Positions 1 to 64,000 are shown, counted from the stretch's first letter. The stretch: DNA of 64,000 nucleotides from Candidatus Latescibacterota bacterium (GCA_012270975.1 JAAXHH010000006.1:49009-113008), one strand, 5' to 3'. Notes: generated from the sequence alone by a model not told the origin. Numbers and translations are program-made.

Positions 1-98
1 CGAATCATGCCGCGGCTGACATAGGCATAGAGCGTCGACAGGCTTACATTCAGCGCGGAGGCCGCCTCGGTCGCTGTCATGTATCTACGGCTGTTCAT
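1..98 (-). CDS. N-terminal part of a citrate synthase-like protein with an HTH (excisionase/MerR-like) DNA-binding domain; truncated by the window edge
   Basis: Reverse complement from ATG at 98 reads MNSRRYMTATEAASALNVSLSTLYAYVSRGMIR, typical of the HTH domain found at the N-terminus of some citrate synthases; a purine-rich RBS-like GGAAGGAAC precedes the ATG; a citrate synthase gene lies divergently nearby. Confidence 0.6.
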   Translation of the reverse strand, partial: MNSRRYMTATEAASALNVSLSTLYAYVSRGMI

Positions 99-137
99 GA
101 AGTGTTCCTTCCGTTAAGGCCGCATTTAAAAAAGTCC

Positions 138-169
138 GGTTCGATTAAGGCCTGGTTCGATTAAGGCCC
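138..169. repeat. 16-bp tandem duplication (GGTTCGATTAAGGCCT/C x2) in the divergent intergenic region
   Basis: Direct reading: ggttcgattaaggcct ggttcgattaaggccc. Confidence 0.85.
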
Positions 170-200
170 GGTCTTATAGATCTCACACAAAAAAATAAGG

Positions 201-237
201 TTGATTGATATTTTAATCAATATTGACAATATGTCAA
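201..237. promoter_or_regulatory. Candidate operator: inverted repeats TTGATT-N8-AATCAA and TTGACA-ATA-TGTCAA
   Basis: Two adjacent inverted repeats (201-220 and 223-237) between the divergent HTH-citrate synthase start and leuB. Confidence 0.4.
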
Positions 238-353
238 ATCTCCTTTTGTTAGGTACCTAACGGACTGGTGGCGCCTTTAATCAGCCGGCAGCGTACAATA
301 CCAAAAGCGAAAAGTGCGCAAACGCAGGATCTGACACAAACAGGAGTGATGCC

Positions 354-1433
354 TTGCACCAAATAGCCGTTTTGCCCGGAGACGGGATCGGTCCTGAAAT
401 CACCCGCGAGGCCGTCAAGGTGCTGAAGGCCGCGGGAGAGAAACACCAGCTGGGTCTCGTATTCTCCCACCATCTGGTCGGGGGAGCGCTGCTCGATGCG
501 CAGGGCGTGGCACTGTCTGATGAGCTCATAGAAAACTGCAGGCGCAATGACGCAGTCCTGTTCGGTGCGGTGGGCGGTCCTAAATGGGATCATCTGGACA
601 TGCAGAACCGGGCGGACCATGCCCTGATTCGATTGCGGAAGGAACTGTCCGTATATGCGAATCTGCGGCAATTCAGGTTGTACGCGGCGCTGGAAGACGC
701 ATCCGCCGTTAAAACCGATCTCATAGCCGGGGGCGTTGATTTCATCATACTCCGCGAGCTGTCCAGCGGCGCGTATTACGGGCAGCCGAAATTCAGAGAG
801 GACACGCCCCGGGGCAGAAGAGCCGTCGACACCATCGAGTACTTCGATTTCCAGGTCGAACGGCTGGCGCGTTACGGATTTGAACTGGCGCGACAGAGAC
901 GTGGCAAACTGACCTCGATGTCGAAGTGGAACGCCCTGGAATCCTCCAGGCTCTGGCGCGACGTAGTCGAGGAAGTAGCCCGGGAATACCCGGATGTCGA
1001 TACGCGGCATGAAATTGTTGACGCGGGCGCCATGAACCTGATCCGAAGACCCACCGAATACGATGTTATTGTCATGCCCAACATGTTCGGCGATATCCTG
1101 GGTGATGAAGCGGCGGTCCTGGCCGGCTCCATCGGAATGGTCCCGTCCGCGGAGATCTCCCTGGACAGCACGTCGCTGTATGAGCCTATCCACGGAAGCG
1201 CGAACGACATTGAAGGCAAAAACGTAGCCAATCCGTTGGCTATGATCCTGAGCGCCGCGCTATTGCTCAGGTACAGCCTGAACTGTCCGGCCGGCGCCGA
1301 CGATATCGATCGCGCCGTCGGCAAAGTGATCGAAGGCGGATACCGAACGGCGGACATCTGGAAACCCGCTGATCAACAGCGGGTTTCCACCACGGAAATG
1401 GGCGATCTGGTGGTTGAAATGTTGAGCGAATGA
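354..1433 (+). CDS. leuB: 3-isopropylmalate dehydrogenase-like (isocitrate/isopropylmalate dehydrogenase family)
   Basis: VLPGDGIGPEI N-terminus, LESSRLWRDVVEEVA, MFGDILGDEAAVLAGSIGM, EPIHGSA motifs; TTG start with CAGGAG upstream. Confidence 0.85.
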   Translation: MHQIAVLPGDGIGPEITREAVKVLKAAGEKHQLGLVFSHHLVGGALLDAQGVALSDELIENCRRNDAVLFGAVGGPKWDHLDMQNRADHALIRLRKELSVYANLRQFRLYAALEDASAVKTDLIAGGVDFIILRELSSGAYYGQPKFREDTPRGRRAVDTIEYFDFQVERLARYGFELARQRRGKLTSMSKWNALESSRLWRDVVEEVAREYPDVDTRHEIVDAGAMNLIRRPTEYDVIVMPNMFGDILGDEAAVLAGSIGMVPSAEISLDSTSLYEPIHGSANDIEGKNVANPLAMILSAALLLRYSLNCPAGADDIDRAVGKVIEGGYRTADIWKPADQQRVSTTEMGDLVVEMLSE

Positions 1434-1486
1434 TCACCACAGTGACCACTACCGGGATTACGCGTATTTGCTGACAGGAGCACATC

Positions 1487-2593
1487 ATGTCTTACTCACC
1501 CGGACTCAAGGACATCGTAGCGGTGGAAACCCGGCTGAGCCATGTCGACGGTGAAGCCGGCGAACTGGTCATCGGCGGATATCCACTCGAAGAGATCGCG
1601 GAAAGAGCGACGTATGAAGAGATGGTATACCTCCTGTGGCACGGAGCACTGCCCACAGCGGCTGCCCTGGAGCGATTCGCCGGTGAACTGGCCGCGTGCC
1701 GCCCGCTATCCGGCGCAACCCACGATTTACTGCGAACCGCCGCGGCCGAGCGCCGCCCCGTCATCGACGCGGTGCGTATGGCCTCCTCCTCCTTGCCTGT
1801 CCGGGACGATACGGCCGATGCCCGGTCGCTGGTGGCCGGTCTGCCGACCGTCGTTGCGGCCTACTGGCGTCTTCTTCACGGGGAAGAACCGGTAGAACCG
1901 GACCACGGCCTCGGCCATGCGGCCAACCTGCTGTACATGCTGACGGGCGAAAACCCCGGAGACGACCGGGTACGGGCACTCACGACCTATCTCAACACGG
2001 TCGTCGACCACGGCATGAACGCATCCACGTTCACGGCGCGGGTCATCGTTTCGACGCGCTCCGATTTCATTTCTGCTGTTACGGGCGCGATCGGCGCGCT
2101 CAAAGGCCCGTTGCACGGCGGGGCGCCGGGCCCGGTCATTTCCATGCTTGAAGCGATCGGCGACGCCGATAACGCAGAATTCTACCTTCGTGAAAAACTC
2201 GAATCGGGGGAACGACTCATGGGTTTCGGTCACGCCGTGTACCGCGTGCGCGACCCCAGGGCCGACGTCCTTTCGCGGGCCGCGCGTTCTTTTTTTACCC
2301 ATGATCACGACCTGTATGCCCTGGCCCTGCACGTCGAAGAAACCGCCATTGAACTCCTCGAAGAGTACAAGCCCGGCCGGCGCCTGCAGACCAACGTCGA
2401 GTTCTTTACCGCCCTGCTCCTCAAAGGGCTGGGTCTCCACCCGGACCTCTTCACCCCCATGTTCGCCGTGGGCCGTGTCGCCGGCTGGACCGCCCATTGC
2501 ATCGAGCAGCGGGCCGTGGATCGTATCTTTCGTCCCGAGTCTCTTTATTCGGGGGACAAGACCAGGCGGTGGACGCCCGTTGACAAACGGTAG
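1487..2593 (+). CDS. Citrate synthase family protein
   Basis: GLKDIVAVETRLSHVDGEAGELVIGGYPLEEIAE; LHGGAPGPV; GFGHAVYRVRDPRADVL; NVEFFTALLLKGLGL. Confidence 0.9.
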   Translation: MSYSPGLKDIVAVETRLSHVDGEAGELVIGGYPLEEIAERATYEEMVYLLWHGALPTAAALERFAGELAACRPLSGATHDLLRTAAAERRPVIDAVRMASSSLPVRDDTADARSLVAGLPTVVAAYWRLLHGEEPVEPDHGLGHAANLLYMLTGENPGDDRVRALTTYLNTVVDHGMNASTFTARVIVSTRSDFISAVTGAIGALKGPLHGGAPGPVISMLEAIGDADNAEFYLREKLESGERLMGFGHAVYRVRDPRADVLSRAARSFFTHDHDLYALALHVEETAIELLEEYKPGRRLQTNVEFFTALLLKGLGLHPDLFTPMFAVGRVAGWTAHCIEQRAVDRIFRPESLYSGDKTRRWTPVDKR

Positions 2594-2717
2594 CGCCCGC
2601 CACGGGTACTCATCTACTTAACGCTGGCATAACGCGTCCGCATACCGCATAATATCGTCTTAAACACCGGCATAGATTCGGAATGGTCACGAGGTCATAC
2701 TGGGAAAGGAACGACCT

Positions 2718-3608
2718 ATGGCGATGGTCGACATGAAGCAGATCCACGCCCCGGAAGACGCGACGGACCTGCTGAGACACCCCGATGAGTTGCGGCGACG
2801 TGCCGCGGAGCACGGATGCCTGTTCTTTCGGCGTCTGCTTGATCCGGCGCGCGTACAGGAGGTCCGGCGCCAGGCGCTCGAGGTCTGCCGGGAACACGGC
2901 TGGCTCGCCCCCAGCTCGAATCCTATCGACGGTTTCGCGAATCTAGGCATCAGCGTGTTCGAAGGCGACGACCCGCGCTGGCAGGCCTTCTACGACGATG
3001 TCCAACGAATCCGCGACTTCCACGCATTGGCGCTGGATCCCGCGTTGATCGGTATGCTCGAAGTGCTGTTCGGAGAACCCGTGCTGGCCCACAGCCGGAA
3101 CATCTGCCGGCTCGTATTCCCGGACACGAACGCCCACTCGACCCCGCCTCACCAGGACAACTACTTCATCGGCGGTTCGGACGAGACGTGGACGGCCTGG
3201 ATCCCGCTGGGCGACTGTCCGGAAGAACTCGGCGGACTCGCCGTCAACCGGGGATCCCACCGTAGCGGAATGCTGGAGACGTCAGAAGGCGTGGGGCCGG
3301 GCGGGCGACAGGTCCCCGTAGAGGACGATTCCGCCTGGGTCGGCGGCGACTATGCTTGCGGGGACGTCATCATCCTCCACAGCCTGACGATTCACCAGGG
3401 TCGGGACAACCTGACGGCGGACCGCCTCAGGCTTTCCGCCGATTACCGGTACCAGCCGAGAAGCCATCCGGTCCGGGAGGATTCCCTCCAGCCCCACATG
3501 AACTGGCTGACGTGGGACCAGGTTTACGAACATTGGGATGAGGACGATCCGGTGAAGTTCTACTGGAGAGACTTGGACCTGGACGTGGTCAAGCGGGAGC
3601 CTCGGTAG
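2718..3608 (+). CDS. Phytanoyl-CoA dioxygenase (PhyH) family protein
   Basis: HQDNYFIGGSDETWTAWIPLGDCPEELGGLAVNRGSHRSG and a later HQGRDN: PhyH His/Asp...His metal-site pattern. Confidence 0.85.
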   Translation: MAMVDMKQIHAPEDATDLLRHPDELRRRAAEHGCLFFRRLLDPARVQEVRRQALEVCREHGWLAPSSNPIDGFANLGISVFEGDDPRWQAFYDDVQRIRDFHALALDPALIGMLEVLFGEPVLAHSRNICRLVFPDTNAHSTPPHQDNYFIGGSDETWTAWIPLGDCPEELGGLAVNRGSHRSGMLETSEGVGPGGRQVPVEDDSAWVGGDYACGDVIILHSLTIHQGRDNLTADRLRLSADYRYQPRSHPVREDSLQPHMNWLTWDQVYEHWDEDDPVKFYWRDLDLDVVKREPR

Positions 3609-3687
3609 ACGTTGCCGGAGTCTCTATAGGCGTCGCGGTGTTTGGCGCGTCAGGTGTCTAAGTTCACATCGCGGAAACCACGCTGAC

Positions 3688-4740
3688 TTGCACCAGAACA
3701 CGCCCGCCCCCGGACATACCCCGGATATGCCCAATCCAATTGCCAAATCCGTCAAGCACCTGGTGCAAATGTTCCTACGCAAGCCGATGGCGGCGCCGGT
3801 AGATATGTCTGGACGCCACGTGATCGTGACCGGGGCGTCACCCGGTTCGCTCGGGTACGAAACCGCGCGGATCCTTGCAGGTTGGGGCGCGACAGTGGTG
3901 GCGACCCGGGTCCGCGATGTGGCAGTGATGGAAGCGACGCTGAAAGACGACCTTCGCAAGCGCGGTGCTGACGCGGACACAGACAACATCACGGCGCACG
4001 CACTTGATCTTCGGGATCCGGACAGCGTCAACGACTTCTCCGCCTGGTACCGCGACAGATACCACGATCAACTCCATGTCCTGATCAACAACGCGGGCAT
4101 ACACGAGAAGACCCTCGCTCCACGAAGGAAAGCTCCGCTAACCGATGATGGCTTCGAAGTCCACTGGCGGACCAATTACCTTGGCGCCTTTCACTTGACC
4201 TGGGCGCTGTTGCCTCTCCTGCAACGGACCGGACTCGAAAGCGGCGATGCACGGGTCGTCAACGTGTCCTCCGGTCTGCACGACCGTGTCGGGAATGCGG
4301 ATCTTTTTGGCGAGGTTGCGCACCGCGATATGCCGCACTACCACTCCTGGGACGCGTACGGAAAGTCAAAACTGGCGATGATTCACATGGCTTTTGAAAT
4401 CGAAAGACGATTCGCCGAATCACACAACCTGCACGCGGTGGCCTTACATCCGGGCGTCGTAAAGACTAACCTGACCCTGCCGCAGGCGTTTCGTGGACGA
4501 ATCGGAAGGGCGGCTCATCGTATCAGTTCCGCGCTGGCCTCGCTGGTCCTGCTGTCCCCGCATGCCGGGGCGCAAACCATCGTGATGTGCGCGAGCCGGC
4601 GTCCCTTGCAAGGGGGAAAATACTACGAGCGCTGCGCCGTCGCCGAACCGTCTGCGGACAGCCGGGACGCAGATGCCGCCAAACGCCTGTGGGAGCAGTC
4701 GGAACGGTGGGTCGGGACCCTCGCGCGGCACGCCAGTTGA
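3688..4740 (+). CDS. Short-chain dehydrogenase/reductase, retinol-dehydrogenase-like (TTG start at 3688, or ATG at 3727)
   Basis: VIVTGASPGSLGYETARILAGWGATVV, LINNAGIH, YGKSKLAMI motifs. Confidence 0.85.
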   Translation: MHQNTPAPGHTPDMPNPIAKSVKHLVQMFLRKPMAAPVDMSGRHVIVTGASPGSLGYETARILAGWGATVVATRVRDVAVMEATLKDDLRKRGADADTDNITAHALDLRDPDSVNDFSAWYRDRYHDQLHVLINNAGIHEKTLAPRRKAPLTDDGFEVHWRTNYLGAFHLTWALLPLLQRTGLESGDARVVNVSSGLHDRVGNADLFGEVAHRDMPHYHSWDAYGKSKLAMIHMAFEIERRFAESHNLHAVALHPGVVKTNLTLPQAFRGRIGRAAHRISSALASLVLLSPHAGAQTIVMCASRRPLQGGKYYERCAVAEPSADSRDADAAKRLWEQSERWVGTLARHAS

Positions 4741-4797
4741 TTCGCAAGATCTAACCGGAATCAATCTGCATGTACTCGAACCTCAGGAAGACCCGCT

Positions 4798-5568
4798 TTG
4801 GACGACGAATTACTTAATCGGGGGTTCTCACCCCGGCCGCTGAAGTCCGCGCAACGCAAGGCGCTGGACACCGATGGATTCGTCGTTCTGGAGGAGATCG
4901 TCTCGCCGGACTGGCTCGTCGAGTTGCGCCACGCTTTCGATGAGATTCATGACCGCGAGGGCGACAAGGCCGGCGAGGAGGTCGCGCAGATGAAAGGCGT
5001 CCGCCGGCTTGCCGATCTGGTCAACAAGGGATCGGTATTCGACGCGGTCTACCTGCAGCCCGAGCTCTTGACGGCGGTCTTCCATGTCCTGCAGCGGCCA
5101 TTCAAGCTGCACTCGCTCAATGGGCACGACCCGCTGCCCGGAAGTGGGTTGCAGATTCTTCACGCCGATTGGGGCCAGCCCGCCGAACCCGGCGGACCCT
5201 ACCACGTCGTCAACTCCATGTGGATGCTCGACGACTTCACCCGTATCAATGGCGCGACGCGCTGCGTGCCCGGAAGCCACCATATACCCGGCCGGATTAC
5301 AGACCACGTAGCCGAGCGCCTGGAGGATCACCCCGACCAGGTACACCTGACGGGCCGCGCGGGTTCGGTGGCCGTATTCAACGGCAGCCTCTGGCACAGC
5401 TCGTATGTCAATCGCAGCGACGCTCCTCGGCGGGCCCTGCACTGCGCCTTTATCGCCCGTGAACACCCCCAGCAGACGAATCAGCGGGAGTATCTGCACC
5501 CCGAGACGGCCCAACGCCTGTCCCCGCTCGCGCGCTACATCCTGGACGTCGAGGACGTCCCACGGTAA
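4798..5568 (+). CDS. Phytanoyl-CoA dioxygenase (PhyH) family protein
   Basis: DTDGFVVLEEIVSPDWLVELR; HADWGQPAEPGGPYHVVNSMWMLDDFTRINGATRCVPGSHH; WHSSYVNRS. Confidence 0.85.
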   Translation: MDDELLNRGFSPRPLKSAQRKALDTDGFVVLEEIVSPDWLVELRHAFDEIHDREGDKAGEEVAQMKGVRRLADLVNKGSVFDAVYLQPELLTAVFHVLQRPFKLHSLNGHDPLPGSGLQILHADWGQPAEPGGPYHVVNSMWMLDDFTRINGATRCVPGSHHIPGRITDHVAERLEDHPDQVHLTGRAGSVAVFNGSLWHSSYVNRSDAPRRALHCAFIAREHPQQTNQREYLHPETAQRLSPLARYILDVEDVPR

Positions 5569-5592
5569 CTCGATTTTTGCGATCACGTGCGG

Positions 5593-5627
5593 TTATCCAA
5601 CAGCCCCTGCTATCCAAACAGCTCCTG
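5593..5627. repeat. Imperfect tandem duplication (about 17-18 bp) spanning the stop codon of the ceramidase-like gene
   Basis: ttatccaacagcccctg / ctatccaaacagctcctg. Confidence 0.8.
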
Positions 5628-7025
5628 TACCAGATCCCGCGCCCGCTCGATCACGGTTTCGAGGCAGCCGGGGGTCAGCTTGGCCCAGTAGGTAACGTCT
5701 TCGTTGGCTTCGTGTCCACCGCGGGGATAAGCCTCCCGCGTCGGCAGGTAGCCCACATAGTGCGTAGTGAGGTGTGCCGGAAAGAGATAGGAAGCCGGCG
5801 AGTTTACCTTGAGCGCCAATTGTCCTTCCACGAACGGTTCCCCGGGCAGGCCGATAATGCCGAGATCACCGATGCGAAAGGCCTGGATCTCATAGCTGAA
5901 CTCGCCGTCCCGTTGCCTGCACAACTCGACGCTGCGGGTCGATGCCGCCCGAAACCAGCGCGGGTCAACTTGCCCGTTCGCTTCGCGCGGCGGTTCCGGA
6001 TGCTCGGTGAGAATCGCATCGACTTCGCGCAGGCGCGCTTCAGGTATCTCGCGAAAGGGCAGGTCGATCCTTTCGAGCCTGGTATCCAGTACTGCTTCGC
6101 TTTCGAACGCCAGGCTGTGCACGATGCGTTCGCTCAGACCGGACAGTCCGCGCCCCATCCGCCGGTGGTCCGGCTGGTAGTCCGGGTCGAAGGGGTGCCA
6201 GGGGTTGATGTTGCCGCAGCATCCGTTGACGACCAGCGACACGGAATCGGCACCAAACACCTGCTGCATCTCCCGGGACCAGGCGCCCGGCCAATCCGCC
6301 GACGCGGCCAGGAAGGTCTCGCTGTTGCCGTATGCGTTGACCGGGTGGCACGTGTAGTGCAAGAGAAAGGCCAGCGGTCTCCCGTTCATATCCTGGACGC
6401 AGCACACGCCGACCTCCGGGTCGATAGGACCTTCCAGGTAACAGACATCCGAAATACCAAAGGGCTGCCGCTCCCGGCCCAGCGGCCTGGGCATGAATAT
6501 GGTGCCATCCCTGCGTATGCCGCGCCGGTTGAAAGCCAGGTCGCCCGAGACGCCGCGGCCCAGGCCGATGCGCGCGGGTTGCAGCCTGCCCGCCGCTTCG
6601 ACCGCGGCCTCCACCGCGGCGGCAGCGGCCCGGTCGTTATAGGCGCGTTCGGCCCCGCGCAGATACTCCGTTTCCTCGGTGGTCTCCAGTGGAAAATCCG
6701 GATCCAGCATGAAGTAACCGAGGCTCGGAGCGGAATGCGTTTGTGTCGCCTGTACCATGATCGCGTCCCGTTCAATACCCGTCTGCTCGCAGATTTCCGC
6801 GCGGATCCGGTCCGTGTAGTCGCCGGTGACAATGGTGAGATCCAGGATCACCAGGCAGACGCGCCGCCCGTTCGCCTCGAATACGATGGTCTTGGCAAAG
6901 AGCGGATCCAACACGGCCCGGGTCGGACGGTGGTCGCCGGCTCCGCTGCCCGCCAGATGTGTCCCCGCCGGCGGGGATATATCGATCATCGCCGCACCGG
7001 CGCTCAACTGGTTAGTCGCACTCAT
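5610..7025 (-). CDS. Neutral/alkaline non-lysosomal ceramidase-like protein
   Basis: MSATNQLSAGAAMIDISPPAGTHLAGSGAG...DPLFAKTIVFEANGRRVCLVILDL; GCCGNINP; start placed at the internal ATG at 7025. Confidence 0.75.
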   Translation of the reverse strand: MSATNQLSAGAAMIDISPPAGTHLAGSGAGDHRPTRAVLDPLFAKTIVFEANGRRVCLVILDLTIVTGDYTDRIRAEICEQTGIERDAIMVQATQTHSAPSLGYFMLDPDFPLETTEETEYLRGAERAYNDRAAAAAVEAAVEAAGRLQPARIGLGRGVSGDLAFNRRGIRRDGTIFMPRPLGRERQPFGISDVCYLEGPIDPEVGVCCVQDMNGRPLAFLLHYTCHPVNAYGNSETFLAASADWPGAWSREMQQVFGADSVSLVVNGCCGNINPWHPFDPDYQPDHRRMGRGLSGLSERIVHSLAFESEAVLDTRLERIDLPFREIPEARLREVDAILTEHPEPPREANGQVDPRWFRAASTRSVELCRQRDGEFSYEIQAFRIGDLGIIGLPGEPFVEGQLALKVNSPASYLFPAHLTTHYVGYLPTREAYPRGGHEANEDVTYWAKLTPGCLETVIERARDLVQELFG

Positions 7026-7141
7026 GGGGTTCCTTTCGGCATTTCCCTTCGTCCTTTCCTTTCGTCGTTTTCCTTTCGCCGCCGGATGATACAAACTAAC
7101 ATAAAGCATCCACACACCAATTGAGAAAGGGGAATTCGATC

Positions 7142-8281
7142 ATGATCGAATGGCTGGGTATCGGACACCTTTTCGAACTGTCCCGGACGGAAGCGACCTG
7201 GGGATTTTTCACCCCACTGATCATCTACGCCGTGTTTTTCGTGGTCCAGCTCATGCTGCCCGGCAGATGGGTACCGGGTTACGTCATCAATCCGGAGACC
7301 GGCGAACCCCGCAACTACCGCCTGAACGGCATGCTCGTGTTCTTGATCGCGATCGTCGTGTGGGCGCTCGAACTCACCGGGCTTCCTCACGACTGGTTTT
7401 ACCGTTCCTCGATCTATGCCGTGGCCGGCGGAACGGTCTTCAGCATAATCTTCACTCTGATTGCCGTGTTCAGCCAGCCGCAGGGCAAGGTGACGAACCG
7501 GTTCCTGGCATGGTGGTTCGGACGTGCCCAGGAGATTTCGTTCTTCAAGGAACGCATCGACGTGAAGATGTACATGTACGTCGTCGGGGGGACGATGCTG
7601 TCGCTCAACGCTCTGTCCGGGGCCGTGTACCACTACGAGCTTTTCGGCGAGCATGCCAATCCGGGCGTAATCCTGTATGCGGCGTTCTTCACCTTCTACA
7701 TCATGGACTACATGGTCTTCGAGCGCGTACAGCTCTATACCTACGATCTGATCCACGAGAATGTCGGCTTCAAGCTGATCTGGGGCTGTCTCGTGGTCTA
7801 CGGATGGCTGTTCATCCTCCCGCTGTGGGGCATGGCCGCCTACCCGAACCCCGGATTTTCGCCGGAATGGACGAACTTCTGGCTCATCGGCACGTCCGTG
7901 CTGTTCCTGTTCGGCTGGGGCATCTCGCGCGGCGCCAACCTGCAGAAATACACCTTCAAGCGGTGGCCCGAAAGCAAGTTCCTCGGCCTCATCGAGCCGA
8001 AATACATCGAGGCCGGCGACCGCAGGATCCTGTGCAGCGGTCTCTGGGGCGCCGCCCGCCACTTAAACTACATGGGCGAAGGGTTTCTTGCCCTGTCCAT
8101 CGCCCTGATATTCGGCTACTTCACGAATTTCTGGGCCTGGACCTATTTTCTCTTCATCGTCTCGCTGTTTACCTACCGCCAGCGCGATGATGATCGTCAC
8201 TGCGCCGAGAAATACGGTGCCGAAAAATGGGCGGAATATCAGCAGCGGGTGAAGTACCGGATCGTGCCGGGTATTTACTAA
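7142..8281 (+). CDS. ERG4/ERG24 (delta14/delta24/7-dehydrocholesterol reductase) family sterol reductase-like membrane protein
   Basis: C-terminus CSGLWGAARHLNYMGEGFLALSIAL...YRQRDDDRHCAEKYGAEKWAEYQQRVKYRIVPGIY matches the conserved ERG24/DHCR7 C-terminal signature; multiple TM segments. Confidence 0.8.
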   Translation: MIEWLGIGHLFELSRTEATWGFFTPLIIYAVFFVVQLMLPGRWVPGYVINPETGEPRNYRLNGMLVFLIAIVVWALELTGLPHDWFYRSSIYAVAGGTVFSIIFTLIAVFSQPQGKVTNRFLAWWFGRAQEISFFKERIDVKMYMYVVGGTMLSLNALSGAVYHYELFGEHANPGVILYAAFFTFYIMDYMVFERVQLYTYDLIHENVGFKLIWGCLVVYGWLFILPLWGMAAYPNPGFSPEWTNFWLIGTSVLFLFGWGISRGANLQKYTFKRWPESKFLGLIEPKYIEAGDRRILCSGLWGAARHLNYMGEGFLALSIALIFGYFTNFWAWTYFLFIVSLFTYRQRDDDRHCAEKYGAEKWAEYQQRVKYRIVPGIY

Positions 8282-8377
8282 AAGTTGGTCGCGGTCAACG
8301 ATCCAGGTAGCTGATTCGACGAACCAGGTATGTTGGTCGTTTGAAATGCCGGACGGTTGAGATTGCGGACGGGATAA

Positions 8378-9136
8378 ATGTCAGAGCCCGAGATCCATCG
8401 CCTGCTCGTGTGGACCATGTTCGGCCTGGCCGCCGGGGCCTTCCTGTATGTGCTCTGGAGACCAGCGCCCTACGGGCGCCACTTCAAGGGCTTCGGATGG
8501 GGCCCCACGGTCTCGAGCAAGGTGGGCTGGATCGGCATGGAATGTCCGGCGGTCTTCCTCTTCCTCTACGTCTACCTGCAGGGGAGCGCGGCCCTGAGTC
8601 TGGTGCCGCTGGTATTCCTGGCGATGTGGCAGACCCACTACGTCAACCGGACGCTCATCTACCCATTCCGGATCCGCAACGGGCGAAGCATGCCGCTGGT
8701 CGCCGCTGGAGCGGGGTTCTTCTTCAATGTGGTGAACGCTTACGTAAACGCCCGGTTCATCTCCCACCTCGGGGAGTACGGCGTTTCATGGTTGTCCCAA
8801 CCGTGTTTCCTGACCGGACTGGTGGTTTTCGCGGGTGGCATGTGGCTGAACGTGCACAGCGACAACATTCTGCTTAGCCTGCGGAAACAGGGAAGGACGG
8901 GATACGCCATCCCCGCCCGCGGCGCCTTCCGGTACGTCTCCTGTCCAAACTACCTGGGCGAAATCATGGAATGGACGGGTTGGGCGATCGCGACCTGGTC
9001 GCTCGGCGGACTGGCGTTCTGTGTCTTTACGATCGCCAACCTGGCCCCCAGGGCCCGTAGCAACCACCAATGGTACCGAAAACAGTTCCCGGACTACCCG
9101 CCGAACCGCCGCGCCCTCATCCCGGGCGTATTCTGA
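8378..9136 (+). CDS. 3-oxo-5-alpha-steroid 4-dehydrogenase (SRD5A/DET2-like) family protein
   Basis: NRTLIYPFRIRNG; GYAIPARGAFRYVSCPNYLGEIMEWTGWAIATWSLGGLAFCVFTIANLAPRARSNHQWYRKQFPDYPPNRRALIPGVF. Confidence 0.87.
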   Translation: MSEPEIHRLLVWTMFGLAAGAFLYVLWRPAPYGRHFKGFGWGPTVSSKVGWIGMECPAVFLFLYVYLQGSAALSLVPLVFLAMWQTHYVNRTLIYPFRIRNGRSMPLVAAGAGFFFNVVNAYVNARFISHLGEYGVSWLSQPCFLTGLVVFAGGMWLNVHSDNILLSLRKQGRTGYAIPARGAFRYVSCPNYLGEIMEWTGWAIATWSLGGLAFCVFTIANLAPRARSNHQWYRKQFPDYPPNRRALIPGVF

Positions 9137-9238
9137 TCGGGTAGGGGTTCAGGTTCCTGGCCGGCATAGCGGCGCGCGAGTCGGGCATTTGTATTCCAGA
9201 CACTGCTCGTTGCATCAACCATCAAGGCGACACAACCA

Positions 9239-9946
9239 ATGGCCGCCAACAGAACACAGGAATCCCGGAGATTACTGCACTCCGTAAAGGACAAGTACAA
9301 TGATCCTGAAGAACTTGATATCCGAAAAGACGAGTTGAAAGACGGTATCCGGAAGGCGGAACAGGCGTTTGTGGGAAATTACCCGCTAGACAGTCGCCTG
9401 TTAGACATTGGATGTGCGACAGGGCGACTGTGCTTCGCACTTGCGCGGCTGGGATACGACGTCACCGGTATCGATGTCGCCGAAAAACAGATTGAACAGG
9501 CAAAGCAAACCGCGGAAGCGGAACGCGTCAACGTGGCGTTTCTACAATACGAAATGCCGATTCTGCCTTTTCCCGACGCCTCATTTGCCGCTGCATTTAT
9601 GGGAAACGTCTATTGCTATGTCCCGCACCGCGCGTCACGTATCGCTTTTATGGAAGAGATCGCGCGCGTGCTTAATCCAAATGGCGAGGTTTTTCTTTCG
9701 CAGACTGTCCTGGATTCCGTACTGGATGGTTACGAAGACATTTACGATGACAACCATCGTAAGTACGCTCCCGACTACAAGACCCTGGAAGAAGGAGACG
9801 GATTCGTCCTGGGAGCACCGCACTATTTGCACTTCTTCTTCGCTGAAGATCTCATAGCAGAACTGGAAACATCTCCGTTCCAGATTGTAAGCTCAGTTTT
9901 GAAGAAAGGTGATTTTAAATGTGTTTTACGGAAGCAAAACACATGA
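9239..9946 (+). CDS. Class I SAM-dependent methyltransferase
   Basis: LLDIGCATGRLCFALARLGYDVTGIDVAEKQIEQAK. Confidence 0.85.
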   Translation: MAANRTQESRRLLHSVKDKYNDPEELDIRKDELKDGIRKAEQAFVGNYPLDSRLLDIGCATGRLCFALARLGYDVTGIDVAEKQIEQAKQTAEAERVNVAFLQYEMPILPFPDASFAAAFMGNVYCYVPHRASRIAFMEEIARVLNPNGEVFLSQTVLDSVLDGYEDIYDDNHRKYAPDYKTLEEGDGFVLGAPHYLHFFFAEDLIAELETSPFQIVSSVLKKGDFKCVLRKQNT

Positions 9947-9978
9947 GTCGTTCGCGGTTGCCTGCATCGGAATGCTTC

Positions 9979-10716
9979 TCAAATCTTCCTCGCCACGTGC
10001 CGGTCTTCGTAAATCCCCTTTAGAAACCTATCCGGATTGAGTTCTTCGGGCATATAATGCCATGCCGTGCTGTAACGGGTGCGGCTGCTGTGGTTGTCGT
10101 ATGCGCCGTGCAGGAGATTGGCGGAAAACAGCACGACCGTCCCCGCGGGAATGACCAGGTCCACGGCCTGCGCTTCATCGACCTTCGTCCAGCTGCCATG
10201 CCTGCTCAACTGACTGCGGTGTTCGACAATCTCACCGATCCGGTGGCTGCCGGGAACCACCCGCAAACAGCCATTCTCCACGTCCGAATCTTCCAGGTAG
10301 ATCCCGCAACTGACGATGCGGTCCGTATCGGTCCCGAAATAGAAATTGTCCTGGTGCCAGCCCGTAGACGTTCCGCCGTCGGGCAGCTTCGGAAAGAACT
10401 TGGTGCCGAATACGTCGATGTTGTCACCGATCAGTGCGGCCACGCGATCCACAATCGCCGGCTCGCGCGCCAGTTCCAACACCCGTTCATCGACCACGCA
10501 TACGCCCTGGACTTTGTGCAGCAGACCCGCCCTGGGTTCGCCGCGTTCGTCCAGCTCGAGTGCCCAGTGCGGCGTCTGCTCGGCCAATCGGCGCCCCTCG
10601 GCGACGAGTTCATCGAACACCTGCTTGTACCAGGCCAGTCGCTCGCCCTGTATCAGGGATTCAAAAACGAGATAGCCGTCTTCGCGGTACTGCACTACCT
10701 GGTTGTCAGTCAACAT
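9979..10716 (-). CDS. Phytanoyl-CoA dioxygenase (PhyH) family protein
   Basis: YREDGYLVFESLIQGERL; GWHQDNFYFGTDTDRIVSCGIYLEDSDVENGCLRVVPGSHRIG; LLHGAYDNHS; start at internal ATG 10716. Confidence 0.88.
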   Translation of the reverse strand: MLTDNQVVQYREDGYLVFESLIQGERLAWYKQVFDELVAEGRRLAEQTPHWALELDERGEPRAGLLHKVQGVCVVDERVLELAREPAIVDRVAALIGDNIDVFGTKFFPKLPDGGTSTGWHQDNFYFGTDTDRIVSCGIYLEDSDVENGCLRVVPGSHRIGEIVEHRSQLSRHGSWTKVDEAQAVDLVIPAGTVVLFSANLLHGAYDNHSSRTRYSTAWHYMPEELNPDRFLKGIYEDRHVARKI

Positions 10717-10788
10717 GAGAACCTCTTTGGAATGGCGGCGTTCCACTATGTACCTCTCGCGCCCGGTAACCGGTACCGAGCCGCGGAA

Positions 10789-11637
10789 TCATCCGCCCTG
10801 CGTCTCCTCGAGCGTCTCCAGCCAGCGATAACCGTAGGCCGGAACATTGGGCGATCCGGCCATGCCGTCGGGAAACATGCTGAACTTCTCGACGCGCAGG
10901 CGATAGTTGTATTCGTGCCTGGGCAGGAAGCCCACGATCTCACCGCGGTAGGGGGCGCCGTTGAAGACCTTGCAGTACCCGGCATAGCCGTCGCCGCATT
11001 CGATCCTGCCCCAATCGATGGTGATCTCCTCTTCCGTGCCTGCCGCCCTGGTTTTCGAGACCACGTTTGTCAAAACGTACCGTCCATCGCCGTACCGATT
11101 GGCCTCGATGACATAGTAATGGCCTGCCTCGTATTCGAAGTCATTGATGTAATCGTCGTACGGAGCGCCGTCCACCACCGGGCAGAAGTCGTCACTTCGG
11201 GCGCATACGACGCGCGCGGGACCTACCGACAAGGTTACCGCCGTGGACGGCGCCGGGGTCTTCTCCAGTTGCTCCAGCAGCCGGTACGCGTATTGACTTG
11301 CATCCTGCGGCGGCTCTTGCCCGTCCCACGGATCGTACTTGCCGATCCGGAGGCGATAGGTATAGCCAGCCTCGTACTCGAAACCTTCGATTGCATCATA
11401 GAACAAAAGACCGTCGACCACCATGCACGTCCGCAGGCCCACACCGTAGCACTTGGCCAGGGTGGGGCCGACGTTAACGACCCTGGTCTCGATGTACTCC
11501 TGGCCGTCCGGTCCGGGCTCGATCGGGTCTGGTCCTACCGGGTCCTCTGAGCCGTTACAGCCGGCAAATACCAGGACCACAAGTATCGAGGGAATGAAGC
11601 TCAGAAAGCGATAGGTTGAAGCAAGGAAGTGTGGCAT
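10789..11637 (-). CDS. Putative lipoprotein with three tandem DUF4377-like domains
   Basis: Signal peptide with lipobox LVFAGC; three repeats of the type VNVGPTLAKCYG..CMVVDG.LFYDAIEGFEYEAGYTYRLRI. Confidence 0.7.
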   Translation of the reverse strand: MPHFLASTYRFLSFIPSILVVLVFAGCNGSEDPVGPDPIEPGPDGQEYIETRVVNVGPTLAKCYGVGLRTCMVVDGLLFYDAIEGFEYEAGYTYRLRIGKYDPWDGQEPPQDASQYAYRLLEQLEKTPAPSTAVTLSVGPARVVCARSDDFCPVVDGAPYDDYINDFEYEAGHYYVIEANRYGDGRYVLTNVVSKTRAAGTEEEITIDWGRIECGDGYAGYCKVFNGAPYRGEIVGFLPRHEYNYRLRVEKFSMFPDGMAGSPNVPAYGYRWLETLEETQGG

Positions 11638-11862
11638 GCTCGTGCACCTTGGTTGAGAAAGCGGGGACTGTATTTTAACCTGCAAGATTTCCATTGTTCC
11701 ATCAAGACGATTTTAGGGCGGGATGGTTCCCCGAACGCGTGCAAATTTCCCATATTCCTCTTGCATGCGAACGGGCCAGGTCGGTATTTTTTATAGCTGA
11801 AAGGTCATATGACAGACATGCAACGAATCCCTGATTTTGCGTCATACTTCAGAACACATTAA

Positions 11863-14007
<2,145 letters not shown>

Positions 14008-14012
14008 TTTCA

Positions 14013-14052
14013 GATGGTGCAGGGCTCGGACTGATGGTGTTGGGCGTGGACT
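14013..14052. repeat. Imperfect 20-bp tandem duplication immediately after the katG stop codon
   Basis: gatggtgcagggctcggact / gatggtgttgggcgtggact. Confidence 0.75.
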
Positions 14053-14142
14053 AGCGGACTATTTGATTGCGCGCGATCACGACCTGGTACGCCAGGGATT
14101 CGTGGCGTGATTCGCATGACGAGCCCCAACGGAAACCGGTGA

Positions 14143-14814
14143 TCAGAAACCCAGAACGCCGTAGTCGCCGTCCAGGATCAGGCGTGCCGACACGTACATT
14201 CCCAGTAGCGCGAAGAGCACCCAGGGAGCGTTCAGGGCGCCGATATAGACGAACAGCTCTTCCCGGGTTATATGGTGCTGCCTCCTGGCCACGAAGAAAC
14301 TGACCCAGTAGACAGACGTCATGTAGGTCCACTGCCAGGAAAGCACGAGACCGAGGATGCCGGCCAGGACCGCAGGCATGAACTCGACGGTAAAGGCCCC
14401 GTAGAGGATTACGGTTGGAATCGGTGTAAAGAAACCGTTGGCGACATCGACGTTGAAACCCCAGGTGCGGCGGTCTGAGAAGGACCCGTCGAAAAGGGCG
14501 TACGTCGCCCAGACATCGGCCCAGATCGTCGGGGACAGGATTCTTCTCAACGGCACCCTGGTGGTAAGAAACTCGACCGCCGGCGTTCGGCCGGTCTCCT
14601 GTTGCCGCCTTCGCCAGTACTCGGTGCGCGTCTCGATGTAGTCCCGTTTGAGGAACAGGCACACCTCCCAGTAGCAAACCAGCAGATTCGTCGAAAAGAA
14701 CAGACTCATCAGGCAGTGGATGAGGTTGATATCCCCGACGAAGTGATAACGAGTACAGATGCCGAGCAGCGCCAACAGCGTGACCACCAGCGCTGCGAAC
14801 AATCCGGCCGCCAT
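14143..14814 (-). CDS. Hypothetical multi-pass membrane protein
   Basis: 223-aa ORF with several hydrophobic segments; no family recognised. Confidence 0.6.
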   Translation of the reverse strand: MAAGLFAALVVTLLALLGICTRYHFVGDINLIHCLMSLFFSTNLLVCYWEVCLFLKRDYIETRTEYWRRRQQETGRTPAVEFLTTRVPLRRILSPTIWADVWATYALFDGSFSDRRTWGFNVDVANGFFTPIPTVILYGAFTVEFMPAVLAGILGLVLSWQWTYMTSVYWVSFFVARRQHHITREELFVYIGALNAPWVLFALLGMYVSARLILDGDYGVLGF

Positions 14815-14965
14815 CCCCGATCTCCTTTCATGTGCATGCAGGCAAACAGTAGGGATATGTTGTAACTAAATCAGCAGTCCATCAAGGTGTTTGTAAAGTG
14901 GTACAGCGTAGCTGCGAAGCGGTGGTACAGCCGTAACTGAACTATTTGAAATGGGGAGAACTTCC

Positions 14966-16021
14966 ATGCTGATCGTCGATTCCCACCTGGATATCGCCTT
15001 CAACGCCCTCGAATGGGATCGGGACTTGTTCCAGCCCATCGCCAAGATCCGCGAGTCCGAAGCCGGAATGGCGCAGAAGGGACGCGGCCTGGGCGTGGTG
15101 AATTTCGAGGAGCTGCGGCGCGGCGGGATCGGACTCTTTTTCGTCACGGTGAACTGCCGGATCGCTTCGATGGGAAAGCGTTTTTCCGGGGTGCGCACCC
15201 AGGACATCGCCTACGCCAGGTGCATGGGCGAGTTGGCCTACTACCGCCTGATGGAATCCAAAGGCGTCTTTCGACAGATACGCAACCGGGCCGAGCTCGA
15301 CGCCCACCTCGCCGAGTGGGACGCCGATCCCCAGGCAACCCCGCTGGGGTTCGTCCTCAGCATGGAAGGCGCGGACGGCATCGTGGGTCCCGAACAGGTG
15401 GCCGAGTGGTGGGATGAAGGCCTGCGAGTCGTGAGTCTGTGTCACTACGGGGTCAGCTCCTACGCCCACGGAACCCAGGCGCCCGGCGGCCTTACGCCCA
15501 GGGGACGCCCGATGCTCGAAGCCTTGGAGGCGGCCGGGATCATCCTGGATGTGAGCCACCTGGCCGAGCAGGCCTTCTGGGAAGCGCTTGAGGTATTCGG
15601 CGGTCCCGTGCTGGCCACCCACAACTGTTGCCGGGCCCTGTGCGACCACGACCGCCAACTCGACGATCAGCAGATCAAGGCCCTGGCACAGCGCGGAGGC
15701 GTCATCGGCACGGCCCTGGACGTCTGGATGATCTCCCCCCTGTGGGACCCGGTCGCCATGGACAACTCGGGCATCACGCTGGAGACGGTGGTCGACCACA
15801 TCGACCATGTCTGCCAGCTGACCGGGAGCGCGCGCCACGCCGCCATCGGCACCGACACGGACGGCGGCTACGGCAAGGAGCAGTGTCCGTCCGATCTCGA
15901 AACCATCGCCGACCTCCGGAAGATTCCCGCAATTCTCGAACGCCGCGGCTATACGGAGACCGACATTGCCGACATCATGCACGGCAACTGGGTCCGGACG
16001 TTGCGCACGGCATGGAGTTGA
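14966..16021 (+). CDS. Membrane dipeptidase (peptidase family M19)
   Basis: MLIVDSHLDIAF; GADGIVGPEQVAEWWDEGLRVVSLCHYG; DVSHLAEQAFWEAL; THNCCRAL; IGTDTDGGYG. Confidence 0.88.
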   Translation: MLIVDSHLDIAFNALEWDRDLFQPIAKIRESEAGMAQKGRGLGVVNFEELRRGGIGLFFVTVNCRIASMGKRFSGVRTQDIAYARCMGELAYYRLMESKGVFRQIRNRAELDAHLAEWDADPQATPLGFVLSMEGADGIVGPEQVAEWWDEGLRVVSLCHYGVSSYAHGTQAPGGLTPRGRPMLEALEAAGIILDVSHLAEQAFWEALEVFGGPVLATHNCCRALCDHDRQLDDQQIKALAQRGGVIGTALDVWMISPLWDPVAMDNSGITLETVVDHIDHVCQLTGSARHAAIGTDTDGGYGKEQCPSDLETIADLRKIPAILERRGYTETDIADIMHGNWVRTLRTAWS

Positions 16022-16057
16022 TATAGGCGAGCATCAGCCTGGACAAAGGCCGGATTC

Positions 16058-17170
16058 ATGCCTGAAGCCCCCATATTCCGTCGTCACACCATCTACGAAG
16101 GCGGTCCCGCCGAACGCATGGACTGCGTTGTAGGGGATCTCGATGGCGACGGCGTGCAGGAATTCGTCATCGCCACCCGCAATCCGGACGGGCTCCACTG
16201 GTTCGGCAGAACAGCAAACGGAACCTGGAAACCGCACCTGATGGACGATTCTTTTCCGAGCATCAGTGTGGGCACCGTCCTCGTCGACCTCACCGGCAAC
16301 GGCAAACTCGACCTGATCTCCGGCACCAGCGACCGGGGCAATCACGTATTCTGGTGGGCGTGCCCCGACGATCCTACGCAGCGATGGACCCGCCGCGTGG
16401 TGTTCGAGCTACCCGATAAGCGGATCCACGACCTGATAGTGGCGGATATCGACGGTGACGGCCGGGACGAACTGTACGTCTGGAACCCCGACGCCGGGAC
16501 GATTTTCATGGTCCCGGTGCCCGATGATCCGTACGCAACTCCGTGGCCCGGCGTCCGCAAGGTAGCCACCGGCGTGAACGAACAGGACTTCGCGGCCGCC
16601 GACGTGGACGGTGACGGGCGGCTGGAACTCATCGCCGGGACTTCGTGGTACCGCCTCCTGTCAAACGGTGAATGGGAACGGCACGTCTACGCCGAAGGAT
16701 ATGGCGGCGTGCGGGTCCGCGCGGCGGATTTCGATGGGGACGGCCGCGTCGAAATCGCCGTCTGCGAAGTTGCGCTGGACATCGGCCAGACCTACGGACG
16801 GTTGGCGCTGTTCAGGCCGGGACAGAACGTCGAGGAACCCTGGGAATCCGAGATTCTTCACGATCGGCTGCTCGACGCCCACACCCTGCAGGTGGCTGAT
16901 TTCGACGGCGATGGGCGACCCGACATCTACGTGGGAGAGATGGGCCGGGGAGACTGGACGGAGCCTCATCCACCCCGGCAACTGCTCTTTTTAAGCCGCG
17001 GAGACCTGATGAAACAGCACGTCATCGACACCGGGATCGGTACGCACGAAGCCCAGGTCATCGAATTGGACGGGAAAGTCGGCATCATCAGCAAACCCTA
17101 CCGCTGGCTCCAGGACACCGCTCCACGGCCTCAGTTGGTGGATAATCTATATCTGTATATGCCGGAGTGA
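16058..17170 (+). CDS. VCBS/FG-GAP repeat (beta-propeller) protein
   Basis: Repeated D-x-D-G-D-G motifs: VGDLDGDGVQEFV, VADIDGDGRDELYV, AADVDGDGRLELIAG, AADFDGDGRVEIAV, VADFDGDGRPDIYVGE. Confidence 0.85.
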   Translation: MPEAPIFRRHTIYEGGPAERMDCVVGDLDGDGVQEFVIATRNPDGLHWFGRTANGTWKPHLMDDSFPSISVGTVLVDLTGNGKLDLISGTSDRGNHVFWWACPDDPTQRWTRRVVFELPDKRIHDLIVADIDGDGRDELYVWNPDAGTIFMVPVPDDPYATPWPGVRKVATGVNEQDFAAADVDGDGRLELIAGTSWYRLLSNGEWERHVYAEGYGGVRVRAADFDGDGRVEIAVCEVALDIGQTYGRLALFRPGQNVEEPWESEILHDRLLDAHTLQVADFDGDGRPDIYVGEMGRGDWTEPHPPRQLLFLSRGDLMKQHVIDTGIGTHEAQVIELDGKVGIISKPYRWLQDTAPRPQLVDNLYLYMPE

Positions 17171-17210
17171 GGTGTGGGAGGTTGTGTATCCGGCTCAAAT
17201 TGGTAGTCTG

Positions 17211-17933
17211 ATGAACCACTCCCAAGACGCATTTGGACAGCTTCTTCTAAACTGTTTACACGGCAACGAGTCATTGGAGATCATCGAACGCGATGATGGT
17301 TTCATTGAAGCCGGTTACGGAAACCGGTACTTCACCGCGTATGAAGACTGGCCGTCTCATCACGTGATGGCGATGAAGCATGTAAGCGGCCGGGTTCTTG
17401 ACGTAGGCTGCGGTGCGGGCACACACTCGGTCTACTGTCAGGAGCAAGGTTGCCGTGTCTTGGGGATCGACATCTCGCCGGGTGCCATCCAGGTCTCACG
17501 ACACAGGGGGTTACGACACGGTAAGGTGATGCCGGTTACACGGGTAGGTGCTTCATTAGGTGTCTTTGATACGATACTGATGCTGGGCGGCAATTTCGGC
17601 ACTTTAGGAAACAGCAAACGAGCGAATAGGCTACTCAGACGATTCCACAGAATGACTACGCCAACGGCACGAATCATTGCAGAGTCTAGGGATCCCTATC
17701 TAACGTCGGAGTCGGTTCACAGGGAGTATCACAAGGGAAATAGAAGAAGAGGAAGGATGTCTGGGCAGGTACGCATTCGAGTTCGTTTCAAGAATCTGAA
17801 GACGCCATGGTTTGACTATCTCTTCGTGTCAAAGGAGGAGATGCAGCAGATTCTCAATGACACCGGCTGGCGTGTAGAGCAATTCCTGGACTCCGTTGGT
17901 GCCGGCTACATTGGCGTGCTATCGAAATCCTGA
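17211..17933 (+). CDS. Class I SAM-dependent methyltransferase
   Basis: GRVLDVGCGAGTHSVYCQEQGCRVLGIDISPGAIQVSR. Confidence 0.85.
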   Translation: MNHSQDAFGQLLLNCLHGNESLEIIERDDGFIEAGYGNRYFTAYEDWPSHHVMAMKHVSGRVLDVGCGAGTHSVYCQEQGCRVLGIDISPGAIQVSRHRGLRHGKVMPVTRVGASLGVFDTILMLGGNFGTLGNSKRANRLLRRFHRMTTPTARIIAESRDPYLTSESVHREYHKGNRRRGRMSGQVRIRVRFKNLKTPWFDYLFVSKEEMQQILNDTGWRVEQFLDSVGAGYIGVLSKS

Positions 17934-17957
17934 ATTCTGGTTTTTCTGGACTGACCC

Positions 17958-18704
17958 ATGACCCAAGTACGACACGACAGGCCAATCTGGTCGGGCAGGA
18001 TTCCGCGACACAAGATCGCCGAATTGTATAAGAAGGACGCACTTGGGATCTGTGACGAAGTACTGATCGACGATGTGGGTATCGGACTGTTAGTGAGAAT
18101 CGAGCATATCTTCCGTGCCAGGAAGGCGAACAGCGGTCTCGCGTGTTGTCCGCTCTGCCGGCGCGAAATCCCGCACAACTTCGACCCGGCGTTTCTGCTG
18201 CGCTGCGAGTCCTGTAACTGGGAATTGGTCTGGGCCGAATACCAGAAGTCGTTTCGGGGTAAACACCTGATTGCGTCCGGCATGACCTCCTTCCTGAAGG
18301 AATACGCGGAGAAGTACAGGGTTGCGAGATCACCACAGGAGAAATTGATACTCATAGATACGCTGATCCACCGGTATCACTGGGAACTCGAAGGCGGTCT
18401 GACCGGACCGGGAGCACGCGATCTCATCGGCGGGAAGCCCAGCGAAGTCATCGATTTCCTGAATCATCTTAGCTATGGAACCAGAAGTAGCCCTGAGGTC
18501 CTTTCCACCCGGCAGGAATGGCTGGACAAGGTGCGGGCGAGTCGAGAGCAGCATGCGTCGGCGGTTAAGGAGCGTGAACTTAAGGCGGAGAAGAAGAGAC
18601 AAAAGGCGGAGGAAAAGAAAAGGAGGGATGCCTTGAAAGCGAAAGCGCGGCAGGCAGGACTCGCCGATCGGAGCAATGCGGGACAGGTCCATGATGGTAA
18701 ATGA
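17958..18704 (+). CDS. Hypothetical protein with a zinc-ribbon-like Cys4 motif and a charged C-terminal helix
   Basis: CCPLCRREIPHNFDPAFLLRCESCNWELVW plus ERELKAEKKRQKAEEKKRRDALKAKA. Confidence 0.65.
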   Translation: MTQVRHDRPIWSGRIPRHKIAELYKKDALGICDEVLIDDVGIGLLVRIEHIFRARKANSGLACCPLCRREIPHNFDPAFLLRCESCNWELVWAEYQKSFRGKHLIASGMTSFLKEYAEKYRVARSPQEKLILIDTLIHRYHWELEGGLTGPGARDLIGGKPSEVIDFLNHLSYGTRSSPEVLSTRQEWLDKVRASREQHASAVKERELKAEKKRQKAEEKKRRDALKAKARQAGLADRSNAGQVHDGK

Positions 18705-19149
18705 CGACGAATGCATCTTTTGTCGCATCATACGGGGCGAGTTGGATTCCGCGACTGTATACGAGGATGAATCTACCCTGGCGTTCCTGGATCTTCGCCA
18801 GAGCAACGAAGGGCACGTCCTGGTCGTCCCCAGGAATCACATCGAACAGATCTACGACCTTGACGAGGACACGGCCTCCTCTCTCGCCAGCACGGTCTGC
18901 AGGGTCGCCCGGGCGGTTCGCCGGGTTTACGCACCGGAAGGACTGTCGATCTGGCAATCAAATGGCCCCGCGGCATTTCAGGAGGTGCCTCATGTTCACT
19001 GGCATATATTACCTCGATATGCGGACGATGGCCTTCTCGTCGTCTATCCCAGGGATCTTGTCGGCCGTGCGCGTCAAGAATACTCATTGCAGTCTCTGAA
19101 GAGCATTTCAGGACCCTTGATAGAAGCGCTCGAGGAAGATGCGGAGTAG
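18691..19149 (+). CDS. HIT family protein (histidine triad)
   Basis: ECIFCRIIRGELDSATVYEDESTLAFLDLRQSNEGHVLVVPRNH; histidine triad HVHWHILPRY. Confidence 0.92.
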   Translation: MMVNDDECIFCRIIRGELDSATVYEDESTLAFLDLRQSNEGHVLVVPRNHIEQIYDLDEDTASSLASTVCRVARAVRRVYAPEGLSIWQSNGPAAFQEVPHVHWHILPRYADDGLLVVYPRDLVGRARQEYSLQSLKSISGPLIEALEEDAE

Positions 19150-19211
19150 CAGGTCAAGCATCTGTCCGGCACCTACTCGAGCGGCATCTGCAGGACCCCC
19201 AGGAAGTTACT

Positions 19212-20090
19212 ATGCCGTACGCTTCCATTAACGGATTCAAATTGTTCTACGATGTTCAAGGAGAGGGTGATGCCGTCGTCTTCATACACGGCGGGTTCCC
19301 GTCCATTGACATGCACCTTCGGGCGCAATCGAGTGGCAAGTGGACCTGGGAGACTGATTTCACTTCGAGCTACCGTTTCATAACGTACGATCGTCGGGGC
19401 TGCTGGCGGTCTTCCCTTCCGGAAACGGGGTATGACCTGGAGAATCAGGCACGGGATCTGTCGGAGTTGTTGGATCACCTTGGCATGAAGGAAGCGCATG
19501 TAATTGGTTCTTCCGCAGGCGGTCCGATCGCCATACTCTTCGCAACCATGTACCCGGAAAGAGTCAGGACACTCGTACTGGCTGGTACGGCCGCGGATCT
19601 CTGGCCGGAGGAAGATCCGGTCACCCGGATTGTCATAGAACAGTTGAAAACCCTTGAAGAACGGGGGGCAGCGGCGGCCTGGGATAGCCGGCCCGAGGGT
19701 GTTGAACTGAGCCTGGACATACTCTGGGAACGGGAGGAAATGAAGGAGCGAGGTGCCCTGGCAGAATACGAGGACCGAATCGCGCAAGCTCTGAAGCGGT
19801 GCGGCCTGCGGGATCGCGTGCTATGGTATGAGACCCAGCTTCAGGCGGTCGGCGCTTACCTGGACAGGGACCTGACGGAGGAATGCGCGCGAATCACGGC
19901 TCCCACACATGTAGTTCACGGTTCCAAAGACCGGGAAGTGCCCGTGGATTGGGGCCGGGATCTCGCGGCGAAGATTCCAGGCGCGACGTTCAGGTTGTAT
20001 TCGGATGAATCCCACGGCCTCGTCCACCGATGCGGTGCGGTTCGGAAGGATATCATCACGTTTTTCCATCAGAATGGGACCATCCCATGA
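19212..20090 (+). CDS. Alpha/beta hydrolase
   Basis: VFIHGGFPS; YDRRGCWRSS; HVIGSSAGGPIAILFA nucleophile elbow; C-terminal HGSKDREVPV and SHGL. Confidence 0.88.
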   Translation: MPYASINGFKLFYDVQGEGDAVVFIHGGFPSIDMHLRAQSSGKWTWETDFTSSYRFITYDRRGCWRSSLPETGYDLENQARDLSELLDHLGMKEAHVIGSSAGGPIAILFATMYPERVRTLVLAGTAADLWPEEDPVTRIVIEQLKTLEERGAAAAWDSRPEGVELSLDILWEREEMKERGALAEYEDRIAQALKRCGLRDRVLWYETQLQAVGAYLDRDLTEECARITAPTHVVHGSKDREVPVDWGRDLAAKIPGATFRLYSDESHGLVHRCGAVRKDIITFFHQNGTIP

Positions 20091-21325
20091 AGATCACCGA
20101 GATAGAAGTACACGAGATCACCCTCGAGTACGAGGATTGGATCGCCTACCAGCTCAACCATTTCTACGGTCCGGCGAAGCGGACGGTCTACGTCGCGCAC
20201 ACGGACGACGGGCTCATCGGACTAGGTGAAGGACACGATCCGGAACCGGAAGAAGTGATCGACCGGTACATCGGGACGAGCCCCTTTGACTGGGTCGGCG
20301 ACGAGACTTCTCTCGCTTTGGGCACGGCGATGTACGATCTGATGGGCAAGGCAGCGGGCGTGCCGGTCTACAAGCTGATCGGTCAGAAGCACCGGTCCTG
20401 GGTACCCGTGGGAAGCTGGACCGTGTCAACTCACCCGGACCGCATGGCCGAAGCCGTGCGCGAGTACTCGGCGCAGGGCTATACCTGGATGAAATACCAT
20501 CTGTCGCCCTTCGAAAACGTCATGGACCAGACCGAGGCCATGCAGGCGGTGGCGCCAAAAGGGTTCAGAATCCATTACGATTTCACTATGCACGGTACCG
20601 ACGATCACATGCCCGAACTTCTGGACGAGCTGGAGCGGTTCCGGATTGCCGGCTGCTTCGAGGATCCCCTCCCTCCGGGGGATATCCAGGGCTACATCGA
20701 ACTCCGTAAGCGTTCCACGCTGCCCGTCGTACTGCACCATTTCCCCACGGACGCGACGTACGAAGTGTTCATGAAACCCGCGGACGCGTACATGTTGGGG
20801 CACGCCAGAATCGGGACCGCCATCAGCCGTGCGGGGTTGTTCGCCGCGGACAACAGCCCCTTCATGCTTCAGAACGTGGGTGGGAACATCACCCGGGCTA
20901 TGACCACGCACATGATGGCGGCCTTTCCCTCGGCGAACTTTCACTTCATCAGCGCTACCGAGACCTGGAAGAGCGACGTGACCGTGGAGCGCCTGGAACC
21001 GGTCAACGGGTTCGTACGCGTGCCGGAATCGCCGGGGCTGGGCGTCACGCTGGACCGCGACGAACTGGAGCGCCTTAAACACCTGAAGCTCCCGCCGCAG
21101 AAGAAGTGGATCATCCGTTCGCGCTTCGAGAACGGCACACGGATGTACAACATCGCCGATCCTGAAGACTCCATATTCATGGTGCGGCCCGACAGGCGGC
21201 GTGGCATGGTCCCCATGAGCTACGATGCGCCGATTACCACCGAGTACTGGGATGACGACGATACCGCAGAATACCGTGAGATGTTCGCCCGGATCGAGCG
21301 GGAAGGCGTCGTGCTCGAGAAGTAG
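20087..21325 (+). CDS. Mandelate racemase/muconate lactonizing enzyme (enolase superfamily) protein
   Basis: MKITEIEVHEI; LGTAMYDLMGKAAGVPVYKLIGQKHR; HYDFTMH...CFEDPLPPGDIQGYIELRKRSTLPVVLHH; ATGA overlap with the upstream hydrolase. Confidence 0.85.
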   Translation: MKITEIEVHEITLEYEDWIAYQLNHFYGPAKRTVYVAHTDDGLIGLGEGHDPEPEEVIDRYIGTSPFDWVGDETSLALGTAMYDLMGKAAGVPVYKLIGQKHRSWVPVGSWTVSTHPDRMAEAVREYSAQGYTWMKYHLSPFENVMDQTEAMQAVAPKGFRIHYDFTMHGTDDHMPELLDELERFRIAGCFEDPLPPGDIQGYIELRKRSTLPVVLHHFPTDATYEVFMKPADAYMLGHARIGTAISRAGLFAADNSPFMLQNVGGNITRAMTTHMMAAFPSANFHFISATETWKSDVTVERLEPVNGFVRVPESPGLGVTLDRDELERLKHLKLPPQKKWIIRSRFENGTRMYNIADPEDSIFMVRPDRRRGMVPMSYDAPITTEYWDDDDTAEYREMFARIEREGVVLEK

Positions 21326-21391
21326 CTGTACTAAGCTAGCGGTTCTGCCAGGCGTCTCCGACGCCTCAGACAATTCCCAGTAAACCTCATT

Positions 21392-21431
21392 CTTGACCAA
21401 GACCTCGACATACTTGACCAAGACCTCGACA
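21392..21431. repeat. Tandem duplication, 19-bp identical unit with 21-bp period, in an intergenic leader
   Basis: cttgaccaagacctcgaca ta cttgaccaagacctcgaca. Confidence 0.9.
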
Positions 21432-21445
21432 CTGAAGAGATCACC

Positions 21446-22993
21446 ATGCATAAACCAAAGCTGATCCACTACAACGATGCACGCCACTACAGCATCTACC
21501 GCTACGACCCCCCGATGAGCCTGCACCAGTGGCGGCAGCCCGTGGACGAGATCCTGGGAACCGACGTGGATACCCTGGTCTACGGCCTGGGTTCGGGCGA
21601 AACCTTCCTCCACGGCACGCAAGCCGGTTTGAAGTGGGGTGAAGGGGTCGAAGAACACAACATGAGCATGATGTGGTGGCGGGCGACGAAGAACCTGAAC
21701 CTGGCGCTCGAGGCGGGCATCGATCCGCTCGCCGTGGCGGTGGAACGGGCGCACGAAAAGGGCCGGCGCATCCTGGGAAGCCTGCGGATGACCGAACCCA
21801 CGTCACCGGACGACGACAATCCCTACATGCTGGGCCGTCTCAAGCGGGAGCATCCGGAGGTCATGATCGGCGAGAGCCATCCCGACTATCCGCGAGCGGC
21901 CGGTTGCGCGGACTACACCCGCGAGGAGGTGCGCGCGGAGCGGCTGGAAGTCATTGAGGAGGTATGCGGCCGGTACGGCATGGACGGGCTGGAGTTCGAC
22001 CCGTACATGGGCGTGTTCTTCAAGCCGTCGGAAGCGCGGGAGAAAACCCCCGTGCTTACCGAGTTTATGCGCGAGGTAAGGCGGCTGCTCGATCGCCTCG
22101 GCGAGGCGCGCGGAGAATCGTTGTGCCTGGCCGCACGGGTGCGCTCAACCGAGGAGGCGAACCTTGCCCTGGGCATGGACGTGCGCGGCTGGCTGTCGGA
22201 GGGTCTCCTGGACATCGTCATCCCCTGGACCGAGAGCTTCCTCTTCGACCAGGAGATGCCTGTCGGTTGGCTGGTCGAAGCGGCGGCCGGCTCGGATACG
22301 CCGGTCTACCCGATGCTGGGACGATCGCCGTACGACGATCGCCACCACCTGCCGACGATCGAGATGTACCGGGCCGCGGCGGCGAATTACTGTAACATGG
22401 GAGCGGACGGCCTGTACCTGTCGGACCTGCCCTGGCCGCATACGGAACGCGAATACCAGATCTTTCGTGAAATGGCCGATCCGGACATCCATATCCGGAA
22501 GAAGAAACACTACTTCCCCGCGCACAGTGAACCCAACGCGGAGCCTCACCCGTCCGAGCGCTATCTCCCAATGGACCTCGAAGAAGGTGTACCCGCCCGG
22601 GTGCCGTTCCTGGTGGGGGACAGATTGGATGACGCCCGGAACGACGGCGAACTCAAAGGCGTGACGCTGGGCGTGCGCATCGGGCATTGTTGCCCGGAAG
22701 ACGAAATATCGTTTCGGTTCAACAACGAGCACGTCACGCCATCGGAAAGCACCCATTACTACGGCGGTACCGTCTCGTACACCGCGGCAAGAAGCGGTCT
22801 CCCGGAACGTATCCTGACCCATTTCTGGTTCACCTTCCACCTTTCAGGCGATCAGGTTCAGGAAGGACGAAACAAAGTAGAAGTCGTACTGGAACGGCGA
22901 TTTACCGGGATGGGCGGGACCCGCGTATTGCACCAGGTCGAACTGATCGTGGAGTACGATGAGCCCCGGGTGCCCGTGGGCGGGCAGATGTGA
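21446..22993 (+). CDS. Hypothetical protein, glycoside-hydrolase-like TIM-barrel (GHL10-type)
   Basis: 515-aa ORF; DGLEFDPYMG and GADGLYLSDLPW resemble strand-end acidic motifs of putative GH TIM-barrels. Confidence 0.55.
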   Translation: MHKPKLIHYNDARHYSIYRYDPPMSLHQWRQPVDEILGTDVDTLVYGLGSGETFLHGTQAGLKWGEGVEEHNMSMMWWRATKNLNLALEAGIDPLAVAVERAHEKGRRILGSLRMTEPTSPDDDNPYMLGRLKREHPEVMIGESHPDYPRAAGCADYTREEVRAERLEVIEEVCGRYGMDGLEFDPYMGVFFKPSEAREKTPVLTEFMREVRRLLDRLGEARGESLCLAARVRSTEEANLALGMDVRGWLSEGLLDIVIPWTESFLFDQEMPVGWLVEAAAGSDTPVYPMLGRSPYDDRHHLPTIEMYRAAAANYCNMGADGLYLSDLPWPHTEREYQIFREMADPDIHIRKKKHYFPAHSEPNAEPHPSERYLPMDLEEGVPARVPFLVGDRLDDARNDGELKGVTLGVRIGHCCPEDEISFRFNNEHVTPSESTHYYGGTVSYTAARSGLPERILTHFWFTFHLSGDQVQEGRNKVEVVLERRFTGMGGTRVLHQVELIVEYDEPRVPVGGQM

Positions 22994-23068
22994 TCCCTTG
23001 ATCGACGATACATTCCATTGGGAACCGACAGAGCAGTAGAAAACTCAGAACAGAAAAGGGTGACGTCC

Positions 23069-23896
23069 ATGAAGTTATGTGCGGTTCAACCCCACATGCC
23101 GGATTCGATTACCGACAGTGTGAGAGTGATCACCAGGTGGATCCACAAAGCAGCCGAATCCGGTGCGGACGTGGTGGTTTTCCCGGAAATGATGCTGACA
23201 GGTTATGACATCCACCTGTTTGAGTTATTCAAGCAGCAAGATTGGTACGCACGGGTCGAAGCCGCGTTTGGAGTGTTGGGAAGTATTGCCCTCGAAGCTG
23301 AGGTCAGTGTATTTGTCGGTTCGCCATATCGGACCAGCGACGGCTGTTATCTTAACGCGCTGGTCCTGCTTCAGGCCGGGGAAACCCCGGTTCTGGCAGG
23401 TGGCAGGTCGCACATAGAAGAAGGCGTGAAGAAACATTGGGGATTCGGAGAAGCGCAGGACCGCACACCAATAGAAATAGAGGATATCGCGTTCGGATCC
23501 TTGTTCTGTGACGAGTCCGTACATCTTAACCTCACCGGAGGGAAAGGGCTCGAAAAGAGCGATGTTATTCTCTGGCCGGCCGTGACTTGCAGTACTAAAG
23601 AAGATCACAAGAGTGTCACCAAAGATAACGCGAGAGAAGGTGCAAAGATGATAGCCCAATATTACGGAGTGCCCGTCATACACGCCAACTATATCTCCTA
23701 TGCAAGTCAGAAACAGAATGAACAAACGGCAACCCGAGGTCGCACTCTTGGCGGCTCGGTTGTTTGCGACGCATCGGGACTGGTTTTAGACCAAGCGTCA
23801 TGGACAGAGGAAGACCTGCGGTCGTTCGAAATCAGTAGAGTCGACGGCATGGTTGTCGTGACCCCGATGGTCGAGGAACACGCGTTCGAACGCTGA
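23069..23896 (+). CDS. Carbon-nitrogen hydrolase (nitrilase superfamily)
   Basis: MKLCAVQPH...ADVVVFPEMMLTGYD (catalytic Glu); EEGVKKHWGFGE (Lys region); IAFGSLFCDESVH (Cys region). Confidence 0.85.
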   Translation: MKLCAVQPHMPDSITDSVRVITRWIHKAAESGADVVVFPEMMLTGYDIHLFELFKQQDWYARVEAAFGVLGSIALEAEVSVFVGSPYRTSDGCYLNALVLLQAGETPVLAGGRSHIEEGVKKHWGFGEAQDRTPIEIEDIAFGSLFCDESVHLNLTGGKGLEKSDVILWPAVTCSTKEDHKSVTKDNAREGAKMIAQYYGVPVIHANYISYASQKQNEQTATRGRTLGGSVVCDASGLVLDQASWTEEDLRSFEISRVDGMVVVTPMVEEHAFER

Positions 23897-23913
23897 ATAG
23901 GCCTGAATAGGCC
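23894..23913. repeat. Exact 10-bp tandem duplication starting on the stop codon of the nitrilase-superfamily gene
   Basis: tgaataggcc tgaataggcc. Confidence 0.85.
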
Positions 23914-24141
23914 TTGTCCAAATGAGTGGTCTTCCCGACTTCGACCAATTGTGGGACTACAACGATCTGGAGCAGACCGAATAGACCTTCCTTGAACTGC
24001 TGCCAGATGCCCGGAACTCCGGAGGGCGCGGGGTAGCTCCCCGTGTTCCGGCGAATAGGTGAGACTTTCCCGCTACATTGCGCGAAGGTTTGACACTGCC
24101 CAATGCCACAATCCCGTGGCGTCAAACACAGGGGGAGTGTC

Positions 24142-24608
24142 ATGCGCTCTTACGCGTTCATGTGCTTCATTACCGCCATATCATTGCTAACGATGGCGTC
24201 CTGCACGGATAGCAAGCCAATTTCCCATACGACTGGCGAACCACAACAACGAGTCGTGGCAACCGCCCAACATACCACATCGGCCTGATTTCACTGAACC
24301 AGAAGTTCGACGATCTGGGGCGTTGGTTGTTGAAGGCCGAATAAAGAATCTGCTTATGATGGGGAGATTTCCGATCTCTTCACCGTCAAGGTGTCGCTTC
24401 ATACTACAAGCGGGACTTATATAGATGAAGAAACCGCCCTCGTATACTTGAGAGACCCCTGTGAAGAAGACGCGTTGAATATGGCATCAGTGAAGAAATA
24501 GATGACAGTACGGTATGGAAACGCAATGAAGATACGTGGATCGTCTTGTATCCGGCAACCAGCGAATCAACCATGATTCTGGATTATGTGAAGAATCAAT
24601 GCTCTTAA
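24142..24608 (+). pseudogene. Decayed lipoprotein gene with three apparent frameshifts
   Basis: MRSYAFMCFITAISLLTMASCTDSKP (lipobox) continues by frame switching as PPNIPHRPDFTEPEVRRSGALVVEGRIKNLL / YDGEISDLFTVKVSLHTTSGTYIDEETALVYLRDPCEEDALN / YGISEEIDDSTVWKRNEDTWIVLYPATSESTMILDYVKNQCS*. Confidence 0.75.
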
Positions 24609-24676
24609 GCCTTGTAGGCAACAATGCCTATAACGCCTTGCCACTGCGCGTTGTTGTGCCAGAGTAGAGAACACAC

Positions 24677-24706
24677 TTGACATTGGGCCGTTTTCTACTA
24701 TATATT
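24677..24706 (+). promoter_or_regulatory. Candidate sigma70-type promoter (TTGACA, then TATATA/TATATT at 16-18 nt)
   Basis: ttgacattgggccgttttctactatatatt read directly. Confidence 0.35.
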
Positions 24707-24851
24707 GACAAATTAACCTCACATGCCACAACATATTGTACGGTCTGGGCACATAGTCGGTAGGTAAATTGTTCAGGTTGGAAGGAGCGGGAGCCAGAAA
24801 ACCTGACCCTGTAAAAATCCGGCAATGCCGGCCAGCGAGGATCTATATTCA

Positions 24852-24873
24852 TTCGGCGGTGGCCACCGCCGAA
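24852..24873. repeat. Perfect 22-bp palindrome TTCGGCGGTGGCCACCGCCGAA
   Basis: Sequence equals its own reverse complement; upstream of the TPR-like fragment. Confidence 0.9.
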
Positions 24874-24929
24874 ACATCAGTCACGTATCACGGACAACAG
24901 AACGACCATGACGTTAGGATAAAAATACG

Positions 24930-25343
24930 ATGGCAAGTTCAATTCGGCACACGCAGATCGCAAGAACCCATAGCCTGCGAGGGGAATTCGACGAAGCCGA
25001 TCGCATCCTCGATGACGCCGAGGCCCTGCTCGACGATATAGCCATTTCACACGAAGGTAAAACTCCCGTCGCCAGGATTCGCTGCCTCCTCGAACGCGGC
25101 CGCAGCGACAATTCAGCCGGTCAAGTCGAAGAAGCGCGGCCGCTCTTCCTCCAGGCCTGGGAACTGCCCCGCAACGCCCGCGAGGACTATCACGCCGTCG
25201 ACGCGGCGCATATGCTCGGCATCGGCGAGACGGGAGATGCATCCCTCATGTGGAATAACAAGGCAATGAAAGCAGCGGCAGCGTCTGACGAACGCGAATG
25301 GCTCGAACGTCTTCGGCGGTTAGGGGAGGGTCAGCCATGTTGA
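24930..25343 (+). CDS. TPR-like protein, probably truncated at the C-terminus
   Basis: Helical repeat-like QIARTHSLRGEFDEADRILDDAEALL...RCLLERGRSDNSAGQVEEARPLFLQAWELPRNAREDYHAVDAAHMLGI; only 137 aa and followed by decayed sequence. Confidence 0.5.
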   Translation: MASSIRHTQIARTHSLRGEFDEADRILDDAEALLDDIAISHEGKTPVARIRCLLERGRSDNSAGQVEEARPLFLQAWELPRNAREDYHAVDAAHMLGIGETGDASLMWNNKAMKAAAASDEREWLERLRRLGEGQPC

Positions 25344-25609
25344 CGGCCGCGCAAAGATCCGAATTCGATGAGTGAGGCTGGGTTCGCGTTCCGTGTGTAA
25401 TCCCCGACGAGGACGTTCAAAGTGTGCTCGACCGCATTTGGGATGACCTGGAGCAACGGTGCGGGATTCCTCGGGAAGAGCCGGAAGCCTGGCCGGAGGC
25501 GAGACCCAAGGGGTTCAATACGTTGACCCGGTCCTGCGCCTTCGAACCGATCAGGACTGCACCATCAAACCAGACGAGGCATAAGTGTTCCAGAACTACC
25601 TCAGTGTAG
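25337..25609 (+). pseudogene. N-terminal remnant of a phytanoyl-CoA dioxygenase (PhyH) gene with an in-frame TGA
   Basis: One frame reads MLTAAQRSEFDE*GWVRVPCVIPDEDVQSVLDRIWDDLEQRCGIPREEPEAWPEARPKGFNTLTRSCAF, then runs into the start of the next permease gene. Confidence 0.65.
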
Positions 25610-27984
25610 CCCTACGTAACCTCCTCAGGCATCCTGCCTACTCGCTCATCAACGTCACCGGGCTGGCCATTGGCATGGCCGCATGCATGCTGATCCTGTT
25701 GTATGTCCAGGACGAGCTCAGCTACGATCGCCATCACGAAAACGCCGATCGTGTTTACCGTCTCGTCGATGATATCGAAAGCGGGGGACAGACCATCGAG
25801 ACCGCGGGCACGCCCCCGGGATGGGCCCCCGCGCTGAAACGGGACTACCCGGAGGTCGAGCAGTTCGTCCGCATGCGGGGAACTCAGTCCGCGTGGCTGA
25901 TTACCCGCGGCGAATCCCAGTTCTACGAAAAGAAGATCATCTGGGCGGAGCCCGCCCTGTTCGAGCTGTTTTCCGTCCCGCTTGTTTACGGGAATCCCCG
26001 GACCGCGCTCACAGACCCATACTCGATGGTGGTCTCGGAGGAAATGGCGTTCAAGTACTTCGGCGAGGAAGACGCGGTAGGTAAGATCATCGACGTGGAT
26101 CAACGCTGGGATTTCGTTGTGACCGGCGTCATGCGGAACATGCCGGCCAATTCCCATACACGTTCGGACATGTTCGCGTCCTTCTCGACATTGAAAGCCA
26201 TGGGTCTTGATCCGGACGACTCGGAAAACCACGACAACAACTATACCTATCTTCTTCTGCAGGAAGGCGCCTCTCCTGAAGCACTCGAAGCACAGTTGCC
26301 AGCCTTCCTTGAACGCCACGCCGGGGACAAGTTCCGAGAAGCGGGCGTCATCCTGAAGCCGTCGCTGCAACCTCTTGTCGATATCCATCTGCATTCGCAT
26401 CGGGAGAGCGAGCTGGAGCCCAACGGCGATATCCGTTACGTGGCGCTCTTCATGATCATCGCGTTCCTGATCCCGCTGATCGCGTGCATCAACTTCGTCA
26501 ACCTGGCCACGGCTCGTTCAGCCATGCGCGCCAGGGAAGTGGGCGTGCGCAAGGTGATGGGTTCGGACCGGTCCCGGTTGATCAGGCAGTTCCTGGGAGA
26601 AGCGGTCGTAATGGCTGTACTCGCCATGATCGTAGCGGTGTCCCTGGCGCATATCGTCCTGCCCGCCGTCAATGCCATCGCCGGCAAGCAGTTGACATTC
26701 CCCCTTTCCGACGGACTGGCGTTGGCGGCGCTAGCCGGCGGGACGGTTGTGATCGGGCTGGCTGCCGGCTGCTATCCGGCGTTTTATCTTTCGGGTTTTC
26801 TGCCGATCGAAGTACTGAAAGGTAGTCTGAAATCCGGAGCGCGGGGTCTGGGATTGCGGAAAGTACTGGTCGTGATACAGTTCGCCATGTCCATATTCCT
26901 GGTGGTCAGTACGGCCATCATCTTCGACCAGCTCGAGTACATCCGGGACAAGAGACTGGGATTCAACAAGGAACAGGTGATGGTCGTCCCCATAACGGGG
27001 AGTCCGCAACGGCGGAATTCACCGGTGCTGAAACAGCGTCTGTCCCAGTTGCCGGGCGTTATGAGCATGGCAACGTCTACCGCCGTGCCGGGCATGCGGG
27101 TTTTGCCCATCATGCCGGTCCGGCCGGAGGGGATGCAGCCCGAGGATCACCTGATGATGGCCACGCTGCAGGTGGACGAGCATTTCCTGGACGTCATGGA
27201 CATTGAGCTGGTAATCGGTCGGAACTATTCGCCGGACTGGGGGACGGATTCGACCGCGGGGTTCATACTGAATGAAACCGCCGTGCGATACCTGGGCTGG
27301 GGAGTGCCTGCCGATGCGATTGGCAAGCGATTCGAGTGGATACCATTCGGCGGTGCGAAAGGAAATGTGATAGGGGTAGTGGAGGATTTCCACCTGCGCA
27401 CCATTCACGACGAGATCGAACCGATCGTGCTGATGAACAGTACGTACCACAATTATGCGCTCATCCGTATCGCCCCCGACGGTATACCGGAGACCGTCTC
27501 GCGCATCGGGGAGGTGTGGCGGGACGTCGATCCCCGATACCCGCTCGAATACACGTTCCTGGAAGAGGATTTTGACCGGCTGTACCGGGACGACCATCGG
27601 CTGGGGGAGGTCTTCGCTATCTTTGCGATGCTTGGGATCTTCGTCGCCTGCCTGGGACTCCTGGGGCTGGCCTCGTTCTCCATACAGCAGCGAGCGAAGG
27701 AGATCGGCATTCGCAAGATACTCGGCTCGACGGTTTCCGGTATCGTGGTCCTGCTGTCGAAGGATTTCATGAAGTACGTCCTGCTGGCCAATGCAATCGC
27801 CTGGCCGCTGGCCTACTACGTCATGACGCGCTGGTTGCAGAACTACGCCTACGCGGCGGATCTGAGGTTTGGGTGGTTTTTAGTCGGCGGCATGCTCGCA
27901 CTGGTCATCGCGTGGCTGACGATCGGGGCCCATGCCGTGGCCGCATCGCGGCGAAATCCGGTTAACGCGCTGAGGCAGGGGTGA
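25585..27984 (+). CDS. FtsX-like ABC transporter permease (COG0577, MacB-PCD plus two FtsX domains), copy 1
   Basis: MFQNYLSVALRNLLRHPAYSLINVTGLAIGMAACMLILLYVQDELSYDRHH; internal NFVNLATARSAMRAREVGVRKVMG; C-terminal GLASFSIQQRAKEIGIRKILG; GTG start. Confidence 0.93.
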   Translation: MFQNYLSVALRNLLRHPAYSLINVTGLAIGMAACMLILLYVQDELSYDRHHENADRVYRLVDDIESGGQTIETAGTPPGWAPALKRDYPEVEQFVRMRGTQSAWLITRGESQFYEKKIIWAEPALFELFSVPLVYGNPRTALTDPYSMVVSEEMAFKYFGEEDAVGKIIDVDQRWDFVVTGVMRNMPANSHTRSDMFASFSTLKAMGLDPDDSENHDNNYTYLLLQEGASPEALEAQLPAFLERHAGDKFREAGVILKPSLQPLVDIHLHSHRESELEPNGDIRYVALFMIIAFLIPLIACINFVNLATARSAMRAREVGVRKVMGSDRSRLIRQFLGEAVVMAVLAMIVAVSLAHIVLPAVNAIAGKQLTFPLSDGLALAALAGGTVVIGLAAGCYPAFYLSGFLPIEVLKGSLKSGARGLGLRKVLVVIQFAMSIFLVVSTAIIFDQLEYIRDKRLGFNKEQVMVVPITGSPQRRNSPVLKQRLSQLPGVMSMATSTAVPGMRVLPIMPVRPEGMQPEDHLMMATLQVDEHFLDVMDIELVIGRNYSPDWGTDSTAGFILNETAVRYLGWGVPADAIGKRFEWIPFGGAKGNVIGVVEDFHLRTIHDEIEPIVLMNSTYHNYALIRIAPDGIPETVSRIGEVWRDVDPRYPLEYTFLEEDFDRLYRDDHRLGEVFAIFAMLGIFVACLGLLGLASFSIQQRAKEIGIRKILGSTVSGIVVLLSKDFMKYVLLANAIAWPLAYYVMTRWLQNYAYAADLRFGWFLVGGMLALVIAWLTIGAHAVAASRRNPVNALRQG

Positions 27985-28005
27985 AGCAGCGAGAAAGAAC
28001 GGTGT

Positions 28006-29286
28006 ATGATCCAATTGGATAAAAACGGCGCGTGGGCAGGCGGCTTCTTTAGTATATGGACTGGACAGACGCTGTCTGCGCTCGGGACTCGCGTTGCACA
28101 GTTTGCCCTGGTCTGGTGGCTAACGGAGGAAACGGGATCCGCCACGATACTTGCGACCTCGTTTCTCGTCGCCTTTCTGCCTGGTGTTTTACTGGCCCCA
28201 ATTGTCGGCACACTGATCGACAGGTGGAACCGCCGAATCGTAATGATCGCCGCGGATACCTTCATTGCGGCAGCAATGGCGGCCCTCGCATTACTTTTCT
28301 GGATGGGGACTATAGAGATCTGGCATATCTACGCGGTGAACCTTCTCACTGGCGTCGGCCATGCGTTCCAGAGCATGGCGATGGTGACTTCCACGCCTAT
28401 GATGGTTCCCGAACGTCATCTCGCCAGAATTCAGGGAACGAACCAGACTGTTTATGGCGTACTCAGTATGGGAGGACCTCCCCTTGGCGCACTGGCGTTG
28501 GCCGTGTTCGAGATGCATACTATCCTGGCGATCGATGTCTTGACCGCTGCCCTCGCGATAGGTCCACTCATCTTCATTCTTATACCACAACCTGCGAGAA
28601 GTAAGGTAAAGCAGACGAATCGATACGCCTGGTTCCTTGCTGATCTTCGCGAGGGATTGGAGTACTTTTGGACATGGAAAGGTCTCAGGTACCTTATCGT
28701 GATTGCTGCCGTACTGAACTTCTTCGGGAACACGATGCTGACCATTTCGCCACTTCTGGTAACCGACCACTTAAGCGGTGGAGCGGTCGAACTGGGTTGG
28801 TTTAACTCGGCTTGGGGGGCAGGGATTATCCTCGGCGGAATCGTGGTCGGGACGTGGGGTGGATTCCGTCGCCGGATCATGACGACGATTTTGGGCTGGA
28901 TCGTGTTTGGAATAGGAACGATATGCGTCGGGTTGGCTCCATCAGGCGCCCTCGTGTTCTCTATCGCGGGAATAGCACTGAGCGGTGTTGGCAGTTCCTT
29001 TATCAACGCACCTCTTCGGGCGATCCTCCAGGCTCGTATCGAGCCTGCAGTACAAGGCCGGGTTTTTGGCGCTATGGAGAGTCTGACACAATCGACGACG
29101 ATGCTTGGACTCATAACGATTGGTCCGGTAACGGATGCTTTTGGTCCGCGGTTGTGGTTCCTTATGGGAGGGGTACTCACGCTTTTCGTGGGAATAACCG
29201 TACGGATGATCCCTTCTGTTGTTCGTATCGAAGACGAAGGTCTCCCCGAAAGCTCCGGACACAGGTTGGGAGTACGTGAGCCATGA
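28006..29286 (+). CDS. MFS transporter (MFS_3/MefA-like efflux type)
   Basis: FFSIWTGQTLSALGTRVAQFALVWWLTEETGSATILATSFLVAFLPGVLLAPIVGTLIDRWNRR. Confidence 0.92.
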   Translation: MIQLDKNGAWAGGFFSIWTGQTLSALGTRVAQFALVWWLTEETGSATILATSFLVAFLPGVLLAPIVGTLIDRWNRRIVMIAADTFIAAAMAALALLFWMGTIEIWHIYAVNLLTGVGHAFQSMAMVTSTPMMVPERHLARIQGTNQTVYGVLSMGGPPLGALALAVFEMHTILAIDVLTAALAIGPLIFILIPQPARSKVKQTNRYAWFLADLREGLEYFWTWKGLRYLIVIAAVLNFFGNTMLTISPLLVTDHLSGGAVELGWFNSAWGAGIILGGIVVGTWGGFRRRIMTTILGWIVFGIGTICVGLAPSGALVFSIAGIALSGVGSSFINAPLRAILQARIEPAVQGRVFGAMESLTQSTTMLGLITIGPVTDAFGPRLWFLMGGVLTLFVGITVRMIPSVVRIEDEGLPESSGHRLGVREP

Positions 29287-29343
29287 TTGCGAACGTGCGG
29301 TTCGGCAGGGTGAGAACCTTAACTGAAGGACAGTCGAGGTGAG

Positions 29344-29586
29344 GTGAAATTGATATCGATTAATCCCATGGCAACGGAACATAGTAGCGGGATTCTTACG
29401 ATCGTCGAGGGTCTTCCCGAGTGGTTCGACGAGGTCGCTCGAACCAAATCAATTCCGATAGACATACGTAACCAGGAAGGATTCGTGGCACTCGTGGGAC
29501 AACAAGTGTGCGGATTCATTACCCTATATGTGTCGGAGGGACGTCTCCACATCGGTTGGCTGGCCGTCGAAAGAGGGCTCTATTAG
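29344..29586 (+). pseudogene. Truncated GNAT acetyltransferase N-terminal fragment (80 aa)
   Basis: IVEGLPEWFDEVARTKSIPIDIRNQEGFVALVGQQVCGFITLYVSEGRLHIGWLAVERGLY*: ends before the GNAT acetyl-CoA-binding motif. Confidence 0.55.
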
Positions 29587-29683
29587 CGATGCTGATTTCG
29601 GAACATGGTTACATACACGATGCTTGATATTCCAGTCCCGATAGTATGTACTGATCGCACTACCTCACCAGCCGAGGCCTAGG

Positions 29684-32089
29684 GTGTTCCAGAACTACCT
29701 CAGTGTAGCCGTACGCAACCTCCGCAGGCATCCCGCCTACTCGCTCATCAACATCGCCGGACTCGCCATCGGTATGGCCACCTGCATCCTGATTCTCCTG
29801 TACATCCAGGATGAGCTCAGCTACGACCGGTATCATCCCCAGGCCGATCGCGCATACCGGATCGTCGACGACATCGAGAGTGGGGGCCAGACCGTTCAGA
29901 CGGCCGGGACTCCGACCGCCTGGGGGCCCGCCCTGAAACGGGACTTCCCCGAGATCGAGTTCCTCGTCCGCATGCGCGGTACCGGTTCCGCCTGGGTGGT
30001 CGACCTCGGAAACACGATCTACTACGAACGCAAGGTCATCTGGGCGGAACCTGAGCTGTTCGAGATGTTCAGCATGCCCCTGGTCTCGGGCGACCCGGGC
30101 ACCGCGCTGGTCGAGCCGTACTCGATGGTGATCTCGGAGGACCTGGCGTTCAAGTACTTCGGCGCTGATGATCCCATGGGGAAAGTCGTCAATCTCGATA
30201 ATCGCTGGGACTTCACGGTGACGGGCGTCATGAAGAACATTCCGACCAACTCCCACATGCGGCCGGACATGTTCGTATCCTATACCACGATGAATGTGAC
30301 CCGGTTCAGGTACCTGGGCGACTGGGAGTATCACCTGAACCTGTATACCTACATCCGACTTCGTGAGAACGTGTCCCCGGATGAGTTCGAAGCGAAGCTG
30401 CCGGCCTTCCTGGAGCGTCACGCGGGAGACCAGTACCGGGAGGCGGGCATCAGCCTGCGGCCGTCGCTGCAGCCCCTCGTGGACATACATCTCTATTCGA
30501 ACCGGGAGAGTGAGCACGAACCCAACGGCGATATACGCTACGTGGCCCTCTTCATGGCCATTGTGTTCCTGATCCTGATTATTGCATGCATCAATTTCAT
30601 CAACCTGGCCACGGCCCGTTCCGAGATGCGCGCCAGGGAAGTGGGCGTGAGAAAGGTGATGGGGGCGAATCGGATCCAGTTGATCCGGCAGTTTCTGGGA
30701 GAATCGGTCCTCATGGCGGGTCTTGCCGCGATCGTGGCGGTCATAATGGTTCAATTCGCCCTGCCGGGCGTCAACGAGATCGCCGGCAAGCAACTCGCAC
30801 TGCCGCTTACCGACTGGATCGTGCTGGCCGCGCTGGCCCTCGGTACGGCCCTGATCGGATTGACCGCAGGCAGCTATCCGGCGGCCTACCTTTCAGGATT
30901 CCTGCCCGCCGTGGTCATGAAAGGCAACCCGGAAACGGGAAAGAAAGGTCTGGGGATGCGGCAGGCACTGGTGGTGATACAGTTCTCCATGTCCATCTTC
31001 CTGCTGGTCAGCGCGGCTGTCATCTACGATCAGCTCGAGTACATCCAGACCAAGCGGCTGGGTTTCGACAAAGAGCATGTCATGGTCGTCCCCATAACAG
31101 GCTCCCACCAGATACCCAATACCCCTGTGCTCAAGCAGCGCCTGGCTGGAATGCCCGGTGTGGCGGGTATCGCGACGACTACCGGCCTGCCGGGCATGCG
31201 GGTGCTGCCTATAATGGAGGTGCGGCCCGAAGGGATGCGGCCGGAAGACCACCTGATGATGGCCACGTTGCACGTGGACGAGAACTTCCTGGATGTCATG
31301 AATATCGATGTCGTAGCCGGCCGGAACTTTTCGCCGGACTGGGGCACGGATACGACCCGTGGGGTCCTGCTGAACGAGACAGCCGTCCGGTACCTGGGAT
31401 GGGGAGCGCCCGCCGACGCGATCGGCAGGCAGTTCGAGCGGCTGTCCTTTGAAGGGGTGGTTCCAGGGCGCGTAATTGGCGTGGTTCGGGATTTCCACCT
31501 GCGGACGATACACGAAGAGATCGAGCCTGCCGCGATCATGACCAGCACCTATCACATTTTCGTCCTGATTCGTATCGAGCCTGAGGGAATCTCCGAAACC
31601 ATCGGGCGCATCGAGGAAGTATGGAACGATGTGGATCCCCGGTTCCCGCTGGATTACACATTCCTGGACGAAGATTTCGACGCGCTGTACCGGACCGACC
31701 ACCAGCTCGGCGAGATCTTCGTCGTTTTCGCGTTTCTTGCGATCTTCGTGGCCTGCCTGGGTCTTCTGGGTCTCGCCTCGTTTTCGATCCAGCAACGCAC
31801 AAGGGAGATCGGAATACGTAAAGTAGTTGGTTCGTCGGTTTCCGGTATTGTGATGCTCCTGTCCAAGGACTTCATGAAGTATGTCCTCCTGGCCAACGTG
31901 ATTGCCTGGCCGCTGGCCTACTTCATCATGGGCAACTGGCTGCAGAACTACGCCTACGCCGCGGAAATCCGGTTTGAGTGGTTTCTGGCAGGCGGCGTCC
32001 TAGCGCTGGTCATCGCGTGGCTGACTATCGGGGCGCATGCGGTCGTTGCGTCGCGGCGGAACCCGGTCAATGCGCTGAGGCAGGGGTGA
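29684..32089 (+). CDS. FtsX-like ABC transporter permease (COG0577), copy 2
   Basis: 801 aa, collinear with copy 1; MFQNYLSVAVRNLRRHPAYSLINIAGLAIGMATCILILLYIQDELSYDRYH. Confidence 0.93.
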   Translation: MFQNYLSVAVRNLRRHPAYSLINIAGLAIGMATCILILLYIQDELSYDRYHPQADRAYRIVDDIESGGQTVQTAGTPTAWGPALKRDFPEIEFLVRMRGTGSAWVVDLGNTIYYERKVIWAEPELFEMFSMPLVSGDPGTALVEPYSMVISEDLAFKYFGADDPMGKVVNLDNRWDFTVTGVMKNIPTNSHMRPDMFVSYTTMNVTRFRYLGDWEYHLNLYTYIRLRENVSPDEFEAKLPAFLERHAGDQYREAGISLRPSLQPLVDIHLYSNRESEHEPNGDIRYVALFMAIVFLILIIACINFINLATARSEMRAREVGVRKVMGANRIQLIRQFLGESVLMAGLAAIVAVIMVQFALPGVNEIAGKQLALPLTDWIVLAALALGTALIGLTAGSYPAAYLSGFLPAVVMKGNPETGKKGLGMRQALVVIQFSMSIFLLVSAAVIYDQLEYIQTKRLGFDKEHVMVVPITGSHQIPNTPVLKQRLAGMPGVAGIATTTGLPGMRVLPIMEVRPEGMRPEDHLMMATLHVDENFLDVMNIDVVAGRNFSPDWGTDTTRGVLLNETAVRYLGWGAPADAIGRQFERLSFEGVVPGRVIGVVRDFHLRTIHEEIEPAAIMTSTYHIFVLIRIEPEGISETIGRIEEVWNDVDPRFPLDYTFLDEDFDALYRTDHQLGEIFVVFAFLAIFVACLGLLGLASFSIQQRTREIGIRKVVGSSVSGIVMLLSKDFMKYVLLANVIAWPLAYFIMGNWLQNYAYAAEIRFEWFLAGGVLALVIAWLTIGAHAVVASRRNPVNALRQG

Positions 32090-32173
32090 GAATCCAACCA
32101 AGCAGCCACTTGACAACTATTCGGGACAGCCGGGGAAAGGCCATCCGAAGTATTCTACTGGAGGAACCTTAAA

Positions 32174-33205
32174 TTGAGCAGTGAACACATGGTGATGTTT
32201 GATGGTCGTGTAGGAAGCGATCCATACGTGATTTACAAGATCCATCATGCCACACGGGCGCGAATGGCGTGGTGGATATGCGAGGAAATCGGTCTATATG
32301 AAGCGTTAAGGGACAAACCCCTTTCGGTAGATGAAGTCCGTAAGGCACTGGACCTGCAGTACCGGCCGATCGCCATACTATTGGCCGCGAATGCCTGTAT
32401 GGGCATTCTGGGGATCCGGGATGGGCGTTACTATATCTATGACCAACAGCGTGACTATGTATTGAAGGACGGCCGGGCCCGAAGACCTGTCCATCCTCCT
32501 GTTCCCGGTGAAAGTAAATGGTATGATCTTCACAAGAATGCCGTATTGAACGGCAAGCCAACAGAAGAGGGACTGCCAGAGTGGATACAGGATCCAGGCG
32601 AATCATCAGAAAGTAAAGCCTTCGATCCGGAGCGTGACGGTTGGCGAATCATGTGGGGAGAATCACTGGCGGGGGCGTTTGATTTCAGTTCATACCGCAC
32701 CGTACTGGATTTAGGGGGATCCACGGGGGGCTTGTTGACCGGGCTCACGGGATGTTACCCGAATCTGCGCGGACTGGTATTGGATCTTCCCTATAGCCGC
32801 CGTTCGGCGGAAGCCGCGATAGATCTGGCCGGCGCATCGGATCGAGTCCGGTTCGTACCCGGCGATTTCTTTGAGGATCCCTATCCAGATGACACTGATG
32901 TGATTGTAATGTCTCATGTCATCCATGATTGGGATGATTTGAACTGTTTGCGAATACTGAAAAGATGTTATGACGCATTGCCGGCCGGACACCCTGTTAT
33001 TGTTCAGGAATTCCTATTGAACGAGAATAAGACGGGACCTACACTGGCCGTGTTCCAGTGGTTTGGCCTTCTGAGAGGAACCATGGGAGACCAGCGCACG
33101 GCAAGCGAGATATCCGCACTCATGGCTGAAGTCGGCTTTAAGCAGATGGAAACACGCCCGATCGACAAAGAACAGTCCATCGTGGTTGGATGGAAGAAGC
33201 CCTAG
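32174..33205 (+). CDS. O-methyltransferase (acetylserotonin/hydroxyindole O-methyltransferase-like)
   Basis: VLDLGGSTGGLLTGLTGCYPNLRGLVLDLPYS; VRFVPGDFFEDPYPDDTDVIVMSHVIHDWDDLNCLRILKRCYDAL. Confidence 0.87.
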   Translation: MSSEHMVMFDGRVGSDPYVIYKIHHATRARMAWWICEEIGLYEALRDKPLSVDEVRKALDLQYRPIAILLAANACMGILGIRDGRYYIYDQQRDYVLKDGRARRPVHPPVPGESKWYDLHKNAVLNGKPTEEGLPEWIQDPGESSESKAFDPERDGWRIMWGESLAGAFDFSSYRTVLDLGGSTGGLLTGLTGCYPNLRGLVLDLPYSRRSAEAAIDLAGASDRVRFVPGDFFEDPYPDDTDVIVMSHVIHDWDDLNCLRILKRCYDALPAGHPVIVQEFLLNENKTGPTLAVFQWFGLLRGTMGDQRTASEISALMAEVGFKQMETRPIDKEQSIVVGWKKP

Positions 33206-33420
33206 GCCGTAGTCTTGTTATCGACCCGATGTAGTCAAATCTGTATAACAACTAATGTAAGAGCCAAGAGATCCACCATGTCGTAGATTCTTATATGCAT
33301 CCAGATTGAAGTGGAGGTACTAGAGAGCTTTACCTCATCAAGAAGCGAGGTATTCAGACTACTGGTTAAAATGGCAACTCGGTCAAGTGACACGGGTTAT
33401 TCATTCCACGCCCACCGGAT

Positions 33421-33441
33421 CATCCGTCTGTTCGACGGATG
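33421..33441. repeat. 8-bp stem hairpin (CATCCGTC-TGTTC-GACGGATG) upstream of permease copy 3
   Basis: Inverted repeat read directly; no U-tract follows. Confidence 0.5.
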
Positions 33442-33480
33442 CATCGTACCTGACTGACGTTTCATTCATGTAGCGCAAAT

Positions 33481-35883
33481 ATGATCCGCAATTACCTCAC
33501 CATAGCAATTCGCAACCTCCTCAGGCAACCTGTCTATTCGCTCATCAATATCGTCGGACTAGCCATCGGCATGGCGGCATGCATGCTGATCGTGTTATAC
33601 ATTCAGGACGAGCTCAGTTACGACCGGTATCACCCGAACGCGGAGCAGATTTATCGGATCGTCGATGATATCGAAAGCGGCGGGCAGACCATCCAGACGG
33701 CGGGATCGCCCTTGAGCTGGGCGCCGGCGCTGAAGCGGGACTATCCCGAGGTCGAGCAGTTCGTGCGGATGCGGGGTACGGGTACCTCGTGGCTGTTCAA
33801 AGTGGGCGAGTCTCACTTCTATGAGAAAAAGGTCATCTGGGCGGAAACTACCCTGTTTGACCTGTTCGACATGCCGCTTATCTCCGGCGACCCGAAAACG
33901 GCGCTGGCCGAGCCCTTCACTATCGTGATCTCGGAGGAGATGGCCGCCAAGTACTTCGGCGGAGAAGAAGCCATGGGGCAGATCATGGGGGTGGATAACA
34001 CCTATGATTTCAGGGTCACCGGGATCATGCGTGACCTACCCGCCAATACCCATATGCGGCCGGACATGTTCACCTCCTATTCCTCCCTGGCCACCATCGG
34101 CAGTTTCTACAGGGAAAACTGGGAGGTTCATGACAACTTCTACACTTACATCCAGTTGCGTGAAGACGCGAATCCGGCCGATCTCGAAGCGCGGATGCCG
34201 GACTTTCTCGAACGTTACGCCGGGGACAAGTTCCGCGAGTCGGGCGTCGTGCTCAGGCCGTCGCTGCAACCGCTCGTCGACATACACCTGTATTCGCAGC
34301 GAGAAGGCGAGCTCGAGCCCAACGGCGATATCCGCTTCGTAGTCCTCTACACGCTCATAGCGTTCCTCATTCCGTTGATCGCGTGTATCAATTTCGTCAA
34401 CCTGGCCACGGCCCGTTCGGCCATGCGTGCCCGGGAAGTGGGCGTCCGGAAGGTAATGGGTGCCAACAGGACCCAGTTGCTGGGGCAGTTCCTGGGAGAA
34501 GCCGTTGCCATGGCGGCGTTCGCCATGATCATTTCGGTGATCCTCGTTGAACTCGCCCTGCCCGCGGTGAACGCGATCGCCGGGAAGCACCTGGTTTTCC
34601 CACTCTCTAGCGGTCTGGTGCTGACGGCACTCGCGTTCGGTACGATCGTCATCGGTTTGGCTGCGGGTATCTATCCCGCGGTCTATCTTTCCGGCTTTGT
34701 GCCCACCGAAGTACTGAAAGGCAGCCTGGAAACAGGTACGCGAGGATTGAATCTTCGTAAGATTCTCGTCGTTGTACAGTTCGCCATGTCCATTTTCCTG
34801 CTGGTCAGTACGACGGTGATTTACGACCAGCTCGATTTCATCCGCACTAAGCGACTGGGTTTCAACAAGGAACAGGTGATGGTGATTCCGATCACCGGAT
34901 CCTTTCAGCGGCGGAATACGCCCGTACTGAAAGAGCGATTGTCCCAATTGCCCGGCGTTTCGGACGTGGCCACGACAAACGGGGTGCCAGGGATGCGGGT
35001 GATTCCCATCATGGCGGTCCGGCCTGATGGCTTGGCGCCTGAAGACCACCTGATGATGGCCACGCTGGAGGTGGATGAGAACTTCCTGGACGTGATGGAG
35101 ATCGAACTCGTCGCCGGCCGCAACTTCTCGCCGGACTGGGGGACGGATTCGACCATGGGATTCCTGCTCAACGAGACGGCCGTCCGATACCTGAATTGGG
35201 GAACACCGCTCGATGCGATCGACCGGCCATTCGAGTGGATTCCCTTCGGCGGCGCAAAAGGCCGCGTGATCGGCGTCGTGAAAGACTTCCACCTGCGCAC
35301 GATACATGACGAGATCGAACCGGTCGTCATACTGTCTCACCGCTATCATCAGTACGTACTTATCCGGCTCGAACCCGGCGGATTACCCGAGACCATCTCG
35401 CGTATCGGAGAAACCTGGCGCAACGTCGATGCCAGCTTCCCCCTGGACTATACCTTTCTGGACGAGGACTACGAAAGGCTGTACCAGGATGACCGGCGGC
35501 TTGGCGAGGTCTTCGCGATCTTCGCGATGCTGGGCGTCTTCGTGGCCTGCCTGGGACTCCTGGGACTGGCCTCGTTTTCGATCCAGCAGCGTACCCGGGA
35601 GATCGGGATCCGCAAGGTGCTTGGCTCATCGATCTCCACCATTGTCGTCCTGCTGTCGAAGGACTTTATGAAGTATGTTCTGCTGGGCAACCTGATCGCG
35701 TGGCCGCTGGCCTACTTCGTCATGACGCGCTGGCTGCAGAACTACGCCTACGCGGCGGCACTGAATTTCGCGTGGTTCGTGGTCGGCGGTGCCGTGGCCC
35801 TGGTCATTGCCTGGCTGACGATCGGGGCTCATGCGATTACCGCGTCGCGGCGAAATCCTGTTAACGCGTTGAGGCAGGGGTGA
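33481..35883 (+). CDS. FtsX-like ABC transporter permease (COG0577), copy 3
   Basis: 800 aa, collinear with copies 1 and 2; MIRNYLTIAIRNLLRQPVYSLINIVGLAIGMAACMLIVLYIQDELSYDRYH. Confidence 0.93.
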   Translation: MIRNYLTIAIRNLLRQPVYSLINIVGLAIGMAACMLIVLYIQDELSYDRYHPNAEQIYRIVDDIESGGQTIQTAGSPLSWAPALKRDYPEVEQFVRMRGTGTSWLFKVGESHFYEKKVIWAETTLFDLFDMPLISGDPKTALAEPFTIVISEEMAAKYFGGEEAMGQIMGVDNTYDFRVTGIMRDLPANTHMRPDMFTSYSSLATIGSFYRENWEVHDNFYTYIQLREDANPADLEARMPDFLERYAGDKFRESGVVLRPSLQPLVDIHLYSQREGELEPNGDIRFVVLYTLIAFLIPLIACINFVNLATARSAMRAREVGVRKVMGANRTQLLGQFLGEAVAMAAFAMIISVILVELALPAVNAIAGKHLVFPLSSGLVLTALAFGTIVIGLAAGIYPAVYLSGFVPTEVLKGSLETGTRGLNLRKILVVVQFAMSIFLLVSTTVIYDQLDFIRTKRLGFNKEQVMVIPITGSFQRRNTPVLKERLSQLPGVSDVATTNGVPGMRVIPIMAVRPDGLAPEDHLMMATLEVDENFLDVMEIELVAGRNFSPDWGTDSTMGFLLNETAVRYLNWGTPLDAIDRPFEWIPFGGAKGRVIGVVKDFHLRTIHDEIEPVVILSHRYHQYVLIRLEPGGLPETISRIGETWRNVDASFPLDYTFLDEDYERLYQDDRRLGEVFAIFAMLGVFVACLGLLGLASFSIQQRTREIGIRKVLGSSISTIVVLLSKDFMKYVLLGNLIAWPLAYFVMTRWLQNYAYAAALNFAWFVVGGAVALVIAWLTIGAHAITASRRNPVNALRQG

Positions 35884-35939
35884 TTACGCGGAACGAACCC
35901 GTATCATAACATTTTCGATTCTTTACGCAAAGGAATAGC

Positions 35940-36704
35940 ATGGATTGGATACACGGGTTCTATTCCAGGCAACACGCTACCCTTGCACGTGAAGGGGCGG
36001 AGGCAAGCACGGAGTATTGTGCGGCGAAAATGTCGGTTATAAACAGGTTGGTCCCCGATCCGGGTAAGACCCTGCTTGAATTGGGAGCAGGCAATGGAAT
36101 GAATGCTATTGCATGTGCCAATCTGGACTTCTCGGTCACTGCATTGGAATTGATTCCGGAATGCTGTGAAAGAATCAAAGACTATGTGAATACAAATGGT
36201 ACGTCCCGAGGGGCCATACGTGTTTTTCAAGGTGATTTCTACAAAATCGATCTTGCTGAACAGTTTGATTTAGTCACTTACTGGGATGGATTCGGAATAG
36301 GATCGGACGACGACCAGATCAGGTTATTGAAACGAATCTCGAATTGGATGAAACGGGACGGCAGGGCATTAATTGAAGTCTACTCGCCCCTGTATGCTTC
36401 CAGGACCGTCGGCAGGAAGGTACGATTTGAAACATGTACACGCGCATATGATTTCGATGCGCGCAACGCTCGATGGTTGGATACCTGGACCTATAATGAT
36501 GGAACTGTTTTAACGCAATCGCTCAGGACTTACCTGCCGCCTGATCTGCAATTGTTGTTACGAGAAACGGATCTGGATATCGAACATATCGAAACCCGCG
36601 AGGCTTGGGACTGGGAAACCGAATCCTTAGAAGAAAACGCACCTCTTGAGTCTGCTATCAGCTACATAGTGTGTCTAAAAAAGACCACCCATTCCATTAA
36701 CTGA
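35940..36704 (+). CDS. Class I SAM-dependent methyltransferase
   Basis: KTLLELGAGNGMNAIACANLDFSVTALELIPECCERIKDYV; FDLVTYWDGFGIGSDDDQIRLLKRI. Confidence 0.85.
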   Translation: MDWIHGFYSRQHATLAREGAEASTEYCAAKMSVINRLVPDPGKTLLELGAGNGMNAIACANLDFSVTALELIPECCERIKDYVNTNGTSRGAIRVFQGDFYKIDLAEQFDLVTYWDGFGIGSDDDQIRLLKRISNWMKRDGRALIEVYSPLYASRTVGRKVRFETCTRAYDFDARNARWLDTWTYNDGTVLTQSLRTYLPPDLQLLLRETDLDIEHIETREAWDWETESLEENAPLESAISYIVCLKKTTHSIN

Positions 36705-36776
36705 GCATGTGGTGCAACCGCTCGATACCAAGCGCGAATCCTTCCCACCCAAAGGTGCGCTCAATCCGAGATACCA

Positions 36777-39188
36777 ATGGTACATCACTATCTCAGAATC
36801 GCCCTGCGTAACATGATCCGGCAGCCGGGCAACGCCGGCATCAACATCCTCGGCCTGGCTATCGGCGTCACCTGCTGCATGCTGATTCTGCTGTATATCC
36901 AGAACGAACTGAGCTACGACCGTTTCCATGAGCAAGCCGACAGGATATACCGCGTGGTTAACGGCAACTCCGCCCGCACGCCAACAGCTGTGGGACCGGC
37001 GCTCAAAGAACTGTTCCCGGAGGTAGAGGAATATGCCCGGATGCGGGGCACAATCAATATCTGGATGATGAACTACCAGGATAACACGTTTTATGAAAGC
37101 GATGTGTACAGGGTAAGTACAGACTTTTTCAAGGTCTTTTCTTTTCCGCTTGTACGGGGCAATCCGCAAACCGCACTGGACGACTATGCGCACACGGAAC
37201 AAACGGTTATCATCAGCGAATCCATGGCATCTAAACTCTTCGGCAATGAAGATCCCATGTACAAGCTGATCCGCGCCGATGATGAGGAAAACCTTCGTGT
37301 GACCGGTATTATGAAAACCATACCGTCCAATTCCCACTTCGCTGCCGACTATCTTGTCTGTGAGAATCTCGACGTTGCAAACCGGCGTGAGCTCTTCGCA
37401 ACGACGTGGTTTTATGCGCGGCATTTCACCTATGTTCTGCTGGCAGAGGGAACAGATCCCGTTGAATTGGAGGACAAGATCGCCAGGTGGGCAGATGCCT
37501 ATGAACCACTGATGTCGCTCAGTGCACAGGGCCTGACCTTCAATTTCCGGCTGCAGCCGATGAGCGACATCCATCTGCGGTCGCACCTGGAACAGGATCT
37601 GGCCAGCAATAGCGATATCGGCTATATCTACGTATTTTCGGTTGTTGCTTTTGCTATCGTGCTGATCGCCTGTATCAACTTCATGAATCTGGCCACAGCG
37701 CGGTCCACGATCCGTGCCAAAGAAGTGGCCATCCGCAAATCTGCCGGCGCTCAGCGAGGCGAGTTGATTCTACAGTTCATGGGCGAGTCCATGTTGTCGG
37801 CCGGTTTGGCCTTTGTTGTAGCTTTGGGCCTTTTGGCAGCCATCCTGCCCTGGTTCAACACGCTGTCTGGAAAAGCCCTGCAGGTCAGCTTCCTGGACAA
37901 TCCGGAGGTATTGCTCTGGCTGATAGGCATCACGTTGTTTGCAGGACTGCTGTCCGGCAGTTATCCCGCACTGATTATGTCCAGATTACATCCGGCAGCA
38001 ATCTTCAAGGGCGAACTGGCATACGGCATTTCGGGTTCCAAACTTCGTAAGAGTCTTGTAGTGGTGCAGTTTACCCTATCGATTCTGCTGATCATCAGTA
38101 CCGCTATTGTTTATAAACAGCTGGATTACATGCAAGATAGAAAACTGGGATTCGATAAGGACCAGATCGTCATTGTCCCACTTATCGGTGGTGCGGATCG
38201 GGATTTCGACGTCTTCAAGGCGCGGCTTTCACAAAGTCCGCATATACAACGTGTTACGCGATCTGTACTAATGCCGGGACGGATGTCCAGCGCCAATGTC
38301 ATGCCCGTCTTTCCGACACGTCTGGCAGATCAGTCGGAAGATGACATGATCGGGATTCCCGCCTTGTTTGTATCTGCCGATTTCGAAGAAACCCTTGGCC
38401 TCAATCTGATCGCTGGTCGCCCGTTTTCCAGCGTGCTGACCGACGACTCACTGAACGCGGTAATCATGAACCGGTCCGCAGTTGAACGACTGGGTTTAAC
38501 CACACCGGAAGAAATCGTTGGACGTCGTATACATCCGGGACGCTACCAGGGCCCTCCCATCCGGATTATAGGCGTCGTAGAGGATTTCCACATGCAGAGT
38601 TTCCATAATACGCTGGAGCCCATGCAGTTGAGGTTATTGAAACGTGGCGGTGGCGGTCAGGCGGCGATACGACTGCGGGCGCAGAACATACCGGATGGGA
38701 TTAAAGCGATCGAAGAAACGTGGGCTTCGATATTTCCCCATTACCCCCTGGCGTATTCGTTTCTGGATGAGGATTTCGACCGACTTTACCTGTCGGAGCG
38801 ACGCACCGGCAATCTGCTCGGCGCCTTCAGCTTTCTGGCCATCTTTATCGCGTGTCTGGGCCTGTTCGGTCTGGCCGCATTCACCACTCGGCAACGAACC
38901 AGGGAGGTCGGAATCCACAAGGTAATGGGGGCCTCGGTGACTCGAATTGTCTTTATGCTTTCAAAGGACTTTATCAAGCTGGTGGCGATTGCGGTGCCGG
39001 TCGCCTGGTTCCTGGCCTACTGGACCATGAGCGACTGGTTGCAGAACTTTGCCTATCGCGTCGATATCGGCCCGGGGTGGTTCCTGATCGCCGCATTCCT
39101 GGCACTGGCCATCGCGCTGGTTACCGTCAGTGCAAAAGCGGTTACAACGGCGCTGGTGAACCCGGTGGAGTCTCTGCGGTCAGAATGA
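36777..39188 (+). CDS. FtsX-like ABC transporter permease (COG0577), copy 4 (most divergent)
   Basis: 803 aa; MVHHYLRIALRNMIRQPGNAGINILGLAIGVTCCMLILLYIQNELSYDRFH; NFMNLATARSTIRAKEVAIRKSAGA; AFTTRQRTREVGIHKVMGAS. Confidence 0.92.
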   Translation: MVHHYLRIALRNMIRQPGNAGINILGLAIGVTCCMLILLYIQNELSYDRFHEQADRIYRVVNGNSARTPTAVGPALKELFPEVEEYARMRGTINIWMMNYQDNTFYESDVYRVSTDFFKVFSFPLVRGNPQTALDDYAHTEQTVIISESMASKLFGNEDPMYKLIRADDEENLRVTGIMKTIPSNSHFAADYLVCENLDVANRRELFATTWFYARHFTYVLLAEGTDPVELEDKIARWADAYEPLMSLSAQGLTFNFRLQPMSDIHLRSHLEQDLASNSDIGYIYVFSVVAFAIVLIACINFMNLATARSTIRAKEVAIRKSAGAQRGELILQFMGESMLSAGLAFVVALGLLAAILPWFNTLSGKALQVSFLDNPEVLLWLIGITLFAGLLSGSYPALIMSRLHPAAIFKGELAYGISGSKLRKSLVVVQFTLSILLIISTAIVYKQLDYMQDRKLGFDKDQIVIVPLIGGADRDFDVFKARLSQSPHIQRVTRSVLMPGRMSSANVMPVFPTRLADQSEDDMIGIPALFVSADFEETLGLNLIAGRPFSSVLTDDSLNAVIMNRSAVERLGLTTPEEIVGRRIHPGRYQGPPIRIIGVVEDFHMQSFHNTLEPMQLRLLKRGGGGQAAIRLRAQNIPDGIKAIEETWASIFPHYPLAYSFLDEDFDRLYLSERRTGNLLGAFSFLAIFIACLGLFGLAAFTTRQRTREVGIHKVMGASVTRIVFMLSKDFIKLVAIAVPVAWFLAYWTMSDWLQNFAYRVDIGPGWFLIAAFLALAIALVTVSAKAVTTALVNPVESLRSE

Positions 39189-39192
39189 GGTA

Positions 39193-39945
39193 CTAGATCT
39201 TGCCTTCCTTTTCCCACCGGTCGTAGAGTTCCTGCTTGTAGCGCGCGGCCCGTTCCTCGTCTTTCTTCGCCCGGGCCGCCACAAATACCAGGCCCAGGGC
39301 AGCCCGTCGGCGGTCTGAATGGTTCGCGTCCGCCCGGTGGATGATCATGCTGTGATGGGCGAAAACGTCCCCGGGCCGGGCGCGCATGGCTACTTCCAGT
39401 TCCGTGTCCTCGTCCGAGTAGTCCGATACGCCCTGTGAAAACCCGAGTACGTTGGATGCGCGGTGGGGTCTCATGCCCCGCCTGTGCGATCCCCGCACAT
39501 AGCGCATGCAGCCGTTTTCCTCATCTATGTCATCCAGCGCGATCCACAAAGTCACGGCCTCGTTGGGTTCCAGCATGAAATAAAATCCGTCCTGGTGCGG
39601 GGGCGTTACCGCGCCCACCTTTGCCGGTTTGTTGAACCACTGGGGGTTGCTGGGGACCACGTCGTCCGCAAGCAGGTGTTTCGCCAGTTCGGTAAAGCGT
39701 TCGGATTGGAAAAACTCCTCGAAGTACGGGTCCAGGGCGGCCATGTTCTGCAGCCGCTTGATCGATCCAGGATCGTCCCTGTCCTCGTAGAAGGCCGTCG
39801 TATCCGGCGCCTGCGGCAGCACCTCGTCGATGAAACGCTGGATCTGGCCGTTGATCTCGGCCGCTTCTTCCGAAGAAAGGAAGCCTTTCAAGAACACGAA
39901 GCCATCACGGTCGAAGTCTTCCTTGATATGTCCGTTTAATATCAT
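39193..39945 (-). CDS. Phytanoyl-CoA dioxygenase (PhyH) family protein
   Basis: FDRDGFVFLKGFLSSEEAAEIN; TPPHQDGFYFMLEPNEAVTLWIALDDIDEENGCMRYVRGSHRRGMRPH; IHRADANHSDRRR. Confidence 0.9.
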   Translation of the reverse strand: MILNGHIKEDFDRDGFVFLKGFLSSEEAAEINGQIQRFIDEVLPQAPDTTAFYEDRDDPGSIKRLQNMAALDPYFEEFFQSERFTELAKHLLADDVVPSNPQWFNKPAKVGAVTPPHQDGFYFMLEPNEAVTLWIALDDIDEENGCMRYVRGSHRRGMRPHRASNVLGFSQGVSDYSDEDTELEVAMRARPGDVFAHHSMIIHRADANHSDRRRAALGLVFVAARAKKDEERAARYKQELYDRWEKEGKI

Positions 39946-40128
39946 GAACCTGCACTCCTCTTTCGGTATTAACTCAGCATCAGCGCACGATGGTTCAATA
40001 TACAGTCTGTACGCTCGATTTCAAAGTTTCGCGGTCGCTTTCGATGGGCTGCCGGCTACAGGGTTACTCCTCTACGCAGTTGGAATGCGGGAAATACAGA
40101 AGCGCTTGATACATGTTTCAACCTCGAC

Positions 40129-40899
40129 CTAAAACGTAACGGCCAGACCGTTCTCCAGCACGGTATCCAGCCTGCTGACCCCTTCCGGCGGACGGCTGTC
40201 GTAACGCATGACGTAAGTAAGGGCCAGCACGAGTGGTCCGGCCAGGTCGATCTCGAGGTTGACTTCGCCAAGTATGCGAGTGTCGCCGATCGCATTCCAA
40301 AGGGGTTGGAAATAGACCGTGCACGTGGACACCATCCGGTCGTTGACGGCAATTCGAGAAGAAAGGTAGTGGCTCCACCGGACAACGGTTGACCTGCCGG
40401 GGTGCGCATCGTCCTCCGTCAGATCGCCCAGGCGTTCGTGCTCCAGGAACGCGGAGGCGCCTTCCCATAGCTGGAAGGCATCGGTTTCGACCAGGTGGAA
40501 TCGCAGTCCTCCGCCGGCCAGCGCGCGAGCGTCGAGCCGATAGGTCGTATCATAGTTATACTGCGTGAACGCTTCGAGACCGATCCGGCCGTGCAGCGGA
40601 TAGTGCTGCCGCAGGTGAATCAGTCCCTCATCGGCAAACCGCTCTCCCTGCTCCCATCCGAAATCGTTCCGGGCCAGGACGAAGGTGTTCACATTCGGAT
40701 GATTGAAGTCCAACCGTCCTTCCAATCCGATTTCCTTGAGATCCGTGTTGCCCGTATGCATCTCCAGGTTCAGGGCCAGGGCGCCGGAGAAACCCGTGGA
40801 GCCGGCATCCCGGCGCAGTGCTTCGATATTGACCTGGGCCGCTGCCTGCGCCGCCATAAAAATCAGGGCCAGGGATACCAGCAGTCTGAAGCAGATCAA
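40129..40899 (-). CDS. DUF481-like outer-membrane beta-barrel protein (TTG start proposed)
   Basis: Signal peptide LICFRLLVSLALIFMAAQAAAQ; alternating-strand sequence ALALNLEMHTGNTDLKEIGLEGRLDF; CAGGAGA upstream of TTG. Confidence 0.55.
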   Translation of the reverse strand: MICFRLLVSLALIFMAAQAAAQVNIEALRRDAGSTGFSGALALNLEMHTGNTDLKEIGLEGRLDFNHPNVNTFVLARNDFGWEQGERFADEGLIHLRQHYPLHGRIGLEAFTQYNYDTTYRLDARALAGGGLRFHLVETDAFQLWEGASAFLEHERLGDLTEDDAHPGRSTVVRWSHYLSSRIAVNDRMVSTCTVYFQPLWNAIGDTRILGEVNLEIDLAGPLVLALTYVMRYDSRPPEGVSRLDTVLENGLAVTF

Positions 40900-41028
40900 T
40901 TGAACTCTCCTGAAACGGATCGAAATACTTAGTTCTTGCCATACGGATACACGGCGGTTTTCATTGTCGTAATATACCTCAACCCTTACCGGTAATGAAA
41001 TGTTAAGTAGTCCGTGGAAAGGCGTATC

Positions 41029-42036
41029 ATGTCCGTCATACGAGTTGGCCTGATCGGCTACGGCGGTTGGACCCGGCTGGCGTTCGTGCCAGCCCTCCGG
41101 CAGCACGATCGTGTACGGATCGTGTCCGCCGCGGCGTTCAGCAAGGCTTCACAGGAACGTATTCGAGAGGAACTGGGGCCGGATGTAGAAGTTTACGGCG
41201 GCTTCGAGGCGTTGTTGAACGGTCCCGAGGTCGACGCCGTCATGATGGCTATACCCGATTCCATTCATGAAGCGGCCATGAACGCGGTCCTCGACGCCGG
41301 CGTCGCCGCCTACTACGAACCCCCGCTCGCTGACTGTCCCGACGGCATCCGAAAGATGCTGAACCGGCTGGTCGAAGCCGATCAGGTCACTCACGGCGAC
41401 CTCGAAATCGGCTTCGCCACCGTCGTGCATCGCGCCGCCGACCTGTTGCGGCAGGGCGCGATCGGGACGCTGCAGGCGGTACACCTGAAACTGCGGAGCG
41501 ACTGGGCAGGGTTCGGCGGCCCCGACCTGTGCCTTGCCCACCACCTGGGACCCTGGTACGTGGACGGCCTGAACAGCATTTTAGGCCGTTTGCCCGAACG
41601 CGTGCTCGTCATGGACGGTCATGGACAGACCGGCCGGCGCCAGTTCCACAGCCTGGCTCATTTCGACTATGGGGAACTTTGGGGTACGATTCACCTCAAC
41701 ATCAACTCCGTTGACAAGCTGGAAACCACGATCGAGGTGACGGGCGACGAAGGCGACTTGACCGTCGACTATTTCAAGAACACGATAAATCTGCTCATGA
41801 AGTCCCATTCCGAGGGTGAAGTGATCCGCGTCGAGCCCTCGATGCCGGTGGTTGGCGGCTGGCCCGGCGAGGCGGAGAGCGTTGCCGAGTTCCTGGAGAC
41901 GGTCGAGAAAGGCACGCCGAACCGTACCGACGGCCAGATGGCCGCACAGCTCTATCTCACGGGGCTGGCCATAGAACGGTCGAGGGATTCCGGCGGCTGG
42001 GTGGAGATCGAGGACGCAGCCGGACTGGAATCGTAA
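41029..42036 (+). CDS. Gfo/Idh/MocA family oxidoreductase
   Basis: IRVGLIGYGGWTRLAFVPALRQHDRVRIVSAAAF; VYGGFEALLNGPEVDAVMMAIPDSIHEAAMNAVLDAGVAAYYEPPLA. Confidence 0.85.
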   Translation: MSVIRVGLIGYGGWTRLAFVPALRQHDRVRIVSAAAFSKASQERIREELGPDVEVYGGFEALLNGPEVDAVMMAIPDSIHEAAMNAVLDAGVAAYYEPPLADCPDGIRKMLNRLVEADQVTHGDLEIGFATVVHRAADLLRQGAIGTLQAVHLKLRSDWAGFGGPDLCLAHHLGPWYVDGLNSILGRLPERVLVMDGHGQTGRRQFHSLAHFDYGELWGTIHLNINSVDKLETTIEVTGDEGDLTVDYFKNTINLLMKSHSEGEVIRVEPSMPVVGGWPGEAESVAEFLETVEKGTPNRTDGQMAAQLYLTGLAIERSRDSGGWVEIEDAAGLES

Positions 42037-42069
42037 TCTGGAATGGTAACATAGAAACAGGAGGCAGGC

Positions 42070-42825
42070 ATGAGGGGAGTGAGAGTCGATCCGGAACGGC
42101 GCGAAACGCGGCTGCTCAGGCGGCACGTGCCGCTCGCGGGCGCGCGGGTCCTCGATATCGGCTGTGGAGACGGCCGGATGTCGAGCAGGGTCAGGGGATG
42201 GATACACTCGGTAGTCGGGGTCGACCTTGCCGGGCAGGATGTGCGCCGCGCCCATGCCCGGAAGCGGTTGCATGATATCGCGCGGTTCGCCGTGGCCGAT
42301 GCGTCCCGCCTGCCCTTTCAGGACCGCAGTTTCGACCTAGCCCTGTTCTCCTGTTCCTTGTGATGAGTGCGACAGGAGGGCATGGGGCATGCCCTTTACG
42401 AAGCAAGTCGCGTGTTGAAGCCCGGTGGCTGTGTCGTCGATATACGTCCGTACTTCCCGGCAAGCCTGGGTAACCGGCGCCGGGCGAGACAGCAGGTCTA
42501 CTGCCTGGTGGAGGGCGAAACAACCCTGGCAGCTACGCTGGCCCGGGACTACGTCGATTTTCATTTCGCCGACCGGGTGGTGGCGGAGGCCGTCAAGGAC
42601 GGCAGCCTGGTCGTGGACTTTCATACGGATTTCGTATTCCGGTATTATATCGAAAGCCTGGAGTTGTTCGACGTGTGCAGGGCAATGTGGTGGGACAAGG
42701 CGCGCATTCCCGTCGCGGACAGGCGGCGCCTGGAACGGATCATGCGTCGCCATCCCGCGGCAACCATCAGGGTAGATACTCCGGTCCAACTCCGCGTACT
42801 GACAAGGTCCAACTCCACGTACTGA
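42070..42825 (+). pseudogene. Class I methyltransferase gene interrupted by two consecutive in-frame TGA codons
   Basis: LAGARVLDIGCGDGRMSSRVRGWIHSVVGVDLAGQDVRRA...RLPFQDRSFDLALFSCSL**VRQEGMGHALYEASRVLKPGGCVVDIRPYFP; both halves are in the same frame. Confidence 0.75.
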
Positions 42826-42828
42826 CGA
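42783..42828. repeat. 23-bp imperfect tandem duplication spanning the methyltransferase stop codon
   Basis: ggtccaactccgcgtactgacaa / ggtccaactccacgtactgacga. Confidence 0.88.
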
Positions 42829-42854
42829 AGGCGTAATCGAGAAGGTGTAATCTA
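42827..42854. repeat. 14-bp imperfect tandem duplication adjoining the previous repeat
   Basis: gaaggcgtaatcga / gaaggtgtaatcta. Confidence 0.8.
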
Positions 42855-42874
42855 ATTGAAGGGAGTTTCCAGCC

Positions 42875-43600
42875 ATGGTCCAGCCGACCTCGCTGAAACA
42901 GCGTATCCGCAACGGCGAAATCGTAAACGGCGTCGGGGTATCCATGGAGTCCGGCAGGGAGGACCTGGAACGGATTCTTCAGCAGGGCAGGGTCGATTTC
43001 TTCAACGTCGACTGCCAGCATGGCCCCCAGAGCGAGGATCGAATCGTTTCCTTCTGCGCATCCGCCGAAGCGCTGGGCGTGCCGGTGATCCTGCGCATAA
43101 AACACACCCGACACACCTACCTGATCGGAAATTACCTGGATCTGGGTCCCGCGGGCATCCTCGTCCCCGAAGTCAAGGAGGAAGCCACCGTGCGGGAGGC
43201 GGTCCACTTCTTTTACTACCCACAGTTCGGTGGAAGAAGCTGGGGCGGAAGCGCGCGCCACGGCATCGAGGATCGTTCCGATCGCCTCGAATACGCGGCC
43301 TGGTGGAATGCGACCGGCGTGCTGTGGCTTCAGCTCGAGTCGGTCGAAGCCGTCATCAACTGCCGGAAACTGGCCCTGGATGGCGTGGACGTCCTCACCT
43401 TCGGACCCAATGACCTGATGTTCGACATCGAACGCTATCGCCGTCCGCCCTTCCGGACCGTGGAAGATTGCGTCCGGCACGTCGCCCGCGAAATGGAAGG
43501 CACGCCGGTCGCCGTCAGCCTGGCGCTCCTGGATCCATCGGAACGGGAAAAGTATATCGACATGGGACTGACCGTGCTGCAGACGCCCATGGTGATCTGA
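42875..43600 (+). CDS. HpcH/HpaI aldolase/citrate lyase family protein
   Basis: LKQRIRNGEIVNGVGVSMESGREDLERILQQGRVDFFNVDCQHGPQS; GPAGILVPEVKEEATVREAV; VLWLQLESVEAV. Confidence 0.85.
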   Translation: MVQPTSLKQRIRNGEIVNGVGVSMESGREDLERILQQGRVDFFNVDCQHGPQSEDRIVSFCASAEALGVPVILRIKHTRHTYLIGNYLDLGPAGILVPEVKEEATVREAVHFFYYPQFGGRSWGGSARHGIEDRSDRLEYAAWWNATGVLWLQLESVEAVINCRKLALDGVDVLTFGPNDLMFDIERYRRPPFRTVEDCVRHVAREMEGTPVAVSLALLDPSEREKYIDMGLTVLQTPMVI

Positions 43601-43712
43601 CTCACACACGTTCGTTGTTAAACAATGCAATTCCTGAAAGGCGTCCAGTCCAACTTCGGATACACGGCAGGTCCATCCAACATATCGCCCGACGAACAGT
43701 AAAGGAATCCAG

Positions 43713-44714
43713 ATGAATCGTCCTCCGGAAACGTACATCCACGTCCAGGAAAGGGATCTGGTGGCTTTCACGACGGCCTGCTTCGAAAAGGTCGGCCTGT
43801 CCAACCACCATGCCGCGATCATCAGCCGCCTGCTGGTAAACTCCGATCTGCGCGGTGTTCGCAGCCACGGCGTTCGGGCGGCTTCGGGCTATACGCGGTC
43901 CTTCGTCGAGGGGCATCACAACCCCCGTCCCGATGTGCGGGTCATTGGCGAATCGCCCACTTCCGTCATCGTGGACGGTGATGGCACGCTTGGCTACTGG
44001 CCCATGGTCGAAGCGACGGAGAAGGCCATCGCCAAAGCCCGCGAAACCGGGCTGGGCATGGGACTGGCCCGGCACATCGGGCATTATGGATCGGCAGGCC
44101 ACTACACCCGAATGTGCATGGAGTCGGGTTGCATCGGGTTTTCTGTGCAAGGCTACCGAAACATGGGGGATGCCAGGGATCAGGACCCGAAACCGCAGAT
44201 CGGCTATTTCGGCAATCCACCCCTCTGCTTCGGCATTCCGGCGGGCGGCGAACCGCCCATTGTGCAGGACGTGGCTACGCGTATCCTGGCCGATTACCAG
44301 CATTCGCCGGAATTCGACGATCTGCTGTCCCGCATACCGGCCGCCTTCTTCAAGAGCATAGGATACGGGGCGGTCGCCACGGTAATGGGATGTGCGCTGG
44401 CCGGCGCCGCGCTGCCGGAGGCCGACGAAGTGCAGGCGCGATGGCCCGGCGCGAACCACGGGGGCATGGTATTGGCCGTACACATCGAAACCGTGATACC
44501 CGAAGGCGATTTTCGAGAGGAAGTCGATCGGTTCGTACGGGACGTAAGAGAAACCTATGAGCCCATGCCTGGATATGATGAGGCGTTGTTGCCCGGTGCG
44601 ATAGAAGAACGGCGCATGGACCTGCACAGGGAGCAGGGTATCCGGTTCGGCGAGATCGAACAGCGTACCGTACGGGAAATGGGCGAGCGTCTGGATGTGC
44701 CGCTGCCGTTTTAG
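43713..44714 (+). CDS. Ldh family (malate/L-lactate/ureidoglycolate-type) oxidoreductase
   Basis: NSDLRGVRSHGVRAASGYTRSFVEGHHNPRPDVRVI; DGDGTLGYWPMVEATEKAIAKARETGLGMGLARHIGHYGSAGHYTRM. Confidence 0.88.
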   Translation: MNRPPETYIHVQERDLVAFTTACFEKVGLSNHHAAIISRLLVNSDLRGVRSHGVRAASGYTRSFVEGHHNPRPDVRVIGESPTSVIVDGDGTLGYWPMVEATEKAIAKARETGLGMGLARHIGHYGSAGHYTRMCMESGCIGFSVQGYRNMGDARDQDPKPQIGYFGNPPLCFGIPAGGEPPIVQDVATRILADYQHSPEFDDLLSRIPAAFFKSIGYGAVATVMGCALAGAALPEADEVQARWPGANHGGMVLAVHIETVIPEGDFREEVDRFVRDVRETYEPMPGYDEALLPGAIEERRMDLHREQGIRFGEIEQRTVREMGERLDVPLPF

Positions 44715-44744
44715 GGCGAGCCTCTGGCTGGCCCTGCCGTTTTA
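44681..44744. repeat. 31-33 bp imperfect tandem duplication spanning the Ldh-family stop codon
   Basis: gggcgagcgtctggatgtgccgctgccgtttta / gggcgagcctctggctggccctgccgtttta. Confidence 0.88.
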
Positions 44745-44772
44745 ACGAATCAGAAAAAAGAAGGAGAATCCC

Positions 44773-45867
44773 GTGGCAAAGTACCGCGCAGGCCTCATCG
44801 GACTGGGCTGGATGGGGATGCTTTATGATCTCGCGGAAAGGACGGGCGTGTGGGACGTGGATGATATCGATCGCCCTACGCCGGAGCTGAATATCCACCG
44901 GCGTTTCCTTTACCACGAAAACCCGGGCACGGAGGGCCTGCCGTCAACCTATGCGGAAGCGCTCTGGGACCGTCCGGAAATTGCATTGGTCGCCGCGGCG
45001 GAGCGGGACGTAAAGAGGTTGCGCGCCTTTCGGGAACGGTACGGCGTAGTCGCCCTCTATGACGATGCCGGGGACATGCTGGCCATTGAACGACCGGATA
45101 TCGTTTCCGTCGCGACGAACACCAAACATCGCGCCGATCTCACCTGTCTCGCCGTACATCATGGCGCGAAAGGGATTTTCACCGAAAAACCCATGGCCCA
45201 TACGCTCGAGGAAGCGGACCGGATGGTACGGACCTGCGAGGAGGCCGGTGTGCCCTTGAGCTGCGGTGCGGTCACCACCACCCACCCGTCCTTCGGGCGC
45301 GCCAGTCAACTCATACGCGATGGTGCAATCGGCGATCTGGTGTCCATGGAAGCCTATGGTCCCTTCGCGCAGCATCAGAACTGGTCCTATTTCCTGGACA
45401 GCCCGCCCGCCTGGGTGATCGGGACGGGAGACCAGCCCCGCCGGGAGTCCGGCAGCGACGAGTTCGCGGGGCAGGGCATGATGGTGACCGAAAGCGGTCT
45501 CGTGGTGCATTTCCGCAAAGGCGCGCCGGGCGTACGGCTGCAGGGAAACAAGGGCGAGATGGCCTTCGATTTTCCTTCGGCGTGGCAGCGATGGGAGGTC
45601 ATGGAGGTCGAGGGCCGGTCCTACCGGGTCGAGTTGCCTTGGCCGGGGCCCCAGTTCGTACCCCCCTACGGCGGGGTGTATTCGCTGAACGACGTCATGG
45701 ATTGCCTGGCGGGGAAGCTGGACGAACCGAAGAATTCGGGCCGCAGGGTGGCCATGGCGCTGGAAGTGGAAATCGCCCTGAAACTCTCCTCGGCAAGGGG
45801 CGGCGTGCGTGTCGATTTGCCCCTGGAAGACCGTTCGCTGGGTCTCAACTACGACTGGTTCAGGTAG
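44773..45867 (+). CDS. Gfo/Idh/MocA family oxidoreductase
   Basis: YRAGLIGLGWMGMLYDLAER; IVSVATNTKHRADLTCLAVHHGAKGIFTEKPMAHTLEEADRMV (EKP motif). Confidence 0.92.
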   Translation: MAKYRAGLIGLGWMGMLYDLAERTGVWDVDDIDRPTPELNIHRRFLYHENPGTEGLPSTYAEALWDRPEIALVAAAERDVKRLRAFRERYGVVALYDDAGDMLAIERPDIVSVATNTKHRADLTCLAVHHGAKGIFTEKPMAHTLEEADRMVRTCEEAGVPLSCGAVTTTHPSFGRASQLIRDGAIGDLVSMEAYGPFAQHQNWSYFLDSPPAWVIGTGDQPRRESGSDEFAGQGMMVTESGLVVHFRKGAPGVRLQGNKGEMAFDFPSAWQRWEVMEVEGRSYRVELPWPGPQFVPPYGGVYSLNDVMDCLAGKLDEPKNSGRRVAMALEVEIALKLSSARGGVRVDLPLEDRSLGLNYDWFR

Positions 45868-45890
45868 GCGGATTCGGCCGGCCGGTCCAA

Positions 45891-45930
45891 CCCTGGTTCG
45901 ACGAGTTCAACCCTAGTTCGACGAGTCCAA
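45891..45930. repeat. 20-bp imperfect tandem duplication spanning the stop codon of the minus-strand aminotransferase
   Basis: ccctggttcgacgagttcaa / ccctagttcgacgagtccaa. Confidence 0.88.
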
Positions 45931-47091
45931 TCCTTCGCGCTGGATCCTGCGTATCCCCGACGTCAGGCGATCCAGGTCCTCCTCCGAATTGAAGACGTGG
46001 GTGGAAACCCGCGTACTTTCCGCCGCGAATTCGAGCGGGGAGACCAGCACTTTTTCATGCTGCTGCAGGCTCTCCGACAGGGGGCCGGCCTCCAGGCCGG
46101 GAACGTGGAAGGTGACGATTCCGGACGAATCGTCGTAGGACGGCGGCGTTTCCAGCACCAGTCCCGGTATTTCGAGTAAGGCAGCTTTCATCCGGTCCGT
46201 GTACGCCTCTATTCCGTCAAATACAGCCTCCCACCCGAGCCTTTCCCATATATCCAGGGCCTTGCCGAAACCGGCCTGGTCCGGCACGCTCCGCGTGGCG
46301 AACTCGAAACGCCGGGCCTCGTCATGTAGGTCCATATGGCCTTCCTGGTCGAAGGACTTCTGAGAATGGGACCCGATCCAGCTTGGCTTGAGCCATTCGA
46401 TCCGGTCCTTGCGGATGAACAGGCCCCCGGTACCCTGCGGCGCCATGGTGTACTTGTGTCCGCAGAAGCTGTAGAAGTCGCAGTCCAGCGCCCGCACGTC
46501 GATCGGTATGGCCCCGAAGGACTGCGCGCCGTCGTAGAGGACGGGCGTGTCTTTACCGTGGGCCAGGTCGCAGATCTCCCGGCCCGGCAGGCGCAGGCCG
46601 GTGCGTCTCGAAACGTGGCTGACGCTGACGAGCCGCGTGCGGTCGTCGATCAGACGGTCCATCTCTTCGAGCGTTCTGTCGAGGTCGTTGTACATCGGCG
46701 CGAACCGCAGTTCCACGTCGTACCGCCCGGTCAGGTTGTACCAGGTCAGCCGGTTACCCTGATGCTCGTGAATGGTGAGCAGTACGTTGTCGCCCGGCTT
46801 CCAGTCGATGCCGTTGGCCACGATGTTGATGCCGATTGTGGTGTTTTCCGTCATGACAATCTCTTCGGGCATGGCGTTGATGGTACGGGCGACCTTGCCC
46901 CGTATATCCTGCTTCAGTTCCTCAATCCGCTGGGCGACGAAGGGCAGAGCGGGACCCCGGCTCTGGAACTTCAGCCAGTGGACGACTTCATCGACAACGG
47001 GATTCAGTTTGGGAGAAAACCCGCTGGTCTGGAAATACGCGTATCCGTCCAGTTCGGGCAACATGGCGCGCACGTCTGCGGTCAGCGGCAT
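45913..47091 (-). CDS. Aminotransferase class V-fold PLP-dependent enzyme
   Basis: VMTENTTIGINIVANGIDWKPGDNVLLTIHEHQGNRLTWYN; VSVSHVSRRTGLRLPGREICDLA; LYDGAQSFGAIPIDVRALDCDFYSFCGHKYTMAPQGTGGLFIR (PLP Lys); start at ATG 47091. Confidence 0.9.
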   Translation of the reverse strand: MPLTADVRAMLPELDGYAYFQTSGFSPKLNPVVDEVVHWLKFQSRGPALPFVAQRIEELKQDIRGKVARTINAMPEEIVMTENTTIGINIVANGIDWKPGDNVLLTIHEHQGNRLTWYNLTGRYDVELRFAPMYNDLDRTLEEMDRLIDDRTRLVSVSHVSRRTGLRLPGREICDLAHGKDTPVLYDGAQSFGAIPIDVRALDCDFYSFCGHKYTMAPQGTGGLFIRKDRIEWLKPSWIGSHSQKSFDQEGHMDLHDEARRFEFATRSVPDQAGFGKALDIWERLGWEAVFDGIEAYTDRMKAALLEIPGLVLETPPSYDDSSGIVTFHVPGLEAGPLSESLQQHEKVLVSPLEFAAESTRVSTHVFNSEEDLDRLTSGIRRIQREGLDSSN

Positions 47092-47149
47092 GAAATTTGT
47101 TCCTTGTAGCTTCGGGTGGGTAATTCGTGGTCCGGTCTCGTACTGGCCG

Positions 47150-47185
47150 GCCTCATCCTCGTCGGCCTCATCCTCGTCGGCCTCC
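47150..47185. repeat. 15-bp tandem repeat (GGCCTCATCCTCGTC, 2.4 copies)
   Basis: ggcctcatcctcgtc x2 plus ggcctc. Confidence 0.9.
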
Positions 47186-47402
47186 TTCTGATTGATCTCC
47201 TCCTGGTCGGGATGGTCGATGTACATAGCGGCGTCCAGCCCCGATCGTCGTGAAATGGTAGGGCTGCTCAAGGGGCCTGTCAATTGAATTGGGCTTGACG
47301 CCGGTGTCCGCTGGGTTAATTTGCCCGCAACTCCTCGTACCATCTCGATCCAGGGCCGGATAACCCATGCCACGGAGCACCTGACGTGTGAGGAACCAAC
47401 AG

Positions 47403-48332
47403 ATGGCTCATGACGTCGTCGGCCTGGGATGCGCGTGCCTGGACTTCCTCAGTATCGTGCCCCACCTGCCGGACCAGGACGACCAGGTCTGGATGAGTGA
47501 CTCGACCCAGCAGGGCGGCGGGATGGTCTCCACCGCGCTGGTCACGCTTTCCAGGCTGGGGGTGTCCACCGCCTTCGCGGGCAAAGTCGGAAACGACATG
47601 GCGGGCCGCGCCGTGAAGGAGGAATTCGACCTGTATGGGGTCGACTCGGACCATTTGATCGTGGAGCCCGGTGAAACGACTCCCGTCAGCATGATTCTCG
47701 TCGATGAATCGACCGGGCAGCGCACCATCATGGCTGGTGGAACGACCGTGGAAATGTCTCCTTCGGGAGTACCTGCCGGAATGATCGCCGCAGCCAGGTA
47801 CCTGCATCTCGACACCACAGGCCGGCAGGCCGCATTGGCTGCCGCGGAAATCGCGCGCGACGCTGGCGTGCCCGTGGTCCTGGACGCGGACAGCCTGTCA
47901 CGCCCTCAGGACATCGAGGATCTGCTTCGGACGACGGACTACCTGATCGCTTCACGGGTGTTCGCCGAAGCGCTGACTGGACGGGCCGATCCGGCAGAAG
48001 CCGCAGAATCTCTGTCCGATTACGGATCGTCCGTCACGGTCGTAACGCTTGGAGAAGAAGGAAGTTACTCACTGGCAGGCAGCCGGTTTTTCCACACGCC
48101 GGCGTTCCCGGTGAAGGTCGTCGATACGACTGGTGCGGGCGACGTATTTCACGGTGCCTACACATTCGGGTTGCTGCAGGAGTGGAGTCTCGAAAAGACA
48201 GCGGTTTTCTCATCGGCCGTCGCGGCCCTGAGCTGCACCCGGCTCGGGGGACGAACCGGGATTCCGAACTTAAGCCACGCGATGGATTTCCTGCGGGAAC
48301 GTAGTACGGAGCACTTCAACGACGGGGAATAG
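47403..48332 (+). CDS. PfkB family carbohydrate kinase
   Basis: VVGLGCACLDFLSIVPHLPDQDDQVW; GGGMVSTALVTLSRLGVSTAFAGKVGNDMAG; VVDTTGAGDVFHGAYTFGLL. Confidence 0.95.
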   Translation: MAHDVVGLGCACLDFLSIVPHLPDQDDQVWMSDSTQQGGGMVSTALVTLSRLGVSTAFAGKVGNDMAGRAVKEEFDLYGVDSDHLIVEPGETTPVSMILVDESTGQRTIMAGGTTVEMSPSGVPAGMIAAARYLHLDTTGRQAALAAAEIARDAGVPVVLDADSLSRPQDIEDLLRTTDYLIASRVFAEALTGRADPAEAAESLSDYGSSVTVVTLGEEGSYSLAGSRFFHTPAFPVKVVDTTGAGDVFHGAYTFGLLQEWSLEKTAVFSSAVAALSCTRLGGRTGIPNLSHAMDFLRERSTEHFNDGE

Positions 48333-48377
48333 CTGCGTCGACGGCGGAATGTGATTCCACCAGTTTCCGGCCGGCAG

Positions 48378-49811
48378 CTACAGGATTTCCCTCAATACCT
48401 CGAGCAGACGATCGATCTCGGACGGCGTGTTGTAGAAGTGAGTGGACACGCGGACGAGATCATGGTATCTCCGTTGATCCCGGCTCAGGATTATGCCGGC
48501 CTTCCCTTCCAGGATTCCCCGCAGCAGACTGGTGTCCCAGCCCTCTACGCCGAAGGAGGTGATCCCCGGGCTCGACAGCGCATGGTCCCGGGAGGTCCCC
48601 AGGCTGACGCCCGGTATTTCGAGCAACTGCTCTTTTAGATAGTCGGACAACATCCGGTCGCGCGCGAAGATGGCATCCATCCCAATCGATTCGAGAAAGC
48701 TCAACGCCGTCTTGATAGCGGCCCTGACCGGTCGTTCGTAGGTGCCGTGGGGACCCACGTGGTACAGGCCCTGTTCGCGGTCGTCCCATGGTCCGTTCCC
48801 GCCCGACCCGGGCCAGAAGTTGTCCTGGAAACCCTCCCGAACGTATAAACAACCGGTACCCGATGGCGTCAGCGCCCACTTGTGCAGGCTCGTGGCGAAG
48901 AGATCGCATCCCATCTCATTCAGGTACACGGGGGTCATGCCGGGCGCCTGGGCACCGTCCACGGCCGAAATTATGCCTTTTTCGCGGGCCATGTCGCACA
49001 GTTCCCTGACCGGATAAAGCAGGCCGGGACCGCGGGTGACCTGGCAGAAGAAGATTACTTTCGTTTTGGGCGTCAATGCCTGTTCGAAGAGATCCACCAC
49101 TTCCTGCTTGTTCCCTGGTGGACTGGGAATCTGAACCTGGTTGACCCGGATGCCGTAACGCCGGGCCCGCAGCGCCCATGGCCGGGTGCCCGCGATGTGC
49201 TCGTCCGTGGTCATGAGCACCTCGTCTCCGGGTTCCATGCGAATGCCGTTCACGACGAATTGAAGTCCTTGCGTCGCATTCCGCGTCAGGACGATCTCCT
49301 TCTCGCCCGCTCCCAGAAAGCGGGCAACATGCTTTCGGCTTTCCTCCACTTCGTCCCACAGCTGAGACCTGCCTTCGCTGCCTGTTTCCGCAAGATACCT
49401 GTACCCGTCGTATACGGCCTGCGTCACCGGTTTCGGACACAGCCCGAGGGTCCCGTTGTTCAGGTAGATGGTATCCGGATTCAGATGAAACTGCGTACGG
49501 ACCTTCTCCCAGTATGCTTCGTCGTCGATCCTGGCGGGTGGACCGGGAGGCAGTGCTTCGTCTTTCTGCGCGAATGCATTTGTCGGGTCCCACAATGAGG
49601 TCGCCGCGACCCCGGCCGCCGCTGCGAGACTCCCTTTAAGGAAATCCCGCCGGCTGCCCTGTATCTCCGGAACCCGATGGTCCGGCGTCGAGCCGTCCGG
49701 TGATTCGACGTCCAGCGTCGTGCCGTCCGGCACCGTGCTGTTCAGCGGTACGCCGTCCTCTGACGTGTGGTCGGAATGGGCCTGGTGTGCTCGGTTTTTA
49801 TCACGGCTCAT
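48378..49811 (-). CDS. Aminotransferase class V-fold PLP-dependent enzyme with a Tat-like signal
   Basis: SRRDFLKGSLAAAAGVAATSLW (twin-arginine); IYLNNGTLGLCPKPVTQAVYDGY; VDGAQAPGMTPVYLNEMGCDLFATSLHKWALTPSGTGCLYVREG. Confidence 0.93.
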   Translation of the reverse strand: MSRDKNRAHQAHSDHTSEDGVPLNSTVPDGTTLDVESPDGSTPDHRVPEIQGSRRDFLKGSLAAAAGVAATSLWDPTNAFAQKDEALPPGPPARIDDEAYWEKVRTQFHLNPDTIYLNNGTLGLCPKPVTQAVYDGYRYLAETGSEGRSQLWDEVEESRKHVARFLGAGEKEIVLTRNATQGLQFVVNGIRMEPGDEVLMTTDEHIAGTRPWALRARRYGIRVNQVQIPSPPGNKQEVVDLFEQALTPKTKVIFFCQVTRGPGLLYPVRELCDMAREKGIISAVDGAQAPGMTPVYLNEMGCDLFATSLHKWALTPSGTGCLYVREGFQDNFWPGSGGNGPWDDREQGLYHVGPHGTYERPVRAAIKTALSFLESIGMDAIFARDRMLSDYLKEQLLEIPGVSLGTSRDHALSSPGITSFGVEGWDTSLLRGILEGKAGIILSRDQRRYHDLVRVSTHFYNTPSEIDRLLEVLREIL

Positions 49812-49814
49812 GCC

Positions 49815-51224
49815 TCACTCCTGCGGTTCTTCGTAAAGGGAATTGATTTCCTGCTGGCTCAGCGGGCGGTTATACAGTCTGACGTCGTCCAGGTCCAGGC
49901 GCGACAGGTCCCATCCGCTGCCGAAGGTGGCGAAGGTCAGCCACATGCGGCCCAGTTCGATGTACCGGTAAGGTTTCGGCGTCACCTGTTCCATGGAAAG
50001 TACACCGTTGACGTAGATTTTCTGATCCATGAGTCCATCCGCCCGTGTACTCAGTGTCGCCGCCACGAAGGTCCACCCTTCGGGCGAGGGTTTCGATTCG
50101 GTCATGAGTTCCCATTGTGTGGCAACGTCGTCCACGCGGAAACCGATCTTCCCTTCCTGGATCGACATGGAATAGGGATCCTGGCCCCAGGCGCCGTCGC
50201 CGTACCAGAGCACCTGGCTATACCCATCTTCGGTGTCGAAACCCTTGATCCAGCAGGTGATCGACAGGTAGTGCAGCAGGTCGAGGGACGGGTGCTTGAC
50301 CACCGCCCAGTCCTCGTCACCATCGAATCGGAGCGCCCGGCCTATCCGGCCTTCCACGGGCTCCGGTTCGCCCATTACTATGGTCTTCAATCCGTTTGAG
50401 GACATGTCGATCATGTCAGCGGAATCCATGGGCCAATGCGCAACGAGGGCGTCTTCGAGCGACGACTCCGGCGGGTCCGGCACGACCATTTCGAACAGTG
50501 CGGGAGGCGACCAGCCGTTCTCAATGGTCAATGCCATGATTTCTTCCTGTGAGAGCGTTTCCGTGTAGATACGCACGTCGTCGATGGCTCCCTTGAAGTA
50601 GAAGTCCAGTTCGCCCGATCCCTTGCGACCGACGTCGATGGGTTCTTCCGCGTGGGGCGGAAAGGGGGCTTCGGCCTCGTCGTGCAGCACGCCGTCCAGG
50701 TACATCCGGTGCACCGTGCCATCGTGCGTCACGGCCACGTGCCGCCATACTGAACTTCCTACGGGACGGGTGATGAGCGGGTCCCGTCCGCGCCCCATCA
50801 GGTGCCAGGTTGGCAGCAGACCGAACGTACTCAATTGAAAGACGCGCCGTTTGCTGCCGCCGTCGTCCTGCGTTATGGCGGCGTTTGACCAGTACCGCGC
50901 GAAGGTACCGTCTTCATAGTTTACCCAGATGGAAAGCGTAAACCCGTCTTCCCGGAGTGCCGGTGGAGGCGCGATGCGGATGAAATCCTTCCTGCCGTCG
51001 AAAGCGTAGGCCGCGTCCTGCCGACCGAATCGGTCCGTGGTGAGCGTCGCGCCGATAACCTCGCCATGGTGGCCGCCTGCGCTCGTATCTCGGGCGTCGC
51101 CGTCGAACAATAGTTCAAGCACCAGGTTTGACCGGTCAACCGTAGGCGTTTGGGCCGTGGCACCGCCCGCGTACGTAAGAAGGAGGCACAATCCCGTGAG
51201 CGTAAAAACGAACCAGTTAATCAT
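49815..51224 (-). CDS. Secreted protein with two LamG/concanavalin A-like lectin domains
   Basis: Signal peptide; LVLELLFDGDARDTSAGGHHGEVIGATLTTDRFGRQDAAYAFDGRKDFIRI and LVAHWPMDSADMIDMSSNGLKTIVMGEPEPVEGRIGRALRFDGDEDWAVV; GAIDDVRIYTETLSQEEI. Confidence 0.87.
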   Translation of the reverse strand: MINWFVFTLTGLCLLLTYAGGATAQTPTVDRSNLVLELLFDGDARDTSAGGHHGEVIGATLTTDRFGRQDAAYAFDGRKDFIRIAPPPALREDGFTLSIWVNYEDGTFARYWSNAAITQDDGGSKRRVFQLSTFGLLPTWHLMGRGRDPLITRPVGSSVWRHVAVTHDGTVHRMYLDGVLHDEAEAPFPPHAEEPIDVGRKGSGELDFYFKGAIDDVRIYTETLSQEEIMALTIENGWSPPALFEMVVPDPPESSLEDALVAHWPMDSADMIDMSSNGLKTIVMGEPEPVEGRIGRALRFDGDEDWAVVKHPSLDLLHYLSITCWIKGFDTEDGYSQVLWYGDGAWGQDPYSMSIQEGKIGFRVDDVATQWELMTESKPSPEGWTFVAATLSTRADGLMDQKIYVNGVLSMEQVTPKPYRYIELGRMWLTFATFGSGWDLSRLDLDDVRLYNRPLSQQEINSLYEEPQE

Positions 51225-51569
51225 GTGGTACGTCCTTCAAGGCTGGCTTCACCTGCGTGGACTGACAAGAAAGATGCACTACAGACACACGGACGGGGAT
51301 GCATTAGACAGGGAACGCAGTCTCCGAGGTGGCGGGGAACCCCCGTATCTGCGGTCCACGATACGCTTGACGATGGTTGTATGAAGCCCTATCTTTCTGT
51401 CGATCCTTATAAACAAAACGTAAACGTAAATGCAGTACGTTCAATAAAATAGCCTGCCGTCCGGAACGACAGGCCCGGCTCCGGATCCAAATCCGGAAGC
51501 GTACCGCGAACCCTGATTATCGTTACTACTTCTACAATAGTCCATACCATAACATTCATTCTTGATTGA

Positions 51570-53333
51570 ATGTCAGGGTCCTTCATGCCTTCTCGCATCA
51601 GAATGAACGTCGACACCCCCATGGCCCCGCCGCAGTGGGCCTTGCTGGAGCGCGCGCTCATCGGCTCCATGTCCCAGGCGCTCGAACTCTTCTACGACAA
51701 GTACTTCGACGAGAAGGGCTACCTGGAATGTGTGCCCCGCTGGGGCGCCCTCGACGGCCCGGACGATGCGATCGAAAACCTGGCGAACTGGCCCGTCGTC
51801 TACCTGCTCGGCGGAGGTGACCGCATCCTGGACATGTGCAAGTCGGCGCAGGACGGCCACATTCGCCAGTACACCGAGGCGAAGACCGTCGACGTGCCCT
51901 TTGCCCGGGACGGCATGTACTACAAGGAATTCCCCGTGCACAGCGACTGGGCCCACCACGCCGAGGGTTTGGTGGTGTTCAACCTGCTGGGAAACTGCGA
52001 TCCGGACGACGAAAACCATATCCGCCGGGCGAGGCGGTTCGCCGGTTTCTACATGGACGAGGATCCCCAGGCGAAGAACTACGACCCGGAACGCCGGTTG
52101 ATCCTGAGCATGTTCAACGGCAGCCGGGGGCCGATGCTGCGGAAGACCACGGCCCTGGACTGGGTCGGCGACCCGTTGGAGGACGGCCGGTACGACTTGC
52201 TCCACGGCCAGCGCGATTACGCGGAGATGTGCGAGCGGTTCGAGACCTACAATGATGTGGCCGGCGACCATCCGCTGAACCTGACGAGTACGGGCCTGGC
52301 CTTCAATGCCTATGCACTTACCGGCGAAGTGAAGTACCGGGACTGGATCCTCGAATATGCGGACGCGTGGGTGGAGCGTACCTATGCCAACGGGGGCGTG
52401 ATCCCCTCGAACGTGGGGCTGGACGGCGTCATCGGCAGCGCCTGCGAGGGCCGGTGGTGGGGCGGCGTCTATGGATGGGACCACAAGGTCTACGCCCACC
52501 GCCACGGCCGGCTGGACAATTTCACCCTGAATGCCGTCGCCCATGCCGTGGACGGGTTCGGCAACGCCCTGCTGCTCACCGGCGACCGGAAGTACGTGGA
52601 CGTCTGGCGCACCGTCCTCGAATCGGTCAACGCCAACAGGAAGACCGTGGACGGCGTCACCATGTATCCGCACATGCACGGCGACGACGGCTGGTACGAC
52701 TACGCGCCCGAACCCTATGACCGGGGCGCGGTCGAGGTGTACGACTGGTCCATGGATCCCGATGACCGTGCCCTGACCGGCGAACATCCCTGGCTGAACT
52801 TTCTGGACGGGTCGAATCCCGGTTTTCCCGTGGACGCGCTGAAGCAGGACTTCGAGGGTCTGCGGGGCCAGGTGGAGAAGATCCGCAACGATACGTCGAC
52901 GCGGGACACGCGCCTGTCGGACAATCCCAATCCCTTCAACCCGGCGCGGATCGAGACCCTCGTGAATCTCATGACCGGGGGGCCGAGGCCGGCCTACGCC
53001 CGTCCCCTGCACTGCCGGCTCTGGTACTTCGATCCCGATCGAGGCCGTCCCGGCGTCCCGGAGGACGTGGCCGCCCTGGTCGACCGGATAGATGCCGATG
53101 GGCTCGACGTGCACCTGGTAAACGTCAACCCGGTGGATGCGCGAACCGTGACCGTGCAGGGCGGCGCTTACGGGGAGCACCGGGTGGGCACAGTCGAGAA
53201 CGACGGCCGAAGGATTGACGTAGATGATACCGACTTCACCGTACGCCTGGCGCCCGGGTGCGGCGCGCGCCTGACGCTGGACCTGCAACGTTACGTCAAC
53301 CAGCCGACGGCCCGGTTTCCGTGGGACCGGTAG
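51570..53333 (+). CDS. Hypothetical protein, possibly an (alpha/alpha)6-barrel carbohydrate-active enzyme
   Basis: 587-aa ORF; repeated helix-rich W/Y/D segments such as [44 protein letters not shown]. Confidence 0.6.
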
Positions 53334-53361
53334 CCAGGACAGGGGACAAGGAGAATCCGGC

Positions 53362-54081
53362 ATGACCGTCGACCAGGCGAGTCCGGTGTTCCGGGCCCGG
53401 CACATTTCCAAGGTTTACCGCATGGGCGAGGTGGACGTTTCTGCCCTCCGGGGAGTAGACCTGGACCTGTTCGGCGGCGAGCTGGCCGTTTTCCTGGGGG
53501 CGTCGGGAAGCGGAAAATCGACGCTGCTGAACATCCTGGGCGGGCTCGATGTGCCCACGGGCGGCCAGGTCTTCTACCGCGAACGGGAATTGACCGCGGC
53601 GGACGAGCGCGAGCGGACGAATTTCCGCCGGAAGTCCGTGGGCTTCGTCTTCCAGTTCTACAACCTGATCCCGAGCCTCACAGCGCTGGAGAACGTGGAA
53701 CTGGTCACCGAAATCGCCGATGACCCCATGCCGGCGGAAGACGCCCTCCGCCTGGTGGAACTCGAACAGCGCATGCACCACTTCCCGGCCCAGATGTCGG
53801 GCGGAGAGCAGCAGCGGGTGGCCATCGCCCGGGCCATCGCGAAGCGCCCGGAAGTGCTCCTGTGCGACGAGCCTACGGGCGCCCTGGACTACGCGACCGG
53901 CAAACGGGTGCTGGAAGTGATCGAGAAGGTCAACAGCACGCTGGGCACCACGACCGCGGTCATCACCCACAACGCGGCGATCGCAGACATGGCCGACCGG
54001 GTCATCCGCCTGCGCAGCGGCGAGGTCGTCGAGGTATACGCCAACGAGGCGAAGAAACGCCCGGACGAACTGAGCTGGTAG
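53362..54081 (+). CDS. ABC transporter ATP-binding protein (LolD/MacB type)
   Basis: Walker [17 protein letters not shown]; signature [15 protein letters not shown]; Walker [13 protein letters not shown]. Confidence 0.96.
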
Positions 54082-54101
54082 ACTGCCGGAGCGAGAAAAC
54101 C

Positions 54102-56468
54102 ATGACCATCCTGAACCGCAAGGTTTTCCGCGAACTGGCGCGCATGCGCGGCCAGGTCATCGCCATCACGCTGGTGATGGCCTGCGGGATCATGGTCTAC
54201 GTCTCCTCGCGCCACACCTATATCGCCCTGCTGGAATCGCAGGAATCCTATTACACCAGCTACCGTTTCGCCGACGTGTTCGCCGGCATCAAGCGGGCGC
54301 CGGCGCCGGTCGCGGAGCGCATCGCCCGGATCCCCGGCGTCTCCAGCGTCCGCACCCGGATCGTGATGGACGTGAACCTGGACGTGCACGGGCTGGATGA
54401 GCCCGCCACCGGCCGGCTGGTATCCATACCCGAAGTGCACAGGCCCGTGCTCAACGACCTCGCGATCCAGGAGGGCCGTTACCCGTCGATCGGCCGGCCC
54501 GAAGAGGTGATCATCAGCGAAGCCTTCGCGCTGGCCAACGGGCTGGCGCCGAACGACTGGATCGGGGCGGTCATCAACGGCCGCAGGAAGGCGCTGCGCG
54601 TCGTGGGCATCGGCCTGTCGCCCGAATACGTCTACGAAGTGCAGGGATCCGGATCCATCTTCCCCGACAACCTGCGCTTCGGCGTGATCTGGATGAGCCG
54701 GGACGCCCTCGGCGCCGCCTTCGACATGGAGGGCGGGTTCAACGACCTGGCGGTCGCCCTGTCGCCGGAGGCGAGCGAGCGGGACGTGATCGACCGCATG
54801 GATCTCATCCTCGAGCCTTACGGGAGCGCGGGCGCCTACGGCCGGGACAGCCAGATCTCCCACAAGTTCCTTTCGGATGAAATCCTGGGCCTGAGCGTAT
54901 CCAGCAACGTTACGCCGGCCATTTTCCTCGGGATCGCGGCGATTCTGCTGCACATCGTGTTCTCCCGCATGGTGCGTGCCCAGCGGGACCAGATCGCCAT
55001 CATGAAGGCCTTCGGCTACCGAAACCTGTCGATCGGATGGCACTATCTGAAATTCGCCTTCCTGGCCGTATCCGGCGGGACCCTTCTCGGCATCGTGGGC
55101 GGCTTCTGGATCGGCCGGCCGCTCACCGGCATGTACCAAGCCTACTACCGATTCCCCGACCTGGTCTACGAGCTGCACGTCGACGTCATCACCCTTTCGG
55201 CGGTGATCAGCGTGTCCGCCGCGTTGGCGGGCACCCTGCACGCCCTCCGCGCGGCCATGGCCCTGCCACCCGCGGAAGCGATGCGGCCGGAGTCGCCACC
55301 CCACTTCAGACCGCTCGCGATGGAACGCATGGGCGTGCACCGGATGCTTTCGCCGGTCTGGCGGATGATCTTCCGCAACATGGAACGGAGGCCGGCCCGA
55401 ACGATGCTGTCCGCCTTCGGCATCGCCATGTCGGTGGCGATCCTGGTCATGGGACGTTTTACCTTCGACTCCATCGAATACATGATCGACTACCAGTTTC
55501 GTACGGTACAGCGCGATGACGCGGCGGTCGTCTTCGCGGGTCCCCGTCCCGCGCGCGCCCGGTTCGAACTGGCCCATCTGCCCGGTGTCGTCCGCTCCGA
55601 GCCGTACCGCGCCGTGCCCGTCCGGCTTCGTTCCGGCCACATCGTGAAGCAGACCGCCATCACAGGACTCGATCCGGCCGGAGAACTGCGGCAGCTGATC
55701 GACCGGGACGGCCGGGTGCAGTCCCTGCCGCCGGAGGGTATCGTGCTGAACAAGACGCTGGCGGACCTCCTGGCGGTCCGGGCGGGCGATATGCTCACCG
55801 TCGAAGTCCAGGAAGGGTCGAGAATGCAGGGCAGCCTGCCGGCAACCCTGATCGTCGACGAGTTGATCGGCACCACCGCGTACATGGATACCCGCGCGCT
55901 GAACCGGTTCCTGGGCGAAGGCCGCACGATCTCCGGCGCGTATCTCTCCGTGGACCCGCTTCGGGCGGCCGAGTTGTACAGCACCTTGAAAGAGACGCCG
56001 GCCGTGGCGGGGGTCGCCGTCCGCGAGGCCGTGATCAAGGGTTTCGAAGAAACCATCGCCGAAAGCACGAACGCCACCACGTTCACGCTTACCATCTTCG
56101 CGTGCATCATCGCCTGCGGCATGGTCTACAACGGCGCTCGCATCGCCCTGGCGGAAAGAAACCGCGAAATGGCCAGCCTGCGGGTGCTCGGGTTCACCGA
56201 GCGGGAGATATCGGTCGTCCTCCTGGGCGAGCAGGCCATCATCACCCTTTTTTCGATACCGATTGGATTTCTGATCGGATGGGCATTATGTTATCTTGCC
56301 GTGGACGCCACCGCACAGGAACTCTACAGGATGCCGCTGGTCATCACCGGCAAGACCTATGCGTTTGCTTTCCTGGTCGTTACCGCGGCGGCCGTGGCGT
56401 CCGCGTACATCGTCCACCGGAAACTGCGCTACCTGGATCTGGTCGGCGTACTCAAGACACAGGAATAA
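54102..56468 (+). CDS. FtsX-like ABC transporter permease
   Basis: MTILNRKVFRELARMRGQVIAITLVMACGIMVYVSSRHTY; RMVRAQRDQIAIMKAFGYRNLSIGWHYL; LAERNREMASLRVLGFTEREISVVLLGE. Confidence 0.93.
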   Translation: MTILNRKVFRELARMRGQVIAITLVMACGIMVYVSSRHTYIALLESQESYYTSYRFADVFAGIKRAPAPVAERIARIPGVSSVRTRIVMDVNLDVHGLDEPATGRLVSIPEVHRPVLNDLAIQEGRYPSIGRPEEVIISEAFALANGLAPNDWIGAVINGRRKALRVVGIGLSPEYVYEVQGSGSIFPDNLRFGVIWMSRDALGAAFDMEGGFNDLAVALSPEASERDVIDRMDLILEPYGSAGAYGRDSQISHKFLSDEILGLSVSSNVTPAIFLGIAAILLHIVFSRMVRAQRDQIAIMKAFGYRNLSIGWHYLKFAFLAVSGGTLLGIVGGFWIGRPLTGMYQAYYRFPDLVYELHVDVITLSAVISVSAALAGTLHALRAAMALPPAEAMRPESPPHFRPLAMERMGVHRMLSPVWRMIFRNMERRPARTMLSAFGIAMSVAILVMGRFTFDSIEYMIDYQFRTVQRDDAAVVFAGPRPARARFELAHLPGVVRSEPYRAVPVRLRSGHIVKQTAITGLDPAGELRQLIDRDGRVQSLPPEGIVLNKTLADLLAVRAGDMLTVEVQEGSRMQGSLPATLIVDELIGTTAYMDTRALNRFLGEGRTISGAYLSVDPLRAAELYSTLKETPAVAGVAVREAVIKGFEETIAESTNATTFTLTIFACIIACGMVYNGARIALAERNREMASLRVLGFTEREISVVLLGEQAIITLFSIPIGFLIGWALCYLAVDATAQELYRMPLVITGKTYAFAFLVVTAAAVASAYIVHRKLRYLDLVGVLKTQE

Positions 56469-56561
56469 ACCGCTAATATGAAAGAATTTGAACGGTGACG
56501 TTAAGCTCCTTGAGTGGATTTGTCGTTATGTAATTCTAGTGTGGCGCAAGGTTAACTGTTA

Positions 56562-58043
56562 ATGAGAACGCAACCCTTTTCGATAATGCACATATCCGAT
56601 CTCCATCGTTCACCTCGGGATCCGATAACCAATGACGAGTTAATATCAGCACTTGTTCACGACCGAGATCGCTATCTTGAAGAGGAGCCTCGTATTCCAG
56701 CACCTGAAGCTATTGTAGTCAGTGGAGATATTATTCAAGGCGTTCCACTTTACACGGAGGATTTCGCGGAGAAGATAGAAGAGCAGTATTCGGTTGCTGA
56801 TGAGTTCTTAACCGAGTTGGTGCATCGTTTCTTAAGTGGTGACCGGTCGCGTTTAGTAATGGTTCCAGGCAATCACGATGTAGATTGGAACACTGCGTTT
56901 AGTGCTTTAGAAGAGGTGAATGCGGAGGATGTACCTCCAGATCTCAGAGACGAACTGTATTCAGAAGATTCGTTGTTACGATGGGATTGGAAGAACTGCA
57001 AACTGTACCGCATCGTCGATCGAGAGCTATATGCAAACCGACTATGTGCGTTCTGGCGTTTCTACGATCAATTCTACAGTGACGGAATACAGCCACCAAC
57101 TGAACAGAAATTACGCGACACAAGGATGTTTGTTTTGTGCGAGGACAGAATCGGTGTGGCAGCGTATAACTCATGCCATGGGAATGACTGTTTTGCGTTT
57201 CATGGCATGATTGAGCAAGGGAGTATTGCACGAAGCGATCTCGATCTGAGAGACTCTGGGAAAGTCTTGGATCTTCGCATAGCGGTTTGGCACCACAGTA
57301 TTCAAGGTTCACCGTATCGTACAGACTATATGGATGTTGATGTTGTACGCGGAATGATCGGCCGCGGCTTTCGACTAGGTCTACATGGTCACGAACATAA
57401 AGCTCTAGCTACCGCTCAGGAGATTCACCTTCCAGATAGTGAAAAAATGGCAGTCGTTAGTGCTGGATCATTATGTGCAGGATCGACTGATCTGCCGGTA
57501 GGTACTCACAGGCAGTACAATGTTCTCGAGATAGGTAGAGACTTCTGCAGTGTTAGAGCTCACGTCAGGACTATGGAGGTTGCGAATCTGTTTTCTCCCG
57601 CTAGGCTTATCGAGTTCGGAGGAATAAGTTATGTTGACCTAACTTGGAACCTTCCAAGAAATGCTGTCGGTGGCCAGATCAACACACGATCCATTAGAAA
57701 AATGGTATTCATTGAAGAAGCCGAGAAAGCTGCCAAAACGGGTAAACCCGAGCGAGCAGTAGGTATCCTTAAATCACTAAATCTCACAGTTGGCAGTTAT
57801 GAAAGAGAGCTTTATCTGAATGCTGCTTTGGATGCGAAATGTTGGCGCGGTATCTTGGATGTAATAAATCCTCCGACTTCAATCAATGAACTTGTACTAA
57901 GAGTCACTGCATATCTCCAGTTAGACGATCCAATTAACGCCAAAAAAGTCCTTGATAGTCATTCTAGTAGCATGCGGTTACCTGAATCCTTGGAATCTGA
58001 TCTCCGTTACAGGATTAGCGTAAAGGAGGCATTGAGGCGATGA
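56562..58043 (+). CDS. Calcineurin-like metallophosphoesterase with a C-terminal helical extension
   Basis: SDLH, VSGDIIQG, VPGNHDVDW, WHHSIQG, LHGHEHKA motifs; extension EEAEKAAKTGKPERAVGILKSLNLTVGSYERELYLNAALDAKCW. Confidence 0.9.
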   Translation: MRTQPFSIMHISDLHRSPRDPITNDELISALVHDRDRYLEEEPRIPAPEAIVVSGDIIQGVPLYTEDFAEKIEEQYSVADEFLTELVHRFLSGDRSRLVMVPGNHDVDWNTAFSALEEVNAEDVPPDLRDELYSEDSLLRWDWKNCKLYRIVDRELYANRLCAFWRFYDQFYSDGIQPPTEQKLRDTRMFVLCEDRIGVAAYNSCHGNDCFAFHGMIEQGSIARSDLDLRDSGKVLDLRIAVWHHSIQGSPYRTDYMDVDVVRGMIGRGFRLGLHGHEHKALATAQEIHLPDSEKMAVVSAGSLCAGSTDLPVGTHRQYNVLEIGRDFCSVRAHVRTMEVANLFSPARLIEFGGISYVDLTWNLPRNAVGGQINTRSIRKMVFIEEAEKAAKTGKPERAVGILKSLNLTVGSYERELYLNAALDAKCWRGILDVINPPTSINELVLRVTAYLQLDDPINAKKVLDSHSSSMRLPESLESDLRYRISVKEALRR

Positions 58044-60355
58044 GTGAAGCATCAGAGAAAATACCGTTCGCAGTCGAGATAAGTCGTATGATAGAAGTCC
58101 TTGCGGCCCAGATCTATCCGACACCATTCGCCTTGCTACGAGAGAATGTCCAAAATTCATATGATGCTATACTTCTAAGGCAGCATCTGATGGGTGAATT
58201 TGATGCGCGAATAGACGTTTCGATCGAACCTACGCAAATTTGTGTTTCAGATAACGGCATAGGTATGTCACGACAGGATTTACGAGAGCATTTTTGGCGT
58301 GCCGGCTCCAGCAGCAAAAACACCGAAGATGCTCGAGCTGCTGGTGTTGTCGGTACGTTTGGTATTGGAGCAATGGCAAATTTCGGCATCGCTGAAGAAC
58401 TACATGTAGAAACAGAGAGCATTTCTTCAAACGAAAGGACTACATGTGCAGCGTATCGATCTACGTTATCGGTAACAGACGATTGTATCAGTTTTAATCC
58501 ACGACAATCTACCGGCAAACCAGGCACCAAAGTTACTGCAATAATGAAGTCTGAAAACGCTATTCGCGTAGCTAAAGCTGTAGCCTATATTTCACAATTT
58601 GTAGCATTTCTGTCGATCGATGTTTTTGTAAACGACCAGAAAGTTAGTGGAAATCTAATTGAGGAATCTATAGCTGACTTAACTAATGTAACTTGGTCTG
58701 TGCTGGAGAAAGATGTTGCACTTGGCAGTGGAATAGCAGCCGATGTAGACTTGATTGGTGCATTAAATGGAGAAGTCCGGATTACACTAACAAATTTGAG
58801 GATAGAATCTCAAAAGCAACTAAGTGGTCGTATTGTACTCCGTCAAGGAGTTGGTAGTCTACGGACGTTTCGTAGTGGTTTTGGTCTTGCAACAACAAGT
58901 GTCAACTCAGTTTACGGATTCGGGGGAGTCGCCGACTTTTTGTTTCTTGAACCTACGGCGGGTAGGGAAGCATTGACCACAAAAAGTATGCAGGTATTAC
59001 AACATATTGTATCGATCACGGATGAATACGTATCAATACGACTAGCTGAGCGACCAGAAAGCAACGCGAGTACTCCCTTTGCGGCTTGGGTAGCAAGCCA
59101 GCGTCGATACGATCTATGTTCCCAACTACGAGTTCGCATGGAACCCGGTGATTCTCTTCCTTTGCATGAACTCCGGGAATACTCCAATCAAAATCCTATA
59201 CTTGTATACACCGGGACGGATAGGGCAACTGTCGAACATGCTTCCGAAGATCGTCCGATTTTCATGCCGACTCGCGGCTACCCTAGGCACGAATGCGAGT
59301 TAAGTTACCTTCGTAATTACTGCAGGATTGAGGAACTAACGGACGATCCGAAAGTCCTCAGGGAAAAACCATCCACTGAAATCGATGCATCTGAGAAAGC
59401 TCTAGCATTCAGGATCGGATCGATTCTGTCTAACGATTACTTTCTCGATGCACACGTCAAATATGGCACAATCTCCCACGGTCTACCGGTTTTGGTAATG
59501 AAGCGAAAGAAACCTATAGAGATCTTTATAGATCCAAAAGGTGGAACGGTCAACATAGCATTAGGTCTTTATAACGACCAGTATTCTGCGTTTGGACACA
59601 TGGTCAAAGATTTCGTGCGAAATATGATTTTCCCACGTGTTTCCGAATTGGTACCAACTGCAACTAGACAAGGGGCCGAAGCGTTTTTGAAATCGATACA
59701 TCGTTCGAGGGAGTTATTTGAGTACGAGGTGTCTGATCTTCAGAATCTAACATCATTATGGAAAGACTACATGAGTGGTAAACTGAGTTTTCGTCAGGCA
59801 TCGGAAAGATCAACCCGAGTTGCAACTCGAAGTTATCAGTTTTTGGATAGCACGGTAGCAGGTACTGTAAAGGACATTGTTCCCGATGTTATTGATAATC
59901 AAAATATAACAGTAGAAGATAACGGATCGGACTACGGTGCCATGCCTCCTATTCAACGGCTGGACATGGAGACTGATAAGAAACTACTCACTATACGAGA
60001 TAACGAGCCTTCATTGAAAGACTACCGGTGTTTTTTGGCGATTACCGATCGTATACATGAAGAAAACAGCGAGTTTTTCCTCCAGCCGCACCGTACGTCA
60101 GTAGTTTGGGGTGGTCAGAAAGCGCTGTTTATCTTTCAACACCATTCTGAAGAATTCGGTCTGTATTATGATCTGCAAACACGTGATGTAATTAGTGATC
60201 ATTCCGGTGGTGGCGCGGTGATTTCGTGTACTATTGTGATGAAAAACCGCATCTTCATTCCAATTCCACCAGCTATTCAAAGGAGTTTCTTACCAGTGGA
60301 AGGTGAAAGAAAACGATTCGAGGTAAGATGTGATATTCTACATATAGATAGATAG
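58040..60355 (+). CDS. Hsp90/GHKL-type ATPase protein (HATPase), partner of the metallophosphoesterase
   Basis: RENVQNSYDAI (N box), CVSDNGIGMSRQDLREHFWRAGSSSK (G1), GVVGTFGIGAMANFGIAEEL (G2); ATGA overlap with the upstream gene. Confidence 0.88.
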   Translation: MSEASEKIPFAVEISRMIEVLAAQIYPTPFALLRENVQNSYDAILLRQHLMGEFDARIDVSIEPTQICVSDNGIGMSRQDLREHFWRAGSSSKNTEDARAAGVVGTFGIGAMANFGIAEELHVETESISSNERTTCAAYRSTLSVTDDCISFNPRQSTGKPGTKVTAIMKSENAIRVAKAVAYISQFVAFLSIDVFVNDQKVSGNLIEESIADLTNVTWSVLEKDVALGSGIAADVDLIGALNGEVRITLTNLRIESQKQLSGRIVLRQGVGSLRTFRSGFGLATTSVNSVYGFGGVADFLFLEPTAGREALTTKSMQVLQHIVSITDEYVSIRLAERPESNASTPFAAWVASQRRYDLCSQLRVRMEPGDSLPLHELREYSNQNPILVYTGTDRATVEHASEDRPIFMPTRGYPRHECELSYLRNYCRIEELTDDPKVLREKPSTEIDASEKALAFRIGSILSNDYFLDAHVKYGTISHGLPVLVMKRKKPIEIFIDPKGGTVNIALGLYNDQYSAFGHMVKDFVRNMIFPRVSELVPTATRQGAEAFLKSIHRSRELFEYEVSDLQNLTSLWKDYMSGKLSFRQASERSTRVATRSYQFLDSTVAGTVKDIVPDVIDNQNITVEDNGSDYGAMPPIQRLDMETDKKLLTIRDNEPSLKDYRCFLAITDRIHEENSEFFLQPHRTSVVWGGQKALFIFQHHSEEFGLYYDLQTRDVISDHSGGGAVISCTIVMKNRIFIPIPPAIQRSFLPVEGERKRFEVRCDILHIDR

Positions 60356-60394
60356 TAGTACATTGACAGCGAATTCGTTATTGAGTTAGCCACA

Positions 60395-61576
60395 ATGAAA
60401 ATACGTCGCAAGCACATTATCTCCTTCGTGGTCCTCGCCGCCGTCCTGGTCCTCCTGGTCCGCGCGTTCATGCCGGCGCCGGTCCTGGTCGACTCGGCCA
60501 CGGCGGAGATCGGTCCCCTGCGGGTGACGATCAGCGAGGAAGGCAGGACACGCGTAAGGCAACGCTACCTGATCACCGCCCCGGCGTCCGGCCGGCTTGC
60601 GAGACCGGCGTTGAATGAAGGGGACCGGGTCGGACAGGGCGATGAACTGGCGCGCATCACGCCTTCGCCCCTTGGTTCCCGGGAGTCCGCGGAGGCCCGC
60701 GCCCGGATCGAGACGGCCGAAGCACGGGTCCGCGAGGCCGAGGCCAACGTCGCCCGCGCACGGGTAGAGCAGGAAGAAGCGGCACGCGGCAGGGACAGGG
60801 CGGAACAACTCGCTGCGAGCGGCAGCATCTCGCGGGAGCGCCTGGAGCGCGCCGTGCACGCGGCAACCGTTGCCGAACGGACCCTGGAATCCTCCCTCTT
60901 TCGCCACCGGGCGGCCGTCTCCGAACACGAGGTCGCCCAGGCGGCGCTCCTGGCCCTCCGGGAGGAGCGCGGCGATGCCAGGGCCGTGCTCTCCGTCGCG
61001 GCGCCGGTAGGCGGCCGGGTGCTGCGCCTCTTCGAAGAAAGCGAGCGGGTCGTCGCCGCGGGCACGCCCCTGATGGAAGTGGGCGATCCGGGCGACATGG
61101 AGGTGACGATCGACGTGCTGTCCACCGACGCCGTGAAGGTCGACGTCGGCCAGACGGTGTGGATTGAAGAGTGGGGCGGACCCGATCCGCTGTCCGGAAG
61201 GGTGAGCCGGATTGAGCCAGCCGCGTTCACGCGCGTGTCCGCACTGGGCGTGGATGAACAGCGGGTCAACGTCATCGTGGATCTGGACGAAACGCCGGCG
61301 GATCTGGGCGATGGTTACCGTGTCACGGGACGGATCGTCGTCTGGGAGAAAGAGGATGTGCTCAAGGTCCCTTCAAGCGCTTTGTTCAGAATAGGCGAAA
61401 GCTGGGGGGTCTTCGTCGTCGAAGAAGGCGTGGCGAGGACGCGGGTAGTATCGGTGGGACAGCGAAACGGAATCGAGGCGGAAATACTCGAAGGCCTCGC
61501 GGCCGGCGACCCCGTCATCCTGCATCCCAACCCCCGCATTGCGGACGGGATCGGGGTAGAGACCCGGACGGACTGA
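60395..61576 (+). CDS. HlyD/RND-type periplasmic adaptor subunit
   Basis: N-terminal TM helix; YLITAPASGRLARPALNEGDRVGQGDELARI; coiled-coil region; SVAAPVGGRVLRLFEESERVVAAGTPLMEVGDPGDMEVTIDV. Confidence 0.92.
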   Translation: MKIRRKHIISFVVLAAVLVLLVRAFMPAPVLVDSATAEIGPLRVTISEEGRTRVRQRYLITAPASGRLARPALNEGDRVGQGDELARITPSPLGSRESAEARARIETAEARVREAEANVARARVEQEEAARGRDRAEQLAASGSISRERLERAVHAATVAERTLESSLFRHRAAVSEHEVAQAALLALREERGDARAVLSVAAPVGGRVLRLFEESERVVAAGTPLMEVGDPGDMEVTIDVLSTDAVKVDVGQTVWIEEWGGPDPLSGRVSRIEPAAFTRVSALGVDEQRVNVIVDLDETPADLGDGYRVTGRIVVWEKEDVLKVPSSALFRIGESWGVFVVEEGVARTRVVSVGQRNGIEAEILEGLAAGDPVILHPNPRIADGIGVETRTD

Positions 61577-61606
61577 AGCCGTGGAGAGGAATCACGGGAA
61601 CTGGAG

Positions 61607-62434
61607 ATGGAAAAGCGCACCGGCTTCGTCGAAGCAAACGACGGCGTTCGTCTCTACTTCGAAGACACAGGATTTGGGAAACCCGTCTTCCTGATCCACG
61701 GCGGCGGGTTGAGCCTGGGCTGGTGGCGCTGGCAGGTTCCGGTCCTCAGCCAACGATTCCGGGTCATTGGCGCCGATACCCGCGGCAACGGCCGGTCGGA
61801 CAAGACCCCGTGGGGTCACCGCACGGCCCGCTACGCCATGGACGTGCGCCAGATCATCGAGACGCTCGATCTCGATGAAGTTACCCTCGTGGGATGGTCC
61901 ATCGGCGCCCGTACGGTCCTATCCTACATCGAACTCTTCCGCGGCTGCCGGCTCAAAGGGGTGGTGCTGGTGGACGAAGTGCCCAGCATCGAAGTGCACG
62001 ATCCGCCTAATCCGCCCGAACCGGATGCCGAACCACCGCCCAAGGACGGTCCTCCAACCGAGGACGATACTGAACACAGGCGCCGGCAACTTCGGAGTAT
62101 GTTCGTCTCCCTCGATGTCACCGACGCCGAACTGGACGTACTGGTGGAGGAGAGCAGGGAGAACACGCCGGTCCAGGGCGTCACCCTCGGCCCCGACTAC
62201 CAGGCGCAGGACTGGCGTCCCATGCTGCCTTCCATCGACCTTCCGGTCCTGATTGCCACGGGCGGCAAAAGCGGCGCTTACCCGGGCTGCCAGTACATGT
62301 ACGAACACATCCCGGGCGCGCGCATGGAAGTCTTCGAGGAAAGCGGCCACGCATTGTTCTACGAGGAGCCCGACCGGTTCAACGCCGTCGTCACCGAGTT
62401 CGTGGACGGGCTGCATGCCGGGTTTCGGGGATGA
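61607..62434 (+). CDS. Alpha/beta hydrolase
   Basis: VRLYFEDTGFGKPVFLIHGGGLSLGWWRWQVPVLSQRFRVIGADTRGNGRSDK; VGWSIGARTVLSY; ESGHALFYEEP. Confidence 0.93.
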   Translation: MEKRTGFVEANDGVRLYFEDTGFGKPVFLIHGGGLSLGWWRWQVPVLSQRFRVIGADTRGNGRSDKTPWGHRTARYAMDVRQIIETLDLDEVTLVGWSIGARTVLSYIELFRGCRLKGVVLVDEVPSIEVHDPPNPPEPDAEPPPKDGPPTEDDTEHRRRQLRSMFVSLDVTDAELDVLVEESRENTPVQGVTLGPDYQAQDWRPMLPSIDLPVLIATGGKSGAYPGCQYMYEHIPGARMEVFEESGHALFYEEPDRFNAVVTEFVDGLHAGFRG

Positions 62435-63595
62435 ACCGCCATATGATAATCCCCATGGCGAGCATGCCCGTACCTCCGATCACAGAACTGAATAGGTAAC
62501 CGACCTCGGTATAGACGACGCCCGCGGCCGCGCTGCACAATCCCATGGCCAGCTGGCCGGTCGCGATACCCAGGCTCATCAGCGAACCGCGCCGCTGCGC
62601 CGGCACGATCTCGGACAGCAGCGCCTGGAAGGGTCCCATGCGGGCCGACACGAGCACCATGATGGCAAAAAGAGCGGGTAGGCGACCCAGAAATCCGTCA
62701 TGATGGCCGTCGTAAGGGTCATGAGGACGAAGAGTCCCAGGCAGCCGCCCACGACCAGGACCTTCCGGCCGATCCGGTCCGACAGGCGTCCGGCCCAGGG
62801 TCCCACGATGACGCTGGCGATTCCGGAGATCACGAACAGGGAAGCCACCTCGTCGCTCGACACCCCGTAGGTCTCCTTGATCCACACGACCAGGTAGATC
62901 ACGTAGAAGGCGATCCCCGAGAACATCATGCAATAGGCGCCGACGGCCGCCGCGGTCGCCGGTGTCGTGAACATGGACGCGTAGCGCCTGACGACCGATC
63001 CGATCGAAGTGATATGCGCCCGGGCTACGGCCGGCTGCCGGGCCAGCCTCCAGACTAGGACGAAGGAGAGTACCATGGGCGCCGCGAAACAGACGAAAGG
63101 CGCCGCGAAACCGAATCGGTCGGCCAGGATCGTTCCGCCCGGGATGCCCACGATCTGTCCCACGGCGACGGCGGTCATGACCACGCCGTTGGCCCAGCCC
63201 CGCCGCTCCGGCGGGAAATGATCCCCGATATAGGCCGGCGCGACGCCGCTGAGGATGCCGGCGGCCACGCCGGACAATGAACGGATCAGCAAAAGTGAAG
63301 CAAGGTCCGAAACGAAGCCGTGCATGAAAAGGGTCACGCACATGGCTCCGGTACCGATCATGAGGATACGTCTCCGGCCCATCGCGTCCGACAGCGGACC
63401 GGTGATCAACGCGCACAGCCCGAGCATGATCGAGTAGGCCGAGACCAGGGCACCCAGGTATTCGCGCGGCACGTCGAACTGCGCCTCCACGATGGGCAGT
63501 ATGGGCGTCATGATGATCGTCTGGCTGCTCGCGGCGAACATCATGAACCAGAGCGCCATCAGGATGCTCAGGTCGGCGTAAGTACTCGGTCGCAT
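62391..63595 (-). pseudogene. MFS transporter with an apparent single-base frameshift in a T5 run (about 62667-62671)
   Basis: N-terminal frame MRPSTYADLSILMALWFMMFAASSQTIIMTPILPIVEAQFDVP...TDFWVAYPLF; C-terminal frame LFAIMVLVSARMGPFQALLSEIVPAQRRGSLMSLGIATGQLAMGLCSAAAGVVYTEVGYLFSSVIGG; adding one T joins them as YPLFFAIMVL. Confidence 0.85.
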
Positions 63596-64000
63596 TGGGG
63601 TGGACCAGGTTACCGCGTATCGTAGAGATCGAGCACGGGAGAATGCAGGTGGGATTCGTAGATGAAATTAGGGAATGCGGGATAACAATGGAACTGGATG
63701 ACTACCTGTTGGGCGTAGACAGACCGTTTAAGTATTCAAAGGTAATAGTATCGCGGTAATCAAGAGATCGAAGGATGCAGATTGCAAGCTTTTAGATAAT
63801 ACTGGGAGTTTTAGTCTGTCACGGATTTGTTTAACTGACACGTACATGTTTAGGCCACTTTGTCCGGGCACATAATGACAAACAGGCTAATAGCAGCCAT
63901 CTAGTAAGCAATATAGCAGTGTCCATCTTCGGTAAAGTTATACAGTTCCCTGGCTGCTTCGTCTGTGTGGAATGCCTCTGGAGTTGACCCGGTTTAATGG

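What the first reader, a model, noticed from the sequence alone, without database searches (positions are those of the whole stretch)
56469..60394. AT-rich metallophosphoesterase + Hsp90/GHKL ATPase module inserted inside an ABC efflux operon (candidate undescribed, possibly defence-type, system)
Seen: two genes overlap by ATGA (58040-58043), so they are very likely translationally coupled. One encodes a calcineurin-like phosphoesterase with all metal motifs and a helical C-terminal extension. The other encodes a 771-aa protein with Hsp90-type N, G1 and G2 boxes but not the overall sequence of HtpG. The region is visibly AT-richer than its flanks and uses different codons. It separates an ABC ATPase and FtsX permease (53362-56468) from their expected HlyD adaptor (60395-61576). 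Established: GHKL/MORC-like ATPases paired with nucleases or phosphoesterases recur in prokaryotic conflict systems. Inference: this is a horizontally acquired two-component module in which the ATPase acts as sensor or switch and the phosphoesterase as effector. I cannot confirm novelty without a search.
Basis: partly seen in the sequence, partly recalled or inferred. Interest (0 to 1): 0.88.

Follow-up and report, generated by a model that had tools for sequence, protein, structure and literature searches.

The report
Mobile Hsp90-like ATPase plus phosphoesterase pair
A two-gene cassette coding for a metal-dependent phosphoesterase and a divergent Hsp90-family ATPase has jumped into this bacterial genome; the same pair recurs on unrelated plasmids, prophages and defence islands, which makes it a strong candidate for an as yet unnamed antiviral system.

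Summary
A 493-aa calcineurin-like metallophosphoesterase (MPE, 56562-58043) and a 771-aa Hsp90/GHKL ATPase (58040-60355) overlap by ATGA in a 3,926-bp, 45%-GC insert between an FtsX permease and its HlyD adaptor. Ten congeneric sites have 13-14 bp at that junction instead: a clean insertion, not part of the efflux operon. The pair is conserved as a unit. Eight further loci with readable upstream DNA (Nitrospira MAG, Pseudomonas megaplasmid, Rhizobium plasmid, three IMG/VR contigs, two divergent genomes) all have an MPE immediately upstream on the same strand; none of the other GHKL loci fetched has one. Two divergent pairs sit between HmaA and HmaB, one beside a complete Menshen; another neighbours Lamassu; two lie in phage-like contigs. 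No PADLOC or NCBIfam model names either protein; the nearest curated MPEs are the anti-phage DS-9A and DS-8. The modelled ATPase matches full-length Hsp90s. Best reading: a new candidate defence system in which an Hsp90-type ATPase gates an MPE effector. Defence is inferred from context; activity, trigger and substrate are untested.

The parts
56469..60394 (.). Horizontally acquired insert, 3,926 bp, about 45% GC, replacing a 13-14 bp FtsX-HlyD spacer
   Evidence: Empty sites in ten congeneric loci; GC profile
56562..58043 (+). Metallophosphoesterase (493 aa): catalytic domain about 1-340, helical TPR-like tail about 375-493; presumed effector
   Evidence: Pfam PF00149 1.1e-9; best curated relative DS9_1_antiphage 3.9e-16, below cut-off; model and Foldseek match SMPDL3A, Lmo2642, Mre11, TPR folds; motifs invariant
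58040..60355 (+). Hsp90-family GHKL ATPase (771 aa), divergent beyond the N domain; presumed switch/sensor
   Evidence: HATPase_c_3 2.3e-11; PRK14083 HSP90 family N domain 2.4e-25; modelled fold matches full-length TRAP1/HtpG/Hsp90, E 2.6e-20
58040..58043 (+). ATGA overlap of MPE stop and ATPase start (translational coupling, inferred)
   Evidence: Sequence; the same 4-bp overlap in L042, L044, L045, L046 and abutting or near-abutting in L043, L078, L074, L090
56478..56483 (+). ATGAAA, left border; possible 6-bp target duplication with 60395-60400
   Evidence: Comparison with empty sites; suggestive only
60395..60400 (+). ATGAAA, right border (start of HlyD gene)
   Evidence: suggestive only

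Best explanation
This is a mobile two-gene conflict module, most likely an anti-phage defence system not yet named. Shown: two coupled genes, conserved as a unit over large evolutionary distance, inserted as accessory cargo in chromosomes, conjugative plasmids and phage-like contigs, and found inside or next to known defence systems. Inferred: the Hsp90-type ATPase acts as an ATP-dependent conformational clamp that senses an infection cue (a phage protein or a perturbed host client) through its divergent middle and C-terminal regions, and in response releases or activates the metallophosphoesterase. The phosphoesterase then hydrolyses phosphodiesters, either nucleic acid (Mre11-like) or a nucleotide signal or cofactor (SMPDL3A-like), blocking phage growth or arresting the cell. 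The architecture mirrors MPE-STAND/NACHT fusions such as DS-8, with the P-loop switch replaced by a separate Hsp90-like switch.
For: Empty sites in ten congeneric loci and no full-length copy in the 13 other sampled genomes of the family. MPE directly upstream of the full-length ATPase in 9/9 readable loci; in none of about 48 GHKL loci that lack full-length similarity, though many of those had only 1.5-kb flanks. Compatible trees for the two proteins with shared well-supported pairs. Defence neighbours: HmaA-[pair]-HmaB in G396; HmaA-[Menshen NsnABC]-[pair]-HmaB in G331; Lamassu LmuA/LmuB on the P. aeruginosa megaplasmid. Phage carriage: L046 with Mu transposase, GemA and Mor; L078 with a portal gene. 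The MPE is closest to DS-9A/DS-8 among curated families, whose metallophosphatase residues are required for defence (PMC13092281). Both active sites are invariant. VcSduA is a precedent for a GHKL ATPase required together with a nuclease for defence (PMC12137116).
Against: No phage or biochemical assay. The window copy itself has no recognised defence neighbour among the genes tested, and the Rhizobium copy none named. The DS-9/DS-8 similarity is superfamily-level, far below the curated cut-offs (59 vs 420 bits; 32 vs 790). The direction of control (ATPase switches MPE) is analogy. The MPE substrate is unknown. MPE model confidence is moderate (mean pLDDT 62.9).
Confidence: 0.72

Rival explanations
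1. Addiction (toxin-antitoxin-like) module: the MPE is a toxin kept folded or inhibited by the Hsp90-like protein, stabilising plasmids and prophages rather than fighting phages.
For: Overlapping two-gene operon; presence on conjugative plasmids and phage-like contigs. A chaperone-like partner could hold a toxin in check (inference).
Against: Proteins of 493 and 771 aa are large for toxin-antitoxin pairs; both active sites are strictly conserved; copies lie within chromosomal Hma and Menshen loci, where addiction has no obvious role. The boundary to abortive-infection defence is blurred.
Confidence: 0.12
2. Counter-defence or anti-restriction cargo: the MPE destroys host immune signals such as cyclic oligonucleotides so that the element can spread.
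For: The MPE model resembles SMPDL3A, which PMC13092281 describes as cleaving cGAMP; carriage on plasmids and phage contigs; a phage MPE is reported to subvert mycobacterial defence (PMC12287305).
Against: Two pairs are embedded between HmaA and HmaB in cellular genomes and one neighbours Menshen; the window copy is a lone chromosomal insertion; nothing explains the need for an Hsp90-type ATPase.
Confidence: 0.08
3. Client-dephosphorylation pair: an Hsp90-like chaperone and a phosphatase acting on client proteins, a bacterial analogue of eukaryotic Hsp90-PP5, in stress or signalling rather than immunity.
For: Hsp90-fold ATPase together with a calcineurin-like phosphoesterase bearing a TPR-like helical tail; rat PP5 is among the weaker Foldseek hits.
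Against: Rare and patchy: no full-length member in 399 genomes of one sampled phylum, two in another's 85; GC-deviant mobile cargo; the MPE is nearer to DS-8/DS-9/Mre11/SMPDL3A than to PPP phosphatases; domain order is the reverse of PP5.
Confidence: 0.06
4. Genuine part of the ABC efflux operon, or an assembly artefact.
For: It lies between FtsX and HlyD on the same strand.
Against: Ten congeneric FtsX-HlyD junctions are 13-14 bp with no insert; both flanks are host-like, up to about 95% identical to congeners, inside a 113-kb contig; the pair occurs in unrelated contexts.
Confidence: 0.02

Closest known systems
DS-9 (DefensePredictor system; NF053862 DS9_1_antiphage)
   Same: Two-gene defence system whose first gene carries a metallophosphatase domain required for defence (PMC13092281); closest curated family to this MPE (3.9e-16).
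   Different: Second gene of DS-9 is a HAD phosphatase, not an Hsp90-type ATPase. In DS-9A the MPE matches profile positions 195-479 of 486; here it is N-terminal with a helical tail. Score 59 against a cut-off of 420.
DS-8 and related MPE-STAND/NACHT proteins (NF053861; PADLOC PDC-S60)
   Same: N-terminal MPE as presumed effector controlled by an NTPase; defence lost on mutating either domain (PMC13092281). The divergent pair's MPE scores 8e-39 to DS-8 and 1e-42 to PDC-S60.
   Different: Single fused protein with a P-loop (NACHT) NTPase; here two proteins and an Hsp90-fold ATPase.
VcSduA (Shedu type I-D, paraMORC3)
   Same: GHKL ATPase required together with an effector for anti-phage activity (PMC12137116).
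   Different: Fused, with a PD-(D/E)xK nuclease effector; the GHKL domain belongs to paraMORC, not Hsp90.
HtpG / HSP90 family protein PRK14083
   Same: N-terminal ATPase domain (hhalign 98.9% over 188 columns; 2.4e-25 to PRK14083); modelled fold similar over about 600-670 columns.
   Different: No sequence-level match beyond the N domain; longer (771 aa); constant MPE neighbour; the genome has its own HtpG elsewhere.
Eukaryotic Hsp90-PP5
   Same: Hsp90-fold ATPase partnered with a calcineurin-superfamily enzyme carrying a TPR-like domain (own knowledge).
   Different: PP5 is a protein phosphatase with N-terminal TPR; no MEEVD-like tail here; resemblance may be convergent.

Membership tests
HtpG / canonical Hsp90 chaperone | Reaches the curated HtpG equivalog score (NF003555, 371 bits) | tested here: not met
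   52.9 bits, N domain only; the genome's true HtpG scores 738.7
HtpG / canonical Hsp90 chaperone | Hsp90 N-M-C fold | tested here: met
   AlphaFold2 model (pLDDT 73.6) matches full-length TRAP1, HtpG and Hsp90, E 2.6e-20, prob 1.00; global TM-scores are only 0.33-0.48 in the leading full-length hits, so domain placement differs or is poorly modelled
GHKL ATPase superfamily | N, G1 and G2 boxes | tested here: met
   E35, N39, D71-NGIGM, GxFGIG invariant in ten members; Pfam PF13589 above cut-off
MORC / paraMORC | Closest match to MORC/MutL-type rather than Hsp90-type; R-M helicase operon | tested here: not met
   Hsp90 models outrank MutL and topoisomerase VI; no helicase in the window insert
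Calcineurin-like metallophosphoesterase | DxH, GDx, GNHD, H, GHxH metal motifs | tested here: met
   PF00149 above cut-off; residues invariant
DS-9 | DS9_1 equivalog score of 420 bits; HAD phosphatase second gene | tested here: not met
   59 bits; second gene is Hsp90-like
DS-8 | MPE fused to NACHT; 790 bits | tested here: not met
   32.4 bits; no NACHT domain
Any system in PADLOC 2.0.0 | Full-length match to a system model | tested here: not met
   Only weak partial matches (PDC-S60 3e-7, Effector 1.5e-5, REase_II 6e-6, TmtA 7e-4)
Anti-phage defence system (functional class) | Genetic linkage to known defence genes or mobile-element carriage | tested here: met
   Hma, Menshen and Lamassu neighbours; phage-like contigs
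Anti-phage defence system (functional class) | Protection in a phage challenge | not testable with these tools
   Needs a wet-lab assay

The most novel reading that the evidence does not exclude
A previously unnamed prokaryotic immune system in which a dedicated Hsp90 paralogue, not a P-loop STAND/NACHT/ABC protein, is the infection-sensing switch for a metallophosphoesterase effector, that is, Hsp90-type machinery used as an immune receptor or gate in bacteria.
Probability: 0.5. Interest if true: 0.85.

Novelty: new variant of a known kind. Interest (0 to 1): 0.74.

Why it matters
If confirmed, it would add an Hsp90-family ATPase to the switches used by bacterial immunity and a third genetic setting, after DS-8 and DS-9, for metallophosphoesterases as antiviral effectors whose substrate is unknown. 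Hsp90 is a long-studied chaperone with known support roles in plant and animal immune-receptor function (own knowledge), so a bacterial Hsp90 paralogue wired directly to an effector would give a tractable test of how an Hsp90 clamp can signal. The two genes are small enough to clone whole.

Tried and rejected
Efflux-operon membership: rejected by empty sites. MORC/paraMORC filing: Hsp90 models score higher. Membership of DS-8/DS-9: tested and not met. Viral-contig scan with the four-row MPE alignment found nothing; the deeper alignment recovered two pairs and two MPE-STAND/NACHT fusions. Phage records: only N-domain GHKL matches. E. coli genomes with the L081 ATPase gene: no DNA match. L081/L082 start at the ATPase because the record is cut there, so they cannot test the pairing. 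Pattern search for an alphaproteobacterial 16S probe to find a sampling centre: no hit. Terminal inverted repeats: none convincing. Promoter and terminator scan: not above shuffles. No paper in the held library joins Hsp90 and metallophosphoesterase in defence; preprints, most subscription papers and the DefensePredictor supplements were not readable. Profile comparison for a middle- or C-domain sequence match to HtpG found only the N domain.

Full report
What is there. ORFs 56562-58043 (493 aa) and 58040-60355 (771 aa) overlap by ATGA. GC falls from 0.63-0.66 to 0.44-0.46 over the insert and returns to 0.68; GC3 is 0.40/0.36 against 0.75-0.87 in neighbours. Pfam gives calcineurin-like phosphoesterase and HATPase_c_3 for the pair, and ABC ATPase, FtsX and HlyD for the flanks.

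The insertion. In ten congeneric loci the FtsX stop codon and HlyD start codon are 13-14 bp apart; in the window they are 3,926 bp apart, with both flanks host-like. No full-length member of the ATPase family was found in the 13 other sampled genomes of the same family. This shows acquisition in the window lineage. ATGAAA occurs at both borders (56478-56483, 60395-60400), which fits a 6-bp target duplication, but there is no transposase or convincing terminal inverted repeat, so the mechanism of insertion is unresolved.

Conservation of the pair. Full-length ATPase homologues occur in a Nitrospira MAG (74% identity; L042; MPE frameshifted and ATPase missing residues 337-571, so probably a decaying copy), P. 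aeruginosa megaplasmid pPUV-9 and two sister plasmid records (33.5%), a Rhizobium plasmid (33.5%), three IMG/VR contigs (L045, L046, L078) and, as a divergent branch (about 22-25%), genomes G331 and G396. In every one with readable upstream sequence the gene directly upstream on the same strand is an MPE of the same alignable family; none of the other GHKL or HtpG loci fetched has one nearby, with the caveat that many of those controls carry short flanks. The Rhizobium MPE is missed in the public annotation. Trees of the two proteins are compatible (shared pairs window+L042, L044+L045, L074+L090), consistent with inheritance as a unit, though the MPE tree is weakly resolved. The family is rare: beyond the window's own copy, one full-length member in 384 sampled genomes, two in the 85 genomes of G331's phylum (one of them G331 again) and none among 399 of another phylum.

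Context. In G396 the pair lies between HmaA (1e-169) and HmaB (4.6e-112); in G331 the order is HmaA (6.9e-169), NsnA/NsnB/NsnC of Menshen (3.6e-141, 8.3e-111, 5.5e-52), MPE, ATPase, HmaB (1.3e-114). The P. aeruginosa plasmid copy lies about 3-5 kb from LmuA and LmuB of Lamassu (1.8e-57, 1.2e-145). L046 lies in a Mu-like phage genome with GemA, Mor and Mu transposase, beside a 36%-GC nSTAND3-like NTPase. L078 carries a phage portal gene. L045 has ParB/RepB and a serine recombinase. The Nitrospira copy follows a DNA methyltransferase. The window copy has no recognised defence neighbour among the flanking genes tested. Placement inside cellular defence islands argues for defence over counter-defence.

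The proteins. The MPE retains all metal ligands, invariant in nine members including the divergent branch. Its model (moderate, pLDDT 62.9) has the MPE fold and a helical repeat tail; Foldseek finds a YydB integrative model, SMPDL3A, Lmo2642, purple acid phosphatases and Mre11, plus TPR domains for the tail. The nearest curated families are the anti-phage DS-9A and DS-8 proteins, well below their cut-offs. MPE scans also returned a 990-aa MPE-nSTAND6 protein and a 1185-aa MPE protein with an EruA-like NACHT stretch and an EgtB/sulfatase-modifying-type domain, the classical effector-switch architecture. In PMC13092281 the metallophosphatase residues of DS-8 and DS-9A and the NACHT residue of DS-8 are needed for defence. 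The ATPase N domain is Hsp90-type; its model (pLDDT 73.6) matches complete Hsp90s over 600-670 columns with low global TM-scores. An invariant PTAGR motif (Arg309, mostly PTAGREAL) resembles the Hsp90 middle-domain SRE motif that holds the catalytic arginine (own knowledge); this correspondence is inferred from motif and fold, not tested. The genome's own HtpG is a different gene.

Mechanism. Shown: coupling, conservation, intact active sites, mobility, defence-island association. Inferred: ATP-driven closure of the Hsp90-like dimer, triggered by an infection cue, gates the MPE. The precedent for GHKL control of a defence effector is VcSduA, where E27A and the nuclease mutant both abolish activity (PMC12137116). 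I put about 0.72 on defence, about 0.5 on Hsp90-as-switch with MPE-as-effector, and do not commit strongly between nucleic-acid and nucleotide-signal substrates.

Novelty. Neither protein reaches any named family in PADLOC 2.0.0 or NCBIfam 20.0; public annotation calls the homologues only 'metallophosphoesterase' and 'ATP-binding protein'. The held literature has no such pair, but coverage excludes preprints, most subscription journals and supplements. I file it as a new variant of a known kind (NTPase switch plus effector), with an unusual switch.

Noticed in passing
L085:717-3689 (+): Phage-contig protein of 990 aa with a DS-8-like metallophosphoesterase domain fused to nSTAND6: a likely STAND-type defence protein.
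   Followed up: partly
L086:7983-11540 (+): 1185-aa protein with DS-8-like MPE domain, an EruA-like NACHT stretch and a C-terminal EgtB/sulfatase-modifying-type domain on an IMG/VR contig.
   Followed up: partly
L046:4144-5880 (+): AT-rich (36% GC) nSTAND3-like NTPase gene beside the pair in a Mu-like phage genome; probable further cargo.
   Followed up: partly
L074:3253-17864 (-): Menshen (NsnABC) and the MPE-ATPase pair nested between HmaA and HmaB, suggesting the Hma locus is an insertion spot for other defence modules.
   Followed up: partly
L042:6521-9608 (+): Nitrospira copy looks decayed: MPE frameshift and in-frame loss of ATPase residues 337-571.
   Followed up: partly
L044:8523-9995 (+): Rhizobium plasmid MPE (TTG start, 490 aa) is covered only by hypothetical-protein fragments in the public annotation.
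   Followed up: yes
L081:1-2310 (+): ATPase homologue at 33% GC in a 48%-GC provirus record cut at the ATPase start, so its MPE, if any, lies outside the record.
   Followed up: partly
window:56478-56483 and 60395-60400: ATGAAA at both insertion borders, a possible 6-bp target duplication without an encoded transposase.
   Followed up: partly
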